A DNA stretch of 64,000 nucleotides, taken from positions 2,873,258 to 2,937,257 of the forward strand of contig JAOWCC010001634.1 in the NCBI GenBank assembly GCA_030867875.1, given 5' to 3'. The DNA is from Actinernus sp. WN-2022. Lineage: Eukaryota > Cnidaria > Anthozoa > Actiniaria > Actinernidae. The first letter of the stretch is position 1. Every line of letters starts with the position of its first letter. The notes beneath the pieces are model-generated. The model was not told where the DNA came from and did no database searches. It saw only the letters and a list, made by a program, of their open reading frames with translations. The translations under genes and the position numbers were made by a program. Positions 1-64,000 of the stretch are shown here, piece by piece.

Positions 1-405
1 TGACATGTGGCCTGTTGTTAGCCCCTCGTGTAGCACTCAGACATATGGAGAAATGTTACATGAAGGTATTATACTATTGACTGTGTGACATGTGGCCTGT
101 TGTTAGCCCCTCGTGTAGCACTCAGACATATGGAGAAATGCTACATGAAGGTGTTGTACTATTGACTGTGTGACATGTGGCCTGTTGTTAACCCCTTGTG
201 TAGCACTCAGACATATGGAGAAATATTACATGAAGGTGTTGTACTATTGACTGTGTGACATGTGGCCTGTTGTTAACCCCTTGTGTAGCACTCAGACATA
301 TGGAGAAATGTTACATGAAGGTATTGTACTATTGACTGTGTGACATGTGGCCTGTTGTTAGCCCCTCGTGTAGCACTCAGACATATGGAGAAATGCTACA
401 TGAAG
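1..405. repeat. 85-bp tandem repeat, about 4.8 copies
   Basis: Copies beginning TGACATGTGGCCTGTTGTTA start at 1, 86, 171, 256 and 341, an exact 85-bp period with a few substitutions between copies (for example gcccctcg versus accccttg). The array is cut by the window edge, so its full length is unknown. It lies upstream of the first visible CXXC1 exon, so it is probably intronic. Confidence 0.93.
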
Positions 406-740
406 TTAGACCTGTGATAATGAACTTCATTATCATGTGACACATATGGCCCAGTGTGCACTTCCCTTTCAAAACCATTTACAAAAATAAAATGATGTGA
501 TGGGAGGCCGTACATGTCTAACGTGAGCGGGCCGGAAAAAACCGTCTGGCCCAATGTTCAATTTTATGATTGTTGTTTTGTCGTTATTAAAACAAACTTA
601 TTGACTGAGTAAATGTCGGGCTGAAGCCTGAACAGGGAAAAAATTGGCTCTCGGTCATTTTGTACGCACGAGGTCGTACGTCCTAACCTGAAGCTAAATA
701 TTTTCCTTTACTCTTACAATATTGTTTTGCTGTTTTGTAG
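406..740. other. intronic DNA, no gene seen
   Basis: Between the 85-bp array and the first visible CXXC1 exon I see no coding signal. The preceding CXXC1 exon, which should carry a CxxC zinc motif just before the FGS segment, is not here, so it lies before the window. The stretch ends in a pyrimidine-rich acceptor (TTTTGTAG at 733-740). Confidence 0.5.
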
Positions 741-784
741 AATGAAAGTCTTACAACATTTGGTTCTGTGTACAGAAGTGCTGG
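741..784 (+). CDS. CXXC1: CXXC1 exon a (partial gene)
   Basis: Starts after TTTTGTAG and ends before GTAAGC (GT at 785-786). It translates as NESLTTFGSVYRSA plus a split Gly codon. This matches the ESQTSFGS segment of vertebrate CXXC1 that precedes the zinc-binding C-terminal domain. Confidence 0.88.
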
Positions 785-3700
785 GTAAGCATGTATTCTC
801 TTCTTTAAAGATACATGTATGATACTTCAATAGCCATTCATACATTTCATACTGTTTGTTACAGGACACTTTTTTGTGACTTCTACAATCCCCAACAAAG
901 AATCTACTGCAAAAGATTGAGAGTTCTCTGTTCAGAGCACACCAAAGAGCCCAAGGTACAGCCATTAATGTTAATTTTATCGTTTTACTGAAATCTCCTT
1001 GTTAAATTAAGTATTCTTCAAAACCACAAGAACAACATGCCCATATGTCAGCGCAAAATTTGTGTGATGGCCTGTTGTCACATGTGGGGGGGCACAGGTA
1101 GCCCAAGCTTACGATCTGTATAATTTGTATTGGATTTTTTAGTTTTAATATACAATGTAAATCTTGAATAGAAATCAATAATCTTCGTGCTCCTTAGCTG
1201 TGTCTGTGCTAATTTTCAGCGAATTTGAGGCAAGTTTTACCTTTGTCCCCTCTCTATTTTATAAGGTAAAACTTGGCTCAAATTTGCAAAGGAACATAAG
1301 AGGACACACTGTAAGTGTTGTTGCTTTTTATTAAAGATTTACGTTGTAAATGGCAAATTAAAAAAATCCCATACAAATGCTATTAAATTATATAGATCGT
1401 AAGCTTGGGCTACCTGTGGCGGGGCTTCCAATAAATTTTGGAGTTAGGTAAGCAGCTGTGAGCAAAAGGAAGCATCAGACAGCAAGTAGATGGTGGTATA
1501 TGGATAAAGTAGCTGCCAGAAGTCCAGCTACTGAAACCCCTGCACACAAACTGTATGGGTGACATAATGCCAGCGTTATACGTCCAGACCCTTGCTCGTC
1601 CCTCTCTTACCACAGGAAGCCCGGTTTCACATCTTTTATATTATAATTAGGAGTTGACTGCGGAGGAGGCTAACTGTGCATTTTGTAGATATCACATGAT
1701 GTCATATGTTTTGCAGCAACATTCTTGAATAATATTCTTATTTAAAGTGCCTACAACTGTATAAGGTCAAATTTTATATCAATAATTTCTATATAATGTG
1801 AAAGGTGAATAGTAAAATATTTCTTGATTTGAATGCTGAATGTTGTTCTATATGATTTGACATCAAAGTGACAAAGGAGGCATCATTTCTTATCCAATAA
1901 CATGCTGGTAGAAATAAGTGACTCTTTTTTAAACAACATGGACGTTATATTTGAAGCATACAGTACTGTTCGAAAAGATTGCAACGAGAATTGGGGATAT
2001 ATCCCCGGGGATATTTCACTTTTAAGTGAAATATCACTTCACTAAGGGAAGTGAAATATCACTTTTGGTGACGTGAAATATCACTTTTGGAAAGTGAAAT
2101 ATCACTTTTGGTGACGTGAAATATCACTTTTGGAAAGTGATATTTCACTTTTGGTGACGTGAAATATCACTTTTGGAAAATGATATTTCACTTTTTGGAA
2201 AGGGATATTTCACTTTTGAAGAAGTGATATTTCACGTCACCAAAAAGTGATATTTCACTTTTTCGAACTGGACCTTTCACCGTCGTTATTATTCATGTGT
2301 TGTCAGTTTCTTCAACACCGTTCTTATTAACTTACGAAGCCAACTGTTTCAAAATAAACATTCTTAAATCACGGCACGCTACCAATCTTCGGTTAACTTT
2401 TATTCCTGTTCAAGGGTGATGAGTTGTCAGTTTCTTACTCAACACCGCCGCTCGGGTTCTTATTAACTAACGAAGCCAACTGTTTCAAAATAAACATTCT
2501 TAAATCACGGCACGCTACCAATCTTCGGTTAACTTTTATTCCTGTTCACACTTCATGTCTTGTCAGTTTCTTCAACACCGTCAGTTTCTACAACACGAAG
2601 CCAACTGCTTTAAAATAAACGTTCTTAAAACACGGCCCGCTAACAATCTTCGGTTAACTTTTATTCCTGTTCACACTTCATGTGTTGTCAGTTTCTTCAA
2701 CACCGTTCTTATTAACTAACGAAGCCAACTGCTTCAAAATAAACATTCTTAAAACACGGCCCGCTACCAATCTTCGGTTAACTTTTATTCCTGTTCACAC
2801 TTCATGTCTTGTCAGTTTCTTCAACACCGTTCTTATTAACTAACGAAGCCAACTGCTTCAAAATAAACATTCTTAAAACACGGCCCGCTACCAATCTTCG
2901 GTTAACTTTTATTCCTGTTCAAGCGTGATGAGTTGTCAGTTTCTTACACAACACCGCCGTTCCCGTTCTTATTAACTAACGAAGCCAACTGCTTCAAAAT
3001 AAACATTCTTAAAACACGGCCCGCTAACAATCTTCGGTTAACTTTTATTCCTGTTCACACTTCATGTCTTGTCAGTTTCTTCAACACCGTCAGTTTCTTC
3101 AACACGAAGCCAACTGCTTTAAAATAAACGTTCTTAAAACACGGCCCGCTACCAATCTTCGGTTAACTTTTATTCCTGTTCACACTTCATGTGTTGTCAG
3201 TTTCTTACACAACACCGCCGTTCCCGTTCTTATTAACTAACGAAGCCAACTGCTTCAAAATAAACATTCTTAAAACACGGCCCGCTAACAATCTTCGGTT
3301 AACTTTTATTCCTGTTCACACTTCATGTCTTGTCAGTTTCTTCAACACGAAGCCAACTGCTTTAAAATAAACGTTCTTAAAACACGGCCCGCTAACAATC
3401 TTCGGTTAACTTTTATTCCTGTTCACACTTCATGTCTTGTCAGTTTCTTCAACACCGTCAGTTTCTTCAACACGAAGCCAACTGCTTTAAAATAAACGTT
3501 CTTAAAACACGGCCCGCTAACAATCTTCGGTTAACTTTTATTCCTGTTCACACTTCATGTGTTGTCAGTTTCTTCAACACCGTTCTTATTAACTAACGAA
3601 GCCAACTGCTTCAAAATAAACATTCTTAAAACACGGCCCGCTACCAATCTTCGGTTAACTTTTATTCCTGTTCACACTTCATGTCTTGTCAGTTTCTTCA

Positions 3701-6700
3701 ACACCGTCAGTTTCTTCAACACGAAGCCAACTGCTTTAAAATAAACGTTCTTAAAACACGGCCCGCTAACAATCTTCGGTTAACTTTTATTCCTGTTCAC
3801 ACTTCATGTGTTGTCAGTTTCTTCAACACCGTTCTTATTAACTAACGAAGCCAACTGCTTCAAAATAAACATTCTTAAAACACGGCCCGCTACCAATCTT
3901 CGGTTAACTTTTATTCCTGTTCACACTTCATGTGTTGTCAGTTTCTTCAACACCGTTCTTATTAACTAACGAAGCCAACTGCTTCAAAATAAACATTCTT
4001 AAAACACGGCCCGCTACCAATCTTCGGTTAACTTTTATTCCTGTTCACACTTCATGTCTTGTCAGTTTCTTCAACACCATTCTTATTAACTAACGAAGCC
4101 AACTGTTTCAAAATAAACATTCTTAAATCACGGCCCGCTACCAATCTTCGGTTAACTTTTAGTCCTGTTCAAGGGTGATGAGTTGTCAGTTTCTTACTCA
4201 ACACCGCCGTTCCCGTTCTTATTAACTAACAAAGCCAACTGCTTCAAAATAAACATTCTTAAAACACGGCCCGCTACCAATCTTCGGTTAACTTTTATTC
4301 CTGTTCACACTTCATGTCTTGTCAGTTTCTTCAACACCGTTCTTATTAACTAACGAAGCCAACTGCTTCAAAATAAACATTCTTAAAACACGGCCCGCTA
4401 CCAATCTTCGCTTAACTTTTATTCCTGTTCAAGCGTGATGAGTTGTCAGTTTCTTCAACACCGTTCTTATTAACTAACGAAGCCAACTGCTTCAAAATAA
4501 ACATTCTTAAAACACGGCCCGCTACCAATCTTCGGTTAACTTTTATTCCTGTTCACACTTCATGTCTTGTCAGTTTCTTCAACACCATTCTTATTAACTA
4601 ACGAAGCCAACTGTTTCAAAATAAACATTCTTAAATCACGGCCCGCTACCAATCTTCGGTTAACTTTTAGTCCTGTTCAAGGGTGATGAGTTGTCAGTTT
4701 CTTACTCAACACCGCCGTTCCCGTTCTTATTAACTAACAAAGCCAACTGCTTCAAAATAAACATTCTTAAAACACGGCCCGCTACCAATCTTCGGTTAAC
4801 TTTTATTCCTGTTCACACTTCATGTCTTGTCAGTTTCTTCAACACCGTTCTTATTAACTAACGAAGCCAACTGCTTCAAAATAAACATTCTTAAAACACG
4901 GCCCGCTACCAATCTTCGGTTAACTTTTATTCCTGTTGACACTTCATGTCTTGTCAGTTTCTTCAACACCGTCAGTTTCTTCAACACGAAGCCAACTGCT
5001 TTAAAATAAACGTTCTTAAAACACGGCCCGCTAACAATCTTCGGTTAACCTTTATTCCTGTTCACACTTCATGTCTTGTCAGTTTCTTCAACACCGTTCT
5101 TATTAACTAACGAAGCCAACTGCTTCAAAATAAACATTCTTAAAACACGGCCCGCTACCAATCTTCGGTTAACTTTTATTCCTGTTCACACTTCATGTGT
5201 TGTCAGTTTCTTCAACACCGTTCTTATTAACTAACGAAGCCAACTGCTTCAAAATAAACATTCTTAAAACACGGCCCGCTACCAATCTTCGGTTAACTTT
5301 TATTCCTGTTCAAGCGTGATGAGTTGTCAGTTTCTTACACAACACCGCCGTTCCCGTTCTTATTAACTAACGAAGCCAACTGCTTTAAAATAAACGTTCT
5401 TAAAACACGGCCCGCTAACAATCTTCGGTTAACTTTTATTCCTGTTCACACTTCATGTGTTGTCAGTTTCTTCAACACCGTTCTTATTAACTAACGAAGC
5501 CAACTGCTTCAAAATAAACATTCTTAAAACACGGCCCGCTACCAATCTTCGGTTAACTTTTATTCCTGTTCACACTTCATGTCTTGTCAGTTTCTTCAAC
5601 ACCGTTCTTATTAACTAACGAAGCCAACTGTTTCAAAATAAACATTCTTAAAACACGGCCCGCTACCAATCTTCGGTTAACTTTTATTCCTGTTCACACT
5701 TCATGTCTTGTCAGTTTCTTCAACACCGTTCTTATTAACTAACGAAGCCAACTGCTTCAAAATAAACATTCTTAAAACACGGCCCGCTACCAATCTTCGG
5801 TTAACTTTTATTCCTGTTGACACTTCATGTCTTGTCAGTTTCTTCAACACCGTCAGTTTCTTCAACACGAAGCCAACTGCTTTAAAATAAACGTTCTTAA
5901 AACACGGCCCGCTAACAATCTTCGGTTAACCTTTATTCCTGTTCACACTTCATGTCTTGTCAGTTTCTTCAACACCGTTCTTATTAACTAACGAAGCCAA
6001 CTGCTTCAAAATAAACATTCTTAAAACACGGCCCGCTACCAATCTTCGGTTAACTTTTATTCCTGTTCACACTTCATGTGTTGTCAGTTTCTTCAACACC
6101 GTTCTTATTAACTAACGAAGCCAACTGCTTCAAAATAAACATTCTTAAAACACGGCCCGCTACCAATCTTCGGTTAACTTTTATTCCTGTTCAAGCGTGA
6201 TGAGTTGTCAGTTTCTTACACAACACCGCCGTTCCCGTTCTTATTAACTAACGAAGCCAACTGCTTTAAAATAAACGTTCTTAAAACACGGCCCGCTAAC
6301 AATCTTCGGTTAACTTTTATTCCTGTTCACACTTCATGTGTTGTCAGTTTCTTCAACACCGTTCTTATTAACTAACGAAGCCAACTGCTTCAAAATAAAC
6401 ATTCTTAAAACACGGCCCGCTACCAATCTTCGGTTAACTTTTATTCCTGTTCACACTTCATGTCTTGTCAGTTTCTTCAACACCGTTCTTATTAACTAAC
6501 GAAGCCAACTGTTTCAAAATAAACATTCTTAAAACACGGCCCGCTACCAATCTTCGGTTAACTTTTATTCCTGTTCACACTTCATGTCTTGTCAGTTTCT
6601 TCAACACCGTTCTTATTAACTAACAAAGCCAACTGCTTCAAAATAAACATTCTTAAAACACGGCCCGCTACCAATCTTCGGTTAACTTTTATTCCTGTTC

Positions 6701-9700
6701 ACACTTCATGTCTTGTCAGTTTCTTCAACACCGTTCTTATTAACTAACGAAGCCAACTGCTTCAAAATAAACATTCTTAAAACACGGCCCGCTACCAATC
6801 TTCGGTTAACTTTTATTCCTGTTGACACTCCATGTCTTGTCAGTTTCTTCAACACCGTCAGTTTCTTCAACACGAAGCCAACTGCTTTAAAATAAACGTT
6901 CTTAAAACACGGCCCGCTAACAATCTTCGGTTAACCTTTATTCCTGTTCACACTTCATGTCTTGTCAGTTTCTTCAACACCGTTCTTATTAACTAACGAA
7001 GCCAACTGCTTCAAAATAAACATTCTTAAAACACGGCCCGCTACCAATCTTCGGTTAACTTTTATTCCTGTTCACACTTCATGTGTTGTCAGTTTCTTCA
7101 ACACCGTTCTTATTAACTAACGAAGCCAACTGCTTCAAAATAAACCTTCTTAAAACACGGCCCGCTACCAATCTTCGGTTAACTTTTATTCCTGTTCAAG
7201 CGTGATGAGTTGTCAGTTTCTTACACAACACCGCCGTTCCCGTTCTTATTAACTAACGAAGCCAACTGCTTTAAAATAAACGTTCTTAAAACACGGCCCG
7301 CTAACAATCTTCGGTTAACTTTTATTCCTGTTCACACTTCATGTGTTGTCAGTTTCTTCAACACCGTTCTTATTAACTAACGAAGCCAACTGCTTCAAAA
7401 TAAACATTCTTAAAACACGGCCCGCTACCAATCTTCGGTTAACTTTTATTCCTGTTCACACTTCATGTCTTGTCAGTTTCTTCAACACCGTTCTTATTAA
7501 CTAACGAAGCCAACTGTTTCAAAATAAACATTCTTAAAACACGGCCCGCTACCAATCTTCGGTTAACTTTTATTCCTGTTCACACTTCATGTCTTGTCAG
7601 TTTCTTCAACACCGTTCTTATTAACTAACGAAGCCAACTGCTTCAAAATAAACATTCTTAAAACACGGCCCGCTACCAATCTTCGGTTAACTTTTATTCC
7701 TGTTGACACTTCATGTCTTGTCAGTTTCTTCAACACCGTCAGTTTCTTCAACACGAAGCCAACTGCTTTAAAATAAACGTTCTTAAAACACGGCCCGCTA
7801 ACAATCTTCGGTTAACCTTTATTCCTGTTCACACTTCATGTGTTGTCAGTTTCTTCAACACCGTTCTTATTAACTAACGAAGCCAACTGCTTCAAAATAA
7901 ACATTCTTAAAACACGGCCCGCTACCAATCTTCGGTTAACTTTTATTCCTGTTCACACTTCATGTGTTGTCAGTTTCTTCAACACCGTTCTTATTAACTA
8001 ACGAAGCCAACTGCTTCAAAATAAACATTCTTAAAACACGGCCCGCTACCAATCTTCGGTTAACTTTTATTCCTGTTCACACTTCATGTCTTGTCAGTTT
8101 CTTCAACACCATTCTTATTAACTAACGAAGCCAACTGTTTCAAAATAAACATTCTTAAATCACGGCCCGCTACCAATCTTCGGTTAACTTTTAGTCCTGT
8201 TCAAGGGTGATGAGTTGTCAGTTTCTTACTCAACACCGCCGTTCCCGTTCTTATTAACTAACAAAGCCAACTGCTTCAAAATAAACATTCTTAAAACACG
8301 GCCCGCTACCAATCTTCGGTTAACTTTTATTCCTGTTCACACTTCATGTCTTGTCAGTTTCTTCAACACCGTTCTTATTAACTAACGAAGCCAACTGCTT
8401 CAAAATAAACATTCTTAAAACACGGCCCGCTACCAATCTTCGCTTAACTTTTATTCCTGTTCAAGCGTGATGAGTTGTCAGTTTCTTCAACACCGTTCTT
8501 ATTAACTAACGAAGCCAACTGCTTCAAAATAAACATTCTTAAAACACGGCCCGCTACCAATCTTCGGTTAACTTTTATTCCTGTTCACACTTCATGTCTT
8601 GTCAGTTTCTTCAACACCATTCTTATTAACTAACGAAGCCAACTGTTTCAAAATAAACATTCTTAAATCACGGCCCGCTACCAATCTTCGGTTAACTTTT
8701 AGTCCTGTTCAAGGGTGATGAGTTGTCAGTTTCTTACTCAACACCGCCGTTCCCGTTCTTATTAACTAACAAAGCCAACTGCTTCAAAATAAACATTCTT
8801 AAAACACGGCCCGCTACCAATCTTCGGTTAACTTTTATTCCTGTTCACACTTCATGTCTTGTCAGTTTCTTCAACACCGTTCTTATTAACTAACGAAGCC
8901 AACTGCTTCAAAATAAACATTCTTAAAACACGGCCCGCTACCAATCTTCGGTTAACTTTTATTCCTGTTGACACTTCATGTCTTGTCAGTTTCTTCAACA
9001 CCGTCAGTTTCTTCAACACGAAGCCAACTGCTTTAAAATAAACGTTCTTAAAACACGGCCCGCTAACAATCTTCGGTTAACCTTTATTCCTGTTCACACT
9101 TCATGTCTTGTCAGTTTCTTCAACACCGTTCTTATTAACTAACGAAGCCAACTGCTTCAAAATAAACATTCTTAAAACACGGCCCGCTACCAATCTTCGG
9201 TTAACTTTTATTCCTGTTCACACTTCATGTGTTGTCAGTTTCTTCAACACCGTTCTTATTAACTAACGAAGCCAACTGCTTCAAAATAAACATTCTTAAA
9301 ACACGGCCCGCTACCAATCTTCGGTTAACTTTTATTCCTGTTCAAGCGTGATGAGTTGTCAGTTTCTTACACAACACCGCCGTTCCCGTTCTTATTAACT
9401 AACGAAGCCAACTGCTTTAAAATAAACGTTCTTAAAACACGGCCCGCTAACAATCTTCGGTTAACTTTTATTCCTGTTCACACTTCATGTGTTGTCAGTT
9501 TCTTCAACACCGTTCTTATTAACTAACGAAGCCAACTGCTTCAAAATAAACATTCTTAAAACACGGCCCGCTACCAATCTTCGGTTAACTTTTATTCCTG
9601 TTCACACTTCATGTCTTGTCAGTTTCTTCAACACCGTTCTTATTAACTAACGAAGCCAACTGTTTCAAAATAAACATTCTTAAAACACGGCCCGCTACCA

Positions 9701-12700
9701 ATCTTCGGTTAACTTTTATTCCTGTTCACACTTCATGTCTTGTCAGTTTCTTCAACACCGTTCTTATTAACTAACGAAGCCAACTGCTTCAAAATAAACA
9801 TTCTTAAAACACGGCCCGCTACCAATCTTCGGTTAACTTTTATTCCTGTTGACACTTCATGTCTTGTCAGTTTCTTCAACACCGTCAGTTTCTTCAACAC
9901 GAAGCCAACTGCTTTAAAATAAACGTTCTTAAAACACGGCCCGCTAACAATCTTCGGTTAACCTTTATTCCTGTTCACACTTCATGTCTTGTCAGTTTCT
10001 TCAACACCGTTCTTATTAACTAACGAAGCCAACTGCTTCAAAATAAACATTCTTAAAACACGGCCCGCTACCAATCTTCGGTTAACTTTTATTCCTGTTC
10101 ACACTTCATGTGTTGTCAGTTTCTTCAACACCGTTCTTATTAACTAACGAAGCCAACTGCTTCAAAATAAACATTCTTAAAACACGGCCCGCTACCAATC
10201 TTCGGTTAACTTTTATTCCTGTTCAAGCGTGATGAGTTGTCAGTTTCTTACACAACACCGCCGTTCCCGTTCTTATTAACTAACGAAGCCAACTGCTTTA
10301 AAATAAACGTTCTTAAAACACGGCCCGCTAACAATCTTCGGTTAACTTTTATTCCTGTTCACACTTCATGTGTTGTCAGTTTCTTCAACACCGTTCTTAT
10401 TAACTAACGAAGCCAACTGCTTCAAAATAAACATTCTTAAAACACGGCCCGCTACCAATCTTCGGTTAACTTTTATTCCTGTTCACACTTCATGTCTTGT
10501 CAGTTTCTTCAACACCGTTCTTATTAACTAACGAAGCCAACTGTTTCAAAATAAACATTCTTAAAACACGGCCCGCTACCAATCTTCGGTTAACTTTTAT
10601 TCCTGTTCACACTTCATGTCTTGTCAGTTTCTTCAACACCGTTCTTATTAACTAACAAAGCCAACTGCTTCAAAATAAACATTCTTAAAACACGGCCCGC
10701 TACCAATCTTCGGTTAACTTTTATTCCTGTTCACACTTCATGTCTTGTCAGTTTCTTCAACACCGTTCTTATTAACTAACGAAGCCAACTGCTTCAAAAT
10801 AAACATTCTTAAAACACGGCCCGCTACCAATCTTCGGTTAACTTTTATTCCTGTTGACACTCCATGTCTTGTCAGTTTCTTCAACACCGTCAGTTTCTTC
10901 AACACGAAGCCAACTGCTTTAAAATAAACGTTCTTAAAACACGGCCCGCTAACAATCTTCGGTTAACCTTTATTCCTGTTCACACTTCATGTCTTGTCAG
11001 TTTCTTCAACACCGTTCTTATTAACTAACGAAGCCAACTGCTTCAAAATAAACATTCTTAAAACACGGCCCGCTACCAATCTTCGGTTAACTTTTATTCC
11101 TGTTCACACTTCATGTGTTGTCAGTTTCTTCAACACCGTTCTTATTAACTAACGAAGCCAACTGCTTCAAAATAAACCTTCTTAAAACACGGCCCGCTAC
11201 CAATCTTCGGTTAACTTTTATTCCTGTTCAAGCGTGATGAGTTGTCAGTTTCTTACACAACACCGCCGTTCCCGTTCTTATTAACTAACGAAGCCAACTG
11301 CTTTAAAATAAACGTTCTTAAAACACGGCCCGCTAACAATCTTCGGTTAACTTTTATTCCTGTTCACACTTCATGTGTTGTCAGTTTCTTCAACACCGTT
11401 CTTATTAACTAACGAAGCCAACTGCTTCAAAATAAACATTCTTAAAACACGGCCCGCTACCAATCTTCGGTTAACTTTTATTCCTGTTCACACTTCATGT
11501 CTTGTCAGTTTCTTCAACACCGTTCTTATTAACTAACGAAGCCAACTGTTTCAAAATAAACATTCTTAAAACACGGCCCGCTACCAATCTTCGGTTAACT
11601 TTTATTCCTGTTCACACTTCATGTCTTGTCAGTTTCTTCAACACCGTTCTTATTAACTAACGAAGCCAACTGCTTCAAAATAAACATTCTTAAAACACGG
11701 CCCGCTACCAATCTTCGGTTAACTTTTATTCCTGTTGACACTTCATGTCTTGTCAGTTTCTTCAACACCGTCAGTTTCTTCAACACGAAGCCAACTGCTT
11801 TAAAATAAACGTTCTTAAAACACGGCCCGCTAACAATCTTCGGTTAACCTTTATTCCTGTTCACACTTCATGTCTTGTCAGTTTCTTCAACACCGTTCTT
11901 ATTAACTAACGAAGCCAACTGCTTCAAAATAAACATTCTTAAAACACGGCCCGCTACCAATCTTCGGTTAACTTTTATTCCTGTTCACACTTCATGTGTT
12001 GTCAGTTTCTTCAACACCGTTCTTATTAACTAACGAAGCCAACTGCTTCAAAATAAACATTCTTAAAACACGGCCCGCTACCAATCTTCGGTTAACTTTT
12101 ATTCCTGTTCAAGCGTGATGAGTTGTCAGTTTCTTACACAACACCGCCGTTCCCGTTCTTATTAACTAACGAAGCCAACTGCTTTAAAATAAACGTTCTT
12201 AAAACACGGCCCGCTAACAATCTTCGGTTAACTTTTATTCCTGTTCACACTTCATGTGTTGTCAGTTTCTTCAACACCGTTCTTATTAACTAACGAAGCC
12301 AACTGCTTCAAAATAAACATTCTTAAAACACGGCCCGCTACCAATCTTCGGTTAACTTTTATTCCTGTTCACACTTCATGTCTTGTCAGTTTCTTCAACA
12401 CCGTTCTTATTAACTAACGAAGCCAACTGTTTCAAAATAAACATTCTTAAAACACGGCCCGCTACCAATCTTCGGTTAACTTTTATTCCTGTTCACACTT
12501 CATGTCTTGTCAGTTTCTTCAACACCGTTCTTATTAACTAACGAAGCCAACTGTTTCAAAATAAACATTCTTAAAACACGGCCCGCTACCAATCTTCGGT
12601 TAACTTTTATTCCTGTTCACACTTCATGTCTTGTCAGTTTCTTCAACACCGTTCTTATTAACTAACAAAGCCAACTGCTTCAAAATAAACATTCTTAAAA

Positions 12701-15700
12701 CACGGCCCGCTACCAATCTTCGGTTAACTTTTATTCCTGTTCACACTTCATGTCTTGTCAGTTTCTTCAACACCGTTCTTATTAACTAACGAAGCCAACT
12801 GCTTCAAAATAAACATTCTTAAAACACGGCCCGCTACCAATCTTCGGTTAACTTTTATTCCTGTTGACACTTCATGTCTTGTCAGTTTCTTCAACACCGT
12901 CAGTTTCTTCAACACGAAGCCAACTGCTTTAAAATAAACGTTCTTAAAACACGGCCCGCTAACAATCTTCGGTTAACCTTTATTCCTGTTCACACTTCAT
13001 GTCTTGTCAGTTTCTTCAACACCGTTCTTATTAACTAACGAAGCCAACTGCTTCAAAATAAACATTCTTAAAACACGGCCCGCTACCAATCTTCGGTTAA
13101 CTTTTATTCCTGTTCACACTTCATGTGTTGTCAGTTTCTTCAACACCGTTCTTATTAACTAACGAAGCCAACTGCTTCAAAATAAACATTCTTAAAACAC
13201 GGCCCGCTACCAATCTTCGGTTAACTTTTATTCCTGTTCAAGCGTGATGAGTTGTCAGTTTCTTACACAACACCGCCGTTCCCGTTCTTATTAACTAACG
13301 AAGCCAACTGCTTTAAAATAAACGTTCTTAAAACACGGCCCGCTAACAATCTTCGGTTAACTTTTATTCCTGTTCACACTTCATGTGTTGTCAGTTTCTT
13401 CAACACCGTTCTTATTAACTAACGAAGCCAACTGCTTCAAAATAAACATTCTTAAAACACGGCCCGCTACCAATCTTCGGTTAACTTTTATTCCTGTTCA
13501 CACTTCATGTCTTGTCAGTTTCTTCAACACCGTTCTTATTAACTAACGAAGCCAACTGTTTCAAAATAAACATTCTTAAAACACGGCCCGCTACCAATCT
13601 TCGGTTAACTTTTATTCCTGTTCACACTTCATGTCTTGTCAGTTTCTTCAACACCGTTCTTATTAACTAACGAAGCCAACTGCTTCAAAATAAACATTCT
13701 TAAAACACGGCCCGCTACCAATCTTCGGTTAACTTTTATTCCTGTTCACACTTCATGTCTTGTCAGTTTCTTCAACACCGTCAGTTTCTTCAACACGAAG
13801 CCAACTGCTTTAAAATAAACGTTCTTAAAACACGGCCCGCTAACAATCTTCGGTTAACCTTTATTCCTGTTCACACTTCATGTCTTGTCAGTTTCTTCAA
13901 CACCGTTCTTATTAACTAACGAAGCCAACTGCTTCAAAATAAACATTCTTAAAACACGGCCCGCTACCAATCTTCGGTTAACTTTTATTCCTGTTCACAC
14001 TTCATGTGTTGTCAGTTTCTTCAACACCGTTCTTATTAACTAACGAAGCCAACTGCTTCAAAATAAACATTCTTAAAACACGGCCCGCTACCAATCTTCG
14101 GTTAACTTTTATTCCTGTTCAAGCGTGATGAGTTGTCAGTTTCTTACACAACACCGCCGTTCCCGTTCTTATTAACTAACGAAGCCAACTGCTTTAAAAT
14201 AAACGTTCTTAAAACACGGCCCGCTAACAATCTTCGGTTAACTTTTATTCCTGTTCACACTTCATGTGTTGTCAGTTTCTTCAACACCGTTCTTATTAAC
14301 TAACGAAGCCAACTGCTTCAAAATAAACATTCTTAAAACACGGCCCGCTACCAATCTTCGGTTAACTTTTATTCCTGTTCACACTTCATGTCTTGTCAGT
14401 TTCTTCAACACCGTTCTTATTAACTAACGAAGCCAACTGTTTCAAAATAAACATTCTTAAAACACGGCCCGCTACCAATCTTCGGTTAACTTTTATTCCT
14501 GTTCACACTTCATGTCTTGTCAGTTTCTTCAACACCGTTCTTATTAACTAACGAAGCCAACTGCTTCAAAATAAACATTCTTAAAACACGGCCCGCTACC
14601 AATCTTCGGTTAACTTTTATTCCTGTTGACACTTCATGTCTTGTCAGTTTCTTCAACACCGTCAGTTTCTTCAACACGAAGCCAACTGCTTTAAAATAAA
14701 CGTTCTTAAAACACGGCCCGCTAACAATCTTCGGTTAACCTTTATTCCTGTTCACACTTCATGTCTTGTCAGTTTCTTCAACACCGTTCTTATTAACTAA
14801 CGAAGCCAACTGCTTCAAAATAAACATTCTTAAAACACGGCCCGCTACCAATCTTCGGTTAACTTTTATTCCTGTTCACACTTCATGTGTTGTCAGTTTC
14901 TTCAACACCGTTCTTATTAACTAACGAAGCCAACTGCTTCAAAATAAACATTCTTAAAACACGGCCCGCTACCAATCTTCGGTTAACTTTTATTCCTGTT
15001 CAAGCGTGATGAGTTGTCAGTTTCTTACACAACACCGCCGTTCCCGTTCTTATTAACTAACGAAGCCAACTGCTTTAAAATAAACGTTCTTAAAACACGG
15101 CCCGCTAACAATCTTCGGTTAACTTTTATTCCTGTTCACACTTCATGTGTTGTCAGTTTCTTCAACACCGTTCTTATTAACTAACGAAGCCAACTGCTTC
15201 AAAATAAACATTCTTAAAACACGGCCCGCTACCAATCTTCGGTTAACTTTTATTCCTGTTCACACTTCATGTCTTGTCAGTTTCTTCAACACCGTTCTTA
15301 TTAACTAACGAAGCCAACTGTTTCAAAATAAACATTCTTAAATCACGGCCGGGCGCTACCAATCTTCGGTTAACTTTTAGTCCTGTTCAAGGGTGATGAG
15401 TTGTCAGTTTCTTACACAACACCGCCGTTCCCGTTCTTATTAACTAACGAAGCCAACTGCTTCAAAATAAACATTCTTAAAACACGGCCCGCTACCAATC
15501 TTCGGTTAACTTTTATTCCTGTTCACACTTCATGTCTTGTCAGTTTCTTCAACACCGTCAGTTTCTTCAACACGAAGCCAACTGCTTTAAAATAAACATT
15601 CTTAAAACACGGCCCGCTACCAATCTTCGGTTAACTTTTATTCCTGTTCACACTTCATGTCTTGTCAGTTTCTTCAACACCGTTCTTATTAACTAACGAA

Positions 15701-18700
15701 GCCAACTGTTTCAAAATAAACATTCTTAAATCATTCTTAAATAGTTAATAAGAACCCGAACGGCGGTGTTGAGTAAGAAACTGACAACTCATCACCCTTG
15801 AACAGGACTAAAAGTTAACCGAAGATTGGTAGCGGGCTGTGATTTAAGAATGTTTATTTTGAAACAGTTGGCTTCGTTAGTTAATAAGAACGGTGTTGAA
15901 GAAACTGACAAGACATGAAGTGTGAACAGGAATAAAAGTTAACCGAAGATTGGTAGCGGGCCGTGTTTTAAGAATGTTTATTTTGAAGCAGTTGGCTTCG
16001 TTAGTTAATGAACGGTGTTGAAGAAACTGACAACTCATGACACGCTTGAACAGGAATAAAAGTTAACCGAAGATTGTTAGCGGGCCGTGTTTTAAGAATG
16101 TTTATTTTGAAGCAGTTGGCTTCGTTAGTTAATAAGAACGCGAACGGCGGTGTTGAGTAAGAAACTGACAACTCATGACACGCTTGAACAGGAATAAAAG
16201 TTAACCGAAGATTGTTTGCGGGCTGTCTTTTAAGAACGTTTATTTTGAAGCAGTTGGCTTCGTTAGTTAATAAGAACGCGAACGGCGCTGTTGAGTAAGA
16301 AACTGACAACTCATCATGCTTGAACAGGAATAATAACGACGGTGAAAGGTCCAGTTCGAAAAAGTGAAATATCACTTTTTGGTGACGTGAAATATCACTT
16401 TTGGTGACGTGAAATATCACTTTGGTGACGTGAAATATCACTTTTGGTGACGTGAAATATCACTTTTGGTGACGTGAAATATCACTTTTGGTGATGTGAA
16501 ATATCACTTTTGGTCAAGTGAAGTGAAATATCACTTAGGTGAAATATCACTTTTGTAGAAAGTGAAATATCACCTTAAACTTCACATAAAAGTGAAATTT
16601 CACTTTTCAGGTGAAATATCACTTTTTAAGTGATATTTCACTTCACCTCGTTGCAATATTTTCGAACAGTACTGTATATCAGTGATTCTACCAAATATAC
16701 TGGGTCTGATACACATGATAGTAGTTGATAGGACTGTGGCTTGGTTATACTAACTCAATTAGACTGGCTCGCTCTTGGTTTCTATCGACTTTGATAGTTG
16801 ACCCGGGGTTGAGCCCCTCATCAACTATCAGCCGTCACCGGCTTGAATTTGTTATAAATATAAACCTCTATAACTCATGGATTCGAGAAATATTCTACTA
16901 TTCACTTGTCTCTAGCTTCTTCCTAATGCAGTGTGCGGCTGTCCCTTGGTAACCACGTACAACATATTTGAGGAGACAGACATGATATGCCATGCACCCA
17001 AGCGAACATGCATGAAGCACTACAGATGGGAGAAGTTACGCCGAGCAGAGATTGACCTTCAGAGAGTACAACAGGTTTGTAGAGGGTACATAGTGTAGGG
17101 CAGTAATTGGTCACTACCAAATTGAAAAAGGACTGGGGCAGAGTGCGTAAAGATAGTCTAATTAAGAAATGAATGCCATCACAAGAAAGAGCACAGCAAA
17201 ATTAGTAAGTTTTATTGGATATTTACCATGTGGTGAGTTTTTAAAAGTCGCAAAAATAAGAGACGTCTGAGAGCTGAACAGCCACCTCATCACGGGCTAG
17301 CCAATCCATAGCCACGTCTTATTTTTCGATTTTTGAAAGCTTGCTTTTCAGTTTCTATTTACAAAATCATGTTCAAACTTGGTACAAATTCTTGGTTACA
17401 ATACCAGAAACAAGCTAAAACAAACTGGGACAAACAAAAACTTACATACCAGGCATCAAAGGACTTTAGATTTAGATGTTCGGCCTGTAAGATCTTTATC
17501 GCTATAGCGATACTTCGTGTTGATAAACATTACAATTGTTATGCTAATGTCCAACCATGATTTCAAAAGGCCGCTTTGTGTCAGGAACCAATGGATCTCT
17601 GGTTGGCACATTGATAACAATGGATGACGTGTAGTAAGTATCGCTATTCAAGGCGGTGTTTGTAGTAAATTTTATCCCAATGTTCAAAACTTAAACTGTA
17701 CTGTTCAAAACATGTTTTTCTTAGCTTCTGAAGGAAATGGTCCGAGTATTTGCAGCTTATCCTTGCCACAAAACTATTATTCTTCGCACAAAACATGAAA
17801 ACATGAAGGTGGTCACAACATTTAAAATTTTCGCCATTTTTGTCGTCATTAGTCCCCGCGCGTCACGTTATTCAGCTCTTTGCAAACTCGGTCCCAGTCT
17901 TTTTCTCAATTTGGTAGTGGGTCATGTGTTGATTCAATAACCAATGAATTGAGCTCGCGATCCCATGAGAAGGGCAAACAAACTTCAAACCACTGTTTTT
18001 GAAAGATCGACAATGGAGTGGAGGTGGAAAATAGCATCTTCAAACAGGTTTTGCTGATAACACTACCGATCTCGTACAAGTGCCTTGAAATAAACGAAGT
18101 CAGTTTTTTTGCCATCCAGTAAAACCACGTGATCACATTCATGAAAAGGCCCATTTAGGCGTTAATTCCATCAGGTTTATTACAATGCAAACTTTTAACA
18201 AACGGTCACAGTATAGATGTATGTCGCACTGAATGAATTCCTCAGTACAACTTACAAGGGTCCGTTTCAAATGCTGTTCCTGCCATGTCGAACTGAATTA
18301 AACTGGACTTAACTTTGTTTCAGATGTCGAATTTAATCCATCAGGCTTTTAAATATTTAATCCAACTTTATATGATTTATGTTTAAGTCATGAATTGAGT
18401 TCGACACAGCAGTGTTTGCCATGCCACATGACCGAGTCGAATTTAATTTAAGTTGCATTAACTGGAGCTCTTCGTAGAATTAGACGATTCGTCCCACCGA
18501 AGATATTTTCAATCATTATTATTATTTTTTAAATGTATGACATATATTCAGAATGGTTTTTTTAAAACTACGTTTATCTCTCTCCAATTTAAGTGGCTCT
18601 GGTACAAAACTGGAACAATCTCGCTTTAATTCTAACTGGTCAAAGAACTCTTACGCTTACATCCAGCCACCTATGGAATAATCTACGGACTGTAGTATGC

Positions 18701-21700
18701 GCAGCTCCTAACGCGAAGACATTTAAAAGAATGCTTAACAAAGTGGAGCTTAACCCACATTTATACAATACCGAAATATCTAACTTTTGAACTGTGATTT
18801 AGCAGCACATGTATAGTAATATCCTAAAATACACCCGTTTGTAGAGACACTGTTGTTGGATACGTGTAGGGTGTATATACATAGCCATTGCTCTTGTATA
18901 TACTGTATGTGCGTCTTGGAGCGGTGTTCTCGAATGTAATTAGCATATAGATTTAACCTAGTGTGGTAATTTTATATTAGATTTATTTTAACGATAAACG
19001 AATGTATATTATATTTTTAACTAACTGTAGGGCATTTTTATAGTATGATTGATTGATTGTTAGTTTCAAACGTCATGCCACAGCCGTGGTAAAGTCATGA
19101 ATTTAGTTTGACACAGCATTTGAAACTGGCCTAACATCTGGGGGGTGGGGGGGTACTCCTGTTTGTGACGTATTATGTATGTGTCGCGGGGGTGGGTCGG
19201 GGTTTTGAGTTCAGTTTGGGCAGGTAGGGTCAGGGTCGGTTTTGACTTGATTTGGGCAGATCAGGGTCAGGAATTGAGTTTAATGTGGGTGCAGTCAGGG
19301 TCGGGGTTCAGTATTTTTTAGGCATCAGGGTTTTTTCCCCCAAAAATGGGGCAATCAGGGTTTTGGAGCTCGGAATTTGGGTCAAACAGGGTCAGGGTTT
19401 GAGCCTCTTGGCCTCACATACATACCCAAACCCCCCCCCCCCCCCCCCTAACATTACCATTACATGGAATGAATTGGGAAACAAAATTAAGTGTGATGAA
19501 GTTGTTAGCGTAATAAAACGCCATGATATATTTGGAATCGTAGAAACGCATGCTAGTCAAGAATCTGATCTTAGCATTGAATCATTTAAGCACTTTTCAA
19601 AAATTCGCAGTAAAACTGGAAATAGACACTCTGGGGGAATAACTCTATACATTAACAACAGAATCAAAGAGGATGTTTCTTACGTACAATCTAAAAATAA
19701 TAACATACTATGGTGTAAACTGAATAAGAGCTACTTCCATATAGCGAGGGATATTTTCATCGGAACTGTATATTTCAGTCCAGATAACTATGAAAAAGCG
19801 AACAGTGATGATTACATATCAGATCTTGACGGGGATCTAACCAAATTTTCAACCAAGGGTGACATAATCCTACAAGGAGATTTTAATGCGCGAACAAGGA
19901 GAGTTAAATGAATACATTTTACTGGATGATAGTAAATATCTAGATTTACCAGATGATTATGATTGTGACATTCCACACAAGAGATACTCTCAAGACAAAA
20001 ATAACACTGACAAGAGGGGCAAGTTACTCATAGAAGTATGCACTGAAAACAACCTAAGAATACTTAATGGCAGAACAATAGGTGATTCCACTGGCAAGAA
20101 AACCTGTTTTCAATACAATGGTAGTAGTTTAGTCGATGACGTAATTAGCAGTTCTCGCATGCTTACAGTTAACGCTCTCCAACCAATTATATCTGATCAT
20201 TGTCGACTTGCTAAGAAGATCAAACCAGATGGGATCTATATCAATGAGGACTTTGCTGAAGAAACAGTAAAGAAAAGAAAAGAACTCCTACCTAAACTAA
20301 AGGAAGCGAGGGACCAAGGGAAAATCGCCTATCTAGTAGTGGACAGGCTCGTTATTAAGAATAAGTCATACAGGCCTCCTCCTATGAGTCCTGGCCTACA
20401 TTCAGCTCACTCTTCACCTAACGATGGCTAAGCAGAAATTTCCTTGTGGAATCTGTACGAAATCTGTGAATCAAAATCACAAAGCTGTTCAATGTGATAT
20501 TTGCAACTATTGGATTCATATTAAATGTAATAATCTCTCATCTAAAGACTATCGACACCTACAACTAAGTAATGAGGTATGGTTTTGTAAAAAATGTATA
20601 TCTGATATATTTCCATTTTCTACATTAGAGGATACCGAATTGTATAATCTTAATAACTGTAAACTACCATCTCATTTTGACTTATTGCCTTCTCTTGATA
20701 TACTATCCAAAATTTCTGGATTACCATTTCTTGATAATTCTGATATAGACAACAATATTCCAAATCCAATTAATTCTCGATATTATTACCCTAAGGATTT
20801 TGATAATTTAGTCTTATCTCCTGAACAACCACATTTTTCTTTATTTCACATTAACTTGAATAGCCTTGATGCCCATTTTGATAACCTTCAAGCCACTCTT
20901 TCGATGTTGGCTTTTCCATTTCAAATAATTGGAATTACAGAGACTAGAGAACGTATTACCTTAGGATTTAAAATGAACAATAATTTGGAAGGTTATGATT
21001 TGCTTACCCAGCCTTCTAATTCAGCAGCAGGGGGTGTAGCCATTTATGCTAGTAAATCACTGGATGTCAGTAAAAGATCTGACCTTAGTATAACCGACAA
21101 TGATTTTGAGACCATTTGGGTTGAAATTAATAACAAAAAAGCCAAGAATACTTTATGTTGTTGTGCTTACAGACACCCTTCGTCCAATCCGATAAAATTC
21201 AGAGAACACCTTGAGTCAATTTTTCACAAAATATCTAGAGAAAATAAGAACATATTTATTATGGGGGACTTTAACATGAATCTGTTAAATTATGAGAGCC
21301 ATGTAGAAACCAGTGAATTCTTTAACACAATGACTTCTAATTTCCTTCTACCTTATATCCTCCAACCTACTCGAATTACTGACAGAACTGCTACCCTAAT
21401 AGATAATATATATGCTAATACATTTAATTATAATGCTATCAGTGGTAATATTATTACTAAAATTGCTGATCACCTTCCACAGTTTCTAATTGTAGAAGAT
21501 TTCAAAATTAATTATAAAAGTTTATATTACTATAAAACTGATTATTCAAACTTCGATGCAAATGCCTTTAGCAACAATTTTTGCCTTCTTGATTGGTCAT
21601 TCCTGAGCAATAATAACTTGGATACTGATTCAAAGTTCGATACATTCTACAACAAAATCTCTTCTTATGTTGACCTTCATGCTCCTCGCAGAAAGTTATC

Positions 21701-24700
21701 AAAGCAAGAAATCAAATTAAAATCTAAACCCTGGATAACTACAGAAATATTGAGAATGATTAAATATAGGGACAAATTATATTCTAAGTTATTAAAAAAA
21801 ACGAATGACCTTAACCTCACATACTTATTTAAGAAATGTAGAAATCGAGTTGTTAATGACATTAAAGAGAGCAAAAGGAAGTATTTTAGACAATACTTTC
21901 TTTCTAATATGACAAATATGAAAAAACTCTGGTCAGGTATCCGATCAATTATTAATATTAGTAAATGCAAAATTAGCTCTGTTCCTACATTATTGGAAAA
22001 TAATAAATCCATTGACAATCCATATGTCATTGCAAATATTTTCAATAAGTTTTTCGTCAACGTTGGTAAATCAACTGATAAAAATATCCCCAAAGGAAAT
22101 CATAGTGCCTCATTTTACCTTAAAGGTAATTATCCACAGTCATTTTTTTTATCACCTGTAGTTCCACTAGAAGTTTCACTAATTATTTCTAAAATGGATA
22201 ATAGTAAATCTGTCGGGCCAAATAGTATTCCAATTCCCTTATTAAAAATTCTTAATGATCATATTTCTAAACCATTAACACTATTAATCAATGATTCTTT
22301 TACCTCTGGAATCTTTCCAAGTAAACTAAAAATAGCTAAAGTTACTCCTATTTTCAAAAAAGGATCAAGACTGGAAAAGGACAATTATAGGCCTATATCA
22401 GTTCTATCTATCTTTAGTAAATTTTTTGAGAAATTAATGCATCAACGTCTTTATAAATATCTTGAACAATACAGTATTCTCTATTCCCTTCAGTTTGGGT
22501 TCAGAGAGAAGTGTTCAACATCTCATGCCCTTATTAGTATAACTGAATTGATACGAAATTCAATTGATAGCAATGAATATGGATGTGGAATATTTATTGA
22601 TTTGAAAAAAGCTTTTGACACTGTTAATCATTCAATTTTATTATCTAAAATGAATCATTATGGTATAAGAGGCATTATTAATGACTGGTTTTTGTCTTAT
22701 CTTTCTAATAGAGAACAATATGTAACTATTAATGGCCATAATTCTGTTCCTTTACCAATTAATTGTGGAGTGCCCCAAGGTTCCGTGTTAGGCCCATTGT
22801 TATTTTTGTTATACATTAATGACCTACCAAATGCTTCAAGTTTGCTTAAATTTCATTTATTTGCTGATGATACTAATATCTATTATTCTTCTAAAAATCT
22901 TGAACACCTCCAACAATTAATAAATAATGAATTAAGGGCAGTTGCTGACTGGATGAAAACTAATAGATTAGCTCTTAGTCTACAAAAAACTAATTTTATA
23001 TTATTCCATTCTAATCAACATAAGCCTACTCAGTCTTTTAATATCAGAATTGATAATATAATTATTAAACAAGTTTCTTCTGTAAAATATTTAGGAATTT
23101 CATTTGATTCTAATCTTAACTGGAAATGTCACATTAATGAACTATGCTTAAAGTTATCAAAAACTATTGGCATTTTGTCTAAGGTTAGACATTTTGTCAA
23201 TACTGATATCCTTGTTATGCTTTATTATGCTCTAGTTTATCCATTTATAACTTATGGTGTTCAAGCCTGGGGTCTTACATACCATAGTTACCTAAAGCCT
23301 ATTTCTATAATCCAGAAAAAAGCTGTAAGAATTATAACTTTTTCAGAACCTAGATCCCACTCTGAACCTCTCTTTAAATCACTCAACATGCTTAAGTTTA
23401 ACGATGTTATTAATCTTCAAATTCTTACATTTCTTTTTCAGTGGTCTCATAATCTAACACCTAGTAGCTTTAGTGACTATTTTAAGTATGTATCCAATGT
23501 TCACTCCTATCCCACCCGTCAATCTCTAAGTAATGATATATATTTAAAAGCTGTTAAAACTACTCACTATGGACTACGTTCTCTTCAATATACTGGCTCA
23601 AAACTTTGGAATTCTTTACCTTCTGATACAAGAAACATAACCTCTCTCGTCTCCTTTCGTAAAAATATTAAACGCTCTGTTTTAGATAATTATTCCTTTG
23701 ACTAGTCTTGATTTTATAATATTTATTAGATTATAATACTATTACTGAAGAAATACAAACTTACTTTAATGTATTCTCCCTTTAAATATAAGTATTGAGG
23801 GTCATCCTCTCGATTAGTTTATGCTTTTAGGATGACCCGAACTCAATAAAATAATTATATTAGTTAATATTATATGTTCAAATATTCACATCGTAATGTC
23901 AATTCATAAGTATATTTCCAAATTGTAAATTTATTATTGAGTCAAATAAAACATGATGATGATGATGATTGTCAAATATCATACGGTCTTAAGATAAACA
24001 AACCGAAACAGTTGCTTTCACAACAAAGCAAGAACCAAACGCACCCCCGTCTGATATTCAACGAGAGCGCAAAAGACAAAATACCTTTAATCCTTAACTC
24101 GGAAGAGTATAAATCCAAACTCGAAAGCATTATCGATGAATTCGACATTAACGAACCGAAATCAGCAAGTTCTATCACAAGTAAATTCACGAAAGTCCTG
24201 ATCGAAATTAGCGAAAAAGCGGGAATTAAATATCAAGATGTGATAAATAGACCGGGAAATCCAAAGCCATGTTGGTTTGATGAGGAATGTAGTCCAGAAA
24301 AGGAGAATCTAAAATCACTTGGGCACCGAATTTGTAATAATCCAGATGTTGATGATCTAAGGAGGAACTTATTTATAAAAAAGAAGCGTTTCAAAAAATT
24401 ATGTAAAAAAAGAAAGCCCACGCAACCAATACGAGTCTAAAAGAACTGGATTTCAAAAGCCCAAAGAAACTGTGGGGGAAATTAAAAACTATTTTCAACA
24501 TAGGTAAAAAAAAAGAAAAACAGTGTTGCCCTGTGGAAATAGAAGAATTCCACAGTCACTTTAATAAACAAAATGCTGCGGACGTAAACCCTATTCCTAA
24601 TTGCTACACAAGGCAAGGGCCATTAGATTATGATATAACAATTAAGGAGATTAGCGACGCCATAAAAAGACTAAAGAACAACAAATCACCCGGTCATGAT

Positions 24701-27178
24701 AACATTCTCAATGAAATTTTAAAACATGGTAAAGACAGTTTAACTACGTTATTAAGAGAGCTATTTAATATTATCCTAGCTTCAGGTGATTTCCCAAAAG
24801 AATGGAATTTAGGATTCATAATCCCCATTCATAAAAAGGGAGACCGTGCGGATGTGAATAATTATAGGGGCATCACCTTACTCTCAGCCCTTGGTAAACT
24901 TTTTACATCAATTCTTAACCATAGGTTAAATGAGTATTTAATTGATAATGGAATCTTAAAAAAGGAACAGGGTGGTTTTAGAAAACACCACTCCACAGTG
25001 GTAGTATTTATGTCCTAAAATCCCTTATAGATAAATACGTAAAAAGCAAATCCAAAAAGAAAAATAATATACTGTACATTTCAAAAAAGCTTTTGATAGC
25101 ATATCTAGGGAAAAATTGTTCTTCAAGATAAAGCAAGCGGGAATCAGTGGCAAATTTTATGATATTATTCGTGCTATGTACTCAAATGATTTCTCCACAG
25201 TGAAGGTAGGAAATGTGTTAACAGAGGAATTTAGATGTTACATTGGTGTCAAACAAGGCTGCATGCTTAGCCCAACGCTATTTAATTTATTCATTAGTGA
25301 TCTCCCAGGCTAACTTAATCAATCACAAGCTGAAGACTGTGTTGCAATGGGCAGTACAAATATAAATTGCCTTCTATACGCAGACGACCTAGTTCTGCTG
25401 TCAAAAACCTCTAATGGTTTGCAAGCCCATCACTGGTTAAACGACATATTTAATGATCAAAGGAAAAATCCTGGCTTTGCGTCGCAACAAACTTAGGACA
25501 TATAGATCGTTTAAAACTGTTTATGAATTAGAAAAGTACCTCGTGGTTATCTCCAATATCAAGCATATAGGATGGCTCTAACCAGACTTAGAATAAGTAA
25601 TCATTGTTTACAAATCGAAAGAGGGAGGTACACTAGACCATACACCAAACCAGAAGAGAGAATATGCCCCACCTGCCATAAAGATATAGAAAACGAATTC
25701 CACTTTATTATTAAATGTGAAACATATGATACAATAAGAAAGGATTTTTTCCGTACCCTTGAAACTTTTAACGCAAAGAAATTCATCACAAGTCATATGT
25801 CTGATGATCAATTATTTAAACTAATCATAAACCCGCCTATGGAAGTAGCTCATTTAACAGCAAAGTTTGTTTACGATAGCATGCAGTTAAGATCTAGAAA
25901 TATCCCAAACTAACAATGTAAATTTGAGAGCGCTAACTAGCTCTATCTTGCCTAAAGGCCTATATAAGCGGTCCTATACTGTTTCAGTTATCACGAGTGC
26001 TAAGTAATACATAATGCAAAGTTATTAGCAACGATCCAATGTACCATTTGCTGTACAAGGTGCTAATAAAATTATCTATCTACATGAAATGTAGAAATAC
26101 TACTACTACTACTAATATTATTAGAGTTACCACCGGATACCTTCAGGGTGCGTTTCCATTGTACAATATTTAGCGCCTCGAGGAAACATCGTAGATACCT
26201 CAACCATATCTCATTTTATAGCTTCTAAAATTATCAGAGGATTATCAGAATTTGATTTAGTTCAAAAGTTATGATGCTTTCCGTGAAAAGGCGAAAACAT
26301 AATCTGGCTACAATTTCGGTCAAATCGAGTTGAAAAAAAAATACCTCTCCTCCCCCCCGTTTCAATGATGAAACCAGTGTCTAACTGAAATGGACCATAT
26401 TTAACATCACTGAATTAGGGGGGGGGGGGGGGGGGGGGGGTCTTAATTTTTCAACTAAATTGACCGAGATTGTAGAAAGCGGGTCGCCAAGAGCTCTGTT
26501 TTTAGGATTTCCCAATTCCCCGGTTTTGTAATACAATTCCTACGAAATGCTATAAACTGGCAAACAGATTTTAAAATCTTTTCGACGCGTTGGAGCTTCT
26601 AGACGCTCTCTCTCTAGATCGGAGAAACGGGATGGCAGAGAATCCAAGATTTTCAAATAACTCAAAACATTTTATATATCAGTCTTGTAGCCAATTTTAT
26701 AAGCTTTAAAATGAGATATGGCTGAGATATCTACGATGATTCCTTGAGCCGCTAAATATTTTACAATGGAAATAGTGCACCCTGAAAGTATCCGCGGGTT
26801 ACCTTAGTATTTTATTAACAATTTGGAATTTACCTGTAGTATTCCTTTTTACAGTGGTTGAAACTAGAGGAAGCTTATGAACAGGAAAGGAACGTAACAC
26901 ACTCATTGGCTCAGAGGGGTGGTGTATTGGGGATGCTTCTACATCAAACCACATCACCCGATTGGGAAGAGGAAGATTTAAAGGACAAATCGTCTCCACC
27001 TGAACCGGAGATCTCCGAAGAAACTGAGGACAAAGTATCGAGGATGGTTTCACACATGGACGATGAATCCAAAATATCAGAGGAAGATGAATCGGGAGTA
27101 TTTATGAAGGACAGAGAGCCTGTGGATCCAGATATGCATTTAATGGATCACGAATCTGAGTTAACGCGGGCTACGTAA
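741..27178 (+). CDS. CXXC1: CXXC-type zinc finger protein 1 (CFP1), 3' part of gene, four exons
   Basis: CXXC1/CFP1 binds unmethylated CpG and brings the SET1/COMPASS H3K4 methyltransferase to CpG-rich promoters. Only the C-terminal 205 residues are here, in exons 741-784, 865-955, 16916-17074 and 26855-27178 (618 nt, all phases consistent, GT-AG introns of 80, 15960 and 9780 bp). Recognition rests on strong colinear similarity to the conserved C-terminal domain: FCDFYNPQ, YCKRLRVLC, EHTKEPK, VCGCPLV, WEKLRRAEIDL and EQERNV occur in the family order, with the Cys/His residues kept. The CXXC finger, PHD finger and first coiled coil must lie upstream of the window. The two large introns are almost wholly transposons. 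After the LLHQT motif the protein runs on about 70 acidic residues, longer than I recall for vertebrate CXXC1. Identity is confident; the expression state is unknown. Confidence 0.93.
865..955 (+). CDS. CXXC1: CXXC1 exon b
   Basis: Acceptor TTGTTACAG at 856-864, donor GTACAG at 956. It completes the Gly codon and encodes TLFCDFYNPQQRIYCKRLRV followed by LCSEHTKEPK, phase 0 at the end. Cys residues of CDFY, YCKRL and LCSEH are the start of the conserved zinc-binding C-terminal domain. The 15.96 kb intron that follows holds the satellite-armed foldback element. Confidence 0.93.
1093..1418. mobile_element. foldback MITE in CXXC1 intron
   Basis: A 25-bp terminal inverted repeat starting CACAGGTAGCCCAAGCTTAC (1093-1117) is mirrored at 1394-1418. 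The inner halves also pair (AGTTTTACCTT near 1233 against AAGGTAAAACT near 1264), so the whole 326 bp can fold back on itself. The flanks are G-rich and give no clean target-site duplication. No coding capacity. Confidence 0.85.
1419..1958. other. intronic DNA, no gene seen
   Basis: AT-rich intron sequence between the MITE and the foldback element. I see no exon with plausible splice sites and no clear repeat. Confidence 0.4.
1961..1988 (+). repeat. left terminal inverted repeat of the foldback element
   Basis: 28 bp starting CAGTACTGTTCGAAAAG and ending GCAACGAG, preceded by TA. It matches the reverse complement of 16647-16674 at 27 of 28 positions. Confidence 0.92.
2005..2275. repeat. left subterminal hairpin-motif array
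   Basis: About a dozen copies of GTGAAATATCAC or its complement GTGATATTTCAC, often extended to AAAGTGAAATATCACTTT (7-bp stem, AATA loop), spaced by GGTGACGT or GGAA. Copies occur in both orientations. Subterminal repeats of this kind often serve as transposase binding sites; that role is inference here. Confidence 0.88.
3785..7841 (+). repeat. first copy of the 4032-bp higher-order unit
   Basis: Matches 7817-11873 with a constant 4032-bp offset. Shared private variants prove recent duplication: AAAG for GAAG in the monomer at about 6625 and 10657, GACACTCC at about 6825 and 10857, and AAACCTTC at about 7143 and 11175. The similarity breaks at 3784 on the left and 7842 on the right. Confidence 0.88.
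7817..11873 (+). repeat. second, directly adjacent copy of the 4032-bp unit
   Basis: Tandem to the first copy. Marker frames recur at 4827/8859, 5708/9740, 6713/10745 and 7594/11626, each exactly 4032 bp apart. Beyond it the array continues with blocks of 1129, 881 and 881 bp. Confidence 0.88.
15744..16332 (-). repeat. short inverted satellite arm, about five monomers
   Basis: The same satellite in reverse orientation, starting GTTAATAAGAAC right after the forward array. The centre of the palindrome is only a short A/T-rich scrap (TCATTCTTAAATA), with no unique core left. It ends in the spacer GGTGAAAGGTCCAGTTCG, the mirror of 2264-2285. Confidence 0.92.
16340..16646. repeat. right subterminal hairpin-motif array
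   Basis: Six consecutive units of about 21 bp (GGTGACGTGAAATATCAC plus TTTT) followed by more divergent copies, mirroring 2005-2275. This arm is more regular than the left one, consistent with local homogenisation. Confidence 0.88.
16647..16674 (-). repeat. right terminal inverted repeat of the foldback element
   Basis: CTCGTTGCAATATTTTCG through CAGTACTG, followed by TA at 16675-16676. Confidence 0.92.
16916..17074 (+). CDS. CXXC1: CXXC1 exon c
   Basis: The acceptor CTCTAG at 16910-16915 keeps phase 0 and gives LLPNAVCGCPLVTTYNIFEE followed by TDMICHAPKRTCMKHYRWEK and LRRAEIDLQRVQQ. Using the nearer AG at 16930-16931 would shift the frame, so 16916 is chosen. Donor GTTTGT at 17075. Cys of CGCP, MICH and RTCMKHY continue the zinc ligand pattern of the CXXC1 C-terminal domain. 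Confidence 0.93.
17075..17935. other. intronic DNA, no gene seen
   Basis: Start of the last CXXC1 intron. The only structure seen is a short imperfect inverted repeat, AAAGTCGCAAAAATAAGAG (17236) against CTTATTTTTCGATTTTT (17317). Open frames here have no recognisable content. Confidence 0.4.
17936..18165 (+). mobile_element. dispersed MITE family, copy 1
   Basis: AATGAATTGAGCTC, GGAGGTGGAAAATAGCAT and AACACTACCGATCTCGTACA recur in the same order at 57372-57545 (+) and, reversed, at 54930-55060 (-). Three diverged copies in one window show an interspersed family. The ends of this copy are poorly preserved. Confidence 0.7.
18258..19133. mobile_element. TIR element with a LINE fragment inside
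   Basis: GTTTCAAATGCTGT near 18264 and its complement ACAGCATTTGAAAC near 19113 define inverted ends, each followed inward by a GTCGAACTGAATT-like segment. The middle (about 18590-19058) is a LINE 3' end. This is either one interrupted MITE or two copies flanking the LINE. Confidence 0.6.
18590..19058 (+). pseudogene. LINE 3' fragment (CR1/L2-like tail)
   Basis: The frame at 18593-18790 reads SSHLWNNLRTVVCAAPNAKT followed by FKRML, the usual C-terminal motif of jockey/CR1/L2-group reverse transcriptases (LWNSLP-type). It is followed by a 3' UTR that ends in a TGATTGATTGATTG tail, typical of CR1/L2 elements. It is severely 5'-truncated. Confidence 0.65.
19134..19449. repeat. G-rich GGGTCAGGG repeat ending in a poly-C tract
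   Basis: Degenerate repeats of GGGTCAGGG/TTTGGG run from a G-rich start (GGGGGTGGGGG) to a run of about 21 C at 19429-19449. It probably forms a separate small repeat that borders the LINE. The open frame running from it into the LINE is an accident. Confidence 0.5.
20205..20431 (+). CDS. ORF1 remnant of the nested LINE (C-terminal part)
   Basis: The frame reads GIYINEDFAEETVKKRKELL and KEARDQGKIAYLVVDRL, which resembles the C-terminal domain of LINE ORF1 nucleic-acid-binding proteins. It has no start of its own because the element is 5'-truncated. Its TAA (20429-20431) overlaps the ORF2 start in ATGGCTAA, an 8-nt overlap that suggests ORF2 is translated by termination-reinitiation. The downstream frame is fully open, so this organisation is probably original. 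Confidence 0.6.
20424..23705 (+). CDS. LINE ORF2: PHD finger, AP endonuclease and reverse transcriptase, 1093 aa, intact
   Basis: This protein nicks target DNA and reverse-transcribes the LINE RNA. Residues 8-58 form a PHD-type zinc finger (CGIC, CDIC, HIKC, CKKC). Residues about 140-360 are an APE-like endonuclease with FHINLNSL, GITETRE, AYRHPSS, IMGDFNMNLL, TLIDNIYA and ADHLPQ. The reverse transcriptase follows with NYRPISVLSIFSKFFEKLM, IDLKKAFDTVNHSILL, GVPQGSVLGPLLFLLYINDL and the active-site FADD near residue 813. The C-terminus has the LWNSLP motif. No stop or frameshift interrupts 3282 bp, so this copy is young and could still supply enzyme. Base composition is markedly AT-rich compared with the host exons. 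Confidence 0.95.
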   Translation: MAKQKFPCGICTKSVNQNHKAVQCDICNYWIHIKCNNLSSKDYRHLQLSNEVWFCKKCISDIFPFSTLEDTELYNLNNCKLPSHFDLLPSLDILSKISGLPFLDNSDIDNNIPNPINSRYYYPKDFDNLVLSPEQPHFSLFHINLNSLDAHFDNLQATLSMLAFPFQIIGITETRERITLGFKMNNNLEGYDLLTQPSNSAAGGVAIYASKSLDVSKRSDLSITDNDFETIWVEINNKKAKNTLCCCAYRHPSSNPIKFREHLESIFHKISRENKNIFIMGDFNMNLLNYESHVETSEFFNTMTSNFLLPYILQPTRITDRTATLIDNIYANTFNYNAISGNIITKIADHLPQFLIVEDFKINYKSLYYYKTDYSNFDANAFSNNFCLLDWSFLSNNNLDTDSKFDTFYNKISSYVDLHAPRRKLSKQEIKLKSKPWITTEILRMIKYRDKLYSKLLKKTNDLNLTYLFKKCRNRVVNDIKESKRKYFRQYFLSNMTNMKKLWSGIRSIINISKCKISSVPTLLENNKSIDNPYVIANIFNKFFVNVGKSTDKNIPKGNHSASFYLKGNYPQSFFLSPVVPLEVSLIISKMDNSKSVGPNSIPIPLLKILNDHISKPLTLLINDSFTSGIFPSKLKIAKVTPIFKKGSRLEKDNYRPISVLSIFSKFFEKLMHQRLYKYLEQYSILYSLQFGFREKCSTSHALISITELIRNSIDSNEYGCGIFIDLKKAFDTVNHSILLSKMNHYGIRGIINDWFLSYLSNREQYVTINGHNSVPLPINCGVPQGSVLGPLLFLLYINDLPNASSLLKFHLFADDTNIYYSSKNLEHLQQLINNELRAVADWMKTNRLALSLQKTNFILFHSNQHKPTQSFNIRIDNIIIKQVSSVKYLGISFDSNLNWKCHINELCLKLSKTIGILSKVRHFVNTDILVMLYYALVYPFITYGVQAWGLTYHSYLKPISIIQKKAVRIITFSEPRSHSEPLFKSLNMLKFNDVINLQILTFLFQWSHNLTPSSFSDYFKYVSNVHSYPTRQSLSNDIYLKAVKTTHYGLRSLQYTGSKLWNSLPSDTRNITSLVSFRKNIKRSVLDNYSFD
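23791..23850 (+). other. 3' UTR stem-loop and poly(A) signal of the nested LINE
   Basis: ATTGAGGGTCATCCT pairs with AGGATGACCC-gaa-CTCAAT: ten uninterrupted pairs, a three-base bulge, then six more, with a loop of about 20 nt. AATAAA (23845-23850) overlaps the end of the stem. Such 3' hairpins are often the recognition site for the element's own reverse transcriptase; that role is inference. Confidence 0.8.
26126..26804. mobile_element. foldback DNA element beside the last CXXC1 exon
   Basis: About 100 bp at each end are inverted copies: CTTCAGGGTGC, CCATTGTA, AATATTTAGCG and ATCATCGTAGATA occur from 26140 onward and mirrored before 26790. The inner parts also pair, including C-rich 26345-26360 against a 23-G run at 26418-26440. 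The right end lies only 50 bp before the CXXC1 exon at 26855. Confidence 0.85.
26855..27178 (+). CDS. CXXC1: CXXC1 last exon with stop
   Basis: Acceptor TTTTTACAG at 26846-26854, phase 0. It encodes WLKLEEAYEQERNVTHSLAQ and RGGVLGMLLHQT, colinear with the vertebrate WYKLDELFEQERNV and LHQT segments. An acidic Glu/Asp/Ser-rich tail of about 70 residues follows, ending ESELTRAT and TAA at 27176-27178. Confidence 0.94.
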   Translation, partial: WLKLEEAYEQERNVTHSLAQRGGVLGMLLHQTTSPDWEEEDLKDKSSPPEPEISEETEDKVSRMVSHMDDESKISEEDESGVFMKDREPVDPDMHLMDHESELTRAT

Positions 27179-27186
27179 CGTTATTA

Positions 27187-27521
27187 AGGTTGGGTTTCAC
27201 TAGCGACGGAATCGGAAGTATAAGGAACGTTATGTTCTAGTGAAAATCAACAAAACGGAGACGTAAGCTCGACGAAAACATAAGCAACGTTAGATTTGAA
27301 TTCGTCCTTACGTTTCTGTTTCCGTCGAGATTCCGTCACTTACGTTCCGGTGAAAACTAGTTAAAGTAAGCAGAAGCAGAATAGCTTTGCCAACCAGAAT
27401 GCTCATTCTCAGGCCTTAGAAATGCATGCACTGAGCGAGGTTTTCGCTTCTGAACAAGGCTTGTTTTAACTAGAACATATCTTTCTTACGCTTCCGCTTC
27501 TGTCGCTGTGAAAACCAGCCT
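27187..27521. mobile_element. PIF/Harbinger-like MITE in the CXXC1 3' UTR
   Basis: The ends are inverted (AGGTTGGGTTTCACTAGCGA at the left; the right end reads CTGTCGCTGTGAAAACCAGCCT) and flanked by TTA on both sides (27184-27186, 27522-27524), a three-base duplication typical of PIF/Harbinger. It starts only 8 bp after the CXXC1 stop codon, so it is transcribed as 3' UTR unless the transcript ends first. Confidence 0.8.
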
Positions 27522-27524
27522 TTA

Positions 27525-28189
27525 CATGTCATGATTTTGTTTCAGCTAAGTTTTATAGAGACATACAATGTATATAAGGATAGCTTTTCTAAAGTATCTT
27601 CTGTATAGTCTTGACAGTCAAAATACAAAGACATCAATTTTTGAATAACTTGTGTTGCGATTCCTTATCTTCTGTGATGTTGTCTTCCCATCTATCTCTA
27701 GTGTAAAGAGCATGCTTTATTCATATGAGTCATGTTTTAGATATACCACTTTTACGTTGGGTTTGTTGTTGGCCCAACACAGTCTGTACTCTTAAGTATG
27801 GGTTTGTTGGGCATGTTGTGTCCGTTGGTCTCGTTGGGTTTGCTTGCCCAACTGTTTATTCTGTAAGTATGTTAGACCTGTTGCATCTGTTGGGTTCGTT
27901 GGGCCTGCATGTTAGCTCTGTTGCCCTGTCAGCTACGTTTGGCCTGTTGGGTCTGGCTCTGTTTGGTAGTCTTTATCTTTGGTTAGGGGATAGACTCGGG
28001 AAGAGTTTAGTCCAACTAATTCAAGGGTTTAAAATGATAAAACCTGCAGTTTGCATGGTGCAAACAACTACCAGAACCTTTTTTTTTTTTTTTTTTTGTC
28101 GTTGATTCTTTTTATCTCCCTGAAAACAAGGCAACAATATTTGAAGTAATGTTTCAAGGCCGACAATGAGGACTGGATGGGGTTTCAAG
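27525..28189. other. no gene; degenerate GTTGGG repeats
   Basis: 27750-27970 is a loose tandem repeat of TGTTGGG/CTGTTGGGTC without a fixed period, followed by a 17-T run (28080-28096). The 126-aa open frame here is made of this repeat. No clear CXXC1 poly(A) signal is seen; the first AATAAA after the stop is at about 28749. Confidence 0.5.
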
Positions 28190-28436
28190 TCTGCTCTGAA
28201 TTTCTAACGGGATCTCAAACAACCATAGGTGCTGATCAAAGCTAGGACCCAGCTAATTCACAGATCGAATTGGAATTTAGCGTGAGGTAAACCGGAGGAC
28301 CCGGAGAAAAACCCTCGGAGCAAGGGTGAGCCGGACACCAACAAACGTAACTCGCATATATGGCGCCGCGTCCAGGGATCGAACCTGAGCCACAGAGGTG
28401 AGAGGCGAAGCGCTTAACCACTGCGCCACCCCGGTT
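28190..28436 (-). mobile_element. tRNA-derived SINE
   Basis: On the minus strand an A box (TGGCGCAGTGG, 28429-28419) and a B box (GGTTCGATCC, 28385-28376) are 33 nt apart, as in tRNA promoters. The body has GGGTTTTTCTCCGGGTCCTC, a motif shared with the fragment at 31270-31305. This is a Pol III-type retroposon. Confidence 0.85.
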
Positions 28437-28537
28437 CTGCAGTTAATTAGTTCCAGTCCGAGACGCAGCCGAGGACTGGGACTAATTGCAAGTACTTGCA
28501 CCCCCGTCCAGTGCGAATTCCCGGTTTGCACTATGAC

Positions 28538-28666
28538 GTCAGTTTAATACAACTACCAGAATCCTTTTCGAATTCAAATTGTTTAACTCCTCTCAAAATA
28601 CCAAGACAATGGTCCAATTAGAAGATCAAAAGAGTCAGCGCAAAGGATTCTGGTAGTTGTATTCAA
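28538..28666. mobile_element. short MITE
   Basis: AATACAACTACCAGAATCC (28538) is perfectly mirrored by GGATTCTGGTAGTTGTATT ending at 28662. A related half site, CAACTACCAGAACC, occurs at 28065. Confidence 0.75.
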
Positions 28667-29114
28667 CTAACGTAATAGTCGCAAACCGCCTATTGGAGGC
28701 CTTGGAACGATTTCTCGTACTCATTAATTATTCAGGTGGAATCTGTGAAATAAAAGTGTGTGTCACTGACATGTGCAGTGTGCAAAAAAACAGTTCCCAT
28801 AATGTGAGACGCGGTCTGTATGCATCAAGACAGGAGTTTTTACCTTGACATTTTGCCACCAGTAGGGGAAGTCAGTGATCGGTTGTGCCGAGACCTCCCC
28901 CAGGCGGATACTGAACTATTTAATAAAACATCAGTATCACGATTAGACACTGAAGTTTAATTAGGGAGAGTATTTCAAGTCAGGCCTCTGACGGGGTTTC
29001 AAAGTACAGCACGTTACAAATGGAGACCTCTGGTTGGCTAATGACCTCATGAATAATTAATGTTTTGAGAAAATAAGAACAAGGAGCCAGAAGATTATGG
29101 TGGTTGTAGTGCCA
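28667..29114. other. intergenic, no gene seen
   Basis: No splice-consistent coding sequence and no clear repeat. AT-rich towards the right. Confidence 0.4.
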
Positions 29115-29117
29115 TTA

Positions 29118-29346
29118 GGGGCCGACCATATGACTTTTGAGGGGGGGGGGGGGTGGGTGTTTTTGAAAAAAAATATCCTGCAAGCCAACGGTGGCGAAAA
29201 AAAATATCCTGCAAGCGGAAAAGCTTTGTTCTGGATCCGCTTTTTTCGCAAAAAAAAATTCGTGAAACAACACTGCTAAAGAAAAAAAAATCGAGCACAG
29301 ACAAGAACACCCCCCCCCCCCCCTCAAAAGTCAAATGGTCGGCCCC
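29118..29346. mobile_element. PIF/Harbinger-like MITE with poly-G/poly-C subterminal tracts
   Basis: GGGGCCGACCATATGACTTT is mirrored at the right end (AAAGTCAAATGGTCGGCCCC), flanked by TTA (29115-29117, 29347-29349). Inside each end is a G or C run of about 13. The open frames in this segment are products of the inverted repeat. Confidence 0.85.
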
Positions 29347-29349
29347 TTA

Positions 29350-29893
29350 TGTCATCATGCCAGTTATTTATTGTAACAAAATGACCATCCACAAATTAAA
29401 AAAAAAGGTTCCCTAGATTACATGTATGTATTAAATGTACCATCAATAACCAAACATTTCGTACATGCATGTAAATAATAATGATTTGTCTATTTGGTGA
29501 AAATGCAAATTGATATACACGTATTTTTGTTGGGGAGTACAATAAACTTGTTATATTTATAATTCCTGCAAAGGTTTGCACAGTCAGTTCAAAAGTACTT
29601 GAATTTTAGAGTCCTTGAAAGTCCTTGAATTGAAACAATCCTTGAAAATCATGGAATTTCTTCACATGGCCGTAATAAGTCCTTGAACTTGCCCACAATA
29701 ATAGAATAATTATTATGTAGGAGTCTGTAAAAAAAATACACTCCTGTCATCTTGGAAGCCTGAGAAAACCCTAGGAACGATATATTTCTCTTGAGCCTTG
29801 AAAATGAATTCCTGCCTTGAAAAGACTTTGAAAACGTGTGATTATTCTGTACGAACCCTGTAACTACGGTGGCCAAAAGCAACCATCAAAAGT
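29350..29893. repeat. intergenic, with scattered CCTTGAA repeats
   Basis: 29600-29830 has the motif GTCCTTGAA or CCTTGAAAA at least eight times in a loose array. No gene is seen. Confidence 0.5.
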
Positions 29894-29945
29894 CAAGTAC
29901 AATAACTCGAACGTCAAATTGCATTAAGGCAGAAAATCAAACTGA

Positions 29946-30285
29946 GTTTCGCTTTGAGCACTTTTGCTTTATCGAGTTCCGCTTTGACCACTTTCGCTTT
30001 ATCAAGTTTCACTTTCAGCACTTTCGCTTTATCGTGTTTCACTTTGAGCACTTTCAGTTTATCTTGTTTCTCTCCAGTACTGAAGCACTTTCGCTTTATC
30101 GTTTCACTTTCAGCACTTTCAGTTTATCTTGTTTCGCTCCAGTAAGCACTTTCGCTTTATCGTGTTTCACTTTGAGCACTTTCAGTTTTCTTGTTTCGCT
30201 CCAGTAAGCACTTTCGCTTTATCGTGTTTCGCTCCAGTAAGCACTTTCGCTTTATCGTGTTTCGCTTTGAGCACTTTCTACATTA
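29946..30285 (+). repeat. GCACTTTCGCTTTATCGTGTTTC tandem repeat, left arm
   Basis: About ten units of roughly 31 bp (GAGCACTTTCGCTTTATCG, then TGTTTCACTTT). Some units have a CTCCAGTA insert. Open frames of 112-142 aa through it are repeat artefacts. Confidence 0.88.
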
Positions 30286-31261
30286 TATTGGTAACTAAAT
30301 GGCTGTCTATAGTCGAAATTTCACAATGCACAATTCCTCCGAGCACGAAAGGAAAGACACGGCGGTTATATATTAAGAGAGAGTTTATAAAACCGCGTAT
30401 TGGGAGGCTAAAGACAGTTTTGTGCCAGCTCAGTAAAATCATAATGGTTTTTAGTTTTGGGGATTTATTTTCAATTATTACGCGACAATTGGACAAATCT
30501 ACGGTGGTACGGTGGCTTATAAGGGCCATCGTGAGAAACCGAGAATCTGAGATGTGAGAATGCGAGAATCGAGGTTAGGAATAGCGGGGAGGCCTGGGAC
30601 CTAATTACAGTCCATGTGGTAATTGTACAGTACGTTGACCCCCTCGCGATATAGTGTCCTCCTCCCATCCGTCGCTTTCTTTGGATTGGCCGAGGAATTA
30701 ACAGCGTTGCGACGAAATCTAGCAGTGATTTGCGAAGACCGAAATATGTTAAGTTATCTCGTTCGATAGTATGGTAAATCAGGATGCTGACTACTTACTC
30801 AGTAACGAACAAGCTATATTAAAGCAACTTCTGTACAGGAGTCTGCCTATTATGCACCAGTCAATTAAACCACGACATAGCGGGCATTTAACATTTTCTC
30901 TTGATCAATAACAGTTATTTCCCCCGCCAAAAAAACCCTGGTTCCTGTTAAAACATTAAACTACCCCTACCCCCGGACCCTTGGATAACCATGTATACTA
31001 TTAATAGCTGAGATTTGGGATTTCTTATTAGTACTTTGTGGCATCTTGGAATGTTTTGAGAAGATTGCAATCATTCAGAAATGTGTCGATCGCTGGAGAA
31101 TGGTTGCCAAATAAAATTACGTTACGATCGCCGACTATAGCTATATCCTAACCCAAAGCTCTGAAAATGTTAAATCCGCGCTATTTTCACTAATTCCTCC
31201 ACTCAAACTGTGCTCTGGCTCGGGCACCATATCGTTAGTTAGGTTTGTTGTTGATTCCTTA

Positions 31262-31312
31262 TCTGCATTCAAGGGTTTTTCTCCGGGTTCTCCGGTTCTC
31301 CTCCCTCCATAA
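31262..31312 (+). mobile_element. SINE-body fragment
   Basis: GGGTTTTTCTCCGGGTTCTC is shared with the SINE at 28190-28436. No promoter boxes are seen next to it, so this is a 5'-truncated piece. Confidence 0.5.
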
Positions 31313-31369
31313 AAATCAACCGTGCTATTACAAATAACATTTATTTATTTTAATGCATTCTTCACCCGC

Positions 31370-31970
31370 TATCATTCTGGCGTTCTCGCATCTCGGATTC
31401 TCGCATGTCGGATTCTGGCATTCTCGTATCTCGCACTGGCTCGCATCTCGGATTCTCGTATCTCGCATTCTTGCATGTCGGATTCTGGTATCTCGCATAT
31501 CGGATTCTCGTATCTCGCATGTCGGATTCTCTTATCTCGGTTTCTCCGGCGCATCTCACATGTCGCATTCTCGTATCTCGGATTCTCGTATCATTCTCTG
31601 ATTCTCGTATCTCACATGTCGGATTCTCGTATCTCTGATTCTCACATTCTCGCATGTCGGATTCTCGCATGTCGGATCTCGTATCTCGGATTCTCGTATC
31701 TCGGATTCTCGTATCTCACATGTCGGCTTCTCGTATCTCGAATTCTCACATTCTCGTATGTCGGATTCTCGTACATGTATGTCGGATTCTCGTATCTCGG
31801 ATTCTCGTATCTCGGATTCTCGTATCTCACATGTCGGTTTCTCACATTCTCGCATGTCGGATTCTCGTCTCTCGGATTCTCACATTCTCGCATGTCGGAT
31901 TCTCGTATCTCGGATTCTCGTATCTCACATGTCAGATTCTCGTATCTCGCGCGCATCTCGGATTCTCATG
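31370..31970 (+). repeat. CTCGGATTCTCGTAT minisatellite, expanded right arm
   Basis: Units of about 15-23 bp (GGATTCTCGTATCTC with optional ACATGTC or GCATGTC). The 253-aa and other frames here are repeat artefacts, open in several frames and on both strands. Confidence 0.92.
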
Positions 31971-32414
31971 ATGGCCCTTATAAGCCACCGTACAAATCGC
32001 CAAGTTGGTCACTTTGTTTTCCACTTGGAGCCTTTAGGCGAGTACAATGTGAAAATTTACAAAATATCTCTCGGTGCCCATAAATCACGTATAGCACGAG
32101 CAGTTCATACCATTTTTTGTTTATAATAAACTGAGCAAACTTTTGCGTGTGCAACTATGCACTCGAACCTTTCTACGCACTCATTAGTGACCAATCAGAA
32201 TCGAGTATATTATAAAAAGCAATATTTTACGGCCATAAATCTCTCGAAAATGGTTGAACAAGATATAAAACACTTTACCGCACCCAAATCAACGATTTCT
32301 GGCAAGGGCTTATACGCGGTACTTTAAGCACCTTCGCGGGATCCGAGATCTCTAATAAGTCGTACCTGCACTCTTCGATTTTAGCGGCTCTCGGCCACGC
32401 TACGCGTAAGTGAA

Positions 32415-32620
32415 TGTGGCTACCGTGAAAGTGCTCAAAGTAAAAGTGGCCAAAAATATAAAGCCAAAGTGCTCATACAGCGAAACTCGATAAAGCGAAG
32501 TTTGATAAGGAAAAGTGCTCATAGCGAAACTTGTTAAAGCGAAAGTGCTCCTAGCGAAGCTTGATAAAGCGAAACTGCTCAGCGTAACTCCATAAAGCGA
32601 AAGTGCTCAAAGTTTGATTT
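32415..32620 (-). repeat. right tandem-repeat arm of the second foldback element
   Basis: CGATAAAGCGAAAGTGCTC-type units, the reverse complement of the array at 29946-30285, in about six more diverged copies. Confidence 0.8.
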
Positions 32621-32660
32621 TCTGCCTTAGTGCAATTTTACTAGGGAGTTATTGTACAAG

Positions 32661-33420
32661 TATAAGTGCACAACTTCCCCCCCCCCCCCCCCCCCCGCCC
32701 CCTCCCCCACGGCCCGCCCAAAATGCCGGTTCTCAAAATTTCCACCCAAGCAGCTCGCGGCTCAATATTGATCTTTTTAACTCTCAAGCAAGCAAAAATT
32801 GGGCAAAATGGTTATGGTTCATATAACCAACTCGGGAACAAAATGGTTATTTCATATATAACCAAATCGTCTGTGTAGTTTTAATAAATAACCACTCACC
32901 AAACTGGTTTTCAGAAATAATTGTAAATACATCATGAGACTTGTGTGACATCTGTAACAAATTTATTTAAATATATTTTTACTCTTGGTGCCCCATAGGT
33001 TAATGCGTGTAACAACACTTGCATAATGTGCCAGAATATGAACTGGGAATATGAACTGTTGTCTCCAAGATTTGGGGGTGAGATCAAACAAAATCAGAAA
33101 TGGGAATTTTTTTTTTTAAATATAAGGTCAGGCAAAGTCAGAATACACATGGAAAGAAAATGTTTCAGACTCTAAGGTCGAGCATGTTTCTATTGTAACT
33201 ATTGAGTGGCATCCAGTGGCTAAATTTGATCGGGACTTCATCTGTGATATGAGAGTGAAGAGAGGGGGTGCAGTCTGATGGGGGTAGTAAGGTGGGATGT
33301 TCCATGGGGAAGGGGGCATTGTACCCCCTATTTAACTCTCTGGTGACAATTAACCCCGAGTGCAATTGATAAAATGTCCTGCCTGATGTCAGCCAATCAG
33401 CATTCACATCCTTTTGCCAT
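32661..33420. other. intergenic and MRPL46 3' UTR
   Basis: It begins with an 18-C run (32679-32697). Read on the minus strand, AATAAA at 32967-32962 is a fair poly(A) signal about 455 nt after the MRPL46 stop. No other coding content is seen. Confidence 0.5.
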
Positions 33421-33564
33421 TTAAAAAATGAATCTTCTGACCACTTTATAGTACTCTGGTGCAAGGAAGGCCTTCATTTCATTCTTGGTCACCCAGACAA
33501 AGTCTTTATATCCTTCTCCCAGACTGATTGCTCCTCCAAGGAATTGTGCCTTGTAGAAAAACAC
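33421..33564 (-). CDS. MRPL46: MRPL46 exon 5 with stop
   Basis: Acceptor TTCTAG, then VFFYKAQFLGGAISLGEGYK, DFVWVTKNEMKAFLAPEYYK, VVRRFIF and TAA (33423-33421). It matches the family C-terminus VFFFKA...VWVTKDEL...VRRF. Confidence 0.93.
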   Translation of the reverse strand: MFFYKAQFLGGAISLGEGYKDFVWVTKNEMKAFLAPEYYKVVRRFIF

Positions 33565-36500
33565 CTAGAATGGCAAGCATTATGATATGACGAGGGTAAG
33601 CAATACTATTCCTTGCACAGTTCAGTGTTCCATTAAGATTTTCATTATTTGAAGGCACTACAGACTACATGTACCTTTTCACTGCTCCTTGGTTTAATTT
33701 TAGCCATTTTCAAAACTCCTGCTGGAGCATTAGAGAGAAATCTGACACTCAGAGTGCAGCCACATGTTTCCTGTAGTCTTCTCTCTGCAGCCTTTGTAAA
33801 ACAAATAGAAGAACCATTAAAATGGTAAGAATAAAGTGTCACTGGTAGGGGTGGCGAATCGTAAAAACAAGCCTTTCCAAGATGCTGAGACTTGCATTTA
33901 AAATCTCAAACCCAAGGAAAATTTATTGCATTGAGAATGAGACTTCAAGACTCATTTATAGAATCTGAGATTTATTTATTTTTTATTAGCAGAAAATTTG
34001 AGATTTTACATTACACATATTTCTATAAGTAATATAGAAGCAGCGCAGCAAAGCAACGCAACGCAACTTCATTTAATCGTCGGTAACTCATGACAGTCTG
34101 GTGAGACTGATAATCTCAAGGCCGATGTGGGACTTATGATTTTACATCCTCATCCGAGAAGACATGAAGGTCTAACCATTTACAGTTCGTGAACAAGATT
34201 GTTTCACAAAGGCAGCACCTTCTACCCTTTTATTTTAAGACCCTAGTGTTGGTCCTTCCGCATGACAGACCAGAGCTTAACCACTTAGCTAACCGTGAGG
34301 CAGTAGTATTCATCAGTTTAAAACTACAACATGCAGTGGAGTGTTTTTAAATGGCTTCAGAAATGATACTTTCAAAACTTAATGCATAAAGTTAGAGTTT
34401 AGTGCAGTTTAGTTTGCTTCTTTACAGTGCCCCTAACTCCAATTTATTTTTATTTAAATCCTCATAATCTTGAGAGTAATTCTGTGAAAAACTTTTTGTT
34501 TCTAACCATCGATTGTCTACAAGTTGGTTGTAAAAGGCGAAAAGCAACCTGGCTCTTTTCACGACCGAGCCACAGAACACACATTAGAGGCATTGGTCTA
34601 GTACATTGTGTGCGAGGTAGGATCAGGAATCCCTAACAATAGAATTAACTACAACAAGTGCTAGTGAACAATGGCTTTTTGCCTCATCTTACATCACTTG
34701 ACCAAGACTCCAAACTGCACAGTTGTGAAACAAAATTCCCTGGACTATAATCATGATTTAAAAATCAGGTATTGCAACAATTCTATTTTTCTATTTTTCA
34801 TTCGCCCCCAGTTTTCATATAGCCTTTGAAAATAAATAACATTAAAATGGGATTTTGGGCACTTTAAAAGCCGATATGAACACATTATTATTCCTGTATA
34901 AACAAACAATACTTGACCTGTCTGAGAGATTCCTGATCTTCAATTCCTCCTACTGGCATCTCCCAACATGCATCCTCTGTCTTTACAAGAAGGACAAGGC
35001 TTTCTTGTAACTTGCGGTTCATGCTTCTAACAATGCTCTCTTCCTCAGTTTCTCTGCTTGCTGGTTGAAACTGGCGAAACTCCTCTTCTTCTTCCTCATG
35101 AAATTCCTGTTAGTATTAAGTATTAAAATTAAACTCTTAGGTAGGTGAATCACCATGGATGGGCTACATTTGTTGTTTGTCATAGTGGGGGGGGTAATTG
35201 ATGTCACAGTTGATAGTTACTGGTAAAAGCTATACATGTATAGCCTGCGTGCAAACGTTCTCTCTCCCTGCAAAATCGGGGAAAGAGACGTCTGCGAAAC
35301 ACCGTTGATAATCGTGTTCTGGTCACGTGTTTCTTCTCCAGTATTCGAGGACCGCGCGCTGATTGCCTGTTGACGGAGGATTGTCATAAAGTCATATATG
35401 ATTGGCTAATAGAGTGGTTTTCAGTTGAGTGTCGGTAAACCCAAACGCAAATTACCCACAGCCAGCCAATCATAGGAGCGAGTAATCACAAGTAACGCAT
35501 AAATGGCTTCCCTGTGAGCCAATGACAAACCAAAGCAAAACCAATTTGCGTTTGGTTTTACTTTGGATTCTGATTGGTTGGTTTATATTCTCAGCCAATA
35601 GGAGAGCTTAGAAAACGCAAAACCAAAACACTTCCGACACTCAATTGAAATCCGCTCTAACTTCCGAGATGACCCCATGTTTACTTTTCGAAAGTGGTAT
35701 TCATTTATAATTACATACAACAAACGTCTAGTTGTGTTTTATGTTTTGCCAGGATCCCATTTTTTTGTAGTGGGCTCCTAGTTTTGCTGATATTGTGAAA
35801 CATAATGGCAAGAATCTAGTATAAAATTAGAGCTTTCTACTCTTATGCATCAGTCAATTCCAGCAATGCCCATCCCCCTCCCGGGACATGGTGGGGCATT
35901 TGCATACTTTGAGATCCCGGAAGTGGGGCATTTGTAACCTTATAACGGCCCGGGGGTCGGGCATTATTCTACCCCGGGGCATATGGTGGGGCATTTGACA
36001 CTGCCGAAAATAATTCTGGGAAAGAGACTGCAGGTCTCGTGGTAACGACGCCATACTGTATCAAGGTAAAAAAAACCAATAAATCTGAGTTGTTGTAATT
36101 GTTCCGGCTGCCTGTGGATTCTATCTATTTCTCTAAACCTAGAAACCTGCAGTTTATACCGTCTTATCCACGTTATTTGTATACACGAAAATGGATGTTT
36201 AATTTTACAATATAGCTAGAAAATAGCAGTTCCCGTACGTTCACCGCCCATCTAACACTGATCTGCAATAGTCCTGTATTCTTAACGCCACGCTACGCTA
36301 AAATGTTAATTCAGGAGGCACTCGGGGCCCAAGCTCTGCCGGTCCGAGTTGGAATATCAAGTAGTTTGTTTACAAATATATACACTGTTTGCTGCTGTCC
36401 ACCGATGAACAGAAGTCACACTATTATTATAAAAGTATGTCATGTGTTTTAATAAGCGTTTATTGTATAACGTTAATCGCGGTGCGAATGATTATTTATA

Positions 36501-39500
36501 GGATGAAATATAAACTATGTATTAATACCATTTTGTTCCAGGCAGCTCAATAGTATAATCACTGATACAGCAGTATAAATACAAATACAAAACAAGATGG
36601 CGGATCTACAAAACCGTAACGGAAACTATCAATGAATAGATAGAGAAGTAGCAAGTTATCTGCGCCTTGTGTATTTGCATGGAATTAAACTTGGGCAGTA
36701 TATCATTATGGATGTGCCCGGGGGTGGGGCATTTTCCTTACTTCTTTGGCTCCACTGTGGGGCATTTGAACACCTTGCTTGTCCCCACCGTGGGGAATTT
36801 GGAAAAAAATAACGAAAATGACTAATGCCCGGGGGTTGTCCCGGGGAGGGGATGGGCATTGCTGGAATTGACTGATGCATTAGCTTCGAAGTTCACTTAA
36901 ATTCGCCATATATTTGTAAACACTGCGTCTTGAAGTTGAAGAAAAGACGTGAAATATAATCTTCGAAGGCAGATCTTTACGAGAGTTATCATTCGAAAGC
37001 CACAAACGCAGGTCTGGTCGTAAAGAAAAGGGACAGTACATGTGCTAGAGAATTGTTTAAGTCAGACTGACTCCAGCTCTGCCCCGAAACGAGCTGCTCT
37101 AGATGGAAATGCGATCGAGCCGACGTACTTCCCTCGTAGAAGGTTGCCGACCACAAGAATATAAACTCCTGCAGCGAGAAAATCAAATAAATGTACGTAC
37201 CTCCATCATCATCATCAACAACAACTTTATTATACACGGTATCCCATCATTATTTGTTTTATAATATAAACTTCAATGTAGACGAAGGAAATAAAGCTAT
37301 CTTTATAACCCGCGTAAACATCTAAAAGCAAACTGACGACAGCGAAAACATCATTTTAATGTACTTGACTTGTTTACAACTTTTTTCGTCGCTGATTGGT
37401 TCAATTGTGGCAGCTTGACATTGACGATCTGAAAGCTCGTTTCTTATTGGATAAAGTAATCTGCTAAGAATAGAACGTGTCAATCGATAAAAGTGAAAGA
37501 CAGAAATTGCAAGAGCCGGCAAATGAAGTCAAAACTGTTGCAGGAAACAAAGTGCTTTCTTTTTACAATTTCTGGTCAGCACAGGAGAGGTTTATCTGCA
37601 GATTGTGTTAGTGCAAGGCGTTGAAAATGCCTGATGGAAAAGCATTCACAGAGAAAGCGTTAGCGAATTAGCGGCAGTAGAGTTGGACACGTGAGTTGAG
37701 GATTGCCGACTATATTTTCTACAACAACTGCAAGGGGGATTGGAAGGCCTTCCCATGAACACTTGCGCTTGAAAAATTTGTCAAGAAGGTAAGAAACTTG
37801 GAGTTTCCCGCGAGTTTTGTTATTTCCAACTAAATTTCTCCTTGAAGTTTTTTAACTCTAGAAACTTGAGATGGATTCAACGAAGTCAGAAATATACTTT
37901 CTAACTTTACTACTCGCTAAACATCTTCAATTTTTGATCTTTTCATACAATCTGAGCATATTTATCGGACACTTTTCTCGAGAGGTTGTTTGGGAGAAAT
38001 TTCCCACGAACTCAAGTCGTAAATCTTACCCTGAAAGAAATTAACTGCAAACCTTTTAGACAAACTAACCTTACCTGGAAATTAGCATGAGCAGTGACAT
38101 AAATAAATTAAGTGTCTAATTTGTGCAAAGGGCTCCAAAGGGCTCCAGGTTTAAGAGGTTTACAAAGCCGTTGAAAATGCGTATTGTTTACGGTGTTTCG
38201 ATACCATTCACAAAATGTCGCGCTCACTGGATATAAAGTACTCACGCCGATCTTTCGTGAAGCATTTCGCGAACAGTACGAGTGGTGTTTATTGTTAATT
38301 ATACCAAAAAAAAACCAGACGATTCTTTGTTGATCATTTTACTTAAAAAACAATTATGATTACCTGAAAAGATAAAGGGCAGAAATAAGTAATACTTTCG
38401 TTTATTCAGTCGCGCGCTCGGGTACAAAATCAGCTTTGAGCGCGCGCGCTCATTGTTCGAAAATGGCGTGATCAGATTGCGTCAGCAGCGCGCGCGAACC
38501 TCTAAAATTGAAAACGTTTCACTCACATGTAATTCCCTGCATATTTTCCCATTTTTCATTGTAAAATAATGGCCAGAAATACGGGGAAGTCAAAGCTAGC
38601 CTAAACATACGTCAAAATCCCAGGAAAAACTTTGGTTTTGAGATACTTTGTGAAAATTTGTGCTGCTGAGGTCCGATCTCCACGAATTCAACGCAGAATG
38701 AATTGCTCACGACTGGGAAAATTGATAATATAGTTGCTACGCAAAGGATTGTGGGAAGGCCTTCCAATCCAATAATAATAATAATAATATTTATTTACCC
38801 ACGATAAATTTACAGCGTTGCTGATGTGGTCGTGCTTATAACTACGCTATTCTACCCTAATAATAATGATAATAATAGTAATAATAAAACTAATTAACTT
38901 ATACTTACTCTATTCAGTTATTTACAGTAGTTCAGTGTTTCTTTTAAGATTAATTTTAAAACTATTAAGTGATGTAGTTGACCTTAGGTCGTTACCGAGA
39001 CTGTTCCAAAGCCTCGTACCTCTGTATGTTATTGACAATTTCAGGTAGTTGGTTTTCGGTGTAGGTAGACTGATACAGTGAGTGTTACGTAAGGAGTATG
39101 TAAGTATTCTCTTAGGAAAGGCACTACATAATACAGGAGGAGCTAGGTTGTGAAAACATTTGTGTACAAAACAGGCAAGTCTTAGGTTATAGTAATAGTT
39201 CAGTGGCTTCCATTTGGCAGAGGCAGTTACGTCCTCACGTGGTGTTAGCCAATGAAGTCCAAAAATTATCCTTGCAGCTCGGTAATGAATTCGGTTTAAT
39301 GATTCTAGAAGTGTTATATTACACGATCCCAACATAGAAATCCATAAGTGATAGCAGGAAAAATAACCTTGAAGTAGAAGTCTAACTTAGCATGCTCAGG
39401 TAGAAAATACCTGGACTTTAGAAGGTTTAGCTTCTGGACATACGATTTAATTAGGTCAGTTAAGTGCTTGGACCAGCCTAATTTGTCATCTATAGATAAC

Positions 39501-42500
39501 CCGAGGCAGCGTGTGCAGGATACTCTTCTTAAGTAGGAAGATCCAAACCTAACGGCTGCAATGGGTCCCGTAAAAGAGCCTCTGTGTAATAGCATATATT
39601 CAATTTTTTTCCGGATGAGCTGTCATTCGATTTGACATACACCAGTCATACATTATTGCAAGTATACACTGTATGCAGTGCTAATTGCCTCGTCAATTAT
39701 GGCCCCGGTCACAGACACGGTGGTATCATCTGCGTACATGATATAGATTAGCGAACTCGTAATTGGAAATTGTATTGGGCAAATCATTGCAAAATATCGA
39801 GAACAGTATCGGTCCAAGGACCGATGCTGTGGTATACCATATGTAACGGCTTGACTGCTAGAATACATCCCGTTAACAACCGTATACTGCTGCCTAGACT
39901 TAAGATAGTCTCTTAACCATGAGTGGGTGCTGTCTGACACTCCGAGGGTGTAAAGCTTGTGTAGTAGGACGTCATGATCTATTGAGTCAAACGCCTTTTT
40001 GAAGTCGAAGAATATTGCACAGATGACTGTTTGCGTCAAGAGCCTTCCTCCAATGTTCCGTTATGTGTATCAGTAAGAGTTCAGTGGAGTGTGCTTTTTT
40101 ATACGCACACTGATATGGACTGAATAGATCGTTTACGTCCATGTGATTTGTGAGGGAATCCGCAACTGTTGTCTCCATTAAATTGCTTGGTACGTTCAGT
40201 AGTGAAATTGGTCTATAGTTAGTCCTGTCTTCGGCATCATCCTTCTTAAATACAGGTGAGATCTTTGCCACTTTCCATGTGCTTGGAACCTGATACTGCG
40301 TTGCCGATGCCATGAACAGAGCTGTGAGTGACGGCACGATGGCTGTATCTGCGAGCTTGAGCAGTTTAGGTTCAATACCGTCCGGACCGCAGGCCTTGTT
40401 GGGATTCAACTTCCTTATCATTTTGGTAACGTCCTTCTCCGTGATTTAATTTCGGTCTCTACTAGGACTGTAGCTACATCAGCTGCATTGGCCGGATGAG
40501 AGCACTCGAGGCGTGGTGGTAGTTCCGCTGCTAGTTTTTCTCCCACTGTCGAGAAGTGTGTGTTTAAAATGTCTGCCTTTTCTGCATTGTCTGTTGCTAG
40601 AGATTTATCATCACGCTTGATCGCGACGATTGGTGGGTGTGTAGTTGTGGAGGTGGCGTCATTTACTAGTTTGCAGTATGACTTGCAGTCTTTCACTATT
40701 GCAAACATATCCTTATAATACGCCGTCTTTGCTTTGCGCACGTCTGCAGTAATACTGTTCTTAAGTGATTTATATTCGTCCCATAGTTGGGTATCATTGA
40801 GTTTCATAGCGCGTTTGAGTGTTTTGTATCTCAGATTCATTCTGTGCCTGATCTGTGGTGTGATCCAAGGTAGTGACTGGCTGCGCACCTTGAAGCTTCG
40901 CCGAGGGGCGTGGTCTTCGCAGACCCCATTGTACAGTTTGGTCCAGGCCCAGTCGTTGTCGTCTAAGTCGTCAAAGACATTACAGACCGACCATGAAGCA
41001 CATGTAAGATCTTTCATAAATTCAATTTGATTGAAGTTCTTGTAGCTTCTAGCAGTTACTATCTTCGGTGGCGGACGGCGCACTTTAACATTAACTGTAG
41101 CCGGCTTGGATCAGCCTGTGGTCTGATATGCCGAGGTCGAGATAATCTGTTGACTTGATAAAATGTGTCTGATTAGAGCATACCACGTCTATTAACGTAG
41201 CAGAGTGGTCGGTTATTCTGGTAGGTTCAGAGTTAAACACTTTGAGGCTATATTGGGCTAGAATATTAAGTAGCCTATTTCCGAGGTAGGAGCAGCCGCC
41301 TTGAGGTTTGTTCAGTAAATCACAGTTCAGATCTCCGACCAAGCACAGGTTTTTGTATTTCACCCATGTTTTCTCCAGTGGCTCGATAATGTTCTTGAAG
41401 AAATCGTTATCACTGGGAGGCCTATATACGTTTCCAAGTATGAGTGAGCTCGATTTTGAACAACTGCATAGTTGACACTGATTACTGATTCTGTGGTCTG
41501 AAGAAGGATATTTTCTTTATCCCAAGGAACAGTGTTGTAACTGCTGCTCTGATGGCCGTGTTGCGTAGCTTTTGAGGCTCTCTTCGTTGGCATGGCCGCT
41601 ATACACAAAACACATGAATGATAATCTACTATTTTGAAATTCTGCCCGTTCTGGGTCAGTTCTCTGCAAGTTTTATCGCCCGTTTTTCATTCAGGAACCA
41701 CTCAAACGAATTTCTACATGAAACCAGAGAAATACCATTGTATTTTTCGCAATTCACTGTTCAGCTTTCAGCATAAAGCAGGCTTATTACAGTTATCGTC
41801 GAGTTATTGGTGAGTCATGTCTTGTTGTGTTGTCACTTTCCTCTCGTTTTAATAATACACCTGGGCCGGGTTGTTCAAAGCCCGATTAGTGCTAATCCAG
41901 GGATAATTTCCATGACAACCAATAGGTTCTGTGCAGAGTTAATCCAGGATTAACACTAATAGGGGTTTGAACAACCCGGCCCAGGTGTATTATTAAAACC
42001 CAGGGCCGGGTTGTTCGAAGCAAGGTTAACTTTAACCCTAGGTTAGCGCTAAATCTGTAATTGTAATCTGTACAATTTAACCCTGGGGTAGCGATTTAAC
42101 TCCGGGTTAACGCTTAACCTTGCTTCGAACAACCGGGCCCAATTTTTCTTAAATTCAATCATTTTTTTTATATCAAACTCTCAATGAGTAACACTGTATT
42201 AGAATGTGGACATTGCTTTTCTTAACTTCAAACGTTTTAGCATCCCATTGTGTGGTTGCTTTAGAGTACGAAGCCGATGCTAAATTCTCTCACCGATCGT
42301 TTTCTTTCAGTTTTGGGAAGCGACTTTTATTTTCCTCTTCTTCAACACACCTTAGGAACTCAAAGTCGGACATGTTTTCTTCCCAGTCTATGAAATTATC
42401 TCCGTTAGCTATTTAACTCGCGAAAAACAATCACCGATACGTTTTGTTTTGATTGGATTCTCAGCGTGCTTGATTTTTTCTTGAGCGTGCATTTATAACA

Positions 42501-45500
42501 AAATCAAGCACGCTGAGCATCCAATCAAATCGCACGTTCTTAGGATGATCCCATAATTTATATTATAAACAGAAATAAATGCTCTTCCAGGGAGCCGTGT
42601 GAAAATATGTAAGTAATATAAGATAAGTTAATGATATTCCACTTTCTCACATTTGTTCGTCCGTGTTACCAATTCTGGATGATTCAGTTGTTGTAGGTGA
42701 AAATATTGAACCAAACAAAACACAGAAGACAGTCGTCCAAGCCAAGCCGGTTGAATGGCCGAGCAAAACAAATGTTAAAACACGAATGCCTTGAAAGTTT
42801 GGGTAAGATGTTGTTTCGTGGAACTTATAGCCAGATTGCATCGGCTGTATGGAAGAATACAGTTTTGAGAGAAAATGTCCAGCAACTCTTTCTCAAAGAA
42901 GTAGACCGAGAATGTTGTGTTCGCTAAAATCGCCTAGAAAAAATAATTACGAATTTTAATTATGATAATTTATGACCAGAACACGATTATCAACGGCGTT
43001 TCGCAGACGTCTCTTTCCCGATTTTTGCAGGGAGAGAGAACGTCTGCACGCAGGCTATACATGTAATACTGCATTAATTTAAACAAATTTTATGACATAC
43101 ATGTGAAGGGCTGTGTGCCACACGGGACCAAGCGCCCTTTTCAGATTTTTTTTTTTTTAAGCTACTGTGTACTGACTATTGGTATGTTTAATTAATTTTT
43201 TTGTGGGGGGGGGGGGGGGATAGCCTGCTTACCTGAGTGCTTAATTAGTTTCCAATATGCACACCTCATTGTGTTATGAACCAATCAGATTTTACCTTCC
43301 ATATCCTGGAAAGTGATATAATGTTGCATTCAAAAGGTTCAGACAATACATTTGCCATTGACCAATCATAGGAGTGTTCACTGGCGCGCTAATTCACTAC
43401 AATGGCTTTGATTGGGCAGAAAAATAAAACAAACATGCTGACGTCGTGCTTGCATATTGGAAAATAATTAAGTGCTCAGGTAAGCAGACATTACTTTTTT
43501 AAATGAATTTATGTGAGTGAAAAAATATGTCTGCATAGCAGGCTGGGGGGGAGGGGGGAAAGTCCTGAAAAGAGCACTTGGCTCCCTGTGGCACACAGCC
43601 CTTCATTTGATATGCAAGTTTCCGCATTTGATATCCAACCGTAATCCAGCAAACAATCAACATCGTGGGCTCAATCATTACCTTGCCCCCCCCCCCCCCC
43701 CCCCCCTGGAGTACATGCCAAAACGCTCCAACAACAGGGGAGTAGGTTGGGGAGGTGGCAGTTCACCCCCAGACAATGAAATTTGCATGTGCCTTTTTAA
43801 AATGTGAGAAAGGCATGCAGTAATGTTAAATCACAGGCTTATCATCCTCCAGAATTGGTTTTGGGTTCTCTGTGGCTACGAATTCAAACATCCCCAAGAA
43901 ACTTTAAATAAATATGGAGTAAGATTTTCACTCCTGGAATGAACCTGTGATCTAAATATACTAAATAAATAAAGATTAGTAGTCGAGTGTTGTGTGGTGT
44001 TTCTTACAGGAAGTGTTCTTTTTAGCAAGTTTAGCAAAAGATAATTTGGGCAGAGAACAGAGAGAGAGAGAGAAAAGTAAGGCAGGCAACTCAATGCCAA
44101 ATTGCTCAACCAAGACCTGGTTGCTGCCAAAATTTTACCTTTCCTCAAATCACTCACTCAAGAGCGATGTTATGGCAAAAGATGGGATTGTTTCCTACAA
44201 AAGGGCCCAGAAAAACGACTTTGCGGTACGTAACTTGGCGATCTCCATATGATCTGTTCAAAATGGTTGCCAAATGGAATTCTAAATATGCATTTCGGGA
44301 CACATTTCCATTCCCCGCCCCTCTCCAGAGTGGACAAATAAAATATTCCTATAAAACACAACACATTACACTCAAATAACTACTAATCTTTATTTCTTGA
44401 GTATATTTAGAGCACAGTATCGCTAAAGGTTCAATCCAGGAGTGAAAATCTAACTCCATATTAGTTTCTCTGTGATGTTTGAATTTGTAGCCACAGGGAA
44501 CCCAAAATCAATCTTGAGGTACAAACCTGGAGGATGGTAAGCCTGTGGTTAAATGAATAAATGATGCTCAACACTAAAACACTGCAGAGTTCAGCCCCTT
44601 CAAGTATAAGCACACTTAGTAAAGTACACTTAAGCAAATCTGCAAATTGCAGTTGGATTTCAAATGCGAAAACTTGCATGTCAATTAATTGTGGAAACTT
44701 GCATGGCAAATAAAAAAATATTTTAAAATGCCATAAGTAGCATATGAAATGCGAAATGTTGAATGTCAAATTTGTAAAACCGACGTTCAATTTACCAATT
44801 ATGCAAAGTTGAAAGTCAAATGCAATATCTAGGCATAAATACCAAAAGTAAAAAAATACAAAGCTTGATTATTGGTGGACATTGGACACCATTATTGATA
44901 CTAAATAAAATTATATGTTTTACACAAGTATAGTCTAATTACTTACTTTTCTTTTAGCTTCAAACTGTGCAATCTCCATATTTTCATCCTCATCTTTTTC
45001 AGTCAGTTTTTTCTTTCTCTCCATTATTCTTTTAAGTTCCATCTCATCATCCGATAACACACTGTGCTCTAATTCTAACTGGTCCTGAAGTTCTTCATAT
45101 TTCTTATCAAGTTCTGTTTTGTCTGGTGTAATTACTGGAAGCCGTTCTATACATATTGCACTAAGTATATATATCTGTGGGTGTATTTCTTGTTGTATCA
45201 GAGGATCTGTGGCTGCACAGTATAATCTCCTTTGAAATAAACTGCCATTGTACACATGTTGCTTGATATTTGTTTGTCCACATCTTTGCGCTATGGCAAT
45301 AGCTAGAGGGATTAGCCAAAAAAATGTGAGCTAATACATGTAATGCTACTTATGATTCTATCCCATATAATCTGCCAACCCTTAAAATTATGGGGAAAGA
45401 AACATTAACAGGAATTCACCAAAACCCATCTGATGTTAATGGATTTTCCCTGGAAAGTGGAACTGTACCAAACCCAAAATGATCCCGAAATGATCCCCAG

Positions 45501-47951
45501 AACCTGAAACGATCGATCCCCGAAACTGTCCAAGCCGCACCTTAAATGATCCCAACCCGAAATGATCCCCAATCAATACCAAAAACAATCCTGCAATAAA
45601 ACTGGGAATGGACTAAAGGATTTTGGACAACATTTTCGCTAAACTTCTTGCTAAAAGAAGTATAAAGCTCAAAAGTAAGAATGTTTACTAGTGTTTTCCA
45701 ATAGGGCAAACCAACACTAGCAGACTACAAACAACCCCTGTCAATCAAACCATGTGGCATCATCGATCACGTGACCATAGCAAAAATCGCCCATATCTCG
45801 CTGGGGATAAACAGCACAACAGCCATATCAATTCAAGTCACTAGCAGACAACAAACAACCCTTGTCAATCAAACCATGTGTACAATGTAGTAAACATTCT
45901 TACTTTTGAGCTTTATTTCTTTTAGCAAGAAGTCCAACATCCTTTAGTCCATTCCCAGTTTTATTGCAGGATAATTTCAAGTACCAATTGAGGATCATTT
46001 CAGGTGTGGCTTGAACATTTCGGGTTTGGGGATCATTTCGGGCTTGGGATCATTTCGGTTTTGGTACAGAAGTCTTCACATTTAATGTCATGTGTTTTGG
46101 CAAATTTGCATTAATGTTTTTTAAATTTCCCCCTGTAGGCTCTGCATGGACAGGAGAGAACATAAATGTGCACATTAATAGAAATGTCATGTAATTATTT
46201 CCTGCTTGAATACTTGACCCTGAACAACAGACATTGTTGCTAATGTCATGTCACATTATTCATGCACTTCATATCCAAACCTGCCCATCCTTGGCATTTG
46301 ACATGTTGGAAATGGGACTTTTAAACAATTGCAAATCTCTTTACAATATCAATGTAAAATTTGCTATCTTTGACTTGCTTTGAAAAATGCCCCATCCCTG
46401 GGCTGACCTCTGCTGGCAAATGCCCCACTCCTGGGACTGATATTCTTGGGGGGGAGGGGGAAGGGATAGGCAGGGTTTGAAATTGTTGATTACTTTCTTG
46501 ATTTGTTGTTTGATAATGCATATTCTTACACTACCTCAGCACATCTACACAGTACAGTGATGGGCTTGCCTCCTTGTGGGCTATATATTTAGATTTACAT
46601 TGTAGATTATCATTATGCCTTTTATGCACTTGTCATGGCTTCCCAGGGTGGAGGGCTGTAGGTGGGGGAATTGGGGACTTTGTGGGGATTTTGCAATGAA
46701 TTTGTGCCCTTCATAGGGGTGGGGAAAAATGTGGGGACTTGTGGGCTAGCTGTATACATGTGTATGAGGCACATCACAAATTGATGGGAATGAGTTGTGC
46801 TTTCAATCAATTCAACACCCTTTGAAGGTGTTGAAAAGCTTACATGTATATGTGGTTACGTTAAACCTGTGATATTTTGTGCATGAAATAGCCTGTGTAG
46901 CCTGTAAAACCATGGGACTGATGACATCATCATTACGACACCACCACTAAGTGATTTATGGGGACTCAATACCATGTCTGTCAAAGTTTGAGCGGCCTGC
47001 CATTATAAATGAGGGAGATACGGGCATGCACTAAATTCATGTGATCGATGATGTCATTGTTACGACATCACCACTATTATATGACATCACCACTAATGAT
47101 TCATGGGGAACCCAATACCATGCCTGTCAAAGTTTGAGTTGCCTGGCATTAAAATGGAGAAGATATGGGCATGTACTTAAAATCATGTGACCGATGACAT
47201 CATCGTTACAACATTACCACTAAGTGATTGATGGGGAGCCAATACCATGTCTGTCAGACTTCGAGCCACCTGCCATTAATATTGACATAGGGTTTACACC
47301 ACTATCGGTGGTACCCAAATGCGCATGCCTACTGGTTTATTGCTCGAGCACACAAATCTCCCATATGGTAAAATATTTGGTCGGACAAGTATATAGGGGA
47401 CTCGATGATGAGACTTATTAATTAAATGAAATATCAATTACTATTATCTTATCAATTGACATTCCATTCTGCTAACATCTTAGTGAGTGAGCGAGGTGAG
47501 CGAGGTGATTGAGTCCCGGCCGGATTGAGTGAGCAAGTGAGTTACAAAGAATGCACGATTTCCCCAACCATTATCCCCAACGATTTTCCCAATTTTTCCC
47601 AACGATTTTCCCAATTCGTTCCTGCGCTTGCGCGCATCCGCCAGTTAAAAATCATGCCACATTTACATGAGGGGAAACATAGGGGCTTCCAGTTGCAATG
47701 CAAAATTAGCAAAGTCCCCACATTTTCCCGCGGTTCCCCCCTCTTTCGGGGAAGCCGATGACAAGTGCAGGTATCGCTCTCGGTTGTGTTCTCATCCGTC
47801 AAAATATGCCATGACTTAATTCATCAAGCGCAATGTACAAAAAAATGGTACCTTTTTCTAGAGTCCGATGGTGGCCTAACCTTCCACTCCGGTGTGTGAA
47901 GAAATGGGAAAAGACTCTTGAAGTCCGTAAAACCATGCACTCGGCCGCCAT
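33421..47951 (-). CDS. MRPL46: mitochondrial large ribosomal subunit protein mL46, complete, five exons, 285 aa
   Basis: MRPL46 (mL46) is a Nudix-fold protein of the mitochondrial 39S ribosomal subunit. Exons on the minus strand are 47951-47881, 45283-44947, 35106-34918, 33791-33675 and 33564-33421: 858 nt, every junction GT-AG with matching phase, 286 codons including TAA. The N-terminus (MAAECMVLRTSRVFSHFFTH) is Arg-rich and lacks acidic runs, as expected of a mitochondrial presequence. Conserved segments follow family order: ILSAICIERLPV, an acidic coiled region, NRKLQESLVLLVK, AAERRLQE, RFLSNAPAG, VFFYKAQFLGG, VWVTKNEM and VVRRF. Length is close to the human protein as I recall it (279 aa). 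Intron 2 (9840 bp) is packed with transposons. It shares a promoter with the LYPLAL1-like gene. Confidence 0.93.
33675..33791 (-). CDS. MRPL46: MRPL46 exon 4
   Basis: 39 codons, phase 0 at both ends: AAERRLQETCGCTLSVRFLS then NAPAGVLKMAKIKPRSSEK. It corresponds to the family's AERTL...KFLGNAPCG segment. Confidence 0.93.
33792..34917. other. MRPL46 intron 3
   Basis: No exon other than those listed. It contains a SINE at 34095-34312. The rest is AT-rich and featureless to me. Confidence 0.5.
34095..34312 (-). mobile_element. tRNA-derived SINE, diverged
   Basis: The minus strand begins with a tRNA-like A box (TTAGCTAAGTGGTTAAGC, about 34307-34290). Its body (AGAAGGTGCTGCCTTTG, ACCTTCATGTCTTCT) recurs at 59949-59995. 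The B box is degenerate. Confidence 0.55.
34918..35106 (-). CDS. MRPL46: MRPL46 exon 3
   Basis: 63 codons, phase 0 at both ends, acceptor ACTAACAG and donor GTCAAG. EFHEEEEEEFRQFQPASRET is followed by SIVRSMNRKLQESLVLLVK, the start of the Nudix-like domain, and CWEMPVGGIEDQESLRQ. Confidence 0.93.
35411..35658. mobile_element. MITE with 25-bp TIRs
   Basis: AGAGTGGTTTTCAGTTGAGT (35411) mirrors ACTCAATTGAAATCCGCTCT (35639-35658). A TA duplication is possible if the element starts one base in. Confidence 0.8.
35846..36879. mobile_element. 1034-bp PIF/Harbinger-like MITE
   Basis: TGCATCAGTCAATTCCAGCA (35846) mirrors TGCTGGAATTGACTGATGCA (36860-36879), flanked by TTA on both sides (35843-35845, 36880-36882). 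Subterminal GGGGCATTTG repeats and CCCGGG blocks extend the inverted ends. No ORF of note. Confidence 0.87.
37205..37245 (-). mobile_element. LINE 3' end scrap
   Basis: The minus strand reads AATAAAGTTGTTGTTGATGATGATG, a LINE-type 3' terminus with microsatellite tail. Nothing coding is attached within reach. Confidence 0.45.
37737..38770. mobile_element. 1.03-kb TIR element
   Basis: GGATTGGAAGGCCTTCCCA (37737-37755) is mirrored by TGGGAAGGCCTTCCAATCC (38752-38770). The LINE tail at 38771 abuts the right tip exactly. Internal CG-rich GCGCGC blocks lie at 38410-38500. No ORF. Confidence 0.75.
38771..41608 (-). pseudogene. broken LINE (jockey/CR1/L2 group), 5'-truncated
   Basis: Read on the minus strand, frames give an endonuclease part (LCLVGDLNCDLLN, ATLIDVVCSN, GISDHRLI), then the linker, then RT motifs: NPNKACGPDGIEPKLLKLAD, NYRPISLLNV, FFDFKKAFDSIDHDVLLHKL, YADDTTVSV and the C-terminal TRLWNSLGNDLRS. 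At least five frameshifts separate these, and the usual GIPQGSxLGP box reads GIPQHRSLD. The 3' tail is (ATT)n at 38771-38790. It cannot encode a working protein. Confidence 0.9.
41846..41999. mobile_element. palindromic MITE, first of a pair
   Basis: GTTTTAATAATACACCTGGG, then CCGGGTTGTTCAAA, is mirrored by TTTGAACAACCCGG and CCCAGGTGTATTATTAAAAC. The arm is about 35 bp with no mismatch, and inner ATTAGTGCTAATCC also pairs. Confidence 0.88.
42001..42140. mobile_element. palindromic MITE, second of a pair
   Basis: GGGCCGGGTTGTTCGAAGCA mirrors TGCTTCGAACAACCGGGCCC. It shares the GGGCCGGGTTGTTC tip with its neighbour but has a different inside (TTAACCCTAGG), so these are two members of one family sitting end to end. 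Confidence 0.85.
42448..42530. repeat. 30-bp inverted repeat
   Basis: TTTGATTGGATTCTCAGCGT with GCTTGATTTT mirrors AAAATCAAGC with ACGCTGAGCATCCAATCAAA: one mismatch, loop of about 20 nt. Confidence 0.75.
42697..42927 (+). CDS. small unidentified ORF just inside the right hAT-like TIR
   Basis: The frame reads KHECLESLGKMLFRGTYSQI followed by ENVQQLFLKEVDRECCVR. I do not recognise a family. The position, ending about 40 bp before the right inverted repeat, suggests a leftover of a transposon protein. It may equally be noncoding; start and function are not supported. Confidence 0.25.
   Translation: MKILNQTKHRRQSSKPSRLNGRAKQMLKHECLESLGKMLFRGTYSQIASAVWKNTVLRENVQQLFLKEVDRECCVR
43107..43607. mobile_element. 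foldback MITE
   Basis: GAAGGGCTGTGTGCCACACG at the left mirrors the right end CCTGTGGCACACAGCCCTTC. Inner blocks also pair (TGCTTACCTGAGTGCTTAATTA against TAATTAAGTGCTCAGGTAAGCA). A 14-G run lies at 43206-43219. Confidence 0.82.
43608..43831. other. intronic DNA with 22-C run
   Basis: The poly-C run is at 43686-43707. Otherwise nothing is recognised. Confidence 0.4.
43832..44547. mobile_element. 716-bp TIR element with 7-bp GTTAAAT duplication
   Basis: CACAGGCTTA tips and about 150 bp of inverted subterminal sequence (TGGGTTCTCTGTGGCTAC, CACTCCTGGA, AATAAAGATTAGTAG) match between 43832-43985 and 44375-44547. GTTAAAT stands directly outside both tips (43825-43831, 44548-44554). The middle is unique and noncoding. 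Confidence 0.82.
44555..44946. other. MRPL46 intron 2, no gene seen
   Basis: AT-rich intron sequence before the exon 2 donor (read on the minus strand). No clear repeat. Confidence 0.4.
44947..45283 (-). CDS. MRPL46: MRPL46 exon 2
   Basis: 337 nt. The acceptor GCGCAAAG is the only one nearby that completes the split Arg codon left by exon 1. It encodes IYILSAICIERLPVITPDKT and the charged helical region ELDKKYEELQDQLELEHSVL, then EIAQFEAKRK at the GTAAGT donor, phase 0. Recognition of ILSAICIERLPV as the family's conserved N-terminal block is firm; the exact acceptor is less so. Confidence 0.85.
45465..46074. mobile_element. foldback element with AAATGATCCC repeats
   Basis: TGTACCAAACCCAAAATGAT (left) mirrors the right end ATCATTTCGGTTTTGGTACA. 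The arms of about 230 and 185 bp pair through TGGGAATGGACTAAAGGAT and CTCAAAAGTAAGAATGTTTAC. The decamer AAATGATCCC is repeated in the arms. The centre has a direct repeat (CCCTTGTCAATCAAACCATGTG-like) at 45735 and 45860. Confidence 0.8.
46905..47280 (+). repeat. three copies of a roughly 130-bp tandem repeat
   Basis: GATGACATCATCATTACGAC and ACTAAGTGATTTATGGGG, then AATACCATGTCTGTCA, recur from 46919, about 47047 and 47182 with substitutions and an extra partial unit. Each copy carries a TGACATCA CRE-like site. Confidence 0.75.
47881..47951 (-). CDS. MRPL46: MRPL46 exon 1 with start codon
   Basis: ATG at 47951-47949 in the context ATATGGCGG, then AAECMVLRTSRVFSHFFTHR and SG plus two bases, donor GTTAGG at 47880. 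The peptide is basic and amphipathic like a mitochondrial presequence. The codon split (phase 2) matches exon 2. Confidence 0.8.
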
Positions 47952-48080
47952 ATTGAATCATAGGTAACCGCGCAATGTCGAGTAACTCGCATCGGTTCCT
48001 CGCGATCATTGCACGAACGCCTGGCTAAAACGTGCTTTCTGCATGCAGCCCAAGTGTAAGGGAAAATCTTTTCAAATTAA
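47952..48080. promoter_or_regulatory. bidirectional promoter of MRPL46 and the LYPLAL1-like gene
   Basis: The two ATGs are divergent and 129 bp apart. The spacer is TATA-less and contains several CpG (CCGCGCAATGTCG, TCGCATCGG, CGCGATC), as in housekeeping head-to-head promoters. The transcription start sites are not visible. Confidence 0.65.
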
Positions 48081-48478
48081 ATGGCTCTTCCCAAGTTGAA
48101 GACTATTGTAACTCGCGAGAGGTTCATTAGGACAGCTGCTGTTATTTTCTTTCATGGAGAGGAGGGTTCTGCACTAGCTTTAAAAGAAAAACTGAAGGGA
48201 CATCTTCTTAAGAACTTTGACTTCGAACACATTCAAGTCATCTTTCCCCAGGCGCCTGAAATTCTCTACACGGTCGATGGAAATAAACCGAACACAGTAT
48301 GGTTCAATCGCAAAGACTATAGTCCGACTTTTCCAGAACAGATAGACTCAATAGAGAGAAGCTGTAGTTTGGTGAGGCAGATGGTAAATGACTTAGTAAC
48401 GAGTGGTGTGAAGAGGTCGAGAATAGTTATGGGTGGATGTGATATGGGGTCACAAATTGCAATGCACGTGGCTTACAG
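48081..48478 (+). CDS. LYPLAL1: LYPLAL1-like exon 1
   Basis: ATG in the context AAATGG 129 bp from the MRPL46 start, 132 codons plus AG, donor GTAGGT at 48479. It includes the altered nucleophile elbow GGCDMGS (residues 118-124). Confidence 0.9.
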
Positions 48479-49849
48479 GTAGGTGTTAGTTGTAGAGCAG
48501 ATGTTTAGACTTCAAAATCGTTGGACTTTTAGCAAGTGGTCGATCAGCAGGTGTACTGTCTGGGGTAGGCCGGCCCGGTGGTGGGTGATCATGAGTAACG
48601 ACTGTATCCAGTGTACAGTCTTTCATGATAGACCCTTCCATGTTTTTTTTGAACTTTTGAGATATATGTATAACAGCAAAACCGTCAATACTGCTGAAAA
48701 GAGCACCTCGAAGTTAGTCAAAATCCCAAATGTGAGAGTTATATGAATAGGAGCAAAGATTAATACAGGCCTGCAAACTCAGAAAATTTCAGGAAATTTT
48801 ACAGACGTTTGTATGGAAATTTTGACTGGGGGACATCTTTGCTCCTATTCAAGATATAACTCTCAAATGTGGGATTTTGACTAACTTCGAGGTGCTCTTT
48901 TCATCAGTATCGATGGTTTTGCTGTTATACGTATATATATAATTATATCAAAAGTTTTAAAAACCTGTGAAAGGGTCTATTAAAGGGATTAATAACTATA
49001 AGATGAGAGGAGTGTATCCACAAGACCACATACACATACATGTATGTATAAATGTATTTTATTTTATAGGTGTAAATCAGTAGATTGAGTATTTCCATTC
49101 TATGTCAGCCTCAAGCTTGAGTCAAGTACGAATCAGAACCTAAAACATGACATAGCAAAACCATATTCTTTGGAGCAATACTAATAGAAGCAATAGCTGT
49201 GATTTATAATACCTCACATATACATCAGGACATTGTGCACTCTCAAAGTCTCCCTGGAAATATCATTTAATAAGTGCATTGAGCTGACATAAAGCTATTG
49301 AGCTAGTCAGGGAAAAAAAAGCATGCAATTGCCATGTACATGCATGATTGTACAATGTATGCCTCACATGGCAACTTTGAATCTTTATCATATCAGTCCA
49401 CTTGTTTCCCAGTATTTCAAATCATTGATGCCTGGCTGCCATTTACTTACAATATATCTCATATAAGTCATCCATATCATTGTCACAACGTCTTTTAAGC
49501 TATATTTTCTGAATCCATTTGTTTCAGATACCTCCCAGATATTGCTGGTGTGTTTGGACTTTCTACTCATTTAGGTCCATTATCAAGGGTATATAGATAT
49601 ATTCTTAATAAAAGACTTGCAGACAAGGAAGCAGAGTTTCCTGGCCTTTTACTATGTCATGGATATGATGACAAAAGAGTGAACTTAAAATGGGCTGCAC
49701 ATACTGCAGAGTATTTCATGGATCTTGACATTGAGACAGAATTTCAAGTTTACTATGGACAGGATAAGGAAATTAGTATACATCAACTTACTAATCTTAG
49801 AGACTGGATCCTTAAGGTTTTACCTGAGGAAAGTGAACTAGAAAAATAG
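48081..49849 (+). CDS. LYPLAL1: lysophospholipase-like 1 family alpha/beta-hydrolase, catalytic residues lost, 239 aa, two exons
   Basis: Exons 48081-48478 and 49528-49849 (720 nt, GT-AG, split Arg codon) give 239 aa, close to human LYPLAL1 (237 aa as I recall). The family are cytosolic serine hydrolases related to acyl-protein thioesterases. Family landmarks are present: AAVIFFHG (residues 19-26), HIQVIFPQAPE (50-60), NTVWFNRKDY (71-80), GVKRSRIVMGG (109-119), AYRYLPDIAGVFGLS (131-145), LLLCHGYDD (173-181) and LRDWILKVLP (223-232). The nucleophile elbow G-F-S-M-G is here G119-C-D-M-G, so Asp121 replaces the catalytic Ser. Lys213 stands where the catalytic His of the family YHELS motif should be. 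The acid (Asp181) remains. The frame is otherwise clean, so this looks like a conserved pseudoenzyme rather than a dead gene. An ortholog with full activity may exist elsewhere. Confidence 0.87.
48628..48980. mobile_element. foldback MITE in the LYPLAL1-like intron
   Basis: ATAGACCCTT tips and about 130 bp of paired arm: TAACAGCAAAACC, AAAGAGCACCTCGAAGTTAG and AATAGGAGCAAAGAT occur at 48670-48760 and mirrored at 48826-48940. Confidence 0.85.
49528..49849 (+). CDS. LYPLAL1: LYPLAL1-like exon 2 with stop
   Basis: Acceptor TTTGTTTCAG, then (R)YLPDIAGVFGLSTHLGPL through LPEESELEK and TAG at 49847-49849. It carries the retained acid Asp181 and the Lys213 in place of His. A possible poly(A) signal ATTAAA lies at 50174-50179. 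Confidence 0.9.
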
Positions 49850-50610
49850 CTACAATGACTTAACACATGAGGAAACCCTGTTTATTTAATAGAAACAGTA
49901 CATGTATGTACTGTTAATGTACTGTATGTACATGTGTACATATACATGTATGTAGGTACATGGATGTACATGTATGTTGTACATTTTTGGGGCTGTGGAA
50001 CCTGTCTAAAGCGACCACCTCATAAACAACCATGCTTCTAAAAGCTCATGTAATTTGTTCCTCAGTCAAATTGCTACATTTGAAGTCTCTTGTCAGTGAA
50101 AATCATTTGTCTGACAAAAGGGAGGTCTCTTAGTTATGAGACTAAGGTTCAATTGTATTTGAAAGTTTATTGAATTAAAGCTTTGGTGTCTAACCTTCAT
50201 GAAGCTATGTCAGTTGTGTGCATTAATTTTCAGCAAAAAATAATGCCTCATTTTCTAACTTTTTCTTAATTTTTGCAAATCATGACTCTATAAAATATCA
50301 CAGAAAGACTTTTACTTTAAATAGTGGCATCCAAAAGATTCAGAGTCAGACATTTTAACTTTGACAAATAATCATGTAAGTAAATTCCTTCCCTTAATTG
50401 GTCAAGACCTTTGTGTCCAGTTATTAGATGCACAGGGTTGGCAAAGAGTACGTAGTACAGATGTCAGTGCTGAAAAGAGATACTTTAACATTGCAACCAA
50501 ACCAGCCAAGCTTACAGTATTTTGTTCATGTTTATTATCTGTACACATGCAACACCCCGTTTTCCCTTTTGTAGCTTACAATGTTTAGTAAACAGTTTTC
50601 TGTCTCCATG
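49850..50610. other. LYPLAL1-like 3' UTR and flank
   Basis: A simple ACATGTATGT-type repeat at 49898-49985. 49995-50155 resembles 57830-57905 (GAAGCGAC, TTTGTTCCTCAATCAAA, CTACATTTGAA), an old dispersed repeat. No gene is seen. Confidence 0.5.
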
Positions 50611-50732
50611 GGCCAGTTTATAAAACTTTTACACATATTTTACAAGTCTTACCATTGTTTTTTCACCTCAAAACAATGGCCAGACTTGTATTAAATGCAT
50701 GTACATCTAAATAAGTTTTATTAAACTGGCCA
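50611..50732. mobile_element. small palindromic MITE
   Basis: GGCCAGTTTATAAAACTTTT mirrors the right end AAGTTTTATTAAACTGGCC, with ACAAGTCT/AGACTTGT inside. On the minus strand it contains AATAAA (50722-50717), a candidate poly(A) signal for the discoidin gene. Confidence 0.75.
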
Positions 50733-51238
50733 CAGGATACACTACCTAGCTTAGTTTACATGTATGTTGTACTTCTTCATACTTCAATACAAGAGTAACA
50801 TAATTCTTGATCCTTTAATTAAGTTGCTAAAGAAGTAGAATTCATGCTAGCCAACCAGTTCTTGGTATATCTAAATGAAAACATCCACATTTTTCCATTC
50901 ATAGCGGAAACTGTTATTTGAGTCTGGCAATAATATCTTTGGAACTGCTAGACTCGAAAACAAGACTAATACAGGTACATTGTACAATGTATGTTGAAAA
51001 ATGTCATTCAGAACAGTGACTGGACTTTTGTCTTTTTTAGTATGTCTCTCTTTAAAGAGTATGTTACAAGTTTTCAAATGCCTATTTTGGCAAATGGTTT
51101 ATACAGAAGCCTAAAACTCTTCTGCAAATCCGCTCCTAATCCTTCCTTCCTCATTGTGACAATCACTTGAAGACACTGAGTTATCCGCAGGGATTTCCGC
51201 GGAATCTTCAAGTCGTCGTAAGTTGAACATTATATTAT

Positions 51239-51243
51239 TCATG
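51239..51243 (-). CDS. probable last coding bases of the discoidin gene
   Basis: Acceptor ATTGATTGCAG at 51254-51244 (minus). The two bases CA complete a Pro codon and TGA follows. A second frame in the same exon starts ATGAATAATATAATG at 51241 and runs 43 codons to a TAG near 51110; it would be used if a phase-2 exon preceded it. Confidence 0.4.
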
Positions 51244-54200
51244 CTGCAATCAATGAAAAATAGAAAGAAAGAGTTAACATGATAGTGAAACTGAATTTTA
51301 TGTCAGTAACGAGTTGACTAAACCCTAGTCAACTCATGTCAACTTCAGTCGTCAAACTTTTACTATATCTTCTATGCAAACAATACAAATTAATATATTC
51401 TATCTTTTATCAGATGTATGGAAGCTATTAAGAATGCCGGATGTGGCTGGACTGATACGTTTATCGGAGCGCCCTTTTGACAGAAACATATGAAAATGCC
51501 ACGAAAACCAATAATTCAACTGTTCAGATCACTAAAGTGTATTCAGAGTGTGTTTATGTTGCATCCCAAAACGTAACAGTTTTTTGGGAGAACGCCCTTC
51601 GAAATTATCTTAACATTATGAATGTTTATGCGAGGCCGAAAAAGCTATGCCTGCTACTTTTGGCTCAGACAATTTTTTACATTTTTTGATAGACGCAGAG
51701 TTAAACAAGAAGTTTCCGTATGGTAAACCCCTCCTCCGTTTTCACACATGGCGAACTCGAAATTTAACATTCGTATTACAGAGCAGGGAGGAACGTAGAT
51801 GAGTGAATCAACATCTCCTGTTAAAATGCGACATTTTGTGACTTTAAAATCAAACAAGTCATCAAAAAGTGAACATAGAGTGAGGAAAAAGGCTAATGAG
51901 CTAAAAAGGGAAACGCGTGTTGATACTCACGGTCACATCCGTACAACTCCACTCTCAGGCAGATTCCCTTTTCCCATGATCGAGGGTTGATACGAACATA
52001 ACGTGCTACGATGGGATTCTTGAGGTTATTGTGCTTTACTGTGAACGAGTCCTCATTGGCATTGAAGATCTGTTGAAATAGAAGACATCACTTAGCTCGC
52101 TATAGCCTGGTTCACACTAGCGACGCAAGCAGAAGCACAAGTGACTTTATTTAAGTGTCAATGTATTTAGCTTTGTAGTTAATTGGGGACACTAGTCCTA
52201 CGATTTTAGCGTAAGCAACATACGCAGTAACCACATCTAGGAGAAGAACAAGTACTGCTAATGTTCAATGCATTCACTGCGTCTGTATACTCTTGTATGT
52301 TGCTTGCGCTAGCTTATATGCTTGCGTCCCTAGTGTTAACAATTGTCTATCATAGGATACGAAAGCTTCAAACTCAATTATGAACTTAACAGTCAAATGG
52401 CTTTGTCCTTATGTCTAGTGAGAATGAAGGTTTCCGATTGGACATTTGCCTTGTTAGCTGTACTGGCAGCAAGTGCAGTGCAGTGGTAAGCGCTTTGCCT
52501 CACCACTTCAGCCAGGGTTCGAGCCTCGGTATTATGTGAGTTGAGTTCGTCTACGGGACTATCAGGTTCACCAAGAAAGCCGTCATGCGAGGTATAGAGT
52601 CATTAAGATACTAGAGGCTTTCCAACGTAACAAAGTGAGTTGGAAAGCGTCTTCATTACGGCACGTAGCTATTTGTTTATAACTTATGTGATAGTTCATT
52701 AGTTCTTTTCTTGTACATATGTTTAATATTCATATTTGAGGTATATAAAGACCAATCAGTTTAGAATTCTTTCTCTCGCTTGCTGGACAGCCACAAGTCA
52801 GCCAAACTTTAGTTTTAATGTTTTAAATTATTATTCATCAAGATATAACCATTTTGGCTTTAGCCCTCGGAGCCTTGTACGATTGCATTCGGTCGAGGAG
52901 TACGTTTCCAGAAGTTTTTCCACGTAGCAAGACGTGGTTTTTACAATGGTTTTTCGTACCGGGCAACGTACATTATTTTCTTTAGATATCGATTTTTCGG
53001 TATTATTTGATTTAAGCATGTGAAAAGCTATTTATTATCATGTGATTACGTCATTTGATTGTTCAACCACCGTTTAGGATGATGTGTGGTTATGGAATGT
53101 TTTCTCTATTCCTTCATGTCCTGTAATTATTTATGGTTTTTCGTACCGGGCAACGTACATTATTTTCTTTAGATATCGATTTTTCGGTATTATTTGATTT
53201 AAGCATGTGAAAAGCTATTTATTATCATGTGATTACGTCATTTGATTGTTCAACCACCGTTTAGGATGATGTGTGGTTATGGGGTTTTCTCTATTCCTTC
53301 ATGTCCTGTTAAATCATGTCCTGTTAAATATTATGATTTTGTAATATTAGTACTATGTAATGATTTGTAATACGTAGTTTATTAAATAAACCGTTTGCTG
53401 CTGTCCACCAGGCATCCGGCACTGTCACATTCCACTAGTTGTAGTGTTATAATGATTTTGTACGCGTTGGGCGTGTTGCGTAGTATAGGAATGAAACAAT
53501 GTATCTTCGCGGATAGAACAACTGATTGTCTAACAGAGCGGATATGCCTACTCTTGGATCGTAACTCGCCCGAACTCGCAATGCAAAAAGGCTCGAGTTT
53601 TTTTTTCCTTAGCTCGCAAAGGCAAAATTAAGAAAAACAGTATTTTTCCTTAATAATAAGTAGTAGTATTTTTTCGAAAAGTATTTCTCCTTCACTCGCA
53701 TTATCTCGCCTCAACTCGCGAAGGCAAAAAGCATCTTTTGTCCTTAACTCGCCGTGACGGTTAAGGTCCCAGAGATAACCAATTTTAGCTGTACTTTCGT
53801 GGTGACCCAGGCCTTGAAAACATGAAACAAAAGGAATGTAAAAGAATGCAATACACAGTTCCTAACGACCTGATTAAGCTAGTCCAGGGTTATGGGTAGT
53901 CTTTAGTTCGATTTGCTAACTCGTGGACTCACTAATTTGGAATTAAAAACTTATTAGAGAACTTAAAGTGCCTATGAAGTGAAAAAAATCGACCCTGTTT
54001 TTGTTTTATTTTGTTAAATTTTAGTCTTCCCTTAAGTCATGTTGTACAATTAAAAATAAATTTGGAGATCGCGAACATTTCTTATTTCCTGTTGAAGTCA
54101 GGCAATTGTCAAAATCATGCGACAATTTGTATGCCGTTAAAGTTGCTAATTACATGCGTGTGTGCGTCAAGTGGTTTGCACATTTATTTCGTAAATAAAA

Positions 54201-56865
54201 CAACATACAGTGCGTTTTTTGTCTAATTTTCATTCTAAATATATATTATACTTGAGGAGCCTTGCCATCTGTCACGTTTTTTCTCTAAGAAGCCTTGCCG
54301 TCGGCCCTATTTTTACTTTTGTGAATATAAATGTGCAAACCAACTGACGTCATGCATGTGATCAAAATCCTCGGTTAAAACTTAGTCCAGGATTAACTTA
54401 ATCTCGTACCCAGATCTCCCACGGGATAGGAAGACATGGGGTGGGATCTGGGTACGAGATTAGGATTAACTACAAAGGATCTCGGGTCTGATCTAGTAAT
54501 TTGGCGTGACGACAAAACTTCGTTCATAAGGCTCACCTCTTCAGTGTTGTTTTCACCATAAGTCTGGAATTTTTTCCCATCCATACTATAGAGCATAGTG
54601 TAGGTCTTGACGTGTTTATCGGGCTGTTCAATGGCACCCTGTGTTGCAATTCTCGTTAGCTTGGTCTTCTCTCCCAAGTCAATTTGTATATACTGATTCT
54701 CGTCACTCTGAGGTGAACACCAGGCATCTGTTGCCGTGAAGTTCTTTACTTTAGATGATGCCGTAATATCTTCATCGTCTAGGCCGCCTGTTTGTACACC
54801 TAATGCTTCGTAACATGCTGGAAAGAAAGACAATAATGTCGATACATTTAATGGCCCTTTTGAAGGATTTAATTACGTGGTTGTACTGGAGGGAAAGTCT
54901 CTGACTTAATTTATTTAATAATTGAAACGTATACTTGTACGCGATCGGTGGTGTTATTAGCTAAACCTGTTTGTAAATGCTATTTTCCACCTCCTATTGA
55001 TTTGTCGGTGATCATTTTCAATCTGCGTTTTTGAAGTTGTTTGCCCTCCAGAAAAGCCTTTCCTGTGATATATCAGCACGTGACTGTTTCCTGCAAAAGA
55101 CCTATTAAGGAAAACCAAAGTAGTGGCTACTTCAATATCCTAGTTGCATTGTGACCTAATGACTTTTTCAAAATTTAGTCAAAGTTAAGGCAAACATCTA
55201 TAGGTATTTGTTACTGGGAGAGGAGGAAACGAAGAATGAGAAAATGGAGAAAGGAGGCTAAAACTGATATAATTAACGTTGAGTATTTTTATTTTTTATT
55301 TTGTGAGCTATAATTGTATATAATTGTAGTTTGAAGAGCGAGGATGGAGTGCTGTTTGATAAATTTTCATTTAGATTAATGAATTAGAGAGAGAAGTTTC
55401 TAAAAGGGAAACAACGAAAGCCAATATATTTTCCAAATAAAAGGATGGAAAGCTAAACAAAAACACCATATTCATAAATGGCGGTCATGAGATGTCGGAA
55501 ATAATTTGACATTTTTCAAAGCCAATTAATGAGAAAATAATCTCGCTACTATAAAGATCATATCAGTATTAGTAATAAGGGAAATATAATTACCGCAATG
55601 CTTTTCGGGATTGAATTTCATCAAAATTACAGACTGACAAAGTACGGGCACAGACGCCGTAACATTTCCTGCAACATTGCCGGCGAAACACGCTGCAACA
55701 TTGCAATTGCAATGTCACGTTGCAATGTCGCTGTTGCCGGCAATGTTGCGCGCAATGTTACGGCGTCTGTGCCCGTACTTTGATGTTTGTCTGAAGGGAA
55801 ACCATTGCCAAGCTCATGTCTATACACAGTTCGTTAGTCATTTTTGAACTGAGTTGCTTTGATTTTAACCATATCCCACATGTGCATGCGTTCGTTAATT
55901 CATATGAAAATCGCTGAAAATAACTGTCTGCTCTGGACTATGAATGCCCCTCATCGTGATACATACATACATACAGGTTTCGACCCAGGCTTTTACTTAC
56001 GCGGTCATGGGTCAGGAAAGGTCACATTTACACGATTTCAAACAAGCGTAGAACATAAAGTATTCATTTTAAACCAAAACTTTCTTCACAGAAGTACTCA
56101 AAACTTTTCGAAGGTTCATAAGCTATCAAAATTGAAAAAGGGTGATAGGCACTTTAAACATGTAAACATGATACTCTTTATAAATGAATTGGTTCAGTTG
56201 TTCTTTTTTCTTTCGCACAGGTTGCATTTCTTAAAAAAAGACATCGAATAATGGAGGTCGCCGCGCCGTTCCCGTCTTTCTCCTTACCAAAACACTTGTA
56301 TTCCAAACCTAAACACACTAACCGATGCGAGTTTGTTTAGACTGGTTAAATTCCGTAGATAAACCTCGGGCTTAATCGCCGGCTTCAATCCCGTTTTAAT
56401 GGCTTTAAAACTAAAAAACGTGGTCCTTCAGTCTAGTGTTTGTCCCTGTCAATATTGTCAGGTGGGGAGTGTGTCATATTGTCAGAAAACTTATACTTAG
56501 GTCTACTTAGGTCAATTTAGTTTTCCTCTACACAGTCAAAATTGTCGTTGATGCGCGCTTCACCGTCTTGTAGACCGTTTCTCAAAGGCCTTTGGCTATC
56601 ACTGAGTTGTTATTTCACATATATTATGTTTGATCTGGTCAAATTAACGAGAATTTTAAATGTTATAAACATTTCTAAAGTGGGCCAACTTCAATATCCG
56701 CAAGTGACAATTTGAAGTGAACCATCGTGATATTATTTCTTTCTAAAATGTTTATTTCTTCACCGTTACCGACTTACCTTTCGGAGCTTCTTTGCCATTC
56801 GCTGCCACCAGCCACAAACACAATATCGCGCAAGATAATAACACTCCACGATGAACCTCGCCCAT
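51239..56865 (-). CDS. secreted single-discoidin (F5/8 type C) protein, about 170 aa, four exons
   Basis: Exons on the minus strand are 56865-56778, 54817-54537, 52069-51931 and probably 51243-51239. Residues 1-24 are a signal peptide (MGEVHRGVLLSCAILCLWLV then AANG), so the product is extracellular. Residues 31-168 form one discoidin domain: CYEALGVQ, ITASSKV, DAWCSP, YIQIDLGEKTKLTRIATQG, YTMLYSMDGKKF, ARYVRINPRSW, ICLRVELYGC. Cys31 and Cys168 are the usual domain-closing pair. Discoidin domains bind glycans, lipids or collagen; the ligand here is unknown. With exon 4 the split codon becomes Pro followed at once by TGA, giving a one-domain protein. All phases agree. The last exon is the weak point: another exon could exist in between and continue the protein. 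Confidence 0.8.
51931..52069 (-). CDS. discoidin gene exon 3
   Basis: 46 codons plus one base, acceptor ATTTCAACAG, donor GTGAGT. IFNANEDSFTVKHNNLKNPI is followed by VARYVRINPRSWEKGICLRV and ELYGCD, the classic end of an F5/8 type C domain. Confidence 0.9.
52105..52342. mobile_element. MITE related to the one after CXXC1
   Basis: GGTTCACACTAGCGACGCAA at the left and CTTGCGTCCCTAGTGTTAAC at the right are imperfect inverted ends. They resemble the tip of the 27187-27521 element (TTTCACTAGCGACGG). Confidence 0.6.
52475..52620 (+). mobile_element. tRNA-derived SINE
   Basis: An A-box-like TGCAGTGGTAAGCGC (about 52483-52497) and a B box GGTTCGAGCC (52516-52525) in the right order and spacing. The body past the promoter is not shared with the other SINEs here. 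Confidence 0.6.
52687..53429 (+). mobile_element. possible solo LTR
   Basis: Begins TGTGATAG and ends TGTCACA, with a TATA box (GGTATATAAAG, 52740) and AATAAA (53385) in LTR order. The CGTTTGCTGCTGTCCACC after AATAAA has a 17-base match (GTTTGCTGCTGTCCACC) at about 36388. No target-site duplication and no paired LTR, so this is tentative. Confidence 0.3.
52946..53310 (+). repeat. 187-bp tandem duplication
   Basis: ATGGTTTTTCGTACCGGGCA starts at 52946 and 53133. The two copies are almost identical over about 175 bp, so the event is recent. Confidence 0.92.
54399..54465. repeat. 22-bp near-perfect inverted repeat (mini-MITE)
   Basis: TAATCTCGTACCCAGATCTC mirrors GGATCTGGGTACGAGATTA with a loop of about 22 nt. 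It lies 70 bp downstream of the exon 2 donor of the discoidin gene (read on the minus strand). Confidence 0.8.
54537..54817 (-). CDS. discoidin gene exon 2
   Basis: Acceptor TCTTTCTTTCCAG, donor GTGAGC. The split Ala codon is followed by CYEALGVQTGGLDDEDITAS, then YIQIDLGEKTKLTRIATQGA and YTMLYSMDGKKFQTYG. It ends phase 0 with NNTEE. An N-glycosylation site is possible at NNT. Confidence 0.92.
54845..55110 (-). mobile_element. dispersed MITE family, copy 3
   Basis: The minus strand carries the same blocks as 57325-57600: TGCAGGAAACAGTCACGTGC, GCTTTTCTGGAGGGCAAACA, GGAGGTGGAAAATAGCAT and AACACCACCGATCG. The ends read AATAGGTCTTTTGCAGGAAA and a mirrored AATGGCCCTTTTG. Confidence 0.75.
55111..55637. 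other. discoidin gene intron 1, no gene seen
   Basis: AT-rich intron with no recognised element. An A/G-rich stretch lies at about 55215-55260. Confidence 0.4.
55638..55782. mobile_element. 145-bp palindromic MITE
   Basis: CAAAGTACGGGCACAGACGC and CGTAACATT are perfectly mirrored at the right end (GCGTCTGTGCCCGTACTTTG), a 29-bp arm with no mismatch. The interior is copies of GCAACATTGC/GCAATGTTGC in both orientations. Confidence 0.88.
55783..56777. other. discoidin gene intron 1, remainder
   Basis: An open frame of 130 codons at 55859-56251 has no recognisable domain and no splice support. I see no repeat. Confidence 0.4.
56778..56865 (-). CDS. discoidin gene exon 1: start codon and signal peptide
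   Basis: ATG at 56865-56863, 29 codons plus one base, donor GTAAGT. The hydrophobic core VLLSCAILCLWLVAA is followed by a small-residue cleavage region (ANG-KE), a standard secretory signal. Confidence 0.88.
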
Positions 56866-57295
56866 TTTACGAGTAAATCACTTGATGAGGACTAACCCTC
56901 TGCCGGTGTCTTGATAATCTCTTGATTCTCAGACGACTAGACCAGCGGAAGAGAGCAAGAATAAAAACAGCAAGAATATTGTTAGCGTATCGTTAAATTC
57001 TACACCAATGAGATAATTCCTCTGTTAATCGTAACGTGGTAGTTGTTTTTCTCTGCTCAGCGATATTTTCTGATACAAAGTGTACAAATAAGTGATGACT
57101 GGTTAACGGGAGAAAGCAGATCATAACATGAACCAAATAAGGAGACGGTGTCACTGGTAGGAATCATTGGTTTGTGAACGGCGTGCGAACTCGGTTCAAT
57201 TTTTAATGCACTGCGATCGCTTTGTTTTGGGATAATTAGTAGGTGCATGCATGATCGACAAGAGCACCGCACAATTGCGCGATATTATCTAATAC
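56866..57295. other. upstream region of the discoidin gene
   Basis: It should contain the promoter (minus strand). I see no firm TATA box and no other gene. Confidence 0.4.
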
Positions 57296-57800
57296 TCCAT
57301 TCACACCAAGTAAACCGGCTTTATTAATAGGCTTTTTGTAGGAAACAGTTACGTGCTGATATATCATATCAATAACGCTGAATGAATTGAGCTCGTGATC
57401 CCATGGGAAAGGCTTTTCTGGAGGGCAAACAACTTCAAAAACGCAGATTTAAAATGATCGACAAATTAATAGGAGGTGGAAAATAGCATTTACAAACAGG
57501 TTTTGCTAATAACACTACCGATCTCGTACAAGTACCTTTAATAAATTAAGTCAAATATTTGCTGCCTCCATCAAATTATATCCTGCAAAAGTCCCATTAA
57601 ACTAAGTTTGTCTAGCCTCTTTCGTGAATGTGTTTAGTTACACAGGGTTTAAACTATACCTCGACCAAGCTGTGTAGAAAGGTCAATTTGAAATTAGTTT
57701 AGCGCCAGCGAGCATGAGGTGTGAACAGGTAATATTTTAAATTTGTTTAATTAAAAAGCTTTTAAACATTTTGAATTAAGCTTCGGTGTGAATGGGGTTT
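57296..57800. mobile_element. TIR element hosting MITE copy 2
   Basis: CCATTCACACCAAGTAAACC (57297) and GCTTCGGTGTGAATGGGGT (57780) are imperfect inverted ends. Between them lies the MITE at 57325-57600. Confidence 0.5.
57325..57600 (+). mobile_element. dispersed MITE family, copy 2 (best preserved)
   Basis: The left end TTAATAGGCTTTTTGTAGGA mirrors the right end CCTGCAAAAGTCCCATTAA, with TTAA-like flanks. It has the full set of internal blocks seen in the copies at 17936 and 54845. Confidence 0.75.
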
Positions 57801-58288
57801 TACAGTCCAAACCATATTTATAATAGTGGAATCTCTGAAGCGACTGTTTCTATAAAAAAACGATTTTGTTCCTCAATCAAAGCACTACATTTGAAACCTC
57901 TCGTAAGGCCTCTTCATTCGCATTAAGGGTGATGGCTTACGAGAAATTGAACGGTAATAATGGTATTCGGCACGATATAACCCAGTCCAAGCCAGCCTTA
58001 CTAATAATTGCCGAGACACCGGACTCTAACCTTTCAATTACTTTCGTTCTAATTCCATGCACTCGGGCAGTTTAGTTGTTTTTTCTCTAGACAGAATCCT
58101 AACAAGACTGAGTTTTACAAGTTTCTGTATTTTTACCGAAGACTTAACCATTTATTTCCATTGCTAAAAGCGTAATAGGTTCTACCTCTGTGATGCCTGC
58201 CGACGACACTTTGAGCTTACCTTGCAGCCTGTGGTCCACTAGGCAAAATTTAATTTAAACCAAAAAAATGTACTAGAGCAAACCTTTT
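57801..58288. other. intergenic, no gene seen
   Basis: 57830-57905 shares an old repeat with 49995-50155. Otherwise unremarkable. Confidence 0.4.
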
Positions 58289-58620
58289 ATTATTATAATA
58301 ATGGCCATGTTTATATAGCGCCATACCACCACAGTCTCATGGCGCTTTACATTTTACTGACATTTTACTGCTAATAGCTGCCACGCAGTTTACAATGTTG
58401 AGTGTGTCAGTTAGTACAATGGCCAGGCAGTGCTAGCTGTATCGGGTGACAATCCCCTGCTCTTTTTCAAGTAGTACAACAGGTTCTTTCACGTCTCCTT
58501 CAAATATTGATTAGAATGAGTAGAAGGAGACAAGGCCAACGACCTATGTCGTCCCTGCCCTAGGACGTGCGGCCGGGATTCGAACCCCCGACCAGCTAAC
58601 CATATGCAGTGAGCATAGAA
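58289..58620 (-). mobile_element. SINE with tRNA-like head and GCGCTATATAAA tail
   Basis: The minus strand carries a B box GGTTCGAATCCCGGCC (58585-58570), a body, and the 3' motif ATGGCGCTATATAAACATGG followed by ATTATTATAATAATA at 58289-58305. GCGCTATATAAA tails with a microsatellite end are common in invertebrate SINEs. The A box is unclear. Confidence 0.65.
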
Positions 58621-59894
58621 TATATTGGGAATTTGAGCAGCAAGAGTCGACTATAGACGAGAAAATGCGCGCGCATGTCGGAAATGTACCTTTAACATCG
58701 ACCAGAAACTTGTATACTGTAGTGAATTTGAAGTCTTCAATAACGGATTTCTAAAATACATTTTATCAAAATTGGAATAAATGTAAATGACTCATTTAAA
58801 ATTCACAAGGGTTATTAAAATCATTTTATTACGCACTTTACTTATAAGGCAAGCCAAAATCTCCCCGCCAACATCGGTTTTAAATCAATTGAATAAAGGG
58901 TTTCTCAAGCGTGGTGACACGGTCTATCTTGAAGACTGGGAGGCTCAAATATTCTCTATTAACTCTAATACCTATATGTTTACAAGGCCGTTAAAAGGAA
59001 CTATGTTGGACGCTCTCGGGTCAACGAAAAATACATGAATTCGAAGCGAAAAGCGGAACCAACTGTCGACAAGATTATAAAAGCAAACAATACACTTCGT
59101 ACGACAACATATATGGCTTTTTGGATCATTACACAGATAAATCCAAGAATATGTTTTCACCGATAAATTCTTCAACGAGTAAAGAACTTATAAATGCACT
59201 TACCTTGACTTCCTCGGCGAAAAATACTGCGAATTCCGACTTTTCAGAGTTAAGGTTTTAAGAGTCTGAGTTTAGCGAGAACTCTTTCAAAGCCATTAAT
59301 AATTCAGCTGATAGAATGGACTTACTCTCTCGTGTCGACATACCTGGTGAGCTCAACAAGTATACGAAATGGTACGCTATTGTTTGTGAAATAAAGGACC
59401 TTGACAGCTACCCTGTTTAAGCCGACAGGTTATTCATGATTCATGGCTCGTTCTCTCTAAAAGAGAGAATAGACGCTAAAAGAGAATAGAGAAAAGATCG
59501 TAGGCTCGACTTCTTTTCTTGGCTTTTCTCTTCTAGCGGGAAGGAAGCTCGCAGGGTATTCTAGACCAGAACGTTCGAGTAGACACAAACTGCAATGCTG
59601 CTGACCAGTTGAACCAACGCCGGAATGGGCTAACTGGAGATTATTTTATTTTAGTTCCATAAAAGATGGCTATGTGAGAAATCAAATATAATTTCAAAGA
59701 GCACTAGGCTTTCTGATCCACTCAAGATTGGACAATCTGTGGTGGAAAGTTGCTATTATACCAAACTTCAGTTATTAATTTGTATAAATGGCCTTGGATA
59801 ATATTTGCCATCTTGGCGTGTTATAAGTATCCATAGATAGCGTAGTCTATGGCCTGCATGGAGCTGTCACTGAATCTATCTGGACCGACTCACC
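58621..59894. other. intergenic; a degenerate open frame not recognised
   Basis: 58860-59400 is open in pieces in two frames (KRGDTVYLEDWEAQIFSINS, then INSSTSKELINALTLTSSAK). I cannot name it and it has stops, so it may be a decayed mobile-element protein or chance. GAGAGAATAGA repeats lie near 59455-59500. Confidence 0.3.
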
Positions 59895-60065
59895 CACTGT
59901 TAGCTCAGCTGCAGTGGTTCATCTTAACATAACTGCATGGAAGAAGGTGCTGCCTTTGCTCTGACATCTTCAAATGGTGAAACCTTCATGTCTTCTTGGA
60001 TCAGGACGTTAAATCGTAGGGCCCTACTCGGTATGTCGACAAATATCTGACAGTGACCACCCTCA
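59895..60065 (+). mobile_element. tRNA-derived SINE, diverged
   Basis: TTAGCTCAGCTGCAGTGGTTC (about 59908) resembles a tRNA A-box region. The body AGAAGGTGCTGCCTTTG and ACCTTCATGTCTTCTTGG matches the minus-strand SINE at 34095-34312. Confidence 0.55.
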
Positions 60066-60519
60066 GTAGATAGTTTATTAACGGTACTCCAATTAGCAAT
60101 ACCATGCTAAATACATTTGAGACTAATGATAAAGTATATTTTTATTTTTATTAGTGAGTCAGTTTAAAAAATATATAACTGAAATGAGATCTATGCTCGT
60201 ATCACAAGGAACAGAGACTACTCGCCGTCAAGCGCATTGCCAGAGGAATCTGGAAATATATTTTCAAAAATGCGCCTCTGGACTATCTCAGTCTAGTCTG
60301 AGGGAATCAGACGCCTCTCTCCACTTGTCTGGTTTTCTCAGGCAAGACTATCTCTAGCTGCTCCGAGAAATGACAAAGGAAGAGCCTGTTTGATACTTCT
60401 AAACAGCGAATTCTAGCTCGTATATAATCCCTGACTATAAAAGGTACAATAACATTGTACAGCCTGCCGATCAGCCTAATTGCAGTCTTCATATATTTCA
60501 ATCCTTCTGCTGAACCTGA

Positions 60520-60662
60520 TCTCCACAGATGCGGATGTAGCTCTTCGTAGCTGTAGCGCTTCGAATGTTATTTATCTCGTTTCTTGCATCAAGTGCAATG
60601 TGCAATATCTAGGCTCCACATCCAGTCAATTTGAAGTTACATCAATTAGAAATACTATCTAG
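60520..60662 (+). pseudogene. Penelope-like GIY-YIG endonuclease fragment
   Basis: NVIYLVSCIKCNVQYLGSTS fits the GIY-YIG core of Penelope-like elements (VIYL-x2-C-x2-C-x3-Y-x-G-x-T). It is followed within 15 codons by a stop. No reverse transcriptase is attached, so this is a relic. Confidence 0.55.
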
Positions 60663-61676
60663 GGGTATTGTAATTTACTACATTAGTAATTAGCGCTTTA
60701 GTAGGCATACAATAACGAAATTTATTACATAATAAGTCATAACCTTTATTGTGGTATTACGTAACTGTTTTGGTCACTGCTGCTCGCATATAATTTATAT
60801 ATATTTATATATATGTTGTAGGTAAAATCCGTTATCAGGTCATAAAATCCGATTCAACCTAGGTAAAATCCGGCCGATTCAACCTAGGTTACGTTGTTAA
60901 ACATAATCAACCTAGCTAGGTTAAATTGTATAATACCCCTGCTTAAGCAGGTGAGAACTTGTCATTTACCTTTGAACTTGTTTTTTGAATGGCTAGGGTA
61001 CGTTTTATGGGTGGGTTAGGGTTTGCATTAAAAAAAATACCTAGGTCATTTTTAGGTAGCATTACATTTCTCTGTTGTTTAGTGACTTAGCCCTAAACAC
61101 TCTAAATGTAGTTTTCTTTAAGCAAGAGTCTAATTCTTAAAAAACCGGTTAGAGCTGTTAAATTCTTATTTCAAAAACTCATGAATAATTAATGAGCATT
61201 TTGTCCAATCACATGAATCAAATCAGTCACGTGCATGCTCCTTTATACCTGATAAAATCTCATCATTCTAAAAGGCCCGCGGAGGGATTTGAATTCTGGC
61301 CCAGAGGGAACGGGATTAATGATTGAGACAATGGCATTTCTATTGATGTTGCAGCTTTCTCATTGAATTGCTAATTAGGATGAACGTTTTATATAAAGAA
61401 TACCAATAAACATGAAATTTTATATAAAGTTTCATCCTAATTAAGAATTCACTGATAAAGACCCAAAGAAAGCAAAAAGTACACGGAACATAAGGTACCT
61501 AGATAATAAATTTTGCACTAAATTTACTAATATCAGCAGACTACCGAGATACACAGATAATATTTTTAAAATGAAGTTATCCAACTACCATTACTTGTTT
61601 ACCGAGCCACTGTTTAGTTCCAATTATTAAACCAAACTCAAAGCCGCCAAATAATAAAAACGTGCATTAAACTTAC
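60663..61676. other. intergenic, no gene seen
   Basis: AACCTAGGT/AACCTAGCTAGG repeats at 60865-60930. AATTAGGATGAA at 61374 mirrors TTCATCCTAATT at 61432 (short palindromic element 61374-61443). Confidence 0.45.
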
Positions 61677-61829
61677 ATATTTTGTGCCGGAGTCAACAAA
61701 TTTAGAGTCTGCCGTCATATCAGTCACATCGCCTTCCAAGTCTTGAACTTTATCGAGGTAAACCACGACACCAAATCCTTCAAGTGCAGGTTCAGTTCTT
61801 GCATTGCGAAACGCCGCTTCAAACAACAT
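61677..61829 (-). CDS. candidate first exon of an unidentified gene
   Basis: 51 codons from ATG (61829) to a GTAAGT donor, phase 0: MLFEAAFRNARTEPALEGFG, VVVYLDKVQDLEGDVTDMTA, DSKFVDSGTKY. There is a stop in frame a few codons upstream. The residue mix and ideal donor look coding, unlike the surrounding frames. I do not recognise the family, and no partner exon was found between 57300 and 61600, so it may be part of a broken or very widely spaced gene. Confidence 0.4.
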
Positions 61830-62705
61830 AGTATGGTAATTTCTTCATGTCATTCCCTTGAGATTTTCGTAATTGCAGGCGGTGATTACCTCGAATATTT
61901 TGCATGGCGTTGTGAATACAAAGGTTCAATGGTTCATTAAGTGAACCATTCCCTTGAGATGTGCGTCTTGCTTTCATTGCATTCTTAAAGCGTTTTTGAA
62001 ACCGTTTAAAACACTCACAGCACGTGTTTTATCAAGTCTAAAAATTCTCGGCCTTCGCCCTCGAATTTTTAAACTTGATAAAACACTGCTGTTCGTGTTT
62101 TAAACAGTACTTCAAGAATGAAGAACTTATTTTGAGAATCGTGATTCTTAAAACAAGAAAATCCGTCCGACTTAAATTAAGATGCTTTTTTCATATTAAG
62201 AGGAGAATCTTAAATTAAGAGTGTTGAGTTCTTGATTTCAGTATGCTCTTAATTCTTGTGAACTTTGATTTTTTTGCGTTTTGCCGTTGGACTTCGAGAG
62301 CCATTTTGAAGAGATTCTCTCGGAAAATACCATAGACAACCGCCTCAAACCTATTCTATAGGACGCCGCTGCAATTTATCTCTCCAATTCATCCGATTAA
62401 ATTGACTTAGAGCGAGAGACTCGGCACTCTAAGTCAACTTCCTCGAGCCGAAAAAGACAGGAAAATCACGACAAAGCGTCTCGAATGCACTCTGTAGGAC
62501 TCCTGGCGTTCCCTAGAATAGATTTCAGGAGGTTTCCTGTCGTATTCTTCGAGAAAGTCCCAGCAAAATGGCTCTGATGCGAAGGTCGAAGACAAGCAAC
62601 GAAGACTGTGGGAAAATATATCTTCAAACTGTTTTATTGTGGCATATTTTTACCTGTAGAGAGAGAAAAACATGTTAGATAAATAAATATATATATATAT
62701 GTTAA
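61830..62705. other. intergenic with hairpins
   Basis: GTGTTTTATCAAGT at 62024 mirrors ACTTGATAAAACAC ending at 62086 (AAAAATTC/GAATTTTT also pairs). Otherwise no gene or repeat is named. Confidence 0.45.
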
Positions 62706-62711
62706 TGTATT

Positions 62712-62800
62712 TGGTAATAAAGAGCCACGGTGGTCCCATGGTTAGGCTCTTGCTTTGCAGTTCGAAGCCTCGAGTTCAAGTCTCAGTATCGGCATCGTAC
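62712..62800 (+). mobile_element. tRNA-like SINE head or Pol III unit
   Basis: TGGTCCCATGGTTAGGC resembles an A box and GAGTTCAAGTCTC a B box, about 40 nt apart, in a 72-nt tRNA-sized block. A run of eight T (from 62802) follows and could terminate Pol III. The anticodon arm does not pair well enough to call a tRNA gene. Confidence 0.5.
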
Positions 62801-62809
62801 CTTTTTTTT

Positions 62810-64000
62810 CTTGTTTTGTTTTTCCTTTTTTCTTTTTTTTTTCCTTGTTTTTTGTGTGTGTTTCTTACATGTGTGTTTCTTTTCGCAGTTTATTTTTTGA
62901 CATTGGATAAGAAAGGACGACGTAGCTACAACAATACTGTCAGCCTGAAACGGTCTCAATTTTCCCCAGACTTTAGAAGTAGATAATAATAAGTGAAGAA
63001 GTCCAAGGACTACAGAAAAGCTGATCAAACAAGTAACGTATATATTGATAAGTTAACAATATTTCGGCTGGCCAAACCAGCCTTCTTCAGGTAGAACTTA
63101 GAAGTGAATAATATTTCACAATGGTAAGTAAAAATATAAAAAGTGATTACACAATATGAGAGGAAAAAGGAAATGACTTAAGTAGACTAACGGATAGGAA
63201 TAACCCGCGTAAAGAAATATACATATTAGGTTTCATCACGCTTATTCATTCCGAGTGGTTCAAGAGTTTTCGGTAAGTCGATAAGGAATTTGGGCGTACT
63301 CAGCACTAACTGAGTACGCCCAAATTACACTATTTTCGTTTAGAACGGTGTAGCGATTCTGTTGATGCATGGTTGTTGGTTTGAATAAGCGTAATTTTCT
63401 TACACTACAAAGTATTATATCTTTGTTTAGAAGTAGGAGCGATTTTAGCAAATGTTATTAATTTCATTCGTACTGATTTTCTAAACTTAGGCAGACTGAG
63501 CGAGCGACTTCATTTTCGATATTTCGAAAACATTGGCCGCGATACAGTCTTGAAAATACCCGGCAGTCCAGAAATTGTCCAGAATTCTCTTTGAAACCCA
63601 TAGTAATGCTTGCATAAGTTGACGAAGCTTTTTTCTTTGTGAAGGAAGAGAATTCACATGCATGGAATTAACCCGTGTAAAGGTTTACGAGTGTTTGACA
63701 AACGATCACAAACTTTCGAAACTTCGCCATGGACGATGTCGATGTTCAAAATACTACATTCCCTGCGGCTGTCGAAGCTTTTGCCCAAAAAATGTTCGAA
63801 CATCCCTTAATAAAAGATATGTGGATGATAGGTGCATGTCCTAGGCATTTCAAAGGTTAAAGAGAACTCCGTTCTAGTAGTCACGTTTGAAATAAAAGTT
63901 GTTAATGGAATGCAGTCAGAAAAAAAAAGAGGAAAAAGAAATGATGTACGCTGATTCAGTTGCACTCAGCTATACATCACCATCAACCCCGCCTCTGATC
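62810..64000. other. gene-poor end of window with two hairpins
   Basis: T/C-rich 62800-62880; a GGCTGG-CCAGCC stem at 63065-63081; a perfect 17-bp hairpin at 63287-63326. A 60-codon Cys-rich frame at 63662-63844 (GRCRCSKYYIPCGCRSFCP) is not recognised and lacks support as a gene. Confidence 0.4.
63287..63326. repeat. perfect 17-bp hairpin
   Basis: AATTTGGGCGTACTCAG, loop CACTAA, CTGAGTACGCCCAAATT. No mismatch in the stem. Confidence 0.9.

Follow-up and report, generated by a model that had tools for sequence, protein, structure and literature searches.

The origin of satellites is an old question. Fold-back form is found in Tc4, which belongs to the wider Tc group, in other palindromic Caenorhabditis Tc elements and in sea-urchin TU, and none of these is known to have satellite arms like those of the element analysed here. 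Tetris of Drosophila virilis, like our element, is a foldback with tandem repeats inside its terminal inverted arms (PMC4079207). Its alleles differ in repeat number and its repeats were amplified inside the element, and amplification of this kind and variation in repeat number are shared by our family (PMC4079207). However, Tetris has target duplications of 8-10 bp and was assigned by its authors to Mutator, whereas our family has a TA target; furthermore, no transposase copy was found for Tetris, and its repeats are also described in arrays that lack the flanking domain, in contrast to our family, in which Tc1-type transposase relatives have these tips and arms, and to our satellite, for which the 100 monomer anchors listed of 2921 gave no such array (PMC4079207). 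Galileo has long, internally repetitive arms, said to contain secondary transposase binding sites, and resembles our family both in these arms, where length changes on one side are independent of those on the other, and in the presence of coding as well as two-TIR copies, but it belongs to the P superfamily and our family to that of a Tc1-type transposase (PMC3573991). Xenopus miDNA4 is likewise a non-autonomous Tc1/mariner element with an internal satellite of variable copy number; as far as the cited portions describe it, it is a satellite within a MITE, whereas our element has a pair of opposed satellite arms together with hairpin arrays and goes beyond that description in a 14.7-kb copy with higher-order units and in coding relatives (PMC9659126, PMC12628747). 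The satellite-armed Tc1/mariner foldback is a variant within known foldback and satellite-MITE precedents (Tetris, Galileo, miDNA4), and it brings a member that has coding relatives into a foldback class characterised, in the Discussion of the work on Tetris, as mostly Mutator (PMC4079207). A search of the open-licence literature found, in titles and the printed parts of abstracts, no Tc1/mariner foldback with satellite arms and no BEN gene in a transposon.

The element lies within the window, the 64-kb stretch of DNA that was analysed, and comprises the following features, given with the flanking host exon pieces:

866..955, + strand: upstream host exon piece, CpG_bind_C domain of CXXC1 type (Pfam PF12269, E 4.1e-14)
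1959..1960, no strand: left TA of the target-site duplication (from the sequence, empty-site tests and flank table)
1961..1988, + strand: 28-bp left tip of G type (CAGTACTGTTCGAAAAGATTGCAACGAG)
1989..2262, + strand: left subterminal hairpin array, units of about 22 bp with GTGAAATATCAC (fold z -16.5 for 1961-2290)
2259..2295, + strand: spacer at the boundary of hairpin array and satellite in the left arm, common to both arms and to other copies
2316..15733, + strand: left satellite arm, 107 hits of 124-bp monomers, higher-order unit of 881 bp
3786..7841, + strand: 4056-bp stretch, first copy of an exact internal duplication (second copy 7818-11873)
15734..15774, no strand: centre, 41 bp separating the two satellite arms
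15775..16333, - strand: right satellite arm with 5 monomer hits, all reversed
16328..16363, - strand: spacer, right arm
16364..16646, - strand: right subterminal hairpin array
16647..16674, - strand: 28-bp right tip of T type (GAAAATATT)
16675..16676, no strand: right TA of the target-site duplication (empty-site tests and flank table)
16934..17074, + strand: downstream host exon piece, CpG_bind_C domain of CXXC1 type (Pfam PF12269, E 2.3e-18)

It can be seen that the anatomy proposed in the initial annotation holds in every part. The inverted tips with TA outside were recovered to the base, 27 of their 28 positions matching and the sole difference being G/T. When one substitution was tolerated, the hairpin motifs GTGAAATATCAC and GTGATATTTCAC were confined within the window to 2008-2258 and 16364-16641, next to the two tips, and none of 100 shuffles folded as well as 1961-2290 as single-stranded DNA. 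The same spacer follows each array, starting at 2259 (+) and 16363 (-), and the satellite points inward from both sides. The asymmetry, put at about 108 forward against about 5 reversed monomers, was counted as 107 against 5, and the centre is indeed almost absent. The element, 14,714 bp as assembled (1961-16674), therefore has the long, inverted, repeat-built arms and scant centre of a foldback. The possibility that it is a composite MITE, in which the hairpin array would end with an inverted inner copy of the tip, was discarded, as the 9-bp match concerned was reached by 73 of 300 shuffles.

CpG_bind_C (PF12269) is a domain of CXXC1-type proteins, and since both flanking exon pieces match it the element is intronic, as had been proposed; a search of solved-structure sequences with the downstream piece gave no match. 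Joining the flanks at one TA produced a 27-base pattern with 619 genomic matches (up to three mismatches tolerated; control, 0), none of those listed being identical at all 27 bases. At all three places fetched, longer alignments run through the junction at 74-82% identity, covering about 50-75 bp on the left side and 18-22 bp on the right. These empty sites represent paralogues that have diverged, as opposed to alleles, and, as judged from the alignments, the window copy is inserted in a dispersed repeat. Together with the TA that flanks 23 of the 27 delimited copies at either end (at least one side lacks TA in the other 4), the single-TA sites bear out the suggested Tc1/mariner-like target.

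With up to two mismatches allowed, the tip pattern occurs 446 times in the 1.39-Gb genome and its reversed control not at all, and the family may therefore number perhaps two hundred copies. The 27 delimited copies span 103-14,714 bp; the window copy is the longest and twice the length of the next. As the initial annotation had anticipated, a search with tip and spacer recovers other copies carrying both. It had also proposed that the satellite expands within one arm, which holds for the window copy; across the 27 copies measured, the longer arm may lie on either side.

Two relatives that share these tips, hairpins and satellite carry Tc1-type DDE (DD34E) transposase genes, which the window copy itself does not, and both have a BEN-domain gene region on the opposite strand. 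In one (L013, on C1614), the transposase is truncated, matches DDE_3 (E 1.8e-14) with a D..34..E spacing, and has Sleeping Beauty as its single solved-structure match (E 2e-19). The other (C1312:66384233-66391010) has both tips, both hairpin arrays, a spacer, satellite and a broken transposase matching DDE_3 over profile positions 2-145 of 146 (E 6.5e-18); its left side lacks TA. An element on C53, outside the 27, spans 11.2 kb between tips with a non-satellite centre and also holds a 176-bp piece, 99.4% identical. The three, that on C53 being a fragment, account for all matches of at least 97% among 133 transposase matches (147 of 370 candidates scored), a set without an intact transposase of this family. 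The autonomous mariner with the same tips, which the initial annotation suggested looking for, is represented by two Tc1-type relatives but, among the matches scored, not by an intact one. Two further transposases, C814 (77% identity) and C685:12.1M (62% identity), were not counted as the autonomous element because matching tips are absent from the DNA fetched (within 3.0 kb and 2.8 kb, respectively).

Because of its anatomy, its TA target and coding relatives that match it in tips, hairpins and satellite, we consider it very likely that the window feature belongs to the IS630-Tc1-mariner superfamily as a non-autonomous foldback element, with a Tc1-type DD34E transposase moving it at TA sites. 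Its insertion at TA, which is duplicated, is as in that superfamily, and is found instead of the 8-10 bp duplication of Mutator-type foldbacks of the Tetris kind; the domains that Pfam found in the coding copies are DDE_3 and helix-turn-helix, with none of P type, so that the P-type transposase of the Galileo/P superfamily does not apply. Cut-and-paste at TA would be performed, in the past or at present, by a transposase like that of the longer family members, with the coding copies mobilising the others. In each arm, the order is 28-bp tip, hairpin-unit array, spacer and inward-pointing satellite array, the hairpin units being putative extra transposase-binding sites. The block changes may be due to slippage, gap repair or unequal exchange, either in the course of transposition or later.

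Eight pairs of copies were aligned, of which L012/L013, L020/L024, L022/L026 and L021/L015 were too diverged or rearranged to be read and were not used. L010 and L018 share 2546 matches with no mismatch, differ only by two 22-bp stretches, and have no flank similarity at E 1e-20. Such near-identical satellite-bearing copies at unrelated sites speak for movement. L020 and L022 differ by 3 mismatches in 2203 bases and by a 770-bp block that is an exact tandem copy of its downstream neighbour, and L021 and L025 by 19 mismatches and blocks of 633 and 122 bp. Array length, as read from these alignments, thus differs block-wise between near-identical copies and, because such sisters differ by tandem blocks, changes after the monomers have entered.

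This bears on whether a Tc1-like miniature element captured a pre-existing satellite, copies differing mainly in the amount captured. Tandem-repeat capture was proposed for Xenopus miDNA4 in the cited part of PMC12628747, and small members (L050, L059, L060 and L061) with hairpins and no monomers would suit it, but block differences between sisters, one of them exact, do not, and the 100 exact monomer anchors listed (of 2921 counted) all fall in 11 clusters, every one of which includes a tip; we judge capture to be quite improbable. No tip-free array appears among those anchors, and the proposed role of the transposon as seed of a satellite is demonstrated within the element only. An ordinary satellite locus hit by two solo MITEs in opposite orientation is scarcely credible: hairpin-only copies of 103-457 bp do exist, but in 17 further delimited copies tip and spacer stand in the same order at both ends and enclose satellite, and paralogous empty sites with a single TA match the outer flanks once these are joined.

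An assembly artefact, a false duplication of 4-kb blocks, could also explain most of the length of the window copy. The left arm repeats 4056 bp exactly, the second copy 4032 bp downstream without a mismatch, and no other copy measured approaches this length; yet the array contains several nested duplications (offsets 881, 1886, 2010 and 4032), other copies also differ by blocks, and the C53 element shows that long distances between tips occur, though its centre is non-satellite. We therefore regard an artefact as unlikely. Among the matches listed, nothing elsewhere resembles the 881-bp unit over nearly its full length at more than 97% identity, which, with the exact 4056-bp duplication, speaks for local expansion. 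On our preferred reading of a mobile foldback element, the 12.8-kb array would have grown by repeated duplication in the left arm only, after or shortly before insertion.

A broader and doubtful proposal is that a two-gene Tc1-type transposon, encoding a transposase and an opposite-strand BEN-domain DNA-binding protein, evolved satellite arms for its own mobility, with a very high rate of block duplication, and that copies like that in the window are nascent satellite loci spread into introns by cut-and-paste.

Because many copies are shorter and arms change length by whole blocks, the family may show a satellite array in the course of forming inside a transposon. Some sister copies, separated by 0-19 mismatches, allow single array-changing events to be read and counted against point mutations, and the rate and mechanism of satellite growth within a mobile element could become measurable. 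Within this one genome, the copies extend from a monomer-free 103 bp up to 14.7 kb.

The initial annotation described the element in the window as having inverted tips with a TA outside, hairpin arrays, spacers and an inward-pointing satellite, and each of these features was located at the expected coordinates. The element and the neighbouring exon pieces are positioned as follows:

Window 866-955: upstream exon piece, matching Pfam CpG_bind_C
Window 1961-16674: element (window copy), ending in 28-bp inverted tips with a mismatch at 1 base
Window 16934-17074: downstream exon piece, matching Pfam CpG_bind_C

Since both flanking exon pieces match CpG_bind_C, the window copy takes up the greater part of an intron in a CXXC1-type gene. 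TA lies directly outside both tips, and inside them are subterminal hairpin arrays with units of approximately 22 bp, one spacer per arm and a 124-bp satellite monomer that points inward from both sides. The arm asymmetry was also confirmed, with 107 forward and 5 reversed monomer matches against the approximately 108 and 5 first counted, and the two satellite arms are separated by a gap of 41 bp. Folding of the left 330 bp as single-stranded DNA gave -94.8 kcal/mol, compared with a shuffle mean of -28.7 (n = 100; z -16.5).

The window belongs to a 149-Mb sequence of a 1.39-Gb assembly. Searching the genome with the left 440 bp identified 39 other loci among the matches listed (best 39 of 1010 candidates; the window is not in the list), of which 20 were fetched (loci fetched from this genome carry L-numbers, its sequences C-numbers). 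Seventeen of the 20 are bounded by both tips and the other three (L011, L016 and L027) run off the fetched stretch. The tip pattern, at up to 2 mismatches, had 227 + 219 genomic matches and its reversed control 0. In total 27 copies were measured, comprising the window copy, the 17 delimited copies, a coding copy on C1312 (C1312:66384233-66391010), L032, L050 and L056, which came out of the tip census, and five small ones (L059-L063), and they range in length from 103 to 14,714 bp. In the window copy and all 17 delimited copies one tip is G-type and its partner T-type (18/18); two G-type tips are found in the C1312 copy and the eight small copies (the three census copies and L059-L063), with further such pairs among the tip-census matches listed. 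Outside the 27, an element on C53 has tips 11.2 kb apart. L016 (C1312:162.09 Mb) and L027 (C53) are long members with a common alternative centre of approximately 4.4 kb (95.6% identical). The tip loci L033 and L034 (C235:11439541-11447275) lie 7.7 kb apart with TA absent outside, and contain a 180-aa and a 120-aa open frame. L052 (C540:53488236) has a single tip of the family and, by eye, a diverged tip-like sequence about 500 bp away, lacks hairpins and monomers, and perhaps represents a related Tc1-like family.

A relative with the same tips and a transposase had been sought, and two copies sharing the tips and arms of the window copy, L013 (on C1614) and the C1312 copy, were found to have a coding centre with Tc1/mariner-superfamily genes, neither of them intact. 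The L013 frame matches Pfam DDE_3 (E 1.8e-14), has Sleeping Beauty as its sole match among solved structures (E 2e-19) and aligns with D-D-34-E spacing. Compared with 336-aa relatives, approximately 21 N-terminal residues are unmatched and approximately 59 C-terminal residues absent, satellite monomers starting at the point where the C-terminus is cut off; the right tip of L013 has one additional mismatch. The C1312 transposase has a complete DDE_3 domain (profile positions 2-145 of 146) but contains internal stops, with more breaks by eye. This copy has both tips and both hairpin arrays, a spacer detected on the left only, left satellite pieces with 4 forward matches, and reversed satellite with a 229-bp period. 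A 954-bp module is common to L012, L013 and L014, and a C1312 stretch is 98.9% identical to it. Transposase matches in the genome number 133 (best 147 of 370 candidates), three of them at 97% or above (those on C1614 and C1312, plus a fragmentary one within the C53 element), and none of these 147 candidates gave an intact transposase gene of the family. The Tc1-type transposase in members that share these tips and arms places the family in the Tc1/mariner superfamily.

The C1312 centre also encodes a BEN domain on its opposite strand (PF10523, E 7.3e-06; score 26.5 bits, cut-off 23.2), and the L013 DNA matching this region is 94% identical:

L064 356-598, minus strand: BEN-domain region, neighbouring frames to about 2073; matching DNA at L013 3268-4825

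In both coding copies the BEN region adjoins the transposase, a captured host gene and a second element gene being the candidates.

TA is present on both sides of 23 of the 27 measured copies, the exceptions being L024, L050, L060 and the C1312 copy. A 27-base pattern of the window flanks joined at one TA matched 619 genomic places at up to 3 mismatches (reversed control 0); among the places listed, six had 1 mismatch and none was exact. Three of these six were fetched, and all three align with the joined flanks across the junction (74-82% identity over 73-93 positions), extending approximately 50-75 bp on its left side and just 18-22 bp on its right. Empty sites with a single TA, as anticipated, were found, in the form of diverged paralogues rather than alleles, and they agree with a 2-bp TA duplication. 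Host sequence around 1961 and 16674, into which the window copy is inserted, resembles a dispersed repeat. L024 (C635:59145700-59149700) lies between two identical 803-bp direct repeats and lacks TA; a tandem duplication, an atypical insertion and an error of assembly are the candidate explanations.

The left arm of the window copy has 92 units with 23 distinct sequences, built on a basic 881-bp block, and includes one exact duplication of 4056 bp. The block has exact repeats within the window; elsewhere, near-full-length matches reach at most 97% among the places listed (best 39 of 289 candidates; the window is not in the list), fetched copies giving 95.9% across 827 bp, and no array as long as that of the window was among these matches. 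The right 620 bp matches L018 at 99.5% identity and the first 1.5 kb of the array is closest to L020 and L022 (96-97%), which suggests that copies may have exchanged sequence. Over the 27 copies arm lengths are weakly correlated (Spearman 0.37, p 0.06). The left arm is the longer in L009, L020, L022, L024, L026 and the window copy and the right arm in L019, L021 and L025, left and right being possibly swapped for the C1312 copy, whose row in the arm table begins with the other subterminal type. One-sided arm growth is therefore common and bound to neither side; the proposed expansion of satellite within one arm holds for the window copy, on the left, but not as a fixed side.

Four of eight aligned pairs of copies bear on how arrays change. 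L010 and L018, on different chromosome-scale sequences, share no flank similarity at E 1e-20 within the up to 900 bp searched per side, and yet are identical at 2546/2546 aligned bases; a 22-bp gap in each hairpin array, two in all, is the sole difference. L020 and L022 show 3 mismatches in 2203 and length differences of 22 and 770 bp, the 770-bp block exactly duplicating the stretch that adjoins it downstream. L022 and L024 have 8 mismatches and differences of 136 and 22 bp, and L021 and L025 have 19 mismatches with 633- and 122-bp blocks and small ones; an exact-removal test did not reproduce the 122-bp block. In these pairs repeat number has been altered block-wise, by gain or loss, amid few base changes.

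A 28-base monomer anchor had 1840 + 1081 genomic matches at up to 2 mismatches (control 0). The 100 exact places listed, a non-random first part of the contig order, form 11 clusters, each within 8 kb of a listed tip, and include no free satellite array. The anchors are skewed genome-wide (1840 forward, 1081 reverse), and since the window accounts for only part of the excess, further long one-sided arrays may exist elsewhere.

Tetris (PMC4079207) is closest to this family in design, Galileo (PMC3573991) in arm behaviour and Xenopus miDNA4 (reviewed in PMC9659126 and PMC12628747) in superfamily. Among the titles and abstract openings of the literature searched, none combined a Tc1-type foldback whose arms hold satellite, coding relatives that share this arm structure, empty sites, and near-identical sister copies distinguished by blocks.

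Elsewhere in the window, an 85-bp tandem repeat (1-405, 4.8 copies) lies 5' of the exon, and a 1093-aa open frame (20424-23705, plus strand) resembles by eye a LINE-type reverse transcriptase with a PHD-like start. Related arrays of a 15/30-bp unit (TTTCGCTTTATC) at 29944-30278 and 32475-32609, in opposite orientations, flank a third array at 31383-31943, and together these are possibly another inverted-repeat element.
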